From: a virus
Virus record (IMG/VR): IMGVR_UViG_3300030099_007345
Coordinates: 1 to 36,804 of that record
DNA length: 36,804 nt
Reading direction: 5' to 3' (one strand)
Of this stretch, positions 1 to 36,804 are shown piece after piece; within the stretch, counting starts at the first letter, position 1, and every line of letters starts with the position of its first letter. Under the pieces are notes generated by a model. It was not told where the DNA came from. It searched no databases and saw only the letters and a list, made by a program, of their open reading frames with translations. The position numbers and the translations under genes are program-made.

Positions 1-76
1 CGTTTGAGCGAGATGCGTCAAACAGTGCCTTGTTTCCTTCCTTGATCTTCTTTACAAAATCTGTTCCAGAAAGCAT
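1..76 (-). CDS. N-terminal fragment of an unidentified protein, cut by window edge
   Basis: Only the first 25 codons are visible, beginning MLSGTDFVKKIKEG at the ATG complementary to 74-76. A GGT-containing purine stretch about 9 nt upstream could serve as ribosome binding site. The reading frame stays open to the window edge. The start loosely resembles the N-terminus of cyanophage AbrB-like DNA-binding proteins (often M-L-T-G-T-E-L-x-K-x-V-K), but that is only a resemblance over a dozen residues and no function is claimed. It is the next gene after the methyltransferase on the same strand. Confidence 0.55.
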   Translation of the reverse strand, partial: MLSGTDFVKKIKEGNKALFDASRSN

Positions 77-99
77 TGTTAATTTACCTATCTACGAAT

Positions 100-108
100 C
101 TATTTAGT
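100..108 (-). promoter_or_regulatory. possible late promoter core (ACTAAATA)
   Basis: The 40-nt gap between the methyltransferase stop and the next minus-strand start contains ACTAAATA on the minus strand. It shares TAAATA with the T4 late promoter TATAAATA and with the motifs in front of gp25, gp8 and the fibre gene. Short AT-rich matches are common in this DNA, so this is weak evidence. Confidence 0.3.
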
Positions 109-116
109 AATGTAAA

Positions 117-638
117 TTATAAGGCAGTATCATGAGAGTAAATGAAGAAATATCTCATATGCCCTTGCACTGTATACTCGTATGTCAATTTCTTTATCCA
201 ATAACCATAACGAGTTGCAATTGAGTGTATTTTATCAAGAGTCCATGGATACCAAACTATATCACCATAGTCTGCCCAATCATGTGGTATACCAGGATTT
301 ACACGGAATATTGCCTCCTTTCTCCACAAACCATGTAATATATCAATCTGATGATCTATTGTTTCTTCATCTCCAAAATTTATAGATCCCAAACATAATG
401 CAATATCAAAAGGAGGACTTTTATAATCCTCTAACGACACTTTGATGTCCGCAGCATCATTATATGGGTCTATGCCAATAAGATTTTTTATTTTACCTTT
501 GAAACGATTGTAACCACAACCAACATCCAACACACTGGAGGGTTTTTGATCATTTACATAATCCACTAATTGATATCCAGAATGTTTTAAATTTTTAAAA
601 TTTTGGTCTTTCCAGACACCACTAAAATAAGAGTTCAT
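117..638 (-). CDS. class I SAM-dependent methyltransferase-like protein
   Basis: A 173-aa protein when started at the ATG at 638. The longer reading to 680 lies wholly inside the upstream gene and adds an unlikely hydrophobic start. The motif VLDVGCG at residues 36-42 is the glycine-rich SAM-binding motif I of class I methyltransferases. It is followed by an acidic residue after the next strand (GIDPYN), the usual adenosine-ribose contact, and by a motif-IV-like FDIALCLGSINF. The length is short for the fold, so a minimal domain is expected. The start overlaps the end of the sulfotransferase-like gene by 17 nt, so the two are probably co-translated. The methyl acceptor is unknown; the place next to a sulfotransferase and behind the fibre genes makes a sugar or surface glycan an inference only. 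Confidence 0.75.
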   Translation of the reverse strand: MNSYFSGVWKDQNFKNLKHSGYQLVDYVNDQKPSSVLDVGCGYNRFKGKIKNLIGIDPYNDAADIKVSLEDYKSPPFDIALCLGSINFGDEETIDHQIDILHGLWRKEAIFRVNPGIPHDWADYGDIVWYPWTLDKIHSIATRYGYWIKKLTYEYTVQGHMRYFFIYSHDTAL

Positions 639-1359
639 CGCAGTTATAAAATACAAAAGGAGCATCGAACATTGGCACATCAGATTTAAAAAATTGATGT
701 GTCATAATAAGTTTCATATATTCCTCTTCTCCCTCCTCATCCCAAATATATCCTAATCTGTTGATAAAAGTTTTATTAGGTTGAATAATATAACAATCAT
801 TATCTCTTACAAATTCTCTGATCATTTTATCATGTCTCTTTATAAGCATCTTGAGTTTCTCATAATTAAGGGGATGATGTTCTTGAGTCTTTACTTTCAT
901 CCATGCTTTATACTTAGGATAATTACCTGTAAATGTCATGGCAATATTCCAACCTTCCCAACACAACTTAGTATCTCTAAGCACCAAAATAATTTTATTG
1001 TTAGGAAAATTTTTTGTCAACCAATTTAAGTTCTTGGTTTCCGCAAAAAAATGAGATCTAATCAAATAGTTTTGATCGTTAATCTCAGTAAATGGTCTAA
1101 GACACTCAACTATAAAAGATTCTTTGGTATAATTTTTTTCTAGATCATCAAAACCCTCGCCAAACTCCATAAGAGGATCCCAGAATGCTCCCTTATGATG
1201 TACACATCCTGTGTCTCCTCGCTTACCTATCTCCTCTCTATCTGCTCTTCTATCAGATTTATTCAGGTTTAATTTAGCACAGCAACCTAGTAATAGAGAC
1301 AATTTTGCCCAACCACTACCAGGCACTGCAACATAAAATATTAGTTGTTCGTCCTTCAC
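622..1359 (-). CDS. sulfotransferase-like (P-loop PAPS-binding fold) protein
   Basis: A 245-aa protein. Residues 13-21, PGSGWAKLS, match the 5'-phosphosulfate loop of sulfotransferases (usually P-x-S-G-T-T-W). NKIILVLRDTKLCWEGWN, near residue 117 onward, matches the strand and Arg of the 3'-phosphate-binding region, although the usual RDP is RDT. The family transfers sulfate from PAPS to hydroxyl or amino groups. The start is GTG at 1359, which overlaps the TGA of the 58-aa gene as GTGA and so suggests translational coupling. The stop lies inside the methyltransferase gene. It is not a close copy of the five sulfotransferases at 29662-36584, since the GWSATxPL signature is absent. The substrate is unknown; phage or host glycan is plausible. 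Confidence 0.65.
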   Translation of the reverse strand: MKDEQLIFYVAVPGSGWAKLSLLLGCCAKLNLNKSDRRADREEIGKRGDTGCVHHKGAFWDPLMEFGEGFDDLEKNYTKESFIVECLRPFTEINDQNYLIRSHFFAETKNLNWLTKNFPNNKIILVLRDTKLCWEGWNIAMTFTGNYPKYKAWMKVKTQEHHPLNYEKLKMLIKRHDKMIREFVRDNDCYIIQPNKTFINRLGYIWDEEGEEEYMKLIMTHQFFKSDVPMFDAPFVFYNCDELLF

Positions 1360-1532
1360 TCACTCTTTGTTTCTTCTAACTCTCCACCATCAACTGTTTC
1401 TGGTGATGTTTGTAATGATTGTATTTGTTTTTGTAGAGTCAAAATCTTTGCTTCAAAAGCGATGTTTTGAGCAGTGAGAGCATTGATTCTATTTTGATAT
1501 ATTTGAAGAACTGTGTTTACTTCTTCATTCAT
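1356..1532 (-). CDS. 58-aa coiled-coil protein
   Basis: A short gene from ATG 1532 to TGA 1356, encoding a protein that starts MNEEVNTVLQIYQNRINAL. Residues 5-42 have a heptad-like spacing of L, I and A with polar residues between, ending ILTLQKQIQSLQ, followed by an acidic hydrophilic tail. This fits a trimeric or dimeric coiled coil such as a fibre chaperone or connector. It sits directly behind the tail fibre gene and its TGA overlaps the GTG start of the sulfotransferase-like gene. Small coiled-coil proteins next to fibre genes are common in T4-like cyanophages, but no named family is recognised here. Confidence 0.7.
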   Translation of the reverse strand: MNEEVNTVLQIYQNRINALTAQNIAFEAKILTLQKQIQSLQTSPETVDGGELEETKSE

Positions 1533-1541
1533 GATAAAGAT

Positions 1542-1560
1542 TATATAACTGACTTATATA
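1542..1560. repeat. AT-rich perfect inverted repeat between fibre and coiled-coil gene
   Basis: TATATAA and TTATATA flank the 5-nt spacer CTGAC in the 30-nt gap between the fibre stop and the 58-aa gene start. It could be a weak hairpin or a promoter-like AT element. There is no T-run, so it does not look like an intrinsic terminator. Confidence 0.4.
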
Positions 1561-1562
1561 TG

Positions 1563-2627
1563 CTAGAACGAGCCACCGTCTATCGTGATATTTTCTAATG
1601 ACCTTGTTGTACCAGAGCAAGATATAACTTGTGTTTGACCTGCACAATCATTTACAAATAAAGATCCAATCTCTAATCCTGAGTATGCACTTGCTGTAAG
1701 GACACCTGTGGACTCTGATACTTCTGAACCAAATACTATTCTGCCTGCAGAATCATCCCAGTATATTGCTGCTTTTTTCGCTGAACCATCATAGTAGTTG
1801 AGCACAAGACCCACGTCTTTATTAGTATCACTACTTAGAGCACCACCATCAACAACTTGTAACTCAAGTAAAACATCTTCAATTGTTGTGTTGACAGTAT
1901 TTAAAGATGATGTAGTGCCATTTACAGTTAAGTTACCACTAAGGGTCAGGTTTGATCCTGTGATAGTGCCAACTGCTATATTTGGTGTACCAGTAAGTCC
2001 TTGTGCATTAGTAGCTAAAGTAGCAGAGTCTGCGTTTCCTGTGACATCACCTGTGACATCACCCGTCACATCACCAGTGACATTACCAGTGACATTACCA
2101 GTCAAAGCACCAACAAAAGATGTTGCTGTTAGTTCTCCAGATGATGAATTGAATGTGAGGTTTGTCCCAGTCTTAGGTGAAACATCACCTGTTGTTTGAG
2201 TAGCAAACATCGGGAAGCATGTTGTATCAGAAGATTCATCTGCTACTACGATCTCGTTTACCGCCCCAGAGTTTTGAGGTGTAGTATCAAATGAAAATTC
2301 TCCTGATGCATTACATTTCAAAAATCCATTATTGACTGCTGCTGCAGGCATTGTATAAACTTGATTATCCCCTAATGCAGCAGGTGCCTTGATGGTAATT
2401 GCACTTGCACCGTTGTTCTGTGCTTCTACTAATTTTACACCTGAGGCGTTAGTAGCGTCTCCCTTTTCCCAAAATCTTGCTGATCCTATAAATTGGTTGT
2501 TAGTTGTTGTAGAGTCTATACCAACATATAGATCATTCTTGTCAACGGTAAAACCAGGTTCACCTGCTCTGAGACCTGGCAAACTTGCAAGGTTACCTCT
2601 CTTAAACTGTAATACTGGAGCTGCCAT
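1563..2627 (-). CDS. tail fibre protein with Mtd-like N-terminus and GDVT repeats
   Basis: A 354-aa virion protein. Residues 7-40 (FKRGNLASLPGLRAGEPGFT, then DKNDLYVG) resemble the N-terminal domain of major tropism determinant and hyaluronidase-type phage fibres, which attaches fibres to the baseplate. Residues about 175-197 are a run of four-residue GNVT/GDVT repeats, coded by 12-bp tandem repeats, as seen in beta-helical phage fibres. Low-complexity T, S, N, G-rich sequence fills the rest. It follows the baseplate genes in the same operon, has its own upstream gap with a TAAATA motif, and precedes a coiled-coil protein. The role is probably host binding or a fibre shaft; the receptor is not inferable. 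Confidence 0.75.
   Translation of the reverse strand: MAAPVLQFKRGNLASLPGLRAGEPGFTVDKNDLYVGIDSTTTNNQFIGSARFWEKGDATNASGVKLVEAQNNGASAITIKAPAALGDNQVYTMPAAAVNNGFLKCNASGEFSFDTTPQNSGAVNEIVVADESSDTTCFPMFATQTTGDVSPKTGTNLTFNSSSGELTATSFVGALTGNVTGNVTGDVTGDVTGDVTGNADSATLATNAQGLTGTPNIAVGTITGSNLTLSGNLTVNGTTSSLNTVNTTIEDVLLELQVVDGGALSSDTNKDVGLVLNYYDGSAKKAAIYWDDSAGRIVFGSEVSESTGVLTASAYSGLEIGSLFVNDCAGQTQVISCSGTTRSLENITIDGGSF
2035..2106 (-). repeat. 12-bp tandem repeats coding for GNVT/GDVT units
   Basis: From 2041 to 2100 the plus strand reads as five successive 12-bp units of the type GTGACATCACCT, GTCACATCACCA and GTGACATTACCA, with a sixth diverged unit after them and a partial one before. On the coding strand they give repeated Gly-Asn/Asp-Val-Thr. 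Unit number is likely to vary between strains by slippage or recombination. Confidence 0.85.
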
Positions 2628-2648
2628 CTCTGTTAAATACCTATTTTA

Positions 2649-2656
2649 TATTTAGA
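2649..2656 (-). promoter_or_regulatory. candidate late promoter (TCTAAATA) for the fibre gene
   Basis: TCTAAATA on the minus strand lies 22-29 nt upstream of the fibre ATG at 2627, in the 30-nt gap after the 141-aa gene. It matches the T4 late promoter TATAAATA at 7 of 8 positions. The spacing leaves room for a short leader containing an AGAG ribosome binding site. Confidence 0.4.
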
Positions 2657-2657
2657 A

Positions 2658-3083
2658 TTATGACCATGTACCAGCGTCGAGATCAATTTTATCATCTAAT
2701 TGTACATCAAGTTCATCGACGAGGTTGTCTATGACGGTGGTGCTAAATCCAATAGGACCTGATACAGAACCTACAGCAGAATCAACTACAGCATCAGGAG
2801 AGATAAATTTAAAATTATCCTCAGTTGCATCATAAGTAAGGATAAAGTTTGTACCCACCCCTGCACTTATAGCAGTTGAATTTATGTCAAGGATGTCTCT
2901 TAGTTTTGCCACTTGTTCATCTGGAGCATTGAATGCGGTTCTTTGTTCACCGATTTTTACAATAAAGAATTCACTATCTTGAACGATATCGAATTCCTCT
3001 TTGGTTCTTGAAAATCTGACGGATGGTTGTGCACCTATGTCATCGTCAGCATGTGATGAACTTTGGTTGATAAGTCCAGACAT
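2658..3083 (-). CDS. 141-aa putative virion protein, function unknown
   Basis: Not recognised as a named family. It has a hydrophilic start (MSGLINQSSSHADDD), a central mixed segment SVRFSRTKEEFDIVQDSEFF, and an acidic C-terminus ending in repeated D-E-L-D-V-Q-L-D-D-K-I. There is no signal peptide or membrane segment. It lies between the 113-aa Ig-like protein and the tail fibre with only one base between its ATG and the upstream TGA, so it is probably co-expressed with them late in infection. The place and composition suggest a fibre-associated or baseplate-edge structural protein; this is inference from context. Confidence 0.75.
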   Translation of the reverse strand: MSGLINQSSSHADDDIGAQPSVRFSRTKEEFDIVQDSEFFIVKIGEQRTAFNAPDEQVAKLRDILDINSTAISAGVGTNFILTYDATEDNFKFISPDAVVDSAVGSVSGPIGFSTTVIDNLVDELDVQLDDKIDLDAGTWS

Positions 3084-3084
3084 G

Positions 3085-3426
3085 TCATAACGCTGATGTA
3101 GGATTTACCAAAACTTGCCCAGTGAATATTTTAGTTTTTACACCAGAAAAGTTATTAGTAATTAGAACGTCATACTCGTATCTACCAGAGGTTATGATAC
3201 CAGTTTGAGAACTTGTCATTGATAATGTAACTTGACCGTCAGTTGGCGTGGAACCATGAGTTGCAGCGAATCCTATCGACCCTGCTGCACCAGCATGTTT
3301 TCTCATTTTCGCAGAAAAACTAAACCCAGAGAGGTCTAGTGCAGAATTATCACTCTTCTTCACATCAAAGGTTGAAGAGAAATCTGCTCCCTGTTCTATT
3401 TGAATATTAACTGATGGAACTGCCAT
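3085..3426 (-). CDS. 113-aa putative virion protein with a beta-sandwich look
   Basis: A beta-rich sequence of alternating hydrophobic residues: IQIEQGADFSSTFDVKK, then LDLSGFSFSAKMRKH, VTLSMTSSQTG and GRYEYDVLITN, ending TKIFTGQVLVNP. This pattern (an anchor strand, then 'polar tension' and 'G-x-Y-x-Y-D-V-x-x' strands) is common in the BppU/Ig-like N-terminal domains of phage baseplate and receptor-binding proteins, which I propose as the likely fold. It lies four bases behind the 71-aa coiled-coil gene in the baseplate-to-fibre operon. The exact function is unknown. Confidence 0.7.
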   Translation of the reverse strand: MAVPSVNIQIEQGADFSSTFDVKKSDNSALDLSGFSFSAKMRKHAGAAGSIGFAATHGSTPTDGQVTLSMTSSQTGIITSGRYEYDVLITNNFSGVKTKIFTGQVLVNPTSAL

Positions 3427-3430
3427 AATC

Positions 3431-3646
3431 CTATTTATTCTGTTTTAGAATTAGTTCTTTCAATAATTCTATCTCACCCTTCAATCTATCTATTTCATCT
3501 CTTTGAGATAAACGTGCATTTTTTTCATTCATGTACCGTTTATACGCTGCACTATCATTATTTACTATCGCTGTCGTCCTTACATCCCTCATCAGTGAGG
3601 GATGATTCTCGACTTTTATTTTTTTCGATGATCGGGTAATTCTCAT
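3431..3646 (-). CDS. 71-aa basic/coiled-coil small protein
   Basis: Starts at ATG 3646, preceded by a strong GGAGGG ribosome binding site at 7-nt spacing, which decides the start. The first half is basic (MRITRSSKKIKV). The second half, from about residue 45, is an amphipathic helix with heptad leucines and isoleucines (RLKGEIELLKELILKQ) that should form a coiled coil. Its 5' half is overlapped in another frame by the 45-aa reading frame that starts at 3695. It belongs to the small-protein cluster between the DUF4815 protein and the fibre genes. No named family is recognised. Confidence 0.7.
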   Translation of the reverse strand: MRITRSSKKIKVENHPSLMRDVRTTAIVNNDSAAYKRYMNEKNARLSQRDEIDRLKGEIELLKELILKQNK

Positions 3647-3695
3647 CGAGAGTGCCCTCCAATACTTCTGCTGCTAGTGACCATGCGTTTATCAT
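3558..3695 (-). CDS. 45-aa overlapping small ORF, probably translated
   Basis: The ATG complementary to 3693-3695 overlaps the TGA of the 66-aa gene as ATGA, the junction type used throughout this operon. The frame runs to a TAA at 3558-3560 and overlaps the first 89 nt of the 71-aa gene in a different frame. The product begins MINAWSLAAEVLEGTL and is acidic and serine-rich at the end. The helical N-A-W-x-L-A-x-E-x-L-E-G start looks protein-like rather than random. No clear ribosome binding site precedes it, so expression would depend on coupling. It could also be a chance frame. Confidence 0.45.
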   Translation of the reverse strand: MINAWSLAAEVLEGTLDENYPIIEKNKSRESSLTDEGCKDDSDSK

Positions 3696-3892
3696 GTTGT
3701 AATTTTTTTAGATTGTTTTTTTACAAAATCCCTAGGAAGACCATGCTTAAATTTCCATACGTCTAATCCCTTTTTCTTTATGTCAGGTGTGATAACAAAA
3801 GGTGTATCACGAGGATAAGCAGATCTCCCAAGAGTATAATTTGGAGTCGTATAGTCAGATGAGTCTGAGAGAAATTGTTTGAATGTCTTCAT
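3692..3892 (-). CDS. 66-aa small protein (MKTFKQFL start), function unknown
   Basis: A basic 66-aa protein beginning MKTFKQFLSDSSDY and ending in a lysine-rich tail (VKKQSKKITT). The MKTFKQFL beginning recurs in several small or prohead-related proteins of T4-like cyanophages, which is family knowledge and not evidence of function. There is no membrane segment. Its ATG shares one base with the stop of the DUF4815 gene (TAATG) and its stop overlaps the next short frame (ATGA), so it is coupled on both sides within the late structural operon. Confidence 0.65.
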   Translation of the reverse strand: MKTFKQFLSDSSDYTTPNYTLGRSAYPRDTPFVITPDIKKKGLDVWKFKHGLPRDFVKKQSKKITT

Positions 3893-6800
3893 TATGCCAC
3901 AGCAATTGCTCTGAAGTCAAGTAATTGAGGAACTTGTGCTTGATTGATTGATGATAAACAAACTTTTACTTGGAACCCTGTAAATGGTGGTAGATTATTT
4001 TTGGTAAATTCATACTCTAAGAATTGATCTTCAAGACTTGGAACTACATTCCTGTCAGGTCTACCACTATTATTTTTTTCAGAGATAACAAACCCAGATG
4101 AATCAAGATTTTCAAAACCAGGCATCAATTCAAACACTTTATCAAGCGAATCAGTATCTGCTCTAAACAATCTGTACAACACTCTTATATCTGCAGCTGG
4201 TGGTCTAAACGCAGCAAATAATACCTTAAGTGATGTAGCAGGGTTCTCCAACATGATGACTTTTGTTTGATATAGATTATCATGTGGGTCATCAAGTTGA
4301 TTTGCCTTACTGCTTTGAGCGTAATTACCAACTGGACTATTTATTCTGTGAGTTGACACATTTATTGAACTCTTGAATGCGTCAATAACGGGAGAGACAT
4401 TTTCATTATCTGTAGATAAATTCAAGTCCAGTGTCATTGATTTTTCACCTGGCAATGCATTCAGTTGTGCTGATTCATTTACCTTAGATGCAACCATTCT
4501 TACATTTGGGAACTCAGTTTTATTGACAAGTGATATATCTTCATATCCTCTGTCAGCGAATGATGCTTCACCTCCGCTTATACTTGTTCCTGATGTGGTT
4601 CTCAAACTTGCCTCAATAGTGGTGCCCTTAGGTATACTATGAGAGACAACTGGTGTTGCACTGTCAAATACAATATTTGCAGATCCCTTTCCTCTGGTTC
4701 CTCCACCTGGTTTATCTTTTGAGAACAATTTAGAACCAGTTATCTTCACATGATATGTGTCTGCTGTTACCTTTTCATCTATTGTTGTGGATACGTTTAT
4801 GAGAGAGTGTTCCGTATTAATTTTCCTAAGAGATACACCAGATAATTCATACTTCTGAACAGGTGTGCCTATAGGGTAGCTCCTTGCAAAAGTATTATCA
4901 TTACCACGTGTAATTGTACCACTCAATTGATTAGTACCTACAGATGTATATTGAATCACTTCATCTCCTATCAATGCAAAACCAGGATTGCTTGATGTGA
5001 CTTGCTCTCCTTCAAAGAAATTGAATCCAGTGCTACTTGCAACACTTACAATACTTGTTTCACTATTACCATAAGCAACGGTAGTTTTTGTAGGCACAGT
5101 ATCACCTGTTATACCTTTCAATGAAACTGTATTATTGTCTGAATAATTACCATGATTAGGATGTGTAACCTTGAAATGTAGACCATCAAATTGATCAGTG
5201 TTTGTTGTTACTGTGGATGGTATTATGTTATCAACAGTTACACCATAACCAAGAGTTGCGTCATGATATTGTATTGGGTTTGTTGTGTCAAATGTACCCT
5301 TACTGTTAGTAAGTAGAAGTGAATTCACACCAGTGGTAACACCAACTGTAAGTAAAAGATTTTGTCCCAAACCTTTAGTTCCAAGGGAAGCAGTCAATGT
5401 ATCACCAACTTGATATCCTGTTCCAGTGTTGTCACCAATTATAGTAACTTGTGTAACAACACCACTAGATACGGTTACAATACCAACAGCTCCTGATCCT
5501 GATCCAGTGAGATTTACAAAACTGACGCTAGAATAAGTAGCATCTTCATAATTTGCACCACCATTTGTAATGACTAAAGTATTTGCTGCTTGACCAAGAT
5601 GCCCAAGTTTCGCTGCCACAACACCTGATGCTCCCGAATTGTCATCTTGAAGTATTTCTGTGCCAAGATCTATGATACCATCACCAATCGCAGAACTCAA
5701 TCCTACCGTCACACGTTTTGAAAATGTTTCTATGGGATTCTCTGGCAAATCATTTCTATTGTCAAATGTGTCAAGTTGAGGGTTGTAAAAACGAGCTGTT
5801 CCATTATTCAGTGTAAATTTTGCTTTTCTTGCGGTATACTTCATGTCCTCCAACTGAGAAGGAGTCCATGTTCCAGACGTTTGACCCTTGAATAAAGAAC
5901 CCAGAGACGGTTGTTTCGTCACAATGACTTTTCCAAGTTCCGTGTTATCGGCTGTAGATATGTCAGCCTCACCTATTTGACATATCCATTGATTATATTC
6001 TCTCGTTGAGGTAACAACAATGAAGGCATATTCACCTGCAGGTAGATATATCGGAGATCTAAATGTAAACGTTGTCGGCACAGTGGCATCGTCCGACACA
6101 CTTACTTGATCTGGGTTCAAGACCACACCACTATTTTTGACGACATTTCTTGATGGATACCCATTCACAACGTTTGCTACCCTCAATTCAATAGGGACAG
6201 TCTCGGATTTTGTAGCGAAGAAGAAATCAACGGAAGTCATGAAAATGCCAGGATTTTCTTCTACAAAAAATGTTTGTGCGAGTGGGTCATCATCCAACTC
6301 TGGTGGTGGAGAATTATCTACAACTGCTCGTTGTTCTACTGTAATATTATTTGTTATGTTTGTAATATTGATTATTACTGGTTCTGGTATAACGGGTGGA
6401 GCAGGTTCTGTTCTCTCTAGTGTAGTCTCAGTTACGAGAGTTCCCTCTGAGAAATGATCTGCTGCAGCTCTAGAGAAATTCAAACCAGGATATGCATCCT
6501 GTGGTCTCAAACTTGCTAATAAGGCAGTGTTTGTACCATTCTCAAATCTATCTGGTGGAATGTAATAAGCACCAAGCACTGCACCAAAATCATCTGTTAT
6601 AAGTCTTATCTGATTAATTTCTGCTTCAGCACCACTTGTTTCACCCACTAATCTCATACCGACTAGAGCGAATCCAAAGAAGTTACCATCCGATTTTTGA
6701 TTCAATGATTGAATGTCTACGTTCAATACTGTTGTAGTTTCAGAGTATGCAGACGATAAACCGACGTTAGCAACATATGGATTATTTGAAAATACGAGTG

Positions 6801-9800
6801 TAGGATTATTGAAAGGTCCGTCTTTGTGGTTTGGTGCTGCTAATCTAAATCTGAGATCTATACCTTGACTTTGATTTTGAGTTGATACAGATAATCCACG
6901 AACGGTCTCACCAACTTGGAAAGCACCTTGTATGGGAGTTACCTCAAGAAGTTTTGGTATGGTACGGATATTATTTTCTATCATATCCTCACCAGCAAAT
7001 GAATTGTAGTGATTTGTACCAGGTTTTAATCTAGTAGCAGTGAAAGCAATATTTTGCTCTCTCATGCTTGGTATTGCTTCTTCCTCAACTATGATGTCGT
7101 TGGAGAATCCTATACCATCATCTTGCACTTGAAATACTCTTTCAGTAAAGACATCAGACTCAGGGTTTAAGGAAAGATTACCACTACCACTTCTATTCAT
7201 GTATGGGTTTACATTCTCTACTCTTGTAGCGAATGGTTGAGTTCTATCAATAACTTCCTCATAATCAAGAGTGATTATATCACCAGATAATTTGATATTT
7301 GGTGAACCTAAGTCGGTAGCGAATCGAGGGTCAACTGAAAGGTCAGGACTGCCATTAGTCCCCACAACACTAGCAGAGCCAATAAGCAAATCAATACTAT
7401 CTGTGTGTTTTCTTGGGGTGAGCTTTCCTTCATCAATGTCGTATTTTAGGAATGGGACAGTCTTATCAGCTACGAGGAAATTTTGGAAAGGATCTACTAC
7501 AAAACCATTCTTAAATCTATCAAGACCTGTTGTAGGATCTGTAATTACAAGACTTTCTGTTTTATTCTCAAGTAGAGATAATGCAGTGACCTCCTCTATA
7601 GTCCTTATTCTAGTATCGAGATCACCTATCTGCTTCATCGTGTAACGTTTGTTAGCACGAAAATCTATCTTGACCTCACGTTTTGCATCATAAACATATG
7701 GTTGATATGTTATTTTAGCAAGTTCAAATGATTCTGATATAACCTCTGGTTCTACTGGTTTTACAGCAGGTGTTCCCTTCTGTATGGTAAATGTAGAATC
7801 TCTGTTGAGGAACAATCTATCTATTCTTCCAAGGTAGTGATTGTAATCAAAAGTAATGTTTTCATCAGATACTAAAATAGCTGGTGACTGTCCACCTCCA
7901 CTAAAATCTCGTGAATCAAATTCAAACGGTGACCTACTGCCTGTGTATGGAGCAACTCTTGGTCTCAGGTCAACAACATCTGTATTTCTAATATTATCAA
8001 AAGCAGGGACACCATCATAATTATTTTTGGTATAACTATTTGCTGTAATGATATCACCCGAATCCTCTGAATTTATTACATAGTGATCAAAAAAGACAGT
8101 TAATCTTCCCTGAGGTTCTGGGAAACCTTGTTTACGAACTATTCTTCCATAATCATAAAACTCTGCTCTTTGCCCTGTATCAAGAATAAAATTATTTCTT
8201 ATATTTGGATCACCCGAATTGACATTTGATAATACAGCTCTTACTCCACTCTCCTCAAAAAATACCTCTTCATTCTCAACAAACGCTGAAGCATTCTTGA
8301 ATAAAACGTTTACTTTTGTCGTACCACTTCTTGAAAGAACTTGTGCTGCAGCTCCTGAACTCTTACCTACACCAATTTCTCCTACAATTATATCAGCGTT
8401 GTTACCATTAGGTCCATTGTATGATCCTAAAGTCATGTCAGGTATAGAAGCATCACCTGTGCCTGATGACTCAAATACAGCAACAATATTGACAACATCG
8501 GGTACGTCTAATGATATCTCCCTATCTTGAACTCTTTTACCAAATACATCATTTGGAATCAGACCATCTCGTATACCTGTTGATATACCAGAGTTTGATC
8601 TACTAGAACCTGTAATAATTTTTGTCGCTTCTCGTATAAGTGTTTTTTGTTTCGACTTTACTTTTGATTTTTGCTGTGTGCTATGCACCACTACACTAGA
8701 TTGATTTCCTGTCAAACCAGAAATTGTGACACCTTTTCCACCACCTGTAATAACAACTTGATCAGATGTTAGATCTTCTACAACCCCATTGCTATAAACG
8801 ATTGTATATCTCTCTTCATCAAACGGTGCATACACTAGATCTGTACCTGTGAGTCCTGGTAGATCCATTTGACCATTAATATTAGTGCTTTGACCAGTGT
8901 TCTCTACTCTTATTTGCAGAAGTGAATCTGTCAAATCTAATGATTCTATATTTGTATTTGCAAGTTCTGAATATAAAAATCCACTTGTAGAATCTCTTAA
9001 TTTACCTGCTACTAACTTAAGATCACTGACAGTAGTGGTAGTGCCTGGTAATGCCTTGTGACACACTCCAGAAACAGTGTCTGGTGCTGCTACAACAGTC
9101 ACATTATTATTAACAGCACTCACAGCACTCACCACGTTGAATGTGACATCTGTTTGACCACCACGTTTGTATGCTATCACATCTCCAACCTTGAAGTTTG
9201 ATACCCAACCAGGCGTACCACTTGTCACTACACCACCACTTGTGATGCTGAAAGACCTTCCTGTAAAATCTTTTTTTGTTTCTAGTAATACATCAGCAGC
9301 AAATATCCTACCTGCTGCGGTTGACCTTACAGACTTTACATCACTAAGATCAAAATCTGTGATGGATTCAATCACCCTTCCATTAAGTTCACCATTGATT
9401 ATAATTTGCTCGTCGTTTATAAACTTACCAGATACTTGATTTAATGTTATCTCAACACCATTACTTACTGCGGTGCGTAAAAATCCTCTTGCACCACTAT
9501 TTCTACCCTCAATAACAGCAGGTAACGCAATTGTATGTGCTTGATTTATAGTAAGTTTAGTATCTGTCTGAATATCAAATAAAAATATCTCAAAGACACT
9601 TGCATCTCCTGTATAACCTGCGTTCTGTAATTTGTAATCATATACTCTTGCTCTTCCGATAGAATCGCCAGCAGCAGATGATTTAGTAGAACCTAATCTT
9701 GCACTTCGTAAATCAAGAAAATCTGATGTGGCAGCAGATAAATTCAATCTCGCTGAACTCAAAACATTATTCAAACGTAACCTATTACCTGCTTGAAAAG

Positions 9801-10968
9801 GAACAGCAGAAGACTCAACTAATCTTGTTGTTCTTGGTTTCTCTACATCAATATAATTTGATCCTACTGATTTTGTCTCATAACCCCTTACATATGCTTT
9901 ACCAGGACCTATTCTTATATTCAATAAATCTTTTGATGGTACATTACCCTCATCTGTTTTTCCCTCTGGAAAAAATGTGCCAAAAACAGAGTGTCTGTCA
10001 TTAAGACATTCTTTTGCTTCTAAATCAAATTTAGTGACATAATAATCACCACTTTCGTCATATGTTCTTCTTGCAAATTCTTTTGCTAACTCACCATACA
10101 GAGTGGTCTCAATAATTTTTTTAGTATCACCATTAGAAAGTCTCTGTAATTCTATAAAATTCTCATCTTGAAAATCATCTAAATTTTTCTTAGTGAGAGA
10201 AAGACTAATCTTGAGCCTATCAGCACCAGGAGCAGTGTAATTGGAGAATCCAGCAGCATTATCAAATAAACTATTATCATCAACAGCAGTAACAATCTCT
10301 TCTTTAACATTGAATCCTACCCTGTATGACGGTACATTGCTGTATTGATCAAGTATGATTGTTTCAGGCAATATCTCTATGAATGCACCCCTCGCAAAAA
10401 ATACACCCCTTGTATTTGTAAAAGCAGAACCAATCGCAGATGCATTTGAATTTATAGCAGTAGCAAAATCTGATCCACTTTCAATAGTTGTCACACCATA
10501 AGTTATGTCTGCTAGTGTAATAAAAGTTTCACCATCTAAAAATTGTTCAGACAAATAATCATCAGAACTTTTTACATATTTGACAAAAAGTGTAGTATTA
10601 TTTGTAACAGAATCTGATGAAGATAAAACGTTGACAACTTGAGCAGTGATACCAGATGTTTTTCCCTTTATACTCTTACCAATCAACTTATCGTAGTAGA
10701 GTTCTACAGGAACACCAAAAAATGTAGACTCTATTTTTACAGATGTATATTGATTATCATATTTGAAAACACCAGGAATCACCATTGATCCCTCTTTGAA
10801 TATATGTTTACCAAATTTTTCTATCTGTCCTTGTAAGATAGATTGAAGAGTTGTTAGTTCTCTTGCTTGTATAGGACTGCCAGGTTTGAATAAAACTCGA
10901 TTAAAGTTTTTTGATGAGTCAAAATCATCAAAATATGGACTGACGTTTAGGTTGGTGTTCTGTGGCAT
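3892..10968 (-). CDS. giant DUF4815-family virion (baseplate/tail fibre) protein
   Basis: A 2358-aa protein. The start (SPYFDDFDSSKNFNRVLFKP, then GSPIQARELTTLQSILQ) is typical of the DUF4815 proteins found as virion components in marine T4-like phages. A proline-rich linker with NITNITNNIT lies near residues 1515-1550. It is followed by a DUF4815-type module from about 1555 to 1705 (DDPLAQTFFVEENPGIF, then TSVDFFFATKS, then IYLPAGEYAFIV). Around residues 1985-2035 is the module GDEVIQYTSVGTN-x-L-S-G-T-I-T-R-G, which also occurs in the gp7-like protein. The protein has no membrane segment. It is separated by 2 nt from gp8 and overlaps the next gene by one base. It probably forms a baseplate-proximal fibre or the outer baseplate; the precise T4 equivalent is not identifiable by eye. 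Confidence 0.85.
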   Translation of the reverse strand: MPQNTNLNVSPYFDDFDSSKNFNRVLFKPGSPIQARELTTLQSILQGQIEKFGKHIFKEGSMVIPGVFKYDNQYTSVKIESTFFGVPVELYYDKLIGKSIKGKTSGITAQVVNVLSSSDSVTNNTTLFVKYVKSSDDYLSEQFLDGETFITLADITYGVTTIESGSDFATAINSNASAIGSAFTNTRGVFFARGAFIEILPETIILDQYSNVPSYRVGFNVKEEIVTAVDDNSLFDNAAGFSNYTAPGADRLKISLSLTKKNLDDFQDENFIELQRLSNGDTKKIIETTLYGELAKEFARRTYDESGDYYVTKFDLEAKECLNDRHSVFGTFFPEGKTDEGNVPSKDLLNIRIGPGKAYVRGYETKSVGSNYIDVEKPRTTRLVESSAVPFQAGNRLRLNNVLSSARLNLSAATSDFLDLRSARLGSTKSSAAGDSIGRARVYDYKLQNAGYTGDASVFEIFLFDIQTDTKLTINQAHTIALPAVIEGRNSGARGFLRTAVSNGVEITLNQVSGKFINDEQIIINGELNGRVIESITDFDLSDVKSVRSTAAGRIFAADVLLETKKDFTGRSFSITSGGVVTSGTPGWVSNFKVGDVIAYKRGGQTDVTFNVVSAVSAVNNNVTVVAAPDTVSGVCHKALPGTTTTVSDLKLVAGKLRDSTSGFLYSELANTNIESLDLTDSLLQIRVENTGQSTNINGQMDLPGLTGTDLVYAPFDEERYTIVYSNGVVEDLTSDQVVITGGGKGVTISGLTGNQSSVVVHSTQQKSKVKSKQKTLIREATKIITGSSRSNSGISTGIRDGLIPNDVFGKRVQDREISLDVPDVVNIVAVFESSGTGDASIPDMTLGSYNGPNGNNADIIVGEIGVGKSSGAAAQVLSRSGTTKVNVLFKNASAFVENEEVFFEESGVRAVLSNVNSGDPNIRNNFILDTGQRAEFYDYGRIVRKQGFPEPQGRLTVFFDHYVINSEDSGDIITANSYTKNNYDGVPAFDNIRNTDVVDLRPRVAPYTGSRSPFEFDSRDFSGGGQSPAILVSDENITFDYNHYLGRIDRLFLNRDSTFTIQKGTPAVKPVEPEVISESFELAKITYQPYVYDAKREVKIDFRANKRYTMKQIGDLDTRIRTIEEVTALSLLENKTESLVITDPTTGLDRFKNGFVVDPFQNFLVADKTVPFLKYDIDEGKLTPRKHTDSIDLLIGSASVVGTNGSPDLSVDPRFATDLGSPNIKLSGDIITLDYEEVIDRTQPFATRVENVNPYMNRSGSGNLSLNPESDVFTERVFQVQDDGIGFSNDIIVEEEAIPSMREQNIAFTATRLKPGTNHYNSFAGEDMIENNIRTIPKLLEVTPIQGAFQVGETVRGLSVSTQNQSQGIDLRFRLAAPNHKDGPFNNPTLVFSNNPYVANVGLSSAYSETTTVLNVDIQSLNQKSDGNFFGFALVGMRLVGETSGAEAEINQIRLITDDFGAVLGAYYIPPDRFENGTNTALLASLRPQDAYPGLNFSRAAADHFSEGTLVTETTLERTEPAPPVIPEPVIINITNITNNITVEQRAVVDNSPPPELDDDPLAQTFFVEENPGIFMTSVDFFFATKSETVPIELRVANVVNGYPSRNVVKNSGVVLNPDQVSVSDDATVPTTFTFRSPIYLPAGEYAFIVVTSTREYNQWICQIGEADISTADNTELGKVIVTKQPSLGSLFKGQTSGTWTPSQLEDMKYTARKAKFTLNNGTARFYNPQLDTFDNRNDLPENPIETFSKRVTVGLSSAIGDGIIDLGTEILQDDNSGASGVVAAKLGHLGQAANTLVITNGGANYEDATYSSVSFVNLTGSGSGAVGIVTVSSGVVTQVTIIGDNTGTGYQVGDTLTASLGTKGLGQNLLLTVGVTTGVNSLLLTNSKGTFDTTNPIQYHDATLGYGVTVDNIIPSTVTTNTDQFDGLHFKVTHPNHGNYSDNNTVSLKGITGDTVPTKTTVAYGNSETSIVSVASSTGFNFFEGEQVTSSNPGFALIGDEVIQYTSVGTNQLSGTITRGNDNTFARSYPIGTPVQKYELSGVSLRKINTEHSLINVSTTIDEKVTADTYHVKITGSKLFSKDKPGGGTRGKGSANIVFDSATPVVSHSIPKGTTIEASLRTTSGTSISGGEASFADRGYEDISLVNKTEFPNVRMVASKVNESAQLNALPGEKSMTLDLNLSTDNENVSPVIDAFKSSINVSTHRINSPVGNYAQSSKANQLDDPHDNLYQTKVIMLENPATSLKVLFAAFRPPAADIRVLYRLFRADTDSLDKVFELMPGFENLDSSGFVISEKNNSGRPDRNVVPSLEDQFLEYEFTKNNLPPFTGFQVKVCLSSINQAQVPQLLDFRAIAVA

Positions 10969-10970
10969 CG

Positions 10971-12509
10971 TTAGAATTCCAAGATGATTTTAATATCTTC
11001 TCGTTGGTTTGTTGCTCTAGTTACTTCAGGTCTTTGATCAATATAGATTATATTTCCAGAATATTTTTCAATTTCTGGGTTTGCTAATCCACTATTATAT
11101 GTTTGTCCAAAGTAATATGTTCTTGAGTTCACTGTAGTTGAGACTCCTGTAAAACCTGTGTCAATCGACAAGGTTTCGGTGCCTCCCGTTGTTGTGACAA
11201 TAATATTTGTATTGCCTCCACTTGCAGGGTTAGCAGTGAATCTATTTAGTTTGTATCCAAAGGTGGGTTTGTTGCCTGAAGTATCATTGGTAGCAAGGGA
11301 TCTGTCTTGCCAATATTGAAGTGATCTCGTAATAGGATCATATCCTATGATTTGACCCACAGCAGTTGAACCTACTCCTACTGTCTGAGTAATTTCACCA
11401 TCAACAGCAACTGACATACTTGTAGTCGCTGCACCTGCTAATCTCAAACCATACACACCTGATGCAGATGAGGCAGTCAATAAATTATTACTACCAAACT
11501 GTTTTGGATTTTCAATAATACCTATTCTTGCAAACTGGTTACCTGTAGGGAAATCAGGGTTTGTAACATCACTATTTTCAATACGTGAATACACGAGCAC
11601 TTTATTAGCACCCAATTCTCTGTATATGTCAGCACCGTGACCGCCTGGTGGTGGCACGATGACAGAGAATGAGGCACCACTTCCTGTGACTACATCATCT
11701 AAATCAAGAGTTCCAAAAGAATAACCACTTCCACCGTTTGTTACTTGAACTGCAGAAGGTTTACCATTTATAAATGTGACGGATGCCAGACCGTCAGATC
11801 CATCTCCTCTTATGGGAACAGCATTTTTTGTACCACTAAATTGATAGGTAGCATTCGTTACATCTTCTATAACGATTGTCTCAATCTTACCATCAACAGC
11901 AGCATTTCTAACATCAGACACATCTGGATTAGTTGACCAATTAGCAGGGACAGGTATAAATTCAGCACTGTCAAACTTGATAATATCGCTTGGTTTTATA
12001 GTATAAAGATACTTCCAAATATATCCATCACTCTCTAATCTTGGTTGAAGATCGGTGTGTGTTGGTTCTTCAAGTGATATAACACCTGCACCACTATTTG
12101 ACGGAGAAGCACCATTGTATATACACTCATAAACTCTAAAATCTGAATTCATCACATAGAAGTTTGCTTTGTACAAACTAGACGAATTTGTTTGAGGACT
12201 AAGTTTATTGATACTATAATCTGGTCGGTACATCTCATATATTGTACCTGTAGTCCATGTAATTTTTCTAATTACCCTCAACACATCTGATGAGGTTATT
12301 TTTTTGGCAGAAATTAGAGTGTCGTATACATTATCATGTTCATCAAAATTATCGATGGGAGAAGGAGTTGCTGTATTCCAATCTGATGCAACTGAAGTTG
12401 CATTAGGTAACCCAATGAAAACATAATAACTGTTGTCAGTCGTCGAAATTCCGCTAACGAAATTCGTCGCATTTAAGACTCTTATCTGATCAGTAATGAT
12501 CGCTGGCAT
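10971..12509 (-). CDS. gp8: baseplate wedge protein gp8
   Basis: A 512-aa homologue of T4 gp8 (334 aa), with the extra length in the C-terminal half. It aligns by eye at two strong points. One is SDGYIWKYLYTIKPSDIIKF near residues 160-180, against GDGYVWEYLFEIPPD in T4. The other is the C-terminus IIYIDQRPEVTRATNQREDI, against MIYMENRPPIIMAMDQTEEI, ending in a short hydrophobic strand as in T4. In T4, gp8 dimerises and joins gp10, gp7, gp6 and gp53 in the wedge. The gene lies behind the 1044-aa virion gene after a 33-nt gap that holds a CATAAATA late promoter candidate. The inserted segment around residues 230-430 is rich in G, T, S and N and resembles the beta modules of the neighbouring giant proteins. 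Confidence 0.9.
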   Translation of the reverse strand: MPAIITDQIRVLNATNFVSGISTTDNSYYVFIGLPNATSVASDWNTATPSPIDNFDEHDNVYDTLISAKKITSSDVLRVIRKITWTTGTIYEMYRPDYSINKLSPQTNSSSLYKANFYVMNSDFRVYECIYNGASPSNSGAGVISLEEPTHTDLQPRLESDGYIWKYLYTIKPSDIIKFDSAEFIPVPANWSTNPDVSDVRNAAVDGKIETIVIEDVTNATYQFSGTKNAVPIRGDGSDGLASVTFINGKPSAVQVTNGGSGYSFGTLDLDDVVTGSGASFSVIVPPPGGHGADIYRELGANKVLVYSRIENSDVTNPDFPTGNQFARIGIIENPKQFGSNNLLTASSASGVYGLRLAGAATTSMSVAVDGEITQTVGVGSTAVGQIIGYDPITRSLQYWQDRSLATNDTSGNKPTFGYKLNRFTANPASGGNTNIIVTTTGGTETLSIDTGFTGVSTTVNSRTYYFGQTYNSGLANPEIEKYSGNIIYIDQRPEVTRATNQREDIKIILEF

Positions 12510-12539
12510 TATTTTGAAACTAAATTAGTTCGTAATTGT

Positions 12540-12547
12540 TATTTATG
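12540..12547 (-). promoter_or_regulatory. candidate late promoter (CATAAATA) for gp8
   Basis: CATAAATA on the minus strand matches T4 late TATAAATA at 7 of 8 positions and lies in one of the few real gaps of the operon, about 30 nt upstream of the gp8 ATG at 12509. A transcript started here would have a short leader. Confidence 0.5.
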
Positions 12548-15500
12548 TGTAATCCAGAGATAATTTTGATGTTCTTTGGATTTGAGGAGCAGTTGATAAT
12601 CCTGTAAGACCATTATTGGCATTTACTGTAAATGCTAAACCGACAGCTCCCGTTGTAAATTTAGCGTAAGAATATTCACCATAGAAATTACCTGCACCTG
12701 AACTAAGTCCAGTGACATTCACACCATGATTCGATGCTATCTCTGTAAATACCCTGATTGTTTGACCTGCACCCACTCTTGCTATGTCACTCACTTGGAA
12801 TACTCCATCACATGCAATCGTGGTTACACCCACAGTCGTAGATCCATCAAGTGACAATGCAGTTACACCTGCACCAATATTTGATCTACTAACAAGGAAG
12901 AAATCACCTGTACCAATACCCGTTTCAGTGAATCCACCGAAATCATTATCTCTTAGAACTGAATTACTGGGTATAGAGAATTCAAATTGCAATCCTGTAG
13001 CAGTTGAACCAACTCCTACAATGACACCCTGATCTCCCTCCATTGTCACACCCTCTATAGATTTGTAGGGGTTGGTAAATGTTGTAGTGCCAAATCCAGA
13101 ATTGTCTTTATCTGTGTCAACTAACTTAATAGCAAATTCAGTTATATTTGGATCTTCTGTTTTTGTGAATCCAATAATACCAGATTGACCATATACAACT
13201 GTTGAAGTGGTGCCCACACCTGCTATTATTCTTGTCGCAGGGCAAACTCTACCAACATATAAACCTCTTGCTTTACTGATTTTTACACCATCAACAATTT
13301 TATCAGTTTCTTGTTGTCTCCATGTCACAGGTCTAAGGGGATTTTTAGACGCTGTAATACCCTGTCCCTTGTATATTGTTGTTTGTAGTGTATCTCTTGA
13401 CACCACCTCTCTTATAACCCTAGAGTCTTGTTTTAGTATTGATCTGTCCTTAGGAGGACTATTAATTGTTATGATGTCACCCTTGAGTATTGTTTCTACT
13501 GCTTTAGAGTTTTCTACATCCGCATCAGTTCCTCTATAAAATAAAACTTGTAAGGTGGCACCTAATGGAGGTGGTTCTGTAAACTTAAGTTGAGTTCCGC
13601 CATCAAATTGATATGCCACACCAGGTTTTTGTAAAACGTCATTTATGAAAATTAGTAAAACATCATCAAGACTTATTGGACTACCTGGATTTTTTTCAAT
13701 ACTTATAGGTTCTCCATTTTCTCTTAATGTAAATTGTGATTTACTGCTATTAAATTCGTTTGAAAAATCATCAAGTATTTGAAATTTACCTAAGGACCAT
13801 CCTGAAAACTTATCATCACTTGTTGCTGTAACTGTAAATGCTGCATTTTGAAAGTTAGATCCAGCACTAAAGTTTGTTGGAATACCTGCAATAGTAAGCA
13901 CTTCACCTACTGTGTAACCATATCCACTATTTGTCAACACTGGTGCTGATACGCTGTTACCTATTCCAATATTGAAAGACACTGACGCACCTATGCCTGT
14001 GCCTCCACTAATAAGTTTTATATCATCATATGCATATGGTGAATCAAACTCAAGTAATGGCACGTTTGTATGTGTATAACCTACACCTGGCGTTCCATCC
14101 ATAAAGACTTTTTTTATTCTTCCATCTTGCACGGAAAAGGTGCCTGCAGCAGATGTGGTAGGATTACCACCTATAACCCTGACTGCAAATTGTGTTCCCT
14201 CTGATCTATATCCACTACCAGTGAATCCCATAGCAACAGTTATAGTTCCAAAACCTGATACTACTGCAGTTCCAAAACCAGTTTGTAATTGTTGGTATCC
14301 AAATCCTTGAGTGTTACCTAATCCAGATATTATACCTTTTCTAGGTAATCTGTTGGCATTCACTGAGGAAGTGCTATAAGTTTCTGTTTGACCTGCTATG
14401 TCATTACCTGAAAAGGTAATGGATGTAATTCCAGAACTCTCTGTATATGAATAATCAATATCTGGTTTTTGAAACACATTATTGATAAGAATAACACCGA
14501 AATCTGTATTGATCCCCGTTATGTTTGAACCATCACTTGTCAGGGTAAATGTCTTACCTACACCAGTAAATCCATTAGATATATCATCAAGAATAGCATT
14601 ACTTCTATAATCTGATCTTAAGAATGCTCTCCCCTGAAATTCACTCCCCTCTACCACGTCAGCGACAAGTAGATTGTGTGTACCAATACCTGCTGAAGAA
14701 AGTGTAATTCCAACACCTGTCAATGCATCATCTTTTGTTGCTGCAAAAGAAAAATCATTGTTACCATTTTTTATAATAAAATAATCGTTGTTACCTACAA
14801 GAGGAGAGGGTGGTGTTCTTGACCTAAGTTTTACTTGTGTGCCAGTATCAAATATCTCAGTCAATGCAAGAAATCTACTTGCAGATACATTTACTGCACT
14901 TGATTGTATTCCAATTTTTTGTCTAGTGCCTCCAAAGGGTGTATCTGCAAAATGTATTTTATTTTTTCTAATATTATAATCTCCACGCACCAAATTTACT
15001 GGATCATTTACCAAATGTGCCTCTTCTTGTGTTCCCATCCACGCTCTATCGACAAGCACATTGTCTGATATTGTACCAAACCCTATGACTTGTATTCGCA
15101 TTATTTCATTACCCATTTTTATGATGTCATATTGCTTGAACTTATTGACATCATTGAATCTTGCCTCACGATTGAACATCGTGCTCTTCAATGTAGTTGA
15201 TACATTTGTATTCTGAAGAAGAGGTGATTGTATCACATTGTCAATGGTGACAATGCATTTTGTATCTGGTTTTTGTGTTGTAAAACTCTGTGTTGTACCA
15301 ACACCTACAGATGTAAAACCTATTGGGTTATTAGATATTGCTAATGCTCTTGAAGCAGCTAACTTAAAAGTATTCTCCGATGTTTTTATAACAAAAACTG
15401 ATGACGGAAGAGTTGTTGCAGCACCTATGCCTGGACTAGCATGATCTATGCCAATTGGTTTACCATCAAATGCTTCATAAGAAAGTTCCTCACCAGTTTG

Positions 15501-15677
15501 AAAGAAATGATTTTTTATTGATATAGTATCTCTAGCGATAATTACATTACTCGATGACCCCGCATCTATTTCATGAGAAAATAAAAGATCACCTTTATGC
15601 GTGAGTCTAAACGAAGTTTGAAAACTCTCACTTGCAGTATTGAATTGTTTATTGACTGACGCTAATTGAAATGTCAT
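12543..15677 (-). CDS. 1044-aa putative baseplate/virion structural protein
   Basis: The start is MTFQLASVNKQFNTASESFQ and the ATG shares one base with the gp7-like stop (TAATG). The whole protein is low-complexity beta-rich sequence with many G-I-G-T, G-V-G-S-T and G-x-G-Y units. Near residue 53 it has SIKNHFFQTGEELSYEAFDG, a version of the 'H-x-F-x-x-G-E-x-V-x-Y' module repeated in the gp7-like protein. Near residues 190-225 is EIMRIQVIGFG...VLVDRAWMGT, related to the 'id-x-E-x-i-x-y-t ... v-x-R-g' module. There is no signal peptide. Its place between gp7 and gp8 suggests a wedge-associated structural protein; cyanophages carry VrlC-type virion proteins in this neighbourhood, but I cannot confirm identity. 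Confidence 0.8.
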   Translation of the reverse strand: MTFQLASVNKQFNTASESFQTSFRLTHKGDLLFSHEIDAGSSSNVIIARDTISIKNHFFQTGEELSYEAFDGKPIGIDHASPGIGAATTLPSSVFVIKTSENTFKLAASRALAISNNPIGFTSVGVGTTQSFTTQKPDTKCIVTIDNVIQSPLLQNTNVSTTLKSTMFNREARFNDVNKFKQYDIIKMGNEIMRIQVIGFGTISDNVLVDRAWMGTQEEAHLVNDPVNLVRGDYNIRKNKIHFADTPFGGTRQKIGIQSSAVNVSASRFLALTEIFDTGTQVKLRSRTPPSPLVGNNDYFIIKNGNNDFSFAATKDDALTGVGITLSSAGIGTHNLLVADVVEGSEFQGRAFLRSDYRSNAILDDISNGFTGVGKTFTLTSDGSNITGINTDFGVILINNVFQKPDIDYSYTESSGITSITFSGNDIAGQTETYSTSSVNANRLPRKGIISGLGNTQGFGYQQLQTGFGTAVVSGFGTITVAMGFTGSGYRSEGTQFAVRVIGGNPTTSAAGTFSVQDGRIKKVFMDGTPGVGYTHTNVPLLEFDSPYAYDDIKLISGGTGIGASVSFNIGIGNSVSAPVLTNSGYGYTVGEVLTIAGIPTNFSAGSNFQNAAFTVTATSDDKFSGWSLGKFQILDDFSNEFNSSKSQFTLRENGEPISIEKNPGSPISLDDVLLIFINDVLQKPGVAYQFDGGTQLKFTEPPPLGATLQVLFYRGTDADVENSKAVETILKGDIITINSPPKDRSILKQDSRVIREVVSRDTLQTTIYKGQGITASKNPLRPVTWRQQETDKIVDGVKISKARGLYVGRVCPATRIIAGVGTTSTVVYGQSGIIGFTKTEDPNITEFAIKLVDTDKDNSGFGTTTFTNPYKSIEGVTMEGDQGVIVGVGSTATGLQFEFSIPSNSVLRDNDFGGFTETGIGTGDFFLVSRSNIGAGVTALSLDGSTTVGVTTIACDGVFQVSDIARVGAGQTIRVFTEIASNHGVNVTGLSSGAGNFYGEYSYAKFTTGAVGLAFTVNANNGLTGLSTAPQIQRTSKLSLDYT

Positions 15678-18600
15678 TAGTACGTTATGGTCGTATTGTT
15701 AGAGTTGGCATCTGGTTTATCAATTTTTAATTCATATGTTCTTATCGTATACGTTTTATTTGCAACTGGTAAGAACTTTAGTTGGGTATTGGTGCTAGTA
15801 ATATGTATGCTTGTATTTGACATATTTCGTTTTTCAGAATCATCTGTGAACAAATTATTGTATGTGTTGAACGTAGCATTTCCCCCAAAAGAGTTTGAAC
15901 CCACAATAAATGTTGAGTATTCATCATCTGTTGTATTGTGAATCTCTACATGAAATCTACATGTTGTGTAGTTGGCGTACGCTTTCTCAGATATAATTAC
16001 TTCACTTGGTGATCCATTTGCAGGTAACTGTATAAACGAGCTGTCTAGACATGTATCACCGATTTGATACTTATTTGGAATACCTGAATTTGCATGTGTT
16101 TGTGCCACACCAACTGCTCTTGTAAGTGAAGATACTGTCACTGCCATGCCTACAGGGGGTGTGTGTTGTAATTTTAGGACATCGCTTGTATTGTCAAGAG
16201 AGAATGTTCCTATATCTGTGTCAGCGTCCATTTTACCAAAATTAGTAAATAACACGTTATTGGATCCATCAATCAACCATGTAAATTCATCAATCTCTTT
16301 CTCACCTTCAGGTCCTCTTGCCGATACAAGTATACTTCCAGATTTATACATGGTTGCGTCTATCTCGTCTACATCCTGTAAAGTATTGCTAACAGCAAGA
16401 GATTTCGTTACACCTTTATATTCCATCAGTCCAAAAGCGGTTGATGCCACACCCACTCCATTTGTTATAATTTCTTTGTGGAATGTGATATCATATTCTA
16501 ATGCTGAGTTAGCAGGCACATATAAAACACTTGCAAGAGCACCATTTGTTTCAGTTATAAACTCACCCAAATCATCTTCATCAGCGAGTTCTGAATAAGT
16601 GTTCAGATAAGCATTTGTGCCATCATGGAATACCACAAACTCTGAATATTGAGTTGCGTTGAATGATATGCCTGCTGACACATCGAGGGTAACTTGAGCA
16701 TAGTACTTAATTGCACTTATACCATCACCTGCAGGACCACCTGTCAACATATCAAACGTATCAAGTTCGACTGATCTTATAAGGTTTGGATCTGAGTAAA
16801 ACTGAGGACTAATATCATCTAATTCAAGAACCCTATTGGATTTACAAATAAGACCATCACCAAATTTTCCTGTCAGGAATTGAACTTCATCACTTATATT
16901 TTCATCGATATTTGTATTCTCACTTACTAGATCAAAATTATGTCTCTCAAGTAGTGATGCTGTTGAGTCAATCACAACCACATTACCTGCACCTGAAGAT
17001 ATACCTGCAGGTTCTGATGTTGTGGAGGGAACTGAATTTATAAGGAGATCTGAGTGTTTTTTAAACCCTGCTATATGAGCAAGAGAATCAACGGGTTCAC
17101 TCCAACTATTGATACCTACAAAACTTTTGAGTGAATATGCAAAGTGTTGATAGTAATCATTATCTTGAACTCTTTGATAGAAATCATTCAACTTTCCTGT
17201 ATCTCTCGCCCAACCAAATGATTTTTCAGAAGTGGTGTCAAGAGTAAAATATCCACCATATGCTTGTGAAGAGTCTATGGTTCCACCTGCTTTAGAAAAC
17301 TTACCTGTTACAATGTCACCTGTATTAAATCCTACCAAAGAGTCAACTCTAAGGACGTTTCTTGTTTTACCTTTTCCAACTATAACTCTGGATTCTTTTC
17401 CAGAAGATGAAACAACAGGTTCACCATTCAAGAATTTACTTTCAATAAGATTCACCTTGAACTTAGCAAGGTCTTTATCCTTAATTACAACACCGTATTT
17501 ACCCAAATCAAAAGAACCAGGATTTTTATCAACCTCATAAGTTATTGTCGCTTCATTGACATTACCAAACGCTGTGTTTACACCTGTAAGAGTAAATGAA
17601 TTATATCCATAATTTGCAGAATTGTATCCATTACCAGAGAATACACCTACATTTTCAACAAACACTTTGTCACCTTTCTCAAATGGTAGAGGTATTGCGG
17701 TGGTGAATCCTGTAAGAGGAGTTTGTAATCTCAAAGTAACATTAGGTTCGGAGTATGATGCACTTATTATACCAACGCCATTAGTATTATTGACAGCATA
17801 CAATTCAACATCACCTGAACTAAGATTACCACCAGGTGATATCACTTTGATGTTAGATACAGATCCACCAACAAGATCTGCACTGAATTCTGCACTGTCA
17901 TTTATAGTGTCAGTTTTACTGTTATATACAACAAAGTTTGGTGGTGTCAGATAGTTTCTACCAGTGGATGTGATGGCTACACTTTCAACTGCAAAATTAT
18001 CTTTCAAGAATAACACTTGTGGGACTGCTGCTTGTGGTTGTAGTGTCAAATCTGATGGGTAATCATATCCAGTATCAACTAATTGTACCTTATCCAAATT
18101 ACCAATGTCTCTACCAAATGCTTTCAAGTTTGCAGATGATCCAGTGGTGGATGCTACTGATACTTGTGGCACATCATCGTAACTTGATCCACCACCTTGT
18201 AATAAAACTCTTGCAACACCACCTCTTACGTTTGGTGAGTTTGTTCTGTAAGAAATTTGCGACTCACTTGTATATCCTACCTTTTCAGGCACTGTAAACA
18301 AATTCCAACTGAAGGTATTTGTGTTCTTTGATAGTATTGTGTGTCTACCAGTAAATTTGCTTGGATTTACAAATATCTTAGAGTAGTCCTTTATTTCTTT
18401 GTTTGTCTCAATTACTTTTGTATTTTGAAGTGGTAAAAACTTATAATAAAGCACATCAGGAACACGATTTGTAAAGTGTATTGAGGTCTCTGAATTTGCA
18501 TTACCAGGTATGCCTGTGTTTACAACCTCTATTGCAGATTTACCCGTGCCTACAAAGGGTTTACTATAATCCTGATCAAGGAAAAACAAAAGTTTGGTAT

Positions 18601-21600
18601 TTTCAAGAGATTCATCAGAAGTATCAATTACCAATCTATCACCAGTTATAAGCGATATTGGTGGATTGATTGATGATCCAATACTTATAAACCTTGAACC
18701 AGGATCATATACTGCTGTAACTGAACTGGTTGCAGATGATACAATAGTTAAATCAAGAGTATCATTTCTTTCAAATGTATGATTATTTGATGTCGCTGTT
18801 ACATTTATTATTCTGAGTGTCCCTGTCACCACGTCTTTTTTTGTTTTGAAGAAATGAGTATTTCCAATCGCTACATTACCACTGAACATAACTCTATCAA
18901 GATCAGAACCTATGCCTGTTTGAGTTGTAACTATACCTATAAGATTATTGTCTAAAACCTGTACGAATACTTCAGGTGGTAGAGGTCTTCTAAATGCAGA
19001 TGAAAGTCTTTTCATTGCATCAGTTTGATACGTGAGTGACGTGCCTGCACCAGGACTATATTCTACTTTATCACCATTTTTGAATGGGTGACGTGGCATG
19101 TAAATTGACCTTGTGGGAATGAATATGTCCTTTGTATCATTATTGAAGAAAGAAACTAATTGATGACCACCTCGACCAGCTACTGTAACTGTGGTGCCGA
19201 TTCCTACACCAAATGTATTACCTGTGCCTACAACCTTCTCAGCGTTGAAATAATAAGATTGATTTTCATTAGTGGTAAGATCCACACCTTTGCTCAATTG
19301 ATATGAAAACTCATTTTCTAATCTTGTGATTGTGGTTCCAAAATCATGGGCAGCACCTGTTGTGCCATTTTGTGCTCTAAGTAATTCTAGTCTATTATTC
19401 TTTGCGTCAAAATTTATTATTTTTAGTTGTTCACTATCAATCTGTAGGGTGTCATTAATTTTAAATTTATAACCTTTTATGACATCTGGTATCCAATCAG
19501 TAATTATAACACTGGTAGTAAGTCCTGTGTTATTGACATTTCCCATAGACATACCAAGTCCAGTGCTCACCTCTTTAAGATTGATTTGTACATTGCGAGC
19601 TGACAAGTTCGAGTGAGTGTCTGTTGATATCCCAATAATTTCTACGAATGAATTGTCAGGTACACCTATAGGTCCTGTGTGTATGCCGATCACACCACTA
19701 GCATTTGCAACTAAAACTATGTCTTCTATCTCAGTTATTGATGAGGTAATATTTGTAATGTCAGGTCCTTCAACAAAACTTACTTTACCTACCGCACCAA
19801 AACCACCTGTGTCTTGATTGTCAAATATTAGTTTATCACCTACATTGTAATTCTTTCCAGCAGTTACTATGTCAATTCTATCGATTATACCACTTTTAGT
19901 TTGTGTAATAATTGAATTAATATTTGTATTTTTATTTGCTTGTGATACATATTCATACTCTTTTATATTGTATGGTTCTGTATTACGCACCAAACCTAAA
20001 TTTACTATATTGAGGTCTTGATTTGAATCATAAGCATTATTGAAGTTTTGAAATTTTGAAAAATATGTGTCTCCTACAATATATGGAAAAACTGGTGTTC
20101 TGGCATTGTTGAATGGACTATTAGGGTTGTTTACCTCAATCGAATCAACAGTTGTATAGTATGCATATACACCATTAGGATACTCAGGGGTAGGTGCAAA
20201 TCTACCATTATGTTCATCGAGGTCACCAGTTCCAGCGACATATGTAAAATCTTCTATAAAGAAACCAGCTGGATATATGCTAATGTCAGGTCCATCTACT
20301 CTTGAACTTGCTAATTTACGATAACTTGACTCAATATACTTTTTCTTACCATCAACCACTGCATATGGTCCGTAGATAGGGTGTCCATCATACGCAAATC
20401 CAAGAATAGGTGAGTGATCTTGTCCAAGGTCTCCCAAGAAATTTCTAAGATTGCGTGGGACATAGTAATTGACATATGGATTACCTGCTATAAAATCCCT
20501 TGGTGTAACTAAAAATCCGTCATCTTCTTTTACATCACCTTGTTTAGCATATCTCTCAACTTGGTTGATAGTCCATTTTTTGACTTCACTTGAGAAGATA
20601 GCTCCTTGACCTGGTGTTCTAGCTCTTGCAGTTGTTTGTGCTTGAGTATATCCAGCACCTTTATTGATTATATCAATTCTTGTTATAGTGCCATTTGATA
20701 TATTTGCTTTTGCTTTACATCCTACACCATCTCCTGTTATAACAATATCCGCACTGAAAAAGTTCTCTCCACCATCTTTAATAATGATTTGATCTATACC
20801 ACCATTTACAATGAATGGTTGTAAAAATGCATTCTTACCATTTACAGGTTCTATAACTGGTTTGAAATTATCATTTATGACTGTTGAACCAAAATCACTT
20901 CCCTTGATATTTACGTGAACTGCTTTTATCTTACCCCTTATTATAGGAGTAGCAGTTGCGTTTATAGTTGATATTCCCTGTCTACCACTTATGTCTACAG
21001 ATATGAGTGGATCTTGAAATATATGTTCACCCAGACCATCATCATTTAATTTAATGAATGATGTGAGTTCTTTGTTGTTTGATAATCTAAAATTATCATT
21101 ATCAATTTTGTCAATAAAATATTCATTATTATTTGTAAGACCACCTATAGCAGAGTCTGTTGATGAATATCTGACTACTTCAGAATTATTGAATCCGTGA
21201 GAGGGAATATTGATGGTGTCAGTAAACGTATTAATACCTGTGCTTGTATGCACCTCTCTATTTTGAAATAAACCTACGTTCTCTACAAGAATTTTATCAA
21301 CCTTTTGTCTTCTCTCAGTGGTCTTGAAACTTTGTAAACCACCACCATTAGTTGTGATATCAATTGTTCCTATACCTGCTAATGCCTTTGTTTTAGATTC
21401 TGATATATGAATTTGAAAATCATCTAGCTTTACCACAAAGTATGGAGCTGTATCAACCAAAACACCAGGTGTTATACCAATACCTATGCCAGTGCTACCT
21501 TGTGTTTGGTAAATTATTTCCTCACCATGCTTGAATCCATGAGGTTTTGGAAATACGAATCTATCTGTGGCAGTATTGACTACACCACCTGTGGATGTTG

Positions 21601-23947
21601 AGTCAAATTCTACAGTCTGATGAACAAACTTCATCTTTGCTTTTGCTATGGCTGTAGTATTATTACCACCAATTACTTTTACAGTAGGCACCTCCTCATA
21701 ATCAAAACCCTCATCATCTACTAATATTTCCTCCAATGATCCTTCCACCTGTGCTATCACAGACGCTGCTGCACCTGTATGTCCGTCCTGTGTGACTGTC
21801 AAAGTAGGAGGATTGACAATATCAAATTCAGAGCCTGAGTTCAATACCTCAACACTTTGTAAAGGTCCGAAATATACAATGTCAGATGATTTGTAAGAGT
21901 ATGCCTCAACACCATTTGCAAATAATCCAACACCACCCTGAACAGTTTTGTCTTTTACCTCTCTAAATTCAGGATCACTAAACTTTCTCAGTATTTTTTG
22001 TGCACCCAAATCAGTTCCAAATAGAGAGTCTGGTGTGAGTGTATGTGATGTGAGTGAACTGATATCATCACCTGTAAAAGCAGTGATAAATTGTCCTCTT
22101 CTAACATTCTCTCCTGTATATGCTAATTTGACGGTATTACTATCAACTCTCTTGACATAATAAGATTCACCCTCATTTAGATTGGTGAGTGTGCCGATAC
22201 CTGATGAAGAGTATGCGACTAAATCACCATCATAAAAATCATGATCAGGCACAGTTATTTCTACCTGTGTGGTGTTGACACCCACGTTAGTAAATGGTCT
22301 TATTCTTTTTTGTGGGTCAATTATCCAATGTGGTAAACTATTTGAAGCAACGTAAACAGAACTACCATCTGTGTAAGTGTTTTGTACGTCAGCTGTGCTT
22401 CCTCTTTGAATTTTTAATTTTCTTCTTATCTTATATCTTTTTGTTGTATCAAGAGTAGGAACACTGACAGATATAGAATCGTCTTGATCTTCATCAAAAA
22501 CAAATGTTATCGTACCATTCAACTTGTTATCAGGATCGGTTTGATCAATTACCTCTATTTCATCACCCACATAGAGAGAGAAGTTTGTTGCTGCGAGTTT
22601 GAAGTTGTAACTATTGGTGCTCCTAAGTGTAAATCTTTCAATAGCGTATGATGACGCTGTGTTATAAATCCATGTTTTATATGTAAGATCGTTTTCAATC
22701 CTACCAAGTTGTTTAATATTAATTTCTGACCCTTCTTGTTGATTTATTGCAGATCCAACAAATTTATTGAGCACACCCAACACATTAAATGTGACAGGTA
22801 ATCCTAAATCACCATCTTCATATGAAGTTGCGACAAGTCCTGATTTTACTGTAGATCCAATACCACAAGGTGATGTAAGAGTTGTAATTCCAGTGAATTG
22901 TGTTAGTGATTTGCCGAGATATGGTATTGTTCTATTTTCAAATTGAAATTCACCTGTTGCACCAAATCCAATTGTAGAGTCAACGTCTAAAACAGTAGAT
23001 CCCACAGGTGCTGATTTAGTAACAAATGTTTTTCCTATTTGTATAAATTTTCCTATGATTGTCTCTTTTGATAAAGCAATCTTATAATAAGTATTACCAC
23101 CTATAACTGCTTTCTCAACATTTGTAATAGATCCGCTTGTTTGTAGTGGTGTTGTCTCTTGTATTATACTTTCACCTAATATCTTAAGGGGATTGCCAGA
23201 TATCAATTCGCATAGTAATACTTCGTTTACAGTATATTCTGCATCTGATGGACTTATGATATATTTTGATGGTTGAATCATTTCAACCTTCTCACCATAC
23301 AATGCACCAAATAATATCTTGAATGCTTCCTCGGTTCCCTTTGACTTATAGAAATCTTTTGATTGTCTTATAAAATTTGATTGATCAAGACTTTCATCTA
23401 ATTTTCTTTCTGCAAATCCTGACAATACTTGTTTTTTTAGTTTCTTTAGAAACTCTTGCAGAAATACATTACTCAAATTATGAACTCTTGTGTCCACAGC
23501 GTGTGTTGCCACACCACTATTGGTAAATGTAAGATATTCTGGTTGATTGGTTTTACTATTATTTTCTATACCACTGAAACCTCTCACACACCCCTCAAAT
23601 GATGTAGAACCTATACCAGTATAAGTAATAACCTCATTATCAATTTTTAGTAAACCATATTGACTTGGCCATCCATCAGTTGAGTCAACATAAATTACAT
23701 CATCAATCGCCCTTGTATACTGAGTTATTGATGTAAAACCTATAAGATTCTCTGTATTTAAAAAATCTAAACTTTTGTACTCAACAAGGTTTTCAGCTAT
23801 GTCTATAGCACCACCCTGATGTTCTTGAGAGATATAATATTGTTTAAGAAAATCACCTAAAAGAGGGTTATCATTGTCAATTACCTCAGGTATTTGACTC
23901 TGTATTACTTCATTTATTTTGACTTTAGTTAATGATGTTTGTATCAT
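15677..23947 (-). CDS. gp7: giant gp7-like baseplate wedge protein with YHYH domain
   Basis: A 2756-aa protein, against 1032 aa for T4 gp7. Residues about 187-221 (RQSKDFYKSKGTEEAFKILF, then GALYGEKVEMI) align with ESRSYDFYSTKGIEASYKFL, then FKVLYNEEVEI, in T4 gp7, which supports gp7 identity. Near 91-133 is a module ending in FEGCVRGFSGI. The motif H-x-F-x-x-G-x-x-V-x-Y recurs near residues 567, 801, 915 and 1617. Residues about 1176-1200 (SPILGFAYDGHPIYGPYAV) are a YHYH-domain signature. Near 2262-2300, YQHFAYSLKSFVGI...LAHIAGFKKHSDL is a conserved cyanophage tail-protein segment. The start shares one base with the gp6 stop. It should form the wedge core with gp6 and gp8; the insertions probably decorate the baseplate periphery. 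Confidence 0.85.
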   Translation of the reverse strand: MIQTSLTKVKINEVIQSQIPEVIDNDNPLLGDFLKQYYISQEHQGGAIDIAENLVEYKSLDFLNTENLIGFTSITQYTRAIDDVIYVDSTDGWPSQYGLLKIDNEVITYTGIGSTSFEGCVRGFSGIENNSKTNQPEYLTFTNSGVATHAVDTRVHNLSNVFLQEFLKKLKKQVLSGFAERKLDESLDQSNFIRQSKDFYKSKGTEEAFKILFGALYGEKVEMIQPSKYIISPSDAEYTVNEVLLCELISGNPLKILGESIIQETTPLQTSGSITNVEKAVIGGNTYYKIALSKETIIGKFIQIGKTFVTKSAPVGSTVLDVDSTIGFGATGEFQFENRTIPYLGKSLTQFTGITTLTSPCGIGSTVKSGLVATSYEDGDLGLPVTFNVLGVLNKFVGSAINQQEGSEINIKQLGRIENDLTYKTWIYNTASSYAIERFTLRSTNSYNFKLAATNFSLYVGDEIEVIDQTDPDNKLNGTITFVFDEDQDDSISVSVPTLDTTKRYKIRRKLKIQRGSTADVQNTYTDGSSVYVASNSLPHWIIDPQKRIRPFTNVGVNTTQVEITVPDHDFYDGDLVAYSSSGIGTLTNLNEGESYYVKRVDSNTVKLAYTGENVRRGQFITAFTGDDISSLTSHTLTPDSLFGTDLGAQKILRKFSDPEFREVKDKTVQGGVGLFANGVEAYSYKSSDIVYFGPLQSVEVLNSGSEFDIVNPPTLTVTQDGHTGAAASVIAQVEGSLEEILVDDEGFDYEEVPTVKVIGGNNTTAIAKAKMKFVHQTVEFDSTSTGGVVNTATDRFVFPKPHGFKHGEEIIYQTQGSTGIGIGITPGVLVDTAPYFVVKLDDFQIHISESKTKALAGIGTIDITTNGGGLQSFKTTERRQKVDKILVENVGLFQNREVHTSTGINTFTDTINIPSHGFNNSEVVRYSSTDSAIGGLTNNNEYFIDKIDNDNFRLSNNKELTSFIKLNDDGLGEHIFQDPLISVDISGRQGISTINATATPIIRGKIKAVHVNIKGSDFGSTVINDNFKPVIEPVNGKNAFLQPFIVNGGIDQIIIKDGGENFFSADIVITGDGVGCKAKANISNGTITRIDIINKGAGYTQAQTTARARTPGQGAIFSSEVKKWTINQVERYAKQGDVKEDDGFLVTPRDFIAGNPYVNYYVPRNLRNFLGDLGQDHSPILGFAYDGHPIYGPYAVVDGKKKYIESSYRKLASSRVDGPDISIYPAGFFIEDFTYVAGTGDLDEHNGRFAPTPEYPNGVYAYYTTVDSIEVNNPNSPFNNARTPVFPYIVGDTYFSKFQNFNNAYDSNQDLNIVNLGLVRNTEPYNIKEYEYVSQANKNTNINSIITQTKSGIIDRIDIVTAGKNYNVGDKLIFDNQDTGGFGAVGKVSFVEGPDITNITSSITEIEDIVLVANASGVIGIHTGPIGVPDNSFVEIIGISTDTHSNLSARNVQINLKEVSTGLGMSMGNVNNTGLTTSVIITDWIPDVIKGYKFKINDTLQIDSEQLKIINFDAKNNRLELLRAQNGTTGAAHDFGTTITRLENEFSYQLSKGVDLTTNENQSYYFNAEKVVGTGNTFGVGIGTTVTVAGRGGHQLVSFFNNDTKDIFIPTRSIYMPRHPFKNGDKVEYSPGAGTSLTYQTDAMKRLSSAFRRPLPPEVFVQVLDNNLIGIVTTQTGIGSDLDRVMFSGNVAIGNTHFFKTKKDVVTGTLRIINVTATSNNHTFERNDTLDLTIVSSATSSVTAVYDPGSRFISIGSSINPPISLITGDRLVIDTSDESLENTKLLFFLDQDYSKPFVGTGKSAIEVVNTGIPGNANSETSIHFTNRVPDVLYYKFLPLQNTKVIETNKEIKDYSKIFVNPSKFTGRHTILSKNTNTFSWNLFTVPEKVGYTSESQISYRTNSPNVRGGVARVLLQGGGSSYDDVPQVSVASTTGSSANLKAFGRDIGNLDKVQLVDTGYDYPSDLTLQPQAAVPQVLFLKDNFAVESVAITSTGRNYLTPPNFVVYNSKTDTINDSAEFSADLVGGSVSNIKVISPGGNLSSGDVELYAVNNTNGVGIISASYSEPNVTLRLQTPLTGFTTAIPLPFEKGDKVFVENVGVFSGNGYNSANYGYNSFTLTGVNTAFGNVNEATITYEVDKNPGSFDLGKYGVVIKDKDLAKFKVNLIESKFLNGEPVVSSSGKESRVIVGKGKTRNVLRVDSLVGFNTGDIVTGKFSKAGGTIDSSQAYGGYFTLDTTSEKSFGWARDTGKLNDFYQRVQDNDYYQHFAYSLKSFVGINSWSEPVDSLAHIAGFKKHSDLLINSVPSTTSEPAGISSGAGNVVVIDSTASLLERHNFDLVSENTNIDENISDEVQFLTGKFGDGLICKSNRVLELDDISPQFYSDPNLIRSVELDTFDMLTGGPAGDGISAIKYYAQVTLDVSAGISFNATQYSEFVVFHDGTNAYLNTYSELADEDDLGEFITETNGALASVLYVPANSALEYDITFHKEIITNGVGVASTAFGLMEYKGVTKSLAVSNTLQDVDEIDATMYKSGSILVSARGPEGEKEIDEFTWLIDGSNNVLFTNFGKMDADTDIGTFSLDNTSDVLKLQHTPPVGMAVTVSSLTRAVGVAQTHANSGIPNKYQIGDTCLDSSFIQLPANGSPSEVIISEKAYANYTTCRFHVEIHNTTDDEYSTFIVGSNSFGGNATFNTYNNLFTDDSEKRNMSNTSIHITSTNTQLKFLPVANKTYTIRTYELKIDKPDANSNNTTITY

Positions 23948-26115
23948 TAGTATCCGTATCCGCTACTACTGCTTGATGATGAAGATGACGAAGAAGAAGA
24001 GGGTGTCGATGACATTGGTGTGCTCGTTGACGAACTATCTATGGGAGATGATTGTGCAGAGATTCCTAAACTCTCCGCTTTTGTAGCATAGATTGTATCA
24101 TGTGGTGTTGATACGTGGAATGCACCAACCATTTTTTTACCTGTATTTGGATGGAAGTGGAAAGGTCCGTAGTATGGATTACCGTTTACATATCCCACCA
24201 ATGATGAAGAACTTGCAGAACTTGTTATGATAGCACCCCTTACTTTAGCACCATTGCTGTAACTTGATTGGGGATTGTATCTTGTTCCAGATGTATTAGC
24301 ACCTGTGGAAATAGGATCTTCTCTCATAAAGAAATTACTATTAGATACATCAAATTGTAAATATAATTCTTTTCTAGCAAGAACATCATTAGATTGTGGT
24401 ATTGCTTGTATCTCAATTATATTGTCAGGTAATACAGTTCCTGTGATGTTTACAGTGTCAATTATCACCTCTCCTTTAGTATAATCCACAGATCCAAACG
24501 TGGTAGATAATACTTTGACAGAAGAATCACCATCTATTTGAAATAAGAAAAGATTACCTTTATCTGTACCTGTGATGTGTTGATCGGAAAAATAAACAGT
24601 TCCTGATGCACCTGATATAGAAAAACCTGTAGATTTTATATTATATGATGATTGATTTATATGAAATGTATTGTCAAAACATATCTCATATTGACTAAAA
24701 ACATTTAGTTGTGCAACTAAATTTCTTCTAATTCTAATTGTTGTTATGTTTGATGTTATTGAATCACTCACTCTATCAATCAATGATAAAACTCTACTAT
24801 ACTTAAACCTTCCTCCAAATTTATTCAACTCTGTCCCACTCGCAAACGCAGTCATTGCATTTATCACATCAGTTCTCAAATTTTCTGTGTCGCCAACAAA
24901 ATTTGCATTGAAATATACATGACTATCTAATTCAACATATAAAAACTTAAGGTCAATTATTTCGGGAACGATACCCGCTACTGAATAATTCTTAAGTGAT
25001 GTAAGAATTTGTTTTTTTGTAAACTCTGATAAGAATGAACCGTTTTTTGGTTTTGCTGCAATATACACTCTACCATACTTAGGAGGTGTTAGTTCTTCTC
25101 CACCAAAAGCACTTATAGATTCTATATTCGGATATACCGACGGCACTATCGCTTCATAATCACTTGCAGTCACAGCTCTATGTTGTGAAGAGTACAATCT
25201 AGGTGCGTAGTATCTCACACTCCTTACATCTTCTATGTCATCACCATTTTGTGAAGGGAATTGGGGTGTTAGTGATGTTTGAGTAGATGTCTCAGAGACG
25301 AAATTTTCATTAGTTATTGTTCCAGCAAATGCTAAAGATGCTACTCCATTACCCTGACTACCTTCAGTCTTTATATAAGATATTTCTATAACATTTCCAT
25401 TCGATAACTTATGTCCAAATATACCATCCCCGAATAATATTTCATATTTTTCGTCAGTTGTCTCCTGTATCAAATATATGTTTGATATGGATGTCACACC
25501 AATTATATTATCTACAAGTTTATATTCGGTTTTTGATGTGCTTGAATTATTTTCTTTTATATTTACTCTTATTGTAGATGTGTCAACACCATTATTAGGT
25601 AAAATGTATCTTTGATTAGGAAGAGAATCATTGACAACAAATCTTGATTCTAGGTATTGACCTTGAAATACTTCAAATGTTCCTGATGATTGACCATCAA
25701 GTGAAGTTCCTGTGACTTTTTCTGGTATTGAAAATAAGTAATTTATATTTGATACAGCACCATTCCCTATAAGACCTGGTTCAAAAGTTATAGTTTTAGT
25801 TGTGGTTGAAATACCTGTAATATCATAATCAACTTGCATCCTTGCTGCTCTCTTTGATCTAGGCACGTATCCTATGTTTCTTGCTAAAGAGACAACATTC
25901 TCTCTAAGTGTCGCACTGTCTATAAATGTCTCGTTTACAACTGCGTTAGTATTATATGCTGTGGTGTAAGAATTATATGCTAATAAATTTATAATGACAG
26001 AAAGATTTGACCCCTCAAAATCCATGTCACTGAAGTTTGAGTTTTGTCTTAGGTAATCTTTAATTGAGGTTTTGATGTCCTCAAAATTAAGATTGGTAAA
26101 TTGTTGCAGTGCCAT
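23947..26115 (-). CDS. gp6: baseplate wedge protein gp6
   Basis: A 722-aa protein (T4 gp6 is 660 aa). The N-terminal region (LAYNSYTTAYNTNAVVNETF, then SATLRENVVSLARNIGYVPR) is characteristic of gp6/J-like wedge proteins, which dimerise to form the inner iris of the baseplate. The position directly after gp25 with a TAATG overlap is the conserved T4-like order. Two C-terminal additions stand out: a His/aromatic segment near residues 640-680 (YYGPFHFHPNTGKKMVGAFH, continuing STPHDTIY) and a terminal serine tract of about 45 residues ending SGYGY. Neither is present in T4 gp6. The serine tract has mixed serine codons, so it is not a simple codon-slippage product. Confidence 0.92.
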   Translation of the reverse strand: MALQQFTNLNFEDIKTSIKDYLRQNSNFSDMDFEGSNLSVIINLLAYNSYTTAYNTNAVVNETFIDSATLRENVVSLARNIGYVPRSKRAARMQVDYDITGISTTTKTITFEPGLIGNGAVSNINYLFSIPEKVTGTSLDGQSSGTFEVFQGQYLESRFVVNDSLPNQRYILPNNGVDTSTIRVNIKENNSSTSKTEYKLVDNIIGVTSISNIYLIQETTDEKYEILFGDGIFGHKLSNGNVIEISYIKTEGSQGNGVASLAFAGTITNENFVSETSTQTSLTPQFPSQNGDDIEDVRSVRYYAPRLYSSQHRAVTASDYEAIVPSVYPNIESISAFGGEELTPPKYGRVYIAAKPKNGSFLSEFTKKQILTSLKNYSVAGIVPEIIDLKFLYVELDSHVYFNANFVGDTENLRTDVINAMTAFASGTELNKFGGRFKYSRVLSLIDRVSDSITSNITTIRIRRNLVAQLNVFSQYEICFDNTFHINQSSYNIKSTGFSISGASGTVYFSDQHITGTDKGNLFLFQIDGDSSVKVLSTTFGSVDYTKGEVIIDTVNITGTVLPDNIIEIQAIPQSNDVLARKELYLQFDVSNSNFFMREDPISTGANTSGTRYNPQSSYSNGAKVRGAIITSSASSSSLVGYVNGNPYYGPFHFHPNTGKKMVGAFHVSTPHDTIYATKAESLGISAQSSPIDSSSTSTPMSSTPSSSSSSSSSSSSSGYGY

Positions 26116-26519
26116 TATAACCTTGTTGGTTCTAGTATGAAGTTGACAGATTGTGTAGGAGCAGATAATCCGATGATGTCATAATTTATAGTTACCTCAA
26201 TTGCATTTTCGTCAGGGAGAGTGCTAAAATCAACACCCTTCAACGCAACTCTCGGTTCAAAATTTTTGATAACAGTTTCTATCTCTGTTTTCATTGGATC
26301 GATGTAATCACTGTTTGCCAACTCAAAAAGCGACCCACTTATTCTTGTGCCTAATAATTCATTAAAAAAAACTTCACCTCTTATAATACGAACCAAATTT
26401 TGCACAGACCGTTTTATGGCATCCTCATTTTTGAGCACGAGTATGTCATTTGTTACTGGATGTCTTTTGAAAGATAAGGAAATATCCTTAAATCCTTGTG
26501 AAAACCTCTGTGCAGGCAC
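26115..26519 (-). CDS. gp25: baseplate wedge protein gp25 (lysozyme-like fold family)
   Basis: A 134-aa protein matching the T4 gp25/GPW family in length (T4 is 132 aa). Recognisable features are the 'D-I-x-L-S-F-x-x-H-P-V-T-x-D-I' start (residues 12-27), NEDAIKRSVQNLVRIIRGEV near 31-50, and FFNELLGTRISGSLFEL near 51-67, which contains the conserved family core (E-x-x-x-x-P/L-x-x-G). In T4, gp25 joins gp6 and gp53 and nucleates sheath assembly. It is the first gene of the late baseplate operon, preceded by a GATAAATA late promoter candidate and by the terminator of the upstream operon. Its stop overlaps the gp6 start. Confidence 0.93.
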   Translation of the reverse strand: MPAQRFSQGFKDISLSFKRHPVTNDILVLKNEDAIKRSVQNLVRIIRGEVFFNELLGTRISGSLFELANSDYIDPMKTEIETVIKNFEPRVALKGVDFSTLPDENAIEVTINYDIIGLSAPTQSVNFILEPTRL

Positions 26520-26539
26520 TGAAAATTATAGTCTGGGTA

Positions 26540-26547
26540 TATTTATC
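26540..26547 (-). promoter_or_regulatory. candidate late promoter (GATAAATA) for gp25-gp6-gp7 operon
   Basis: GATAAATA on the minus strand matches T4 late TATAAATA at 7 of 8 positions, 21-28 nt upstream of the gp25 ATG. It sits between a terminator and the first baseplate gene, exactly where an operon promoter is needed. Confidence 0.6.
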
Positions 26548-26560
26548 ATTATTTAGAGAC

Positions 26561-26584
26561 AAAAAAAGACCCCTACTGGGGGTC
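26561..26584 (-). terminator. intrinsic terminator of the accessory operon
   Basis: On the minus strand, GACCCC and GGGGTC pair around a short loop (26568-26584) and are followed by seven T residues (26567-26561). The stem overlaps the stop codon of the 62-aa gene. It separates the surface-modification genes from the gp25 operon. Confidence 0.8.
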
Positions 26585-26761
26585 TTCTTCATGTCCAAGG
26601 TATCTCACCTCAATCTCATCGGGATGAGGAAACCCTTCTTTGTAATAATCGTCAGCTAATTCTTGCGTTATTTCAAGCATCTCCTCCTCTGATATTGAAC
26701 TGAACTCTTTACTTCCTTTGATATAGATATCATATAATTCCATGTCAGTTATGTTTATCAT
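26573..26761 (-). CDS. 62-aa acidic small protein, function unknown
   Basis: Starts MINITDMELYDIYIKGSKEF, preceded by an AGGT ribosome binding site. It is strongly acidic (EEEMLEITQELADDYY near residues 25-40) and ends in a short basic/acidic tail. The whole protein looks like one or two helices; there is no membrane segment. It is the last gene before the terminator and lies 9 nt behind the glycosyltransferase gene. No family is recognised; small acidic proteins of this kind are frequent in cyanophages. Confidence 0.65.
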   Translation of the reverse strand: MINITDMELYDIYIKGSKEFSSISEEEMLEITQELADDYYKEGFPHPDEIEVRYLGHEEDPQ

Positions 26762-26770
26762 CTGACCTAT

Positions 26771-27523
26771 CTATATGATTCTAGTTTTTTCATGACCTAC
26801 TCTGCACTGCGGATCAATCCATATTTCAAAACCAGCTTTAATTGCATCAAGACAAAATGATACGTCTTCACCGCACATGTCTTGCACCTCTCCAGAGTCA
26901 AATACTTGCATCTGTGGAGCAAACCATGGATACTTCATCTCAGGGTGCTCAAATACTCCTTTCTTGATAAGTAACCATCCAAATCCAGAATAATCAACAG
27001 TAAATGGTTTACGACGTTTGATGATACCCTCTACCATCTCATGATTCATAACCCCACCATTTTCCTTAAAATCATCTTCTTCTAACCAATGTGCACATGA
27101 TGTAGTTCTACCATCCTCAGTTGCATACCACCCACCTGCGATATCTTTCTGCATAGCAAGCACACGGTAGAAAGTTTCATTTGTAAATACTATATCACTG
27201 TCAATCCACAGTTGATAATCATATTCTAACTTACCATCCCAAGGTAATTGATCAGGTCCTCGTAAAACATTTGCACCAAGACATTTACATCTTGCAAAGT
27301 TCACCATGGAACTATAGTCTTGTGCTATCTGTATATTTGCTCCATTTTGCACTAACTCAAAACAGAGTGATACGAAATTCTTTAGAAAAACGTATGAAAC
27401 TCCTCTGCCAGGTAAACAGAATACAATACTTTTACCTTGTAAAAGTTTTTTTGCTGCTTCAATGTCAAATTCATCTTTTTTCTCATGGGGTGGTTTAGAC
27501 ACCACCTTAAATCCTTTAGCCAT
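26771..27523 (-). CDS. glycosyltransferase (GT-A fold, DxD-type)
   Basis: A 250-aa protein. IVFCLPGRGVSYVFLKNF near residues 33-50 fits the nucleotide-binding start of a GT-A domain. The decisive motif is LWIDSDIVF at residues 104-112, a D-x-D metal/nucleotide-sugar site, followed by AGGWYATEDG near 129-138. Late elements MCGEDVSFCLDAIKAG and IWIDPQCRVGHEKT (about 217-248) match the E-D-x-x-x-C-x-x-x-x-x-x-G and terminal H of GT2-like enzymes. Such genes are frequent in cyanophages. It lies in the carbamoyltransferase/SGNH/sulfotransferase cluster, so it probably acts on the same phage or host glycan. Donor and acceptor cannot be read from sequence. Confidence 0.8.
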   Translation of the reverse strand: MAKGFKVVSKPPHEKKDEFDIEAAKKLLQGKSIVFCLPGRGVSYVFLKNFVSLCFELVQNGANIQIAQDYSSMVNFARCKCLGANVLRGPDQLPWDGKLEYDYQLWIDSDIVFTNETFYRVLAMQKDIAGGWYATEDGRTTSCAHWLEEDDFKENGGVMNHEMVEGIIKRRKPFTVDYSGFGWLLIKKGVFEHPEMKYPWFAPQMQVFDSGEVQDMCGEDVSFCLDAIKAGFEIWIDPQCRVGHEKTRII

Positions 27524-27550
27524 AATTAGAGTTCAGTCATAATCATTATA

Positions 27551-27566
27551 ACACTTTATATAGTGT
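27551..27566. repeat. short hairpin at SGNH hydrolase stop
   Basis: ACACT and AGTGT flank TTATAT across the TAA of the SGNH gene. It is followed on the minus strand by no T-run, so it is more likely an mRNA 3'-end or processing structure, or chance, than a terminator. Confidence 0.3.
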
Positions 27567-28215
27567 CTATCAACTCAATGATTTTATTTGCTATTACTTT
27601 GTGTCCTTCTGCACTTGGATGCCCACCAGATAGACCATTTGCATAATAATTTGGGTTTTCTTTAGTATGTTGTAATAAACCCATATGCATCCATACTGGT
27701 TCATAATCTTTACATAAACCTCTCCAATATCCGTTTCCAAATTTATAGAACTTTTCTGGTTTTCTGATTGATGGGTCAAAGTGATCTGCTACTAATGAAA
27801 TATACTTTTGACCAACACTCTTACAATATGCATCAAATAGAAAAATGTTTTTCCACATATTTTCCACACCTAACACTTCATTATATACTTTTGTATAATA
27901 ATCTCTATGAGTTTGCTTCAACTCAGGTGGTATGAATGTAGGTTGGATTGTAAATCTACAAATTTTTTCATTTACTTGATAATACTCCATTCTTGACGCT
28001 ACTGTAAATTGTATGATAACTACGTCTGGATTATAATTTTGAAGATACTTGATAGCATTCCTAACAATATTATCATTACTAATACCACGTTCTGATAAGT
28101 TATAATGTTGACATCCATAATGATTAGAAACAAGAGTGCTATATCTCTCATTCAACCTATCTTCTAATTCATCCCCCCATGTGATGCTACACCCACTAAA
28201 AAATAGTGACATCAT
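27556..28215 (-). CDS. SGNH/GDSL-type hydrolase (paralogue 1)
   Basis: A 219-aa protein. Block I is FSGCSITWGDEL with the probable nucleophile Ser10. Block II-like NIVRN lies near residues 49-53. Block V is GGHPSAEGHKVIA with the probable catalytic His199. The usual Asp three residues before that His is Ser here, so the triad may be a Ser-His dyad or use another acid. SGNH enzymes cleave or transfer acyl groups on sugars and lipids. The start overlaps the carbamoyltransferase stop by 20 nt. The pairing of a carbamoyltransferase with an SGNH protein is a recurrent bacterial arrangement linked to polysaccharide decoration. No signal peptide is visible, so it would act in the cytoplasm. Confidence 0.75.
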   Translation of the reverse strand: MMSLFFSGCSITWGDELEDRLNERYSTLVSNHYGCQHYNLSERGISNDNIVRNAIKYLQNYNPDVVIIQFTVASRMEYYQVNEKICRFTIQPTFIPPELKQTHRDYYTKVYNEVLGVENMWKNIFLFDAYCKSVGQKYISLVADHFDPSIRKPEKFYKFGNGYWRGLCKDYEPVWMHMGLLQHTKENPNYYANGLSGGHPSAEGHKVIANKIIELIDTI

Positions 28216-29572
28216 ACTTCATCTCAAATAATTTTGCATCTTCGATTGTATTTACCATAGGTTTTCCTTTTATATTCAGTGATGTGTTTAACAATACAGG
28301 ACAACCAGTACGAGCGTACCATGCCTCTAGAATCGGTCTCAAGATGCTTATTGATTCTTTAGGAACCGTTTGTACCCTCGCACTATTATCGACGTGTATA
28401 CAAGCAGGTATCGCCTTTGGTTGCTTACACTTATAGACATAGGACATGTATCTCGATGAGGAAGGCATATCAAAGTAGTCCTGACAATGCTCCTCCAAAA
28501 CTGCAGGGGCAAAGGGTCTGAATTTATCTCGTCGTTTGATTTCATTTACTAAGTCTTTTGTGCTCGCTTGCCTTGGATCCGCCAGTAAACTTCGATTACC
28601 AAAAGCACGAGGACCATACTCAGCACGGCCATTCGCAACCCCCACGACTCTTTTTTCGAGGAGTTCATCTACAACTCTCCTTGGATCACATAACTTTTGT
28701 ATATTATATCCTAGGTAAGGATTGAAATCAACCTTGCCACCATATGCAAGACATGCTGCCCCCAGAGCACCCCCTGCGTCGCCAGGACAAGGCATAATCC
28801 AAAGATTATACATTTCCCTCAACCCTGTGTTTACAACACAATTCAAGGCAACACCACCACCATAACAGATGTTATTACTATACTTTGCTGCTTTTGCGAA
28901 TATAGTGTTTAGTTCTAATTGAAGTATTCTCTCAGCACTCTTTGCGATATCACACTTATCATAATTTCCAATCCTCGCTCCTTTATGGTTGTTTCTATGC
29001 AATTGTCGCTCAACCACATTCATATGGGTTGGATTACCATATGCTGCCATTCCCATAAAGATATACTCTTCATCTAAAGGACGCAATCCCGCCCACTTGG
29101 TAAGTGCAGAATACCATAACCCTATAGATTGCGGATACCACTGCGACCATACCTTCTTGTATACTGCCTTTCCTTCTTTGTACTTCGCAGTCCATATAGA
29201 TGTAGTATCCCACTCACCTATACTGTCTACTACCACACAAGCTGCTTCTTCAAACTGTGAAGTCTGAAACGTTGCTGCTGCGTGTGATTTATGATGACTA
29301 TGATATTCAGTGGGTTTAAGAGATAGGTGTCTTTCCCTATACCACGCTTTCTGCCCTGCAAAAAATTGTCTTGTTTTTTTCAACCATGGTCTTTCGTAAA
29401 ACGCTATCTTACCGTCAGTTGATAAAAGTCTTGCTGTAGATGCTGCTGTGACATCTAAATGCTTGTCATGTTTCTTTTTAGAGTATCTTTCTGAGTGTGT
29501 TGCATAACAAATCTTTCCATCATTGACAACAGCTACTGCTGCGTCATGAAAACCTTCACTAAAACCAATCAT
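28196..29572 (-). CDS. NodU/TobZ-family carbamoyltransferase
   Basis: A 458-aa protein. The N-terminal ASKHA/Kae1-like domain starts MIGFSEGFHDAAVAVVNDGK and carries ERYSKKKHD near residues 28-36 and HHKSHAA near 91-98 (metal-binding His). GGGVALNC near 235 and PGDAGGALGAA near 261 are the nucleotide-binding loops. The C-terminal carbamoyl-adenylate domain has NGRAEYGPRAFGNRSLLADP at about 312-331 and NTSLNIKGKPMV near 430, both family hallmarks. The reaction is transfer of carbamoyl from carbamoyl phosphate via ATP to a sugar hydroxyl. At 458 aa it is shorter than the usual 550-600 aa; the domain core looks intact. The gene follows a 29-aa peptide by 3 nt and overlaps an SGNH hydrolase. The substrate is unknown. 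Confidence 0.9.
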   Translation of the reverse strand: MIGFSEGFHDAAVAVVNDGKICYATHSERYSKKKHDKHLDVTAASTARLLSTDGKIAFYERPWLKKTRQFFAGQKAWYRERHLSLKPTEYHSHHKSHAAATFQTSQFEEAACVVVDSIGEWDTTSIWTAKYKEGKAVYKKVWSQWYPQSIGLWYSALTKWAGLRPLDEEYIFMGMAAYGNPTHMNVVERQLHRNNHKGARIGNYDKCDIAKSAERILQLELNTIFAKAAKYSNNICYGGGVALNCVVNTGLREMYNLWIMPCPGDAGGALGAACLAYGGKVDFNPYLGYNIQKLCDPRRVVDELLEKRVVGVANGRAEYGPRAFGNRSLLADPRQASTKDLVNEIKRRDKFRPFAPAVLEEHCQDYFDMPSSSRYMSYVYKCKQPKAIPACIHVDNSARVQTVPKESISILRPILEAWYARTGCPVLLNTSLNIKGKPMVNTIEDAKLFEMKYDVTIF

Positions 29573-29575
29573 AAA

Positions 29576-29665
29576 TTAATCGTCATCTTCATAGATATAT
29601 GGGTCTTGGCGACGCAATTTCCATAATTTGTATTCGCCCACTATCCATTCCCATAATTTTTTCAT
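29576..29665 (-). CDS. 29-aa peptide coupled to the carbamoyltransferase gene
   Basis: From ATG 29665 to TAA 29576, too short for most gene callers. The ATG overlaps the TGA of the sulfotransferase gene as ATGA, and the stop is 3 nt before the carbamoyltransferase ATG. It begins MKKLWEWIVGEYKLWKLRRQ and ends with an acidic D-P-Y-I-Y-E-D-D-D tail. The W/L/K pattern suggests an amphipathic, possibly membrane-surface, helix. Bacterial carbamoyltransferase operons often carry a small DUF5989-type protein at this place; this peptide has a similar position and a similar M-K-K-x-W-x-x-x start but no clear membrane span, so relation is only inferred. Confidence 0.6.
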   Translation of the reverse strand: MKKLWEWIVGEYKLWKLRRQDPYIYEDDD

Positions 29666-30582
29666 AGTAATTCCCATTGGTAAGGTATATATCCAAATTT
29701 TTCATCAAAATTTTTATATACCCAATTCAATTTCTCTCTACCTTCTTGTAGATCATCAGATGACAAATCTTGCATATCGCTTCCCCATTGATGTCGTTGA
29801 TGTTTTATTTTTGGACTTTTTGTTCCTCTCTCTGGGTAATATGCGTTAGTAAACATTTCGTCAATTTCATGTTCTATAAAGTTTGATAGTGATGTGGGAT
29901 CTTCCCATGCCTCCTCCATAATAACAGGATATACTTTATCAAATACACTCCATGACTCAAATATAGAAACATAATCAGGAATGAAGAAACGTGATGGTTT
30001 GACAAGTTGATTTTTCCAATATGAAATGCTATCGGGATATTTCCTCTTTATTTCTTGCCCGAATTTATTTTTTTGCTCATTTATAAAATCTTCGTTCACA
30101 TACTTGAGTTGAGGATTATTATCGACTGTCAAATTAATATAATGACTTGAAATTTGAGAATATGACCTTCTGACTGGATGTCTCCAAATCGTAGTCACAC
30201 GCACATCAAATTCTTCTTGTAAAATGGGTGCAATTTGCTCTATGAATTCTCGTGGTAAATCACTATTGGCATTTGAGAAATCGCTTACACCTTTATATCC
30301 ATCTTTTACACAACTCTTCATATATTCAATATACCACTCTAAAGTAGTGTTTTTTCTTACAAAACTCATTGTCTTACCTTCTTTATTACGTCTGTGCTTA
30401 TGTTCTGTATGCCAGTAATGATTTGCATGATCAGGTTTGTAAATTGTCTCATAAATGTAATACAACATATTATTTTCTGTTGTCTCACCTGCATGGCAAT
30501 ATTTTACTTTTTGAAAGGTTCTTGCAAGAGGTTTAGTGGCAGACCATCCTACCCCTGCATTAATGTGCAATACTGGTTTCAT
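29662..30582 (-). CDS. sulfotransferase paralogue B
   Basis: A 306-aa protein when started at ATG 30582, where ATGA overlap with the upstream stop and a GGGGGA site favour this start over the ATG at 30591. GVGWSATKPL at residues 10-19 is the 5'-phosphosulfate-binding loop. VTTIWRHPVRRSYS near 128-141 is the 3'-phosphate-binding region (R-x-P-x-x-R-x-x-S). The C-terminal block AYYPERGTKSP...HQWGSDMQDL near residues 245-275 is shared with the other paralogues here. It should transfer sulfate from PAPS to a glycan, lipid or protein acceptor in the cytoplasm. It is coupled to paralogue A upstream and to the 29-aa peptide downstream. Confidence 0.75.
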   Translation of the reverse strand: MKPVLHINAGVGWSATKPLARTFQKVKYCHAGETTENNMLYYIYETIYKPDHANHYWHTEHKHRRNKEGKTMSFVRKNTTLEWYIEYMKSCVKDGYKGVSDFSNANSDLPREFIEQIAPILQEEFDVRVTTIWRHPVRRSYSQISSHYINLTVDNNPQLKYVNEDFINEQKNKFGQEIKRKYPDSISYWKNQLVKPSRFFIPDYVSIFESWSVFDKVYPVIMEEAWEDPTSLSNFIEHEIDEMFTNAYYPERGTKSPKIKHQRHQWGSDMQDLSSDDLQEGREKLNWVYKNFDEKFGYIPYQWELL

Positions 30583-31520
30583 TTCCCCCACATATCTGGA
30601 ATATAACCAAAGGTTTCATAAAATTCATCATATACGAAACTAATACGCTTGTAAAGGTATTTGTACAACTGATTATCTAATGTAACTATGTCAGATCCCC
30701 ACTGATCATACAAATAATCATAATGTGGTGCATTTACTCCCATATCTGGATAATATGCGTTTTCGTGAATTTTTTTTATTGGAAAATCTAAAAAATTAGA
30801 GAGTGGTTCAATTTTACCTGCCCAAAACTCCTCCATAACAATCATATGAACTCTTTCTTTACCAAATACACTAGACCATTTTTTATAAATGTCCGAATAG
30901 TAAACATTCGCCTCCATCTGACCTTTTACCCATTTTTTAATCATATTGACGGGATCTCTATGTCCTTCAAGTTGAGATTTTCTATTAGAAGCAGAAAATA
31001 ATCTCCTCACAGGGTCTCTAAAGATCATAGTTACTTTTACATCAAAATTATTCAATAATTCGCCAGAAATGCAACTTATGAATTTTTTTGGTAGTGCTGC
31101 GTTGCTATTTGTAAAATCAGCAACCCCAACGTAATCATCTTTTATATAATTGTAATGTTCTAAGTAATAATCAATATATTTTTGTAATTTAAGATTTTTT
31201 GAGAACAAATCACCATTAAATTTAACGTATTTTGACCATTTGGTGAGTATGAGAGGTTTATGACATTCCCTAAACTCTTTTGACTTCATTTTTTCCATAT
31301 ACGCCAACATTTCTGATTTATTTCTATCTCTCTTTATGATTTCCCCTCTTTTTACTAAATTTTTCTCTATATTACTATCTTTTGTAAATAATCCCCAAAG
31401 ATAACCATTTGCTTTTGTGTGCCCTGTATGAACATACATATTATCAAGTGATAAAGTATACCACAAAGGAGTTGTTGCAGAAAAACAAGTCCCTACGTTT
31501 AATAATAAGACTGGTTTCAT
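30579..31520 (-). CDS. sulfotransferase paralogue A, head to head with paralogue C
   Basis: A 313-aa protein when started at ATG 31520, which has an AGAGGA ribosome binding site at good spacing. An upstream ATG at 31550 would add ten residues but has weaker support. GTCFSATTPL at residues 10-19 is the phosphosulfate loop (Cys-Phe replaces the Gly-Trp of its paralogues). VTMIFRDPVRRLFS near 161-175 is the 3'-phosphate site. AYYPDMGVNAPH...DQWGSDIVTL near the C-terminus matches the paralogues. The start codon shares two bases with the plus-strand ATG of paralogue C. It is the first gene of the minus-strand surface-modification operon. The promoter is not obvious and must lie inside gene C. Confidence 0.75.
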   Translation of the reverse strand: MKPVLLLNVGTCFSATTPLWYTLSLDNMYVHTGHTKANGYLWGLFTKDSNIEKNLVKRGEIIKRDRNKSEMLAYMEKMKSKEFRECHKPLILTKWSKYVKFNGDLFSKNLKLQKYIDYYLEHYNYIKDDYVGVADFTNSNAALPKKFISCISGELLNNFDVKVTMIFRDPVRRLFSASNRKSQLEGHRDPVNMIKKWVKGQMEANVYYSDIYKKWSSVFGKERVHMIVMEEFWAGKIEPLSNFLDFPIKKIHENAYYPDMGVNAPHYDYLYDQWGSDIVTLDNQLYKYLYKRISFVYDEFYETFGYIPDMWGK

Positions 31521-31524
31521 GAAA
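31515..31524. other. palindrome joining two divergent start codons
   Basis: TTTCATGAAA is a perfect 10-bp palindrome. Its centre CATG supplies the ATG of paralogue A (minus) and of paralogue C (plus), each followed by an AAA codon. There is no intergenic space, so ribosome binding sites and promoters of each gene lie within the other. Confidence 0.85.
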
Positions 31525-32427
31525 GTTCCTCTAATTATATGTGCAGGCACTGGTTGGAGTGCGACAAGTCCACTTTACATGACTTTACAGTGTTCCAACA
31601 AATGTGCTCACGTAGGATTGAAAAAAGAAGACCATCTTTTGTATCATTTATACAGTAAAAACGCTTGGGAGTGGAGAAAACCTGATTATGAGAATCTGAT
31701 AAGAGATTCTATGAGTCCAGTTTGGAAATACGAGTGGGGAAGACAAAGTAAATATGCATTTCATCAAAATCTTGACGAAATTCACGAATTATATCAAAAA
31801 CCAACTTTAGAGACTTATATTAAATATTATACTCGCCATTATGAGCGAATAAAACACGAATATTCATATGTTGCTGATTTTTCAAACAGTATTGCTCAAA
31901 TACCACTAAATTTTTTAGAAAAAATTGCCCCAAAACTAAAAAAACACTTTGAAATCAAGGTTTTGATAATTTTTAGAGATCCAGTCCGTAGATTATACAG
32001 CGAATTGTCTCACAAATATCAAAATGATGAAAATTTACGCAAAAATCATCCAACTTCCAAACATTTTTACTGGAATTATCTCACAAAAGGTAATTTTGAC
32101 GAAAATTGTGAGTTTGTAAAAAGATATAAGCGTTTTAAATCTGTTTTCAACACACTAGCTGTGGTGTCAGAAGACTTGTGGGGAAGGAAAAATGATCAAG
32201 TTGCAAAACTTAGTAATTTTTTACAATATGACATCAAAAATCTATGGCCAAACTGCTATTATCCTGAGTTGGGAACAAAAGCACCACACTATGAAAACCT
32301 TCGTGACCAATATGATTCAGATTTGGAGGATTTGACCCATGATGACTTAGTATATGGGCGTAAAAACCTTGCAAAGTACTATGATGAGTGGTATGATGAG
32401 TTTGGAACAACGCCTTGGAAGTGCTGA
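31519..32427 (+). CDS. sulfotransferase paralogue C
   Basis: A 302-aa protein. GTGWSATSPL at residues 10-19 is the phosphosulfate loop. VLIIFRDPVRRLYS near 148-161 is the 3'-phosphate-binding region. CYYPELGTKAPH...DQYDSDLEDL near 248-275 and the FGTTPWKC end complete the pattern shared with paralogues A and B. The only upstream ribosome-binding candidate is a weak AAGA, in contrast to the strong site of gene A on the other strand, so translation of C may be lower. It is convergent with the second SGNH hydrolase; a hairpin lies in the junction. It is the only plus-strand gene between minus-strand genes in this part, which suggests inversion of a duplicated copy or separate insertion. Confidence 0.75.
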   Translation: MKVPLIICAGTGWSATSPLYMTLQCSNKCAHVGLKKEDHLLYHLYSKNAWEWRKPDYENLIRDSMSPVWKYEWGRQSKYAFHQNLDEIHELYQKPTLETYIKYYTRHYERIKHEYSYVADFSNSIAQIPLNFLEKIAPKLKKHFEIKVLIIFRDPVRRLYSELSHKYQNDENLRKNHPTSKHFYWNYLTKGNFDENCEFVKRYKRFKSVFNTLAVVSEDLWGRKNDQVAKLSNFLQYDIKNLWPNCYYPELGTKAPHYENLRDQYDSDLEDLTHDDLVYGRKNLAKYYDEWYDEFGTTPWKC

Positions 32428-32441
32428 TATTACTCCAAGGC
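32412..32441. terminator. possible bidirectional terminator hairpin at convergent junction
   Basis: GCCTTGGA (32412-32419) and TCCAAGGC (32434-32441) form an 8-bp perfect stem with a 14-nt loop, spanning the stop of paralogue C and ending 2 nt before the SGNH stop. Tails are only moderately T-rich (ATTAATTTT on the plus strand), so termination strength is uncertain. Confidence 0.5.
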
Positions 32442-32442
32442 A

Positions 32443-33138
32443 TTAATTTTCACGTTTTACAATATTTAATAAGTGATCTGCTATAAGTTGATGACCAATT
32501 GTACTAGGATGTGATCCAGTTAGGTCACTATCATTGTATTTTTCTGTAAAATTACGGTCTACAATCATTCTAAGTGATGATACTTCAATATTTTTTGATA
32601 AATTGTACCAAAAATTTTTTCTATAGTACTTGTTTTTACCAACAGGGATGTAATCAAGTGTCAAAAAGTGCACTTTACACTTGTCCTTGAGATAATTTTT
32701 TATAAAAAACTTATTTTTCCAATAGTTATCTAAACTTTTTGGTTCACTTTGTATAAATTCCCAATATGCATTGTGTGTCTCTTCTTTAATATCCGCATCA
32801 ATTTGTCCAGTTTTACTGAAAAGATCACCATGACTCTTTTCTTGAGGCATACTCATATATTCACCTTGTTTATCATACCAACCCCACCTGCGATAATTAC
32901 TAAATTGAATGAATGCAGTATCACACTCATTGCCCGTTTCAAACCATTCAACTACATTTCTAACAATCCAATCATTGCATGCTCCGTTTCTGGAAACATT
33001 ATCATGAGTCATACCTAATTTTTCTGATACTAAAGTGGAGAACCTTTGTTTCTCTCTCTTCTCTTGATCTTTTTCTAATCCTTCCAGTTCTGCACCATGT
33101 GTGAAACTATCACCACAGAAAAACAAATCTACTTTCAT
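32443..33138 (-). CDS. SGNH/GDSL-type hydrolase (paralogue 2)
   Basis: A 231-aa protein. Block I is FFCGDSFTHGAEL with probable nucleophile Ser11, block II-like NGACNDWIVRN lies near residues 51-61, and block V is GSHPSTIGHQLIA with probable His210. As in paralogue 1, the residue three before the His is not Asp (it is Thr), although Asp203 and Asp205 are close. The shared layout F-x-x-G-x-S-x-T-x-G-x-E-L, I-V-R-N, QF near the third block and H-P-S-x-x-G-H shows the two hydrolases are homologous though well diverged. It is convergent with sulfotransferase C and divergent from the plus-strand leader RNA, whose promoter lies only about 5 bp beyond its start codon. Confidence 0.75.
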   Translation of the reverse strand: MKVDLFFCGDSFTHGAELEGLEKDQEKREKQRFSTLVSEKLGMTHDNVSRNGACNDWIVRNVVEWFETGNECDTAFIQFSNYRRWGWYDKQGEYMSMPQEKSHGDLFSKTGQIDADIKEETHNAYWEFIQSEPKSLDNYWKNKFFIKNYLKDKCKVHFLTLDYIPVGKNKYYRKNFWYNLSKNIEVSSLRMIVDRNFTEKYNDSDLTGSHPSTIGHQLIADHLLNIVKREN

Positions 33139-33142
33139 AGGG

Positions 33143-33171
33143 TTGACAACTTTTATTACTTGATATATAAT
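33143..33171 (+). promoter_or_regulatory. consensus sigma-70 (early-type) promoter
   Basis: TTGACA at 33143-33148, exactly 17 bp spacing, TATAAT at 33166-33171: both hexamers match the bacterial consensus fully. Transcription should start near 33178. In T4-like cyanophages early genes use host sigma-70 promoters while late ones use the TATAAATA type, so this unit is probably early. Confidence 0.85.
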
Positions 33172-33392
33172 AATTTATGTAAGGGGGCGACGGTTCTCTT
33201 ACAGGGAGTGACTGAATAACCCTGTTGGAATTAGGCGGGGTAATGTAAACGGTCAGGGGTGGTGCCCGCTTCTTCGGAAGAACTTCTTACCAGAAGGACT
33301 GTTGTTGTAATGTACTAATTTTCGCACTAGCGATTCCCATTACTTGTAGGTAAAATGTATTCCTACCTCCCACCTCACACTATGGAGTTTTG

Positions 33393-33470
33393 ATGCTATT
33401 ATTTTTATTGATTTGTATAATAGCGGTGTTGTACTTTGTAGTGTTCTTAAACAAGTTTGATCCTCATTGA
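33393..33470 (+). CDS. 25-aa single-span membrane peptide, possible leader peptide
   Basis: ATG 33393 follows a GGAG site (33384-33387) at 5-nt spacing. The first 19 residues are almost entirely hydrophobic (MLLFLLICIIAVLYFVVF), followed by a short polar end N-K-F-D-P-H. This is the composition of a one-span membrane microprotein. The last codons and the TGA fall inside the terminator hairpin, so a ribosome finishing the peptide would cover the 5' arm. It resembles the next peptide at both ends, so they are probably paralogues. No known family is recognised; the small one-span photosystem subunits are similar only in size. Confidence 0.6.
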   Translation: MLLFLLICIIAVLYFVVFLNKFDPH

Positions 33471-33500
33471 TAGAAGGGGGGTCAAACTTTTTTTCTTTTT
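33455..33500 (+). terminator. strong intrinsic terminator or attenuator
   Basis: The 5' arm at 33455-33465 starts GTTTGATCC; the 3' arm at 33477-33487 ends GGGTCAAAC. They form about 11 bp with two G-U pairs, then TTTTTTTCTTTTT (33488-33500). It lies after the 25-aa peptide gene and before the 29-aa peptide and sulfotransferase genes, so it either ends a small transcript or controls read-through into the operon. Confidence 0.8.
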
Positions 33501-33506
33501 ATTATT

Positions 33507-33596
33507 ATGCCTTTATTCCTAATCGTTCTTGGTGCCTCTTCTGTAGGTGCTGCCATTGCTTTATACATAATTCGTAAGTACGATCCTCATGCATGA
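33507..33596 (+). CDS. 29-aa single-span membrane peptide coupled to sulfotransferase D
   Basis: ATG 33507 to TGA 33594-33596; the TGA overlaps the ATG of sulfotransferase D (ATGA). The product starts MPLFLIVLGASSVGAAIALY, a hydrophobic span with small residues (G-A-S-S-V-G-A-A) that favour helix packing, and ends I-I-R-K-Y-D-P-H-A. The end matches the K-F-D-P-H of the preceding peptide, and the DNA is also similar there (AAGTnnGATCCTCAT in both). No Shine-Dalgarno is seen; the upstream region is a T-rich tract. It may serve both as a membrane peptide and as a coupling device for gene D. Confidence 0.6.
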   Translation: MPLFLIVLGASSVGAAIALYIIRKYDPHA

Positions 33597-33597
33597 G
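33586..33597. repeat. 12-bp perfect palindrome over a stop/start overlap
   Basis: CTCATGCATGAG covers the end of the 29-aa peptide gene, its TGA and the ATG of sulfotransferase D. It may be a mere by-product of the codons, or an operator or hairpin that affects coupling. Confidence 0.4.
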
Positions 33598-34696
33598 AAA
33601 ATTACTTTTATTTTGTGGGTGGGGTTGGACAGCATCATCACCCCTGATATATACTCTTCAACGATATTCTAAGTATGCTCATTTTGGATATTCAAAAACT
33701 TTTAGATATCTAGCATACCCTTATTATAAAGATGGAAAATTGCTTTTCAAGTCTTCACCTAGTGTACCATTTTTACTTGAAAAACATATTGAAGGGACAT
33801 GGGAAAATTTTAGGTCTCTTGAACCATCTAGTCATAGAATGAATACCACTGAGGATTTACAACCACTCAGTGATTTTTCTCTTGATCATGCAAAAAGACT
33901 TATAGAAGGTGAACCTTCTATATCAAAATTCATGGACTTCTACATCGCACTTCACGATCACGTAGTCTCTAAAGGTTATAAGTCTGTGGGTCACTGTGGT
34001 TGTTATAAAACATTTAAGCGTGGTTGGAACTATTATGATAAAGATGCTGATGGCGAATTAGGACAAAACGCAATACGTGAATTTATAAAAATACTTTTAT
34101 CTGAATTTGAGGTGAAGTGTTTGTTTTTAGTGAGAGATCCTATTCGTCGTGCCTTTGGTAAATATCTAAATTGGATGCAAGGGATATCAGACCTTAGATT
34201 TCGTAATGTTTTCAAGAAAGATTTTTTCCTCCCTCATGAGTTAGAAGTTGCAGATTATGTTACGAAGATTGATTATTGCTATAACACATATGGTAAAGAT
34301 AATGTTCATGTCGCTGTCATGGAAGAACTATGGGAAGGTGATGGATCTGCTAAGAAAAAACTTTCGCAGTTCTTGGATCATCCTATTGACACCCTGTGGA
34401 AAAACCTGTATGCACCTGATATAGGGCACTTTGTAAAATATGATAAGGATGTTCCCTGTCAAGCATATGGACAGAACTTAGTTGAACTTAAGTCTGATGT
34501 GTACTATGAATTGAAGAACAAGTATCAATATGTCTATGATAATTGGAGAAATAAGTTTGGATCACTACCTCTACACTGGGGAAAACACATAGATTATGAA
34601 AAGGATAAGTCAATATTACAAGAGTGGGAGTTCATCACACCTAGTTGTGGTTATGAGGGCGTTTCTCAATATAACCCACATGACAAAAGAAGTTGA
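33593..34696 (+). CDS. sulfotransferase paralogue D (divergent, 367 aa)
   Basis: GWGWTASSPL at residues 9-18 is the phosphosulfate loop and CLFLVRDPIRRAFG near 176-189 the 3'-phosphate region. It has a larger insert between them (residues about 40-120) than the other paralogues, and its C-terminal block is altered (LYAPDIGHFVKYDKDVP instead of YYP-x-x-G-x-x-A-P-H), though FGSLPLHWGKH remains. A 40-residue tail follows. It starts at the ATGA overlap with the 29-aa membrane peptide and ends overlapping the kinase-like gene (TTGA). The substrate is unknown; its separation into another operon suggests a different acceptor or timing. Confidence 0.7.
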   Translation: MRKLLLFCGWGWTASSPLIYTLQRYSKYAHFGYSKTFRYLAYPYYKDGKLLFKSSPSVPFLLEKHIEGTWENFRSLEPSSHRMNTTEDLQPLSDFSLDHAKRLIEGEPSISKFMDFYIALHDHVVSKGYKSVGHCGCYKTFKRGWNYYDKDADGELGQNAIREFIKILLSEFEVKCLFLVRDPIRRAFGKYLNWMQGISDLRFRNVFKKDFFLPHELEVADYVTKIDYCYNTYGKDNVHVAVMEELWEGDGSAKKKLSQFLDHPIDTLWKNLYAPDIGHFVKYDKDVPCQAYGQNLVELKSDVYYELKNKYQYVYDNWRNKFGSLPLHWGKHIDYEKDKSILQEWEFITPSCGYEGVSQYNPHDKRS

Positions 34697-35724
34697 CTGT
34701 ACCATTAGATCCATATATTAATTACTGTCAATCGAAAAGGTACACGATAATGAAGGAGTATATCGTATTTTCTAAAGTGTCTAGAAATATGGCAAGTGAC
34801 ACTACTAAAAAATATATGATGGAAAAATACGGAAGAGTGATACATTCAGATCTAACTGACTTGAATCCAGAGGAGGAGGCATTTCTGAATGAGTATAATG
34901 AAATATATTTTGAACGTATGAACAGTAAACTCAAGACTCAATTAGTTCATATGAAGAATAAGATAGGAATCTTTAGTGATCCTGTTTTTCCTAAGTCCTT
35001 CCCTTGGATAATCCCCACATTCACTTATGATTATCAGAAAGCAGATCACTACACTAAACCAAATGTATTCACCATCACTCAAGAGTTTCTACGTGGTAGA
35101 CCTTTGGATGATAGGGACTATGATGATGAAACTAAGTTTTGGCAATATAAACATTATGAAAAATTTCATGTAAATGACCCTACAGTCAATTGGGGTCCTA
35201 AAGATATTAATATGTCTAATCTTATGGTTACTGATGATAGACCTGGTTTCAAGACTGATAACACCCATAAAAAAATATGTTATGTCGATAATGAAGGGTT
35301 CACTAATTTTGAGTTCACTGAACGTGATCACTTCAGATATAGAGCGATGTGTGCTGTCAATCCGAATATAGGTGAGTATCTACCAAATAGAGATTGTAAC
35401 ACACCTTATGAGATTATGAGAGACGATTGGAGCACTCATGATGAAGTCAAAGTATTCTTCAAGAGATTATTCTTCTATGAGAGGGTCATTTTTAATTTTA
35501 CATTTATTGATCTCTTAGATGAAGAGGCACTTAGAAAAATAGAGAGTTTCGCTGAAATTACAAAAAACTTCAAGCACAGAATGTTAGTTTTCCAAAACTG
35601 GTTTCATCATGAGGGGCAAAGGGTTATGGAGATGACTGATGAATATGTGCAACCAAAGAGATTTGTAATCAATTTAGATAGGGAAAAATACTCAGTGTTA
35701 TTCGGAGACATATCAATCAAGTGA
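34693..35724 (+). CDS. kinase-fold-like protein (APH-type catalytic motifs)
   Basis: A 343-aa protein if started at the TTG 34693 that overlaps the upstream TGA; an ATG at 34750, with an AAAAGG stretch before it, is an alternative giving 324 aa. Residues 166-179 (NWGPKDINMSNLMV) resemble the catalytic loop H-G-D-x-x-x-x-N-x-L of aminoglycoside-phosphotransferase-type kinases, with Asp171 and Asn176. YVDNEGF at 197-203 resembles the following metal-binding D-x-E segment (Asp199). The N-terminal lobe shows no clear glycine loop or lysine, so this is fold-level inference only. It sits between two sulfotransferases with overlapping stops and starts, so a role in the same pathway (a sugar kinase, or making the sulfate donor) is possible. 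Confidence 0.5.
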   Translation: MTVPLDPYINYCQSKRYTIMKEYIVFSKVSRNMASDTTKKYMMEKYGRVIHSDLTDLNPEEEAFLNEYNEIYFERMNSKLKTQLVHMKNKIGIFSDPVFPKSFPWIIPTFTYDYQKADHYTKPNVFTITQEFLRGRPLDDRDYDDETKFWQYKHYEKFHVNDPTVNWGPKDINMSNLMVTDDRPGFKTDNTHKKICYVDNEGFTNFEFTERDHFRYRAMCAVNPNIGEYLPNRDCNTPYEIMRDDWSTHDEVKVFFKRLFFYERVIFNFTFIDLLDEEALRKIESFAEITKNFKHRMLVFQNWFHHEGQRVMEMTDEYVQPKRFVINLDREKYSVLFGDISIK

Positions 35725-36584
35725 CAAAGAAACCCCTTATGATTTTCAGTTTTGGAGGTTGGAGTGCTTCTACACCTCTCTACAGAACTCTAATTAAAAA
35801 CAAAGTTGTGCGAAGAAATAGTATCAAAGAACCAAATATAATACCTGCGATCATATCAAATAATCCTGATATGATATCTGATAAGTATAGAGATTTGAAG
35901 AGAAAAAATGTAGATGATTACCAAAAATTTGAATGCACAACAGTAGATGCATATATTGATTGGTTACTGAGACATCATACTTCTAAGTGTATGGGAGTTT
36001 CTGATGCTACTAATACTCACATCTTCTTTGATGTCAAGGATATTGCAACATTTGCTTCAAAGTTCAAAGAGGCATTTCAAGTCAAGGTTCTGATAATTTG
36101 CAGAGAACCTGTAAAGAGACTCTTCTCACATTTGAACTCTATAGACAATATTGGTCATTCTCTAGAGAAGTATGGTCAGAATAAAAGACTGGAACTTGTC
36201 ATGCCATACCTCGACAAACCTGTACCGATGCAATTTCCTGGTCAAGGTTGGGATTATAAACAGCAAGCATATGAACCATATATGGAAAGCAACTACCCAG
36301 AGATGATTGCCAATTGGTCAAAATACTTTGACACTCATGTCATATGCATGGAGGATCTATGGGGCGATAAGAATTCCGCATTAGAGAAACTCAACACCTT
36401 CTTAGGATCTTCGATTACTCAACTCACACCTAATGTATATTATCCAGATCTAGGTCCTAATGCCCCCCATCATATAGGATTGAAAGACCAGTGGAGTTCA
36501 GATACAGAATTTATTACAAAGAAAAACTATGATCTTGCAAGAGAAAAACTTGATTGGGTCTATCAAAGTCTTCCTTACTGGTAG
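35721..36584 (+). CDS. sulfotransferase paralogue E
   Basis: A 287-aa protein with a GTG start whose last two bases lie in the upstream TGA (GTGA). GGWSASTPL at residues 12-20 is the phosphosulfate loop. VLIICREPVKRLFS near 122-135 is the 3'-phosphate region (RDP becomes REP). VYYPDLGPNAPH...DQWSSDTEF near 247-270 matches paralogues A-C. It ends shortly after the final helix (LPYW) and lacks the F-G-x-x-P-x-x-W tail of A-D. It is the last gene of the plus-strand operon; a weak terminator follows within 10 nt. Confidence 0.75.
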   Translation: MTKKPLMIFSFGGWSASTPLYRTLIKNKVVRRNSIKEPNIIPAIISNNPDMISDKYRDLKRKNVDDYQKFECTTVDAYIDWLLRHHTSKCMGVSDATNTHIFFDVKDIATFASKFKEAFQVKVLIICREPVKRLFSHLNSIDNIGHSLEKYGQNKRLELVMPYLDKPVPMQFPGQGWDYKQQAYEPYMESNYPEMIANWSKYFDTHVICMEDLWGDKNSALEKLNTFLGSSITQLTPNVYYPDLGPNAPHHIGLKDQWSSDTEFITKKNYDLAREKLDWVYQSLPYW

Positions 36585-36590
36585 CCACGA

Positions 36591-36610
36591 AAACCTATAG
36601 GGGGTTTTTT
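36591..36610 (+). terminator. weak intrinsic terminator after sulfotransferase E
   Basis: AAAACC and GGTTTT pair around a short loop (36591-36608), running into six T residues. The stem is only six pairs with four A-T, so termination is probably partial, but its position just after the operon supports the call. Confidence 0.55.
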
Positions 36611-36690
36611 AATTTGGGAAAATTTTTTATATATCGCTCGTTGGGATACTTTTGTAGGTTAGGGACTTAGGCGTTTTTCACCACGGTACG

Positions 36691-36745
36691 GCAAAAAAAT
36701 CGGTAACAAATTATACACTGTCATTTCGTGTATAAAATGCTACCG
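36691..36745 (-). terminator. symmetric hairpin with T-run, minus-strand terminator
   Basis: Plus-strand arms are CGGTA (36701-36705) with TACCG (36741-36745), and TTATACAC (36711-36718) with GTGTATAA (36728-36735). A 5-by-5 internal loop separates the two stems and the apical loop is 9 nt. On the minus strand it is followed by ATTTTTTT (36700-36693), as in an intrinsic terminator. It would stop transcripts of a minus-strand gene lying to the right of the window and separate it from the plus-strand operon. Confidence 0.6.
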
Positions 36746-36804
36746 AGATTGTGTGAGTTTCAACAAACTGGACTTACTCCCCATCCTAACGCCATTTGGA
36801 CAGT
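36737..36804 (+). CDS. possible 5' fragment of a plus-strand gene at the window edge
   Basis: An ATG at 36737 opens a frame that stays open to the window end, reading MLPRLCEFQQTGLTPHPNAI and onward. The residues look protein-like, but there is no Shine-Dalgarno and the ATG lies within the hairpin arms. The opposite strand also has a frame ending SSLLKLTQSR before a TAG at about 36745, which would fit the minus-strand terminator better. Only one is likely real and the window is too short to decide. Confidence 0.25.
   Translation, partial: MLPRLCEFQQTGLTPHPNAIWT

Follow-up and report, generated by a model that had tools for sequence, protein, structure and literature searches.

A large, shuffling family of sulfotransferase-fold proteins in uncultured T4-like cyanophages

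Sulfotransferases have been noted before in phage genomes, where their biological function "remains unclear" (PMC10580990). The same question is raised by a virus-derived stretch of 36,804 nucleotides (hereafter the window; IMG/VR record IMGVR_UViG_3300030099_007345). Its ORF list holds five homologous open reading frames, A to E, between positions 29662 and 36584:

29662–30591, minus strand: paralogue A, sulfotransferase-fold; likely start ATG at 30582; loop GVGWSATKPL, motif RHPVRR
30579–31550, minus strand: paralogue B, sulfotransferase-fold; likely start ATG at 31520; loop GTCFSATTPL, motif RDPVRR
31518–31521, no strand: CATG, overlapping start codons common to B (minus) and C (plus); swap junction in relatives
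31519–32427, plus strand: paralogue C, sulfotransferase-fold; loop GTGWSATSPL, motif RDPVRR
33593–34696, plus strand: paralogue D, sulfotransferase-fold, 3′ of the manA RNA; loop GWGWTASSPL, motif RDPIRR
35721–36584, plus strand: paralogue E, sulfotransferase-fold; loop GGWSASTPL, motif REPVKR

A preliminary description, made from the letters alone, had called these proteins sulfotransferase paralogues. Their homology is confirmed, since C used as a query matches the other four copies in the window with E-values from 6e-42 to 3e-16. Pairwise identities are 26–41%, and a five-way alignment (28–38% identity to A) contains 23 invariant columns. The alignment also places the proposed R-[DHE]-P-x-x-R motif in all five copies. 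Three copies, A, C, and D, match the proposed loop G-x-G-W-[ST]-A-[TS]-x-P-L exactly, and the other two deviate from it (B, G-T-C-F-S-A-T-T-P-L; E, F-G-G-W-S-A-S-T-P-L). The C-terminal Y-x-P-x-x-G ... Q block has diverged in D and is readily recognised in the remaining four. When searched singly, none of the five proteins exceeds a Pfam cut-off or has a meaningful match in PHROGs, and C has no match in NCBIfam. Thus, the link to sulfotransferases is visible only with profile and structure comparisons.

An AlphaFold2 model of C, computed from a 98-row alignment, has a pLDDT of 94 and a pTM of 0.92. All 11 Foldseek matches of this model at E ≤ 0.001 are sulfotransferases (probability 1.00, TM up to 0.63), and its structural matches share 12–16% sequence identity with C. 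The best PDB matches, each with a probability of 1.00, are 3-OST-3, TPST2, an olefin-synthase sulfotransferase domain, 3rnl, and NDST1. A profile of the family matches known structures as well (3rnl at 2e-6, 3-OST-5 at 4e-5), and some family members exceed the cut-off of Pfam Sulfotransfer_1. The best structural or profile matches of the family are thus 3-OST-1, -3, and -5, NDST1, tyrosylprotein sulfotransferases, and the bacterial protein 3rnl. The model and its matches bear out the P-loop fold proposed earlier, and C is predicted to have the fold of PAPS sulfotransferases.

The five proteins belong to an unnamed family, designated here GWSAT, with at least 157 members in 43 virus records and one to nine copies at each locus. 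Among 149 of these proteins, which are mostly 30–40% identical to C, the 3′-phosphate-binding motif R-x-P-x-x-R-x-x-S is near-invariant (R153 in 149/149, S161 in 142/149) and aligns with those of 3rnl and 3-OST-5; D, alone among the window copies, carries Gly instead of the Ser. Residues R153, P155, R158, E218, and Y288 are strictly invariant, and the Thr/Ser of the 5′-phosphosulfate (5′-PSB) loop is found in 147 of the 149. The RDPxxRxxS motif and a PSB-loop Thr at the helix start are shared with 3-OST, NDST1, TPST, and 3rnl, and an acidic residue ahead of the 3′-phosphate motif aligns with a Glu in 3rnl. The family differs from these enzymes in a conserved C-terminal Y-x-P-x-x-G ... DQ-W block of its own, and in the replacement of the PSB Lys/Arg by an aromatic residue or His.

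In NDST1, the PSB-loop residue Lys614 is the proposed catalytic acid (PMC3733922). With the equivalent position taken from the predicted strand-loop-helix, three residues before the helix-capping Thr, none of the 148 full-length members that cover it has Lys or Arg; the position is W in 99, F in 30, H in 14, and Y in 5. This uniform replacement is absent from the preliminary description, which had stated that its reading would fall if every copy lacked the catalytic residues. The PSB Lys/Arg is indeed lost, but the 3′-phosphate motif, the PSB-loop Thr, and the other invariant residues are kept. The earlier term "sulfotransferase" therefore holds for fold and homology but not for activity. Because the PSB Lys/Arg is replaced in all members, we use the name sulfotransferase-fold transferases and regard sulfotransferase activity as unproven.

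Several explanations for this pattern can be considered. If the array members were catalytically dead proteins that bind PAP or a glycan, loss of the Lys/Arg used by known sulfotransferases would be expected. However, five residues are invariant across 149 divergent proteins and the open frames are intact in many phages, which looks like a working active site and makes dead binders quite improbable. Alternatively, the proteins might be PAPS sulfotransferases whose catalytic Lys has been relocated, as it has been in WNK kinases. Of two positions, 17 (in the opening turn of the next helix) and 36, exactly one is basic in 142 of 149 members, both are basic in four, and neither is basic in three, one of which is a truncated ORF. 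The residue after position 36 is mostly Glu (E37 in 123/149; Ala in B and Thr in D) and lies in the segment behind strand 2, where the catalytic base of 3-OST is located. On the tree, however, position 17 changed about twice and position 36 about three times, too few events to give independent statistical support, and we consider a relocated Lys unlikely.

A further explanation is that the fold now serves a different donor or transfers a different group and that the aromatic residue shapes a new pocket, for example for a nucleotide-activated phosphoramidate or a similar group. The uniform replacement would fit such a change. A few family members also show weak local similarity to the Campylobacter O-methyl phosphoramidate transferase of NCBIfam (NF058596; best E 3e-4 for single members and 4e-5 for one contig), so a transferred group other than sulfate is possible. 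This match covers model positions 273–354 of 596 and scores 15.9 bits against a cut-off of 600. Moreover, the near-invariant Arg and Ser, which contact the 3′-phosphate of PAPS in known enzymes, suit PAP(S) better than they would a CDP donor. We therefore judge another donor unlikely. The similarity to phosphoramidate transferases, followed over 30 records, stayed weak.

Canonical sulfotransferases of the same fold class also occur in T4-like cyanophages (S-SCSM1, S-SRM01; Pfam Sulfotransfer_3). Unlike the array family, they have the sequence GLPRSGST, in which the Arg is retained, and they are located elsewhere, with one match per phage genome. A profile comparison of the family with two of them was not significant. 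No members were found in five cultured cyanophages, and no relatives were detected on plasmids (one scan) or in cellular genomes (two scans of 84,980 genomes, which reach close relatives only). Given the reach of these scans, a distant cellular source may exist. The cellular scans support expansion within phages over recent transfer from a host, the two origins that the preliminary description had set against each other.

The carriers are uncultured ocean viruses related to Prochlorococcus phages, and the gene content of the window identifies it as part of a T4-like cyanophage genome. Baseplate genes of T4 type (gp25-, gp6-, and gp7-like) and the long tail proteins adjoin the array, and the late-promoter motif NATAAATA is represented by ATAAATA before gp25. 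The window itself lacks psbA, but a related virus-particle assembly with family members (MH319720) carries this gene, for which the nearest isolate is P-SSM2. ARAGORN found no tRNA genes in the window. The genes next to or within the array are as follows:

26771–27523, minus strand: glycosyltransferase-like protein (phrog_1574), a cyanophage backbone gene; 92–97% identical in the lineage
27556–28215, minus strand: SGNH-hydrolase-like protein, in a fixed place yet 53–68% identical across relatives
28196–29572, minus strand: carbamoyltransferase of NodU/TobZ type, with Carbam_trans_N and _C; 88–90% identical across the lineage
32443–33138, minus strand: SGNH-hydrolase-like protein with GDSFTHG ... 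HPSTIGH blocks; Pfam match below threshold
34693–35724, plus strand: kinase-like protein, encoded between D and E; motif KDINMSN ... VDNEGF; the closest relative has one homologue

Of the genes that the preliminary description assigned to 29576–36584, the carbamoyltransferase, the first SGNH protein, and the glycosyltransferase lie just outside that interval. The carbamoyltransferase is well founded, with both Pfam domains above curated thresholds (N, 110.9 bits, cut-off 24; C, 177.6 bits, cut-off 27) and a PHROGs match to "Nol-like" phrog_1601 at 1e-92. SGNH motifs are present as well, but the two proteins, here putative hydrolases, score 23.2 and 14.1 against Lipase_GDSL_2, below its cut-off of 32.9; by pattern matching among 89 SGNH members, the GxS block occurs in 79, the ND block in 57, and HPSxxxH in 55. 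The kinase-like protein shows a kinase-like motif and has a model with a pLDDT of 35, and its place in a toolkit was not upheld. The glycosyltransferase adjoins gp25 in many cyanophages, including ones without an array. Since this gene is common among cyanophages and the kinase assignment is unverified, the earlier phrase "complete-looking toolkit" is an overstatement. No APS kinase was detected in 17 related virus records, all of them fragments, while a control cyanobacterium has one.

The order gp25–glycosyltransferase–SGNH–carbamoyltransferase is conserved among relatives, whereas the adjoining array is variable, and its members differ or are absent within a lineage that keeps the carbamoyltransferase and glycosyltransferase nearly unchanged. 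C is the most widely kept copy. Some relatives additionally carry 2OG-Fe(II) oxygenases and an HpcH/HpaI aldolase. A to E are ancient paralogues shuffled cassette-wise.

The following regulatory features were found:

26540–26546, minus strand: ATAAATA before gp25, the core of a T4-type late promoter
27545–27573, minus strand: TTGATA-17-TATAAT before the glycosyltransferase gene, a strong promoter of sigma-70-like type
33143–33171, plus strand: perfect sigma-70 promoter, TTGACA-17-TATAAT, upstream of the manA RNA
33180–33376, plus strand: manA RNA (RF01745), an orphan cis-regulatory RNA and riboswitch candidate; Rfam 128.9 bits, gathering threshold 55.2
33393–33470, plus strand: small ORF between the manA RNA and D, 25-aa hydrophobic peptide MLLFLLICIIAVLYFVVFLNKFDPH
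33453–33489, plus strand: hairpin with a trailing T run, terminator-like, located after the manA RNA and before D; may be an attenuator
33507–33596, plus strand: small ORF for a 29-aa hydrophobic peptide, MPLFLIVLGASSVGAAIALYIIRKYDPHA; overlaps the D start and is also conserved in relatives

The manA RNA match is full-length (positions 1–192) and lies in a 5′ UTR, with the promoter upstream and genes downstream. At the loci of this family, manA RNAs precede sulfotransferase-fold, SGNH, and carbamoyltransferase genes, and all 11 RNAs examined follow a promoter like TTGACA-17-TATAAT. The RNA, the promoter layout, and the large shuffling family are absent from the preliminary description. The motif is known from cyanophages. 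The genes reported downstream of it are ibpA and those of mannose/fructose metabolism, nucleotide synthesis, and photosynthesis, and no ligand is named (PMC2864571).

In cyanomyoviruses, transcription of early genes is believed to rely on the host polymerase, unmodified and with sigma-70, and that of late genes on NATAAATA (PMC2984593). By consensus matching, the strong sigma-70 promoter precedes the glycosyltransferase gene in 25 of 26 lineage copies, and the late motif precedes gp25 in 19 of 23, at −27/−28 where its position is listed. The array genes mostly have no strong promoter of their own. The late motif is found before the glycosyltransferase in 0/26, the carbamoyltransferase in 1/30, and sulfotransferase-fold genes in 7/142.

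These promoters argue for a role in the host cell rather than a part in the virion. Nevertheless, the enzymes might decorate glycans on the phage's own tail fibres or baseplate, which would diversify the surface chemistry or adhesion of the particles, as the position of the array beside gp25–gp6–gp7 and long tail proteins and the glycosyltransferase–gp25 adjacency would suggest. We consider this unlikely, since the late motif of gp25 is rare before the decoration genes, the manA promoter is sigma-70-like, and the same glycosyltransferase and baseplate genes are present in cyanophages where no family member was found. Of the earlier suggestion that host LPS or virion proteins are modified, decoration in outline and the host side are retained and the virion side is disfavoured.

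The combination of genes has parallels. Like the Nod-factor decoration set, with its NodU/NolO carbamoyltransferases and NodH sulfotransferase, the locus combines carbamoyl- and sulfotransferase-fold enzymes, and the Nod enzymes act on one glycan. In contrast to that set, the array is phage-borne, arrayed, and shuffled, and no NodABC backbone genes were recognised among the genes examined. The large cyanophages S-SSM7 and P-SSM2 carry LPS clusters of glycan genes with putative function (PMC3037559), and S-SSM7 encodes several carbamoyltransferases as well. The LPS clusters are situated close to hli03 or phoH, whereas the array is located at glycosyltransferase–gp25 and is built of the GWSAT family.

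It is quite possible, though short of probable, that A to E are phage-borne, tandemly expanded transferases that decorate the envelope glycan of an infected Prochlorococcus-type cell and are expressed early from sigma-70 promoters. On this model, cytosolic group-transferases with the PAPS-sulfotransferase fold would act with the carbamoyltransferase and SGNH (acyl)esterases on a glycan inside the cell, most likely host-envelope lipopolysaccharide or exopolysaccharide. The outcome would be a surface that second phages fail to recognise, or a change in the properties of the envelope while the cell is infected. The decoration set would be transcribed from host sigma-70-type promoters and the neighbouring baseplate genes from T4-late promoters, the manA RNA may tune expression to a sugar-related metabolite, and the family would gain, lose, and swap members as cassettes. 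We infer PAPS as the donor, sulfate as the transferred group, a glycan acceptor, the host envelope as the site, and superinfection exclusion as the effect; no literature linking a phage sulfotransferase to both superinfection and LPS was found. A broader proposal, which we hold as possible but doubtful, is that the family is a new sulfotransferase-fold branch without the PSB Lys/Arg (through a relocated base or a non-sulfuryl group), in shuffling arrays of up to nine paralogues that are partly controlled by a riboswitch candidate and supply interchangeable glycan decorations.

With a defined family, a predicted active site, conserved partners, and a regulatory RNA, this locus makes the question of phage sulfotransferases testable. 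If the enzymes work, then a sulfotransferase fold carries out its chemistry without the standard catalytic residue. If manA RNA is a riboswitch, the carbamoyl, acyl, and sulfo-type glycan context is a clue to the molecule it senses. If the envelope of Prochlorococcus-type cells is decorated, competition among phages would be tied to the surface chemistry of one of the ocean's major phototrophs.

The five sulfotransferase-like paralogues (A-E) noted in the preliminary description lie where they were reported and are homologous far beyond chance:
29662-30591, minus strand: copy A
30579-31550, minus strand: copy B
31519-32427, plus strand: copy C
33593-34696, plus strand: copy D
35721-36584, plus strand: copy E
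Two pattern scans, covering 2.9 million viral contigs and a phage collection, place these genes in a family of 157 members from 43 records. This count excludes the additional members recovered by four later scans, all of which have the same loop type. Array size peaks at nine members, in a 19-kb contig; three further contigs have eight each. No member was found among 84,980 bacterial and archaeal genomes, among 72,556 plasmids or, by profile search, in five cultured cyanophages.

Single family sequences mostly lack matches in Pfam, PHROGs and NCBIfam. Some members pass the Pfam Sulfotransfer_1 cut-off, and a profile built from 101 members matches solved sulfotransferases (3rnl, 2e-6; 3-OST-5, 4e-5). 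Separately, positions 11107-11367 of contig 3300035157_001307 (L028) show a weak match (E = 4e-5 within that record) to NF058596, the model for O-methyl phosphoramidate transferase. The predicted structure of copy C, based on 98 aligned sequences, has a pLDDT of 94 and a pTM of 0.92. Its best eleven PDB matches are all sulfotransferases that use the sulfate donor PAPS (3-OST, TPST, NDST1, an olefin-synthase domain, 3rnl and SULT7A1), and annotated sulfotransferases are among its first matches in a viral structure library. As far as is possible with a predicted model, the sulfotransferase fold is settled.

Known enzymes bind PAPS at two sites, a 5'-phosphosulfate loop whose Lys or Arg is catalytic and a 3'-phosphate motif. 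The latter is near-universal in the family (R153 and R158 in 149 of 149 members, S161 in 142), E218 and Y288 are each invariant in the same 149, and the loop Thr/Ser is kept in 147. In contrast, the position three residues before the loop Thr is occupied by W (99), F (30), H (14) or Y (5), and never by Lys or Arg. Canonical cyanophage sulfotransferases retain the Arg in their loop, GLPRSGST, and the NDST1 counterpart, Lys614, is the proposed catalytic acid (PMC3733922). Because this one defining feature is missing, the family is classed as sulfotransferase-fold rather than as sulfotransferases proper. A conserved basic residue is present at 36, or at 17 in the clade of A, with exactly one of the two in 142/149 members. 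Since this exchange represents only a few events on the tree, the residue is a lead and not proof. Copy D has an insertion ahead of its 3'-phosphate block, HCG in place of the DFS/N of most members, and Gly in place of the motif Ser; its acceptor is possibly altered, or D may be impaired.

Phylogeny bears on whether the copies arose within phages or by host transfer. A-E each belong to a clade of their own, in most cases well supported, that also includes members from other phages (best identities: C 84-89%, E 80%, A 75-77%, B 71%, D ≤56%). Because each copy has its own clade with relatives elsewhere, the duplications are dated by the tree to before the split of these phages; recent duplications occur in other contigs, such as L029 and L036. 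All known relatives are viral, an argument for expansion within phages, and nothing suggests recent acquisition from a host.

The remaining genes of the window encode a T4-type baseplate wedge and long tail proteins. The nearest annotated phages by baseplate gene gp6 are Synechococcus T4-like phages (∼50% identity), and a closer relative is 'Marine virus AG-345-D19' (64%), whose source was AG-345, one of the 'extracellular sort gate' plates of Berube et al. (PMC6122165). One AG-345-D19 contig holds a family member together with psbA, whose closest isolate is Prochlorococcus phage P-SSM2 (85%); psbA is absent from the 36.8-kb window itself. On this basis, we take the lineage to be T4-like cyanophages of the Prochlorococcus type.

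In ∼20 contigs the order is constant: gp6, the baseplate gene gp25, a glycosyltransferase-like gene (GT), an SGNH hydrolase-like gene and a NodU/TobZ-type carbamoyltransferase gene (CARB), then an array of family genes in both orientations. Arrays also contain further SGNH genes, a group that is itself expanded (90 in 33 contigs), and some include other enzymes among the sulfotransferase-fold genes:
L013 3452-4219: HpcH/HpaI aldolase
L029 7635-8252: 2OG-Fe(II) oxygenase, judged by eye without a Pfam match
L031 16116-16718: 2OG-Fe(II) oxygenase (Pfam)
L036 9196-9711: 2OG-Fe(II) oxygenase (Pfam)
Among ten relatives, GT is 92-97% and CARB 88-90% identical while family genes are gained and lost. 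The intervening SGNH gene (window 27556-28215) is fixed in place yet only 53-68% identical, compared with 88-97% for its neighbors, which we read as fast or diversifying evolution. In cultured cyanophages without a detected family member, GT likewise lies near gp25, which suggests that the array was inserted upstream of GT.

C is the most constant family gene, and its head-to-head partner belongs to the A, B or D clade depending on the phage. In eleven contigs the start-to-start distance is -2, through a shared CATG that leaves zero intergenic space (window 31518-31521, L009 ∼5038, L017 ∼5226), or exactly +10 in contigs with a different partner. Such constant distances despite differing partners suggest cassette swapping at the 5' ends.

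The 454-base gap upstream of D (33139-33592) contains a promoter and an RNA motif:
from 33143: perfect sigma-70 promoter, TTGACA-17-TATAAT
nine bases past the promoter, ending at 33376: full-length manA RNA (RF01745, 128.9 bits)
Between this RNA and D lie two small hydrophobic ORFs and a terminator-like hairpin. Peptides of this kind (25-31 aa) form two families with similar tails, MLLFLLICI...NKFDPH and MPLFLIVLGAS...RKYDPHA, found at window 33393-33470 and 33507-33596 and in L009, L016, L018, L033 and L036, mostly directly downstream of manA RNAs. Related arrays carry twelve further manA RNAs. A similar promoter accompanies all 11 examined, and in 7/11 the large genes downstream are family, SGNH or CARB genes, either immediately or soon after. 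These arrays are a new gene setting for manA, which is known from cyanophages and is an orphan riboswitch candidate (PMC2864571; PMC9964418).

The T4-late core ATAAATA lies upstream of gp25 in 19/23 cases, GT in 0/26, CARB in 1/30 and family genes in 7/142, and a strong sigma-70 promoter is present at GT in 25/26. By chance the window should have 17 ATAAATA occurrences, yet it has only four; all four are on the minus strand, three of them closely upstream of structural genes (3432, 12540 and 26540). Cyanomyoviruses are thought to use host sigma-70 for early genes and NATAAATA for late ones (PMC2984593). By this scheme, expression would be early or middle, making an effect on the cell more likely than decoration of virions.

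The preliminary description had proposed a glycan-modifying toolkit. That interpretation holds in part, with the correction that the loop Lys/Arg is missing, and it gains three points: the size and shuffling of the family, putative control by the manA RNA, and sigma-70 instead of late promoters. Most plausibly, CARB, the SGNH esterase-like proteins and the sulfotransferase-fold enzymes would change groups on one glycan. We infer that this glycan is host LPS or EPS and that the transferred group is sulfate; no APS kinase was found in the related fragments examined, so PAPS would need to come from the host. Some cyanophages use LPS as a receptor (PMC4390846). Varied end-decorators on a fixed core resemble serotype-type variation, and the benefit to the phage would be exclusion of other phages.

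Follow-up and report, generated by a model that had tools for sequence, protein, structure and literature searches.

The DNA analysed here, called the window throughout, is a stretch of 36,804 nucleotides (IMG/VR virus record IMGVR_UViG_3300030099_007345) in which a promoter, a densely folded RNA, a very short ORF, an intrinsic terminator overlapping its end and a second very short ORF follow one another upstream of a longer reading frame (Table 1). Outside this block the window aligns to tail genes of T4-like cyanophages; a Nol-like carbamoyltransferase gene, a metabolic passenger, lies at 28196-29572 on the minus strand (PF16861, PF02543, phrog_1601). The original prediction, made from the letters without database searches, had regarded the block as a structured RNA of unknown class, whereas it is the manA RNA (RF01745) of a T4-like cyanophage, a class published in 2010, as the available text of PMC2864571 documents.

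Table 1. Features of the manA block in the window and of the reading frames that follow it
Feature	Position	Strand	Remarks
sigma-70 promoter TTGACA-17-TATAAT	33143-33171	+	12/12 consensus positions; predicted +1 at about 33178
manA RNA RF01745	33178-33376	+	model covers 33180-33376
First helix, 11 bp	33178-33203	+	MFE fold, 33178-33188 / 33193-33203; begins at predicted +1; corresponds to first manA helix
Domain closed by long-range helix GGGAG 33204-33208 / CUCCC 33367-33371	33204-33371	+	MFE fold; strands covary in relatives
UUCG-capped hairpin CUUC-UUCG-GAAG	33269-33280	+	fold
12-bp stem 33377-33388 / 33433-33444	33377-33444	+	MFE fold; predicted to bury GGAG 33384-33387 of the 25-codon ORF
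25-codon ORF MLLFLLICIIAVLYFVVFLNKFDPH	33393-33470	+	one hydrophobic stretch; predicted membrane peptide
Intrinsic terminator	33453-33496	+	stem 33453-33465 / 33477-33489 and T-run; 5' arm overlaps end of 25-codon ORF
29-codon ORF MPLFLIVLGASSVGAAIALYIIRKYDPHA	33507-33596	+	beyond terminator; 83% identical peptide after manA in L037
367-aa ORF	33593-34696	+	neighbour, outside the RNA

The manA copy of the window

The covariance search against Rfam that had been suggested as a check was performed with cmscan on the whole window, and its sole match above cut-off is manA on the plus strand, with a score of 128.9 bits against a gathering cut-off of 55.2 and over the full length of the model (positions 1-192 of 192). 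This score is lower than that of most relatives, and two non-standard pairs are flagged in the alignment to the model, the consensus helices being otherwise present, the long-range closing helix included. The structure is beyond chance, because the match to the manA model has an E-value of 1.6e-33 over the whole window; moreover, folding of 33178-33500 on this strand gives -102 kcal/mol (z -3.85), a stability reached by 0 of 100 shuffles, so that the dense folding noticed by eye, with its UUCG hairpin, is borne out, as is the full-consensus promoter. The model-free thermodynamic fold has the same outer architecture as manA, that is the 11-bp 5' hairpin and the GGGAG/CUCCC closing helix. The two mutually exclusive stems that had been pointed out are both present in the letters (TGTAAG 33178-33183 with CTTACA 33198-33203; ACAGGG 33201-33206 with CCCTGT 33220-33225); as a conserved switch they were rejected, because an exact 6-bp equivalent occurs in only 2 of the 198 listed manA loci.

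Directly after manA the window copy has neither a U-run nor the 3' hairpin domain described below. The predicted 12-bp stem covers the GGAG of the 25-codon ORF with pairing probabilities of 0.96-1.0, and the terminator, whose stem and T-run are present as originally described, is located behind this ORF, about 80 nt 3' of manA; the terminator region 33446-33500 folded alone reaches -16.9 kcal/mol, and a pattern scanner with a loop limit of 8 did not list it. A transcript running to the terminator would include the 25-codon ORF, which is absent from the original prediction.

The two window peptides, of 25 and 29 aa, have the common ending K-F/Y-D-P-H, and neither matches a Pfam or PHROGs family above the curated cut-off. 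The 367-aa ORF, which from a motif we take by eye to be sulfotransferase-like, has no Pfam or PHROGs match. The same order is found at L037, on a 122-kb contig, where manA is followed by a stem with T-run, the 83% identical peptide of 29 aa and an ORF of similar appearance. Very small membrane peptides with a single helix, 25-29 aa long and with the ending [KR][FY]DPH, are encoded in the window and at L037:10642 (+), L032:378 (-) and L239:7260 (-), and PHM1_045 of P-HM1 opens with the same MPLFLIVLGAS without the DPH ending. A regex search over the collected loci detected DPH peptides in four contigs (the window, L037, which equals L174, L032 and L239), and the peptide adjoins manA in the window and L037 alone; the idea that manA serves as a dedicated leader of these peptides was rejected as a general rule.

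Ends and helices of manA in relatives

The loci compared were collected by means of three exact core patterns in viral contigs, among the matches listed, and of BLAST matches to manA in phage records; the counts describe these loci, not all manA, and the loci are related by descent and not independent of one another. L348, which by eye is no manA, and L223, which repeats P-HM1, were left out before the counts. Removal of three loci that lack the complement of the closing helix (198 to 195) and of repeats of a 60-nt flank (195 to 141) gave the flank-distinct copies, and this filter also drops some neighbour-sharing pairs, equally on both sides. A narrow promoter test and a U-run count were based on the 102 loci with usable model coordinates, 99 of which have enough upstream sequence.

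The 5-mer that precedes UGAC covaries with its 3' partner: at the expected position in the listed loci, GGGAG is accompanied by CTCCC in 103 of 105, GGGTG by CACCC in 57 of 63 (CTCCC in 5) and GGATG by CATCC in 9 of 10, the tenth being L348, once loci are left out that have less than 200 nt 3' of the core or lack GGTGGT at 35-90 (120 to 105, 97 to 63 and 74 to 10). When the partner is accepted anywhere in the 3' stretch the counts are 105, 60 and 9, respectively, and 32 of the 105 GGGAG loci also contain CACCC there, mostly because CTCCCACCC holds both. Since the 5-mer and its partner change together, the pattern supports the pairing that was queried in 2010. According to the available text of PMC7779021, Rfam 14 gives 48 significant base pairs for the manA alignment, later restored.

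The 5' side of the 141 flank-distinct copies is occupied by a promoter in 127, by the 3' end of a tRNA in 11, by neither in one and by a contig edge in two; in fact, 127 of the 139 copies with upstream sequence have a sigma-70 promoter at the first helix, in the same arrangement as the window. In the narrow test a promoter with at least 9 of 12 positions and a -10 box ending 3-11 nt before the model start was found in 89 of 99 listed loci, compared with 2.9% of 4832 random positions. A wider scan of the 128 copies that have no tRNA link gave at least 9/12 in 127, at least 10/12 in 126 and at least 11/12 in 117, with random rates of 9.8%, 1.9% and 0.5%, respectively. The promoterless exception (L060) is preceded by a stretch that is tRNA-Gly-like by eye and was not called by ARAGORN. 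The -35 box of the manA promoter is often situated inside an upstream hairpin followed by T (GAGGGTTGACACCCTCTTTTTTT), for example in L013, L046 and P-SSM2 (L181), with letters shared as if the terminator of the upstream gene overlapped the manA promoter.

The 3' end of a tRNA abuts the 5' side of manA in 19 of the 198 listed loci, and by eye the first helix starts 0-1 nt after the preceding tRNA; a tRNA begins 3-18 nt past the closing helix in 18, and manA is placed between two tRNAs in 11 (7 counting identical flanks once). At least six T in the seven positions right after the closing helix are present in 38 of 102 listed loci (control 2.3%). Apart from those at a contig edge there are 139 flank-distinct copies; 72 of them, the window copy included, have after manA no U-run of that strength, no 3' domain and no near tRNA. 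Evidence on the 3' side that manA would have an end of its own is partial. Late promoters ([AC]TAAATA) follow manA in 25 of 139 cases and precede other ORFs in 75 of 626, which is not decisive.

A subset of manA copies carries directly at the 3' side a hairpin of about 39 nt, outside the RF01745 model, which is characterized by an outer stem GACC/GGUC, an internal loop UAAGA / GAU and a variable inner stem (for example L041:1150-1195 (-) and L018:3715-3765 (+)). Of the 141 flank-distinct copies, 23 have the motif behind manA. Viral contigs scanned for the motif alone gave at least 94 distinct stretches; among the 94 listed, a manA core is upstream in 71 and the manA 3' end is visible without the tested core in 6, that is 77 visibly behind manA, and the remaining 17 lie too close to the end of a contig for the core to be tested, the manA 3' end being readable by eye in 16 of them and L404 being cut. 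When the loop letters were not fixed, exactly UAAGA / GAU was kept in 13 of 14 structural matches; in 51 distinct forms one outer pair varies from G-C (40) to A-T (11). A U-run follows 32 of the 51 forms, and the reading of the hairpin CCTAAGATGC...GGGCAGATGG as no more than a terminator was rejected; a search of Rfam at the hairpin of one locus yielded only the 3' end of manA at E-values below 1.

Copy number, neighbours and distribution

Exactly one manA is present in each of 20 named cyanophage genome records and in the single-cell record AG-345-L05. Among the 141 records searched, 137 have one manA (below the family cut-off in G099), one contig has two and three have none, all three with the core within about 55 nt of the contig end; most viral contigs are short and part of the search used stricter filters, so that weak second copies could be missed. 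The contig with two copies (L078) holds them at 119-315 and 3636-3836, 3.3 kb apart, and is the only such case among these records.

The neighbours of manA are various. Upstream, the major head protein gene is found in P-HM1, MED4-213, P-RSM1, P-RSM4, S-TIM4 and S-SSM5, the gene after gp22, annotated gp24 precursor, in metaG-MbCM1, pstS in P-SSM3, P-SSM4, P-RSM3, S-SSM4 and S-SSM6b, and ferredoxin in P-SSM7. Downstream, talC is found in P-RSM6 and P-TIM40, and likewise in P-TIM68 behind an opposite-strand ORF, and tRNA-Gly in S-SSM7; in P-SSM2 the neighbours are regA then purL, and in S-CREM1 manA is part of a tRNA cluster. P-HM1 and P-HM2 bear the same species name in the records, and manA is after gp23 in the first and before gp32 in the second. 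The nearest ORFs of at least 60 aa at the flank-distinct loci fall into 44 downstream families (131 ORFs) and 60 upstream families. Pairs of manA that are 90-95% identical have a common downstream family in 17 of 339 and a common upstream family in 16 of 350, and pairs at least 95% identical share neighbours more (15 of 82 downstream, 29 of 86 upstream). To judge from these comparisons, manA is conserved and the genes on either side of it vary, and a consistent tie to particular downstream genes was not found.

The next ORF is co-oriented with manA in 121 of 125 cases (baseline 92%, p 0.07) and, when only ORFs of at least 100 aa are considered, in 99 of 100 (baseline 95%, p 0.07); one in four of the co-oriented ORFs has its start no more than 46 nt past the closing helix. 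On account of this co-orientation and proximity, some manA copies are probably joined to an mRNA. Small genes annotated as hypothetical protein overlap manA in L128 (PHM2_011, P-HM2), L179 (PHM1_121), L122 (SSSM7_180), L127 (SSSM5_127) and L183 (PSSM4_169.1), and may be annotation artefacts of the RNA; expression of PHM2_011 is not reported in the main text of PMC5082946, and its tag was not found in the literature. PMC5082946 deals with RNA-seq of P-HM2 infection and states that reads from intergenic regions were counted; in the P-HM2 record manA occupies 4771-4969.

With regard to distribution, manA was found in 0 of 8 further T4-like cyanophage genomes, and the same query matches other phage records. 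A host comparison was based on 16 of the 17 genomes of the accession list in the available text of PMC3037559, FM207411 being left out. Among these 16 genomes manA occurs in 6 of the 6 with Prochlorococcus as the host of isolation and in 2 of the 10 with Synechococcus (Fisher p 0.007), a skew of which shared ancestry may be the cause. Hosts were taken from the genome records except for syn9, whose record names none and which was tallied under the host we presume for it. An exact 16-mer matched 34 stretches in cellular genome contigs, 4 of which are manA; a cellular origin was rejected, as all manA stretches of cellular contigs align to cyanophage or marine-virus records. The 188-kb contig NZ_RMVE01000006.1 (L139), titled Nonlabens xiamenensis, is probably phage contamination, because 8 kb of it are 98.9% identical to cyanophage P-TIM40 throughout.

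A discrete RNA or a leader

In the available text of Weinberg et al. 2010 (PMC2864571) manA is presented as a candidate riboswitch from marine sequences and cyanophages, its pseudoknot being marked with a query, and that of the cyanophage paper PMC9964418 states that its regulatory role remains to be verified; no ligand was found in the portions of the manA literature available. The window copy shares with RF01745 the full-length sequence and structure as well as the cyanophage setting. The family is typed Cis-reg, whereas the contexts of the collected copies fit a discrete RNA at least as well and, at the level of sequence, argue against that label; the idea of a small RNA or riboregulator was apt in so far as manA has a conserved structure and a promoter to itself, and "small RNA" may turn out to be the better name.

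The interpretation that we favour, with a probability of roughly 0.55, is that manA is a discrete phage RNA that probably acts in trans. From the identity of the RNA, the promoter letters, the fold, the covariation and the contexts we infer transcription from the promoter, discreteness and action in trans. Host sigma-70 RNA polymerase would read manA from its near-perfect promoter, the RNA beginning at the first base of the 5' hairpin and folding into a compact domain that the GGGAG/CUCCC helix closes; manA would then act as a discrete molecule, perhaps on the translation/tRNA machinery or together with a protein, and would not be a sensor for whichever gene comes next. In the window the transcript probably continues to the terminator near 33496, carrying the ORF for the 25-codon membrane peptide. 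A promoter of its own with the RNA at the predicted +1, as expected of a stand-alone RNA, is seen in the letters of the window and of the relatives. The fuller formulation, to which we give an even chance, is that manA is a single-copy, trans-acting structured RNA of T4-like cyanophages and not a riboswitch, that its 5' end is set by tRNA processing or by the strong promoter in front of it, that it shifts in genome position independently of its neighbours, and that a subset bears the 3' hairpin domain (UAAGA / GAU) outside RF01745.

The Rfam view, in which manA is a cis-acting leader, perhaps a metabolite riboswitch, that controls the following transcription unit, is possible in our estimate and rather doubtful. 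It agrees with the published description of manA as common in potential 5' UTRs (PMC2864571, available text), with the position at the start of the transcript as deduced from the promoter, with the U-runs after 38 of 102 copies and with the ORFs starting within tens of nt, the co-orientation of the next ORF being a slight lean in its direction; in the window its target would be the 25-codon ORF, whose ribosome-binding site the predicted stem over GGAG would bury, or the passage of transcription through the terminator into the operon beyond. Against a leader are the lack of a preferred downstream gene even among near-identical RNAs, the presence of one copy per named genome record, and the fact that no shared expression platform was identified, the exact competing stem being limited to the 2 loci mentioned above; moreover, the order tRNA-manA-tRNA is difficult to square with an mRNA leader. 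That manA could be a generic 5' stabiliser or insulator of whichever early transcript it heads, with no sensing and no trans role, would account for the first helix at +1 and for the many different genes that come after it; we consider this very improbable, as about 190 nt of conserved structure exceed the needs of a cap, a stabiliser ought to be of use at several places in a genome and yet each named genome record has one copy, and inside tRNA arrays manA is not at the start of a transcript.

The stable RNAs C and D of phage T4 are small RNAs beside tRNA genes that are not known to have a role; their likeness to manA is one of description and does not imply relatedness. ROOL and GOLLD are presented in the available text of PMC12286853 as elaborate RNAs of phages that have no known function and often lie close to tRNA islands, with GOLLD members often above 800 nt; their genomic habit is similar to that of the tRNA-linked manA copies, whereas manA is only about 190 nt and most of its copies adjoin a promoter and not a tRNA, and neither has an Rfam match in the window. 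wcaG (RF01761) and PhotoRC-II (RF01717) are cyanophage structured RNAs typed Cis-reg like manA, from which they differ in family, and neither is in the window; PhotoRC-II is on the same contigs as manA in L036 and L139, and wcaG is in the tRNA region of S-CREM1 with manA.

If manA, proposed in 2010 as a riboswitch candidate, is a discrete RNA, the search for a ligand targets the wrong kind of object. The skew towards Prochlorococcus phages, which may reflect shared ancestry, suggests where to look.
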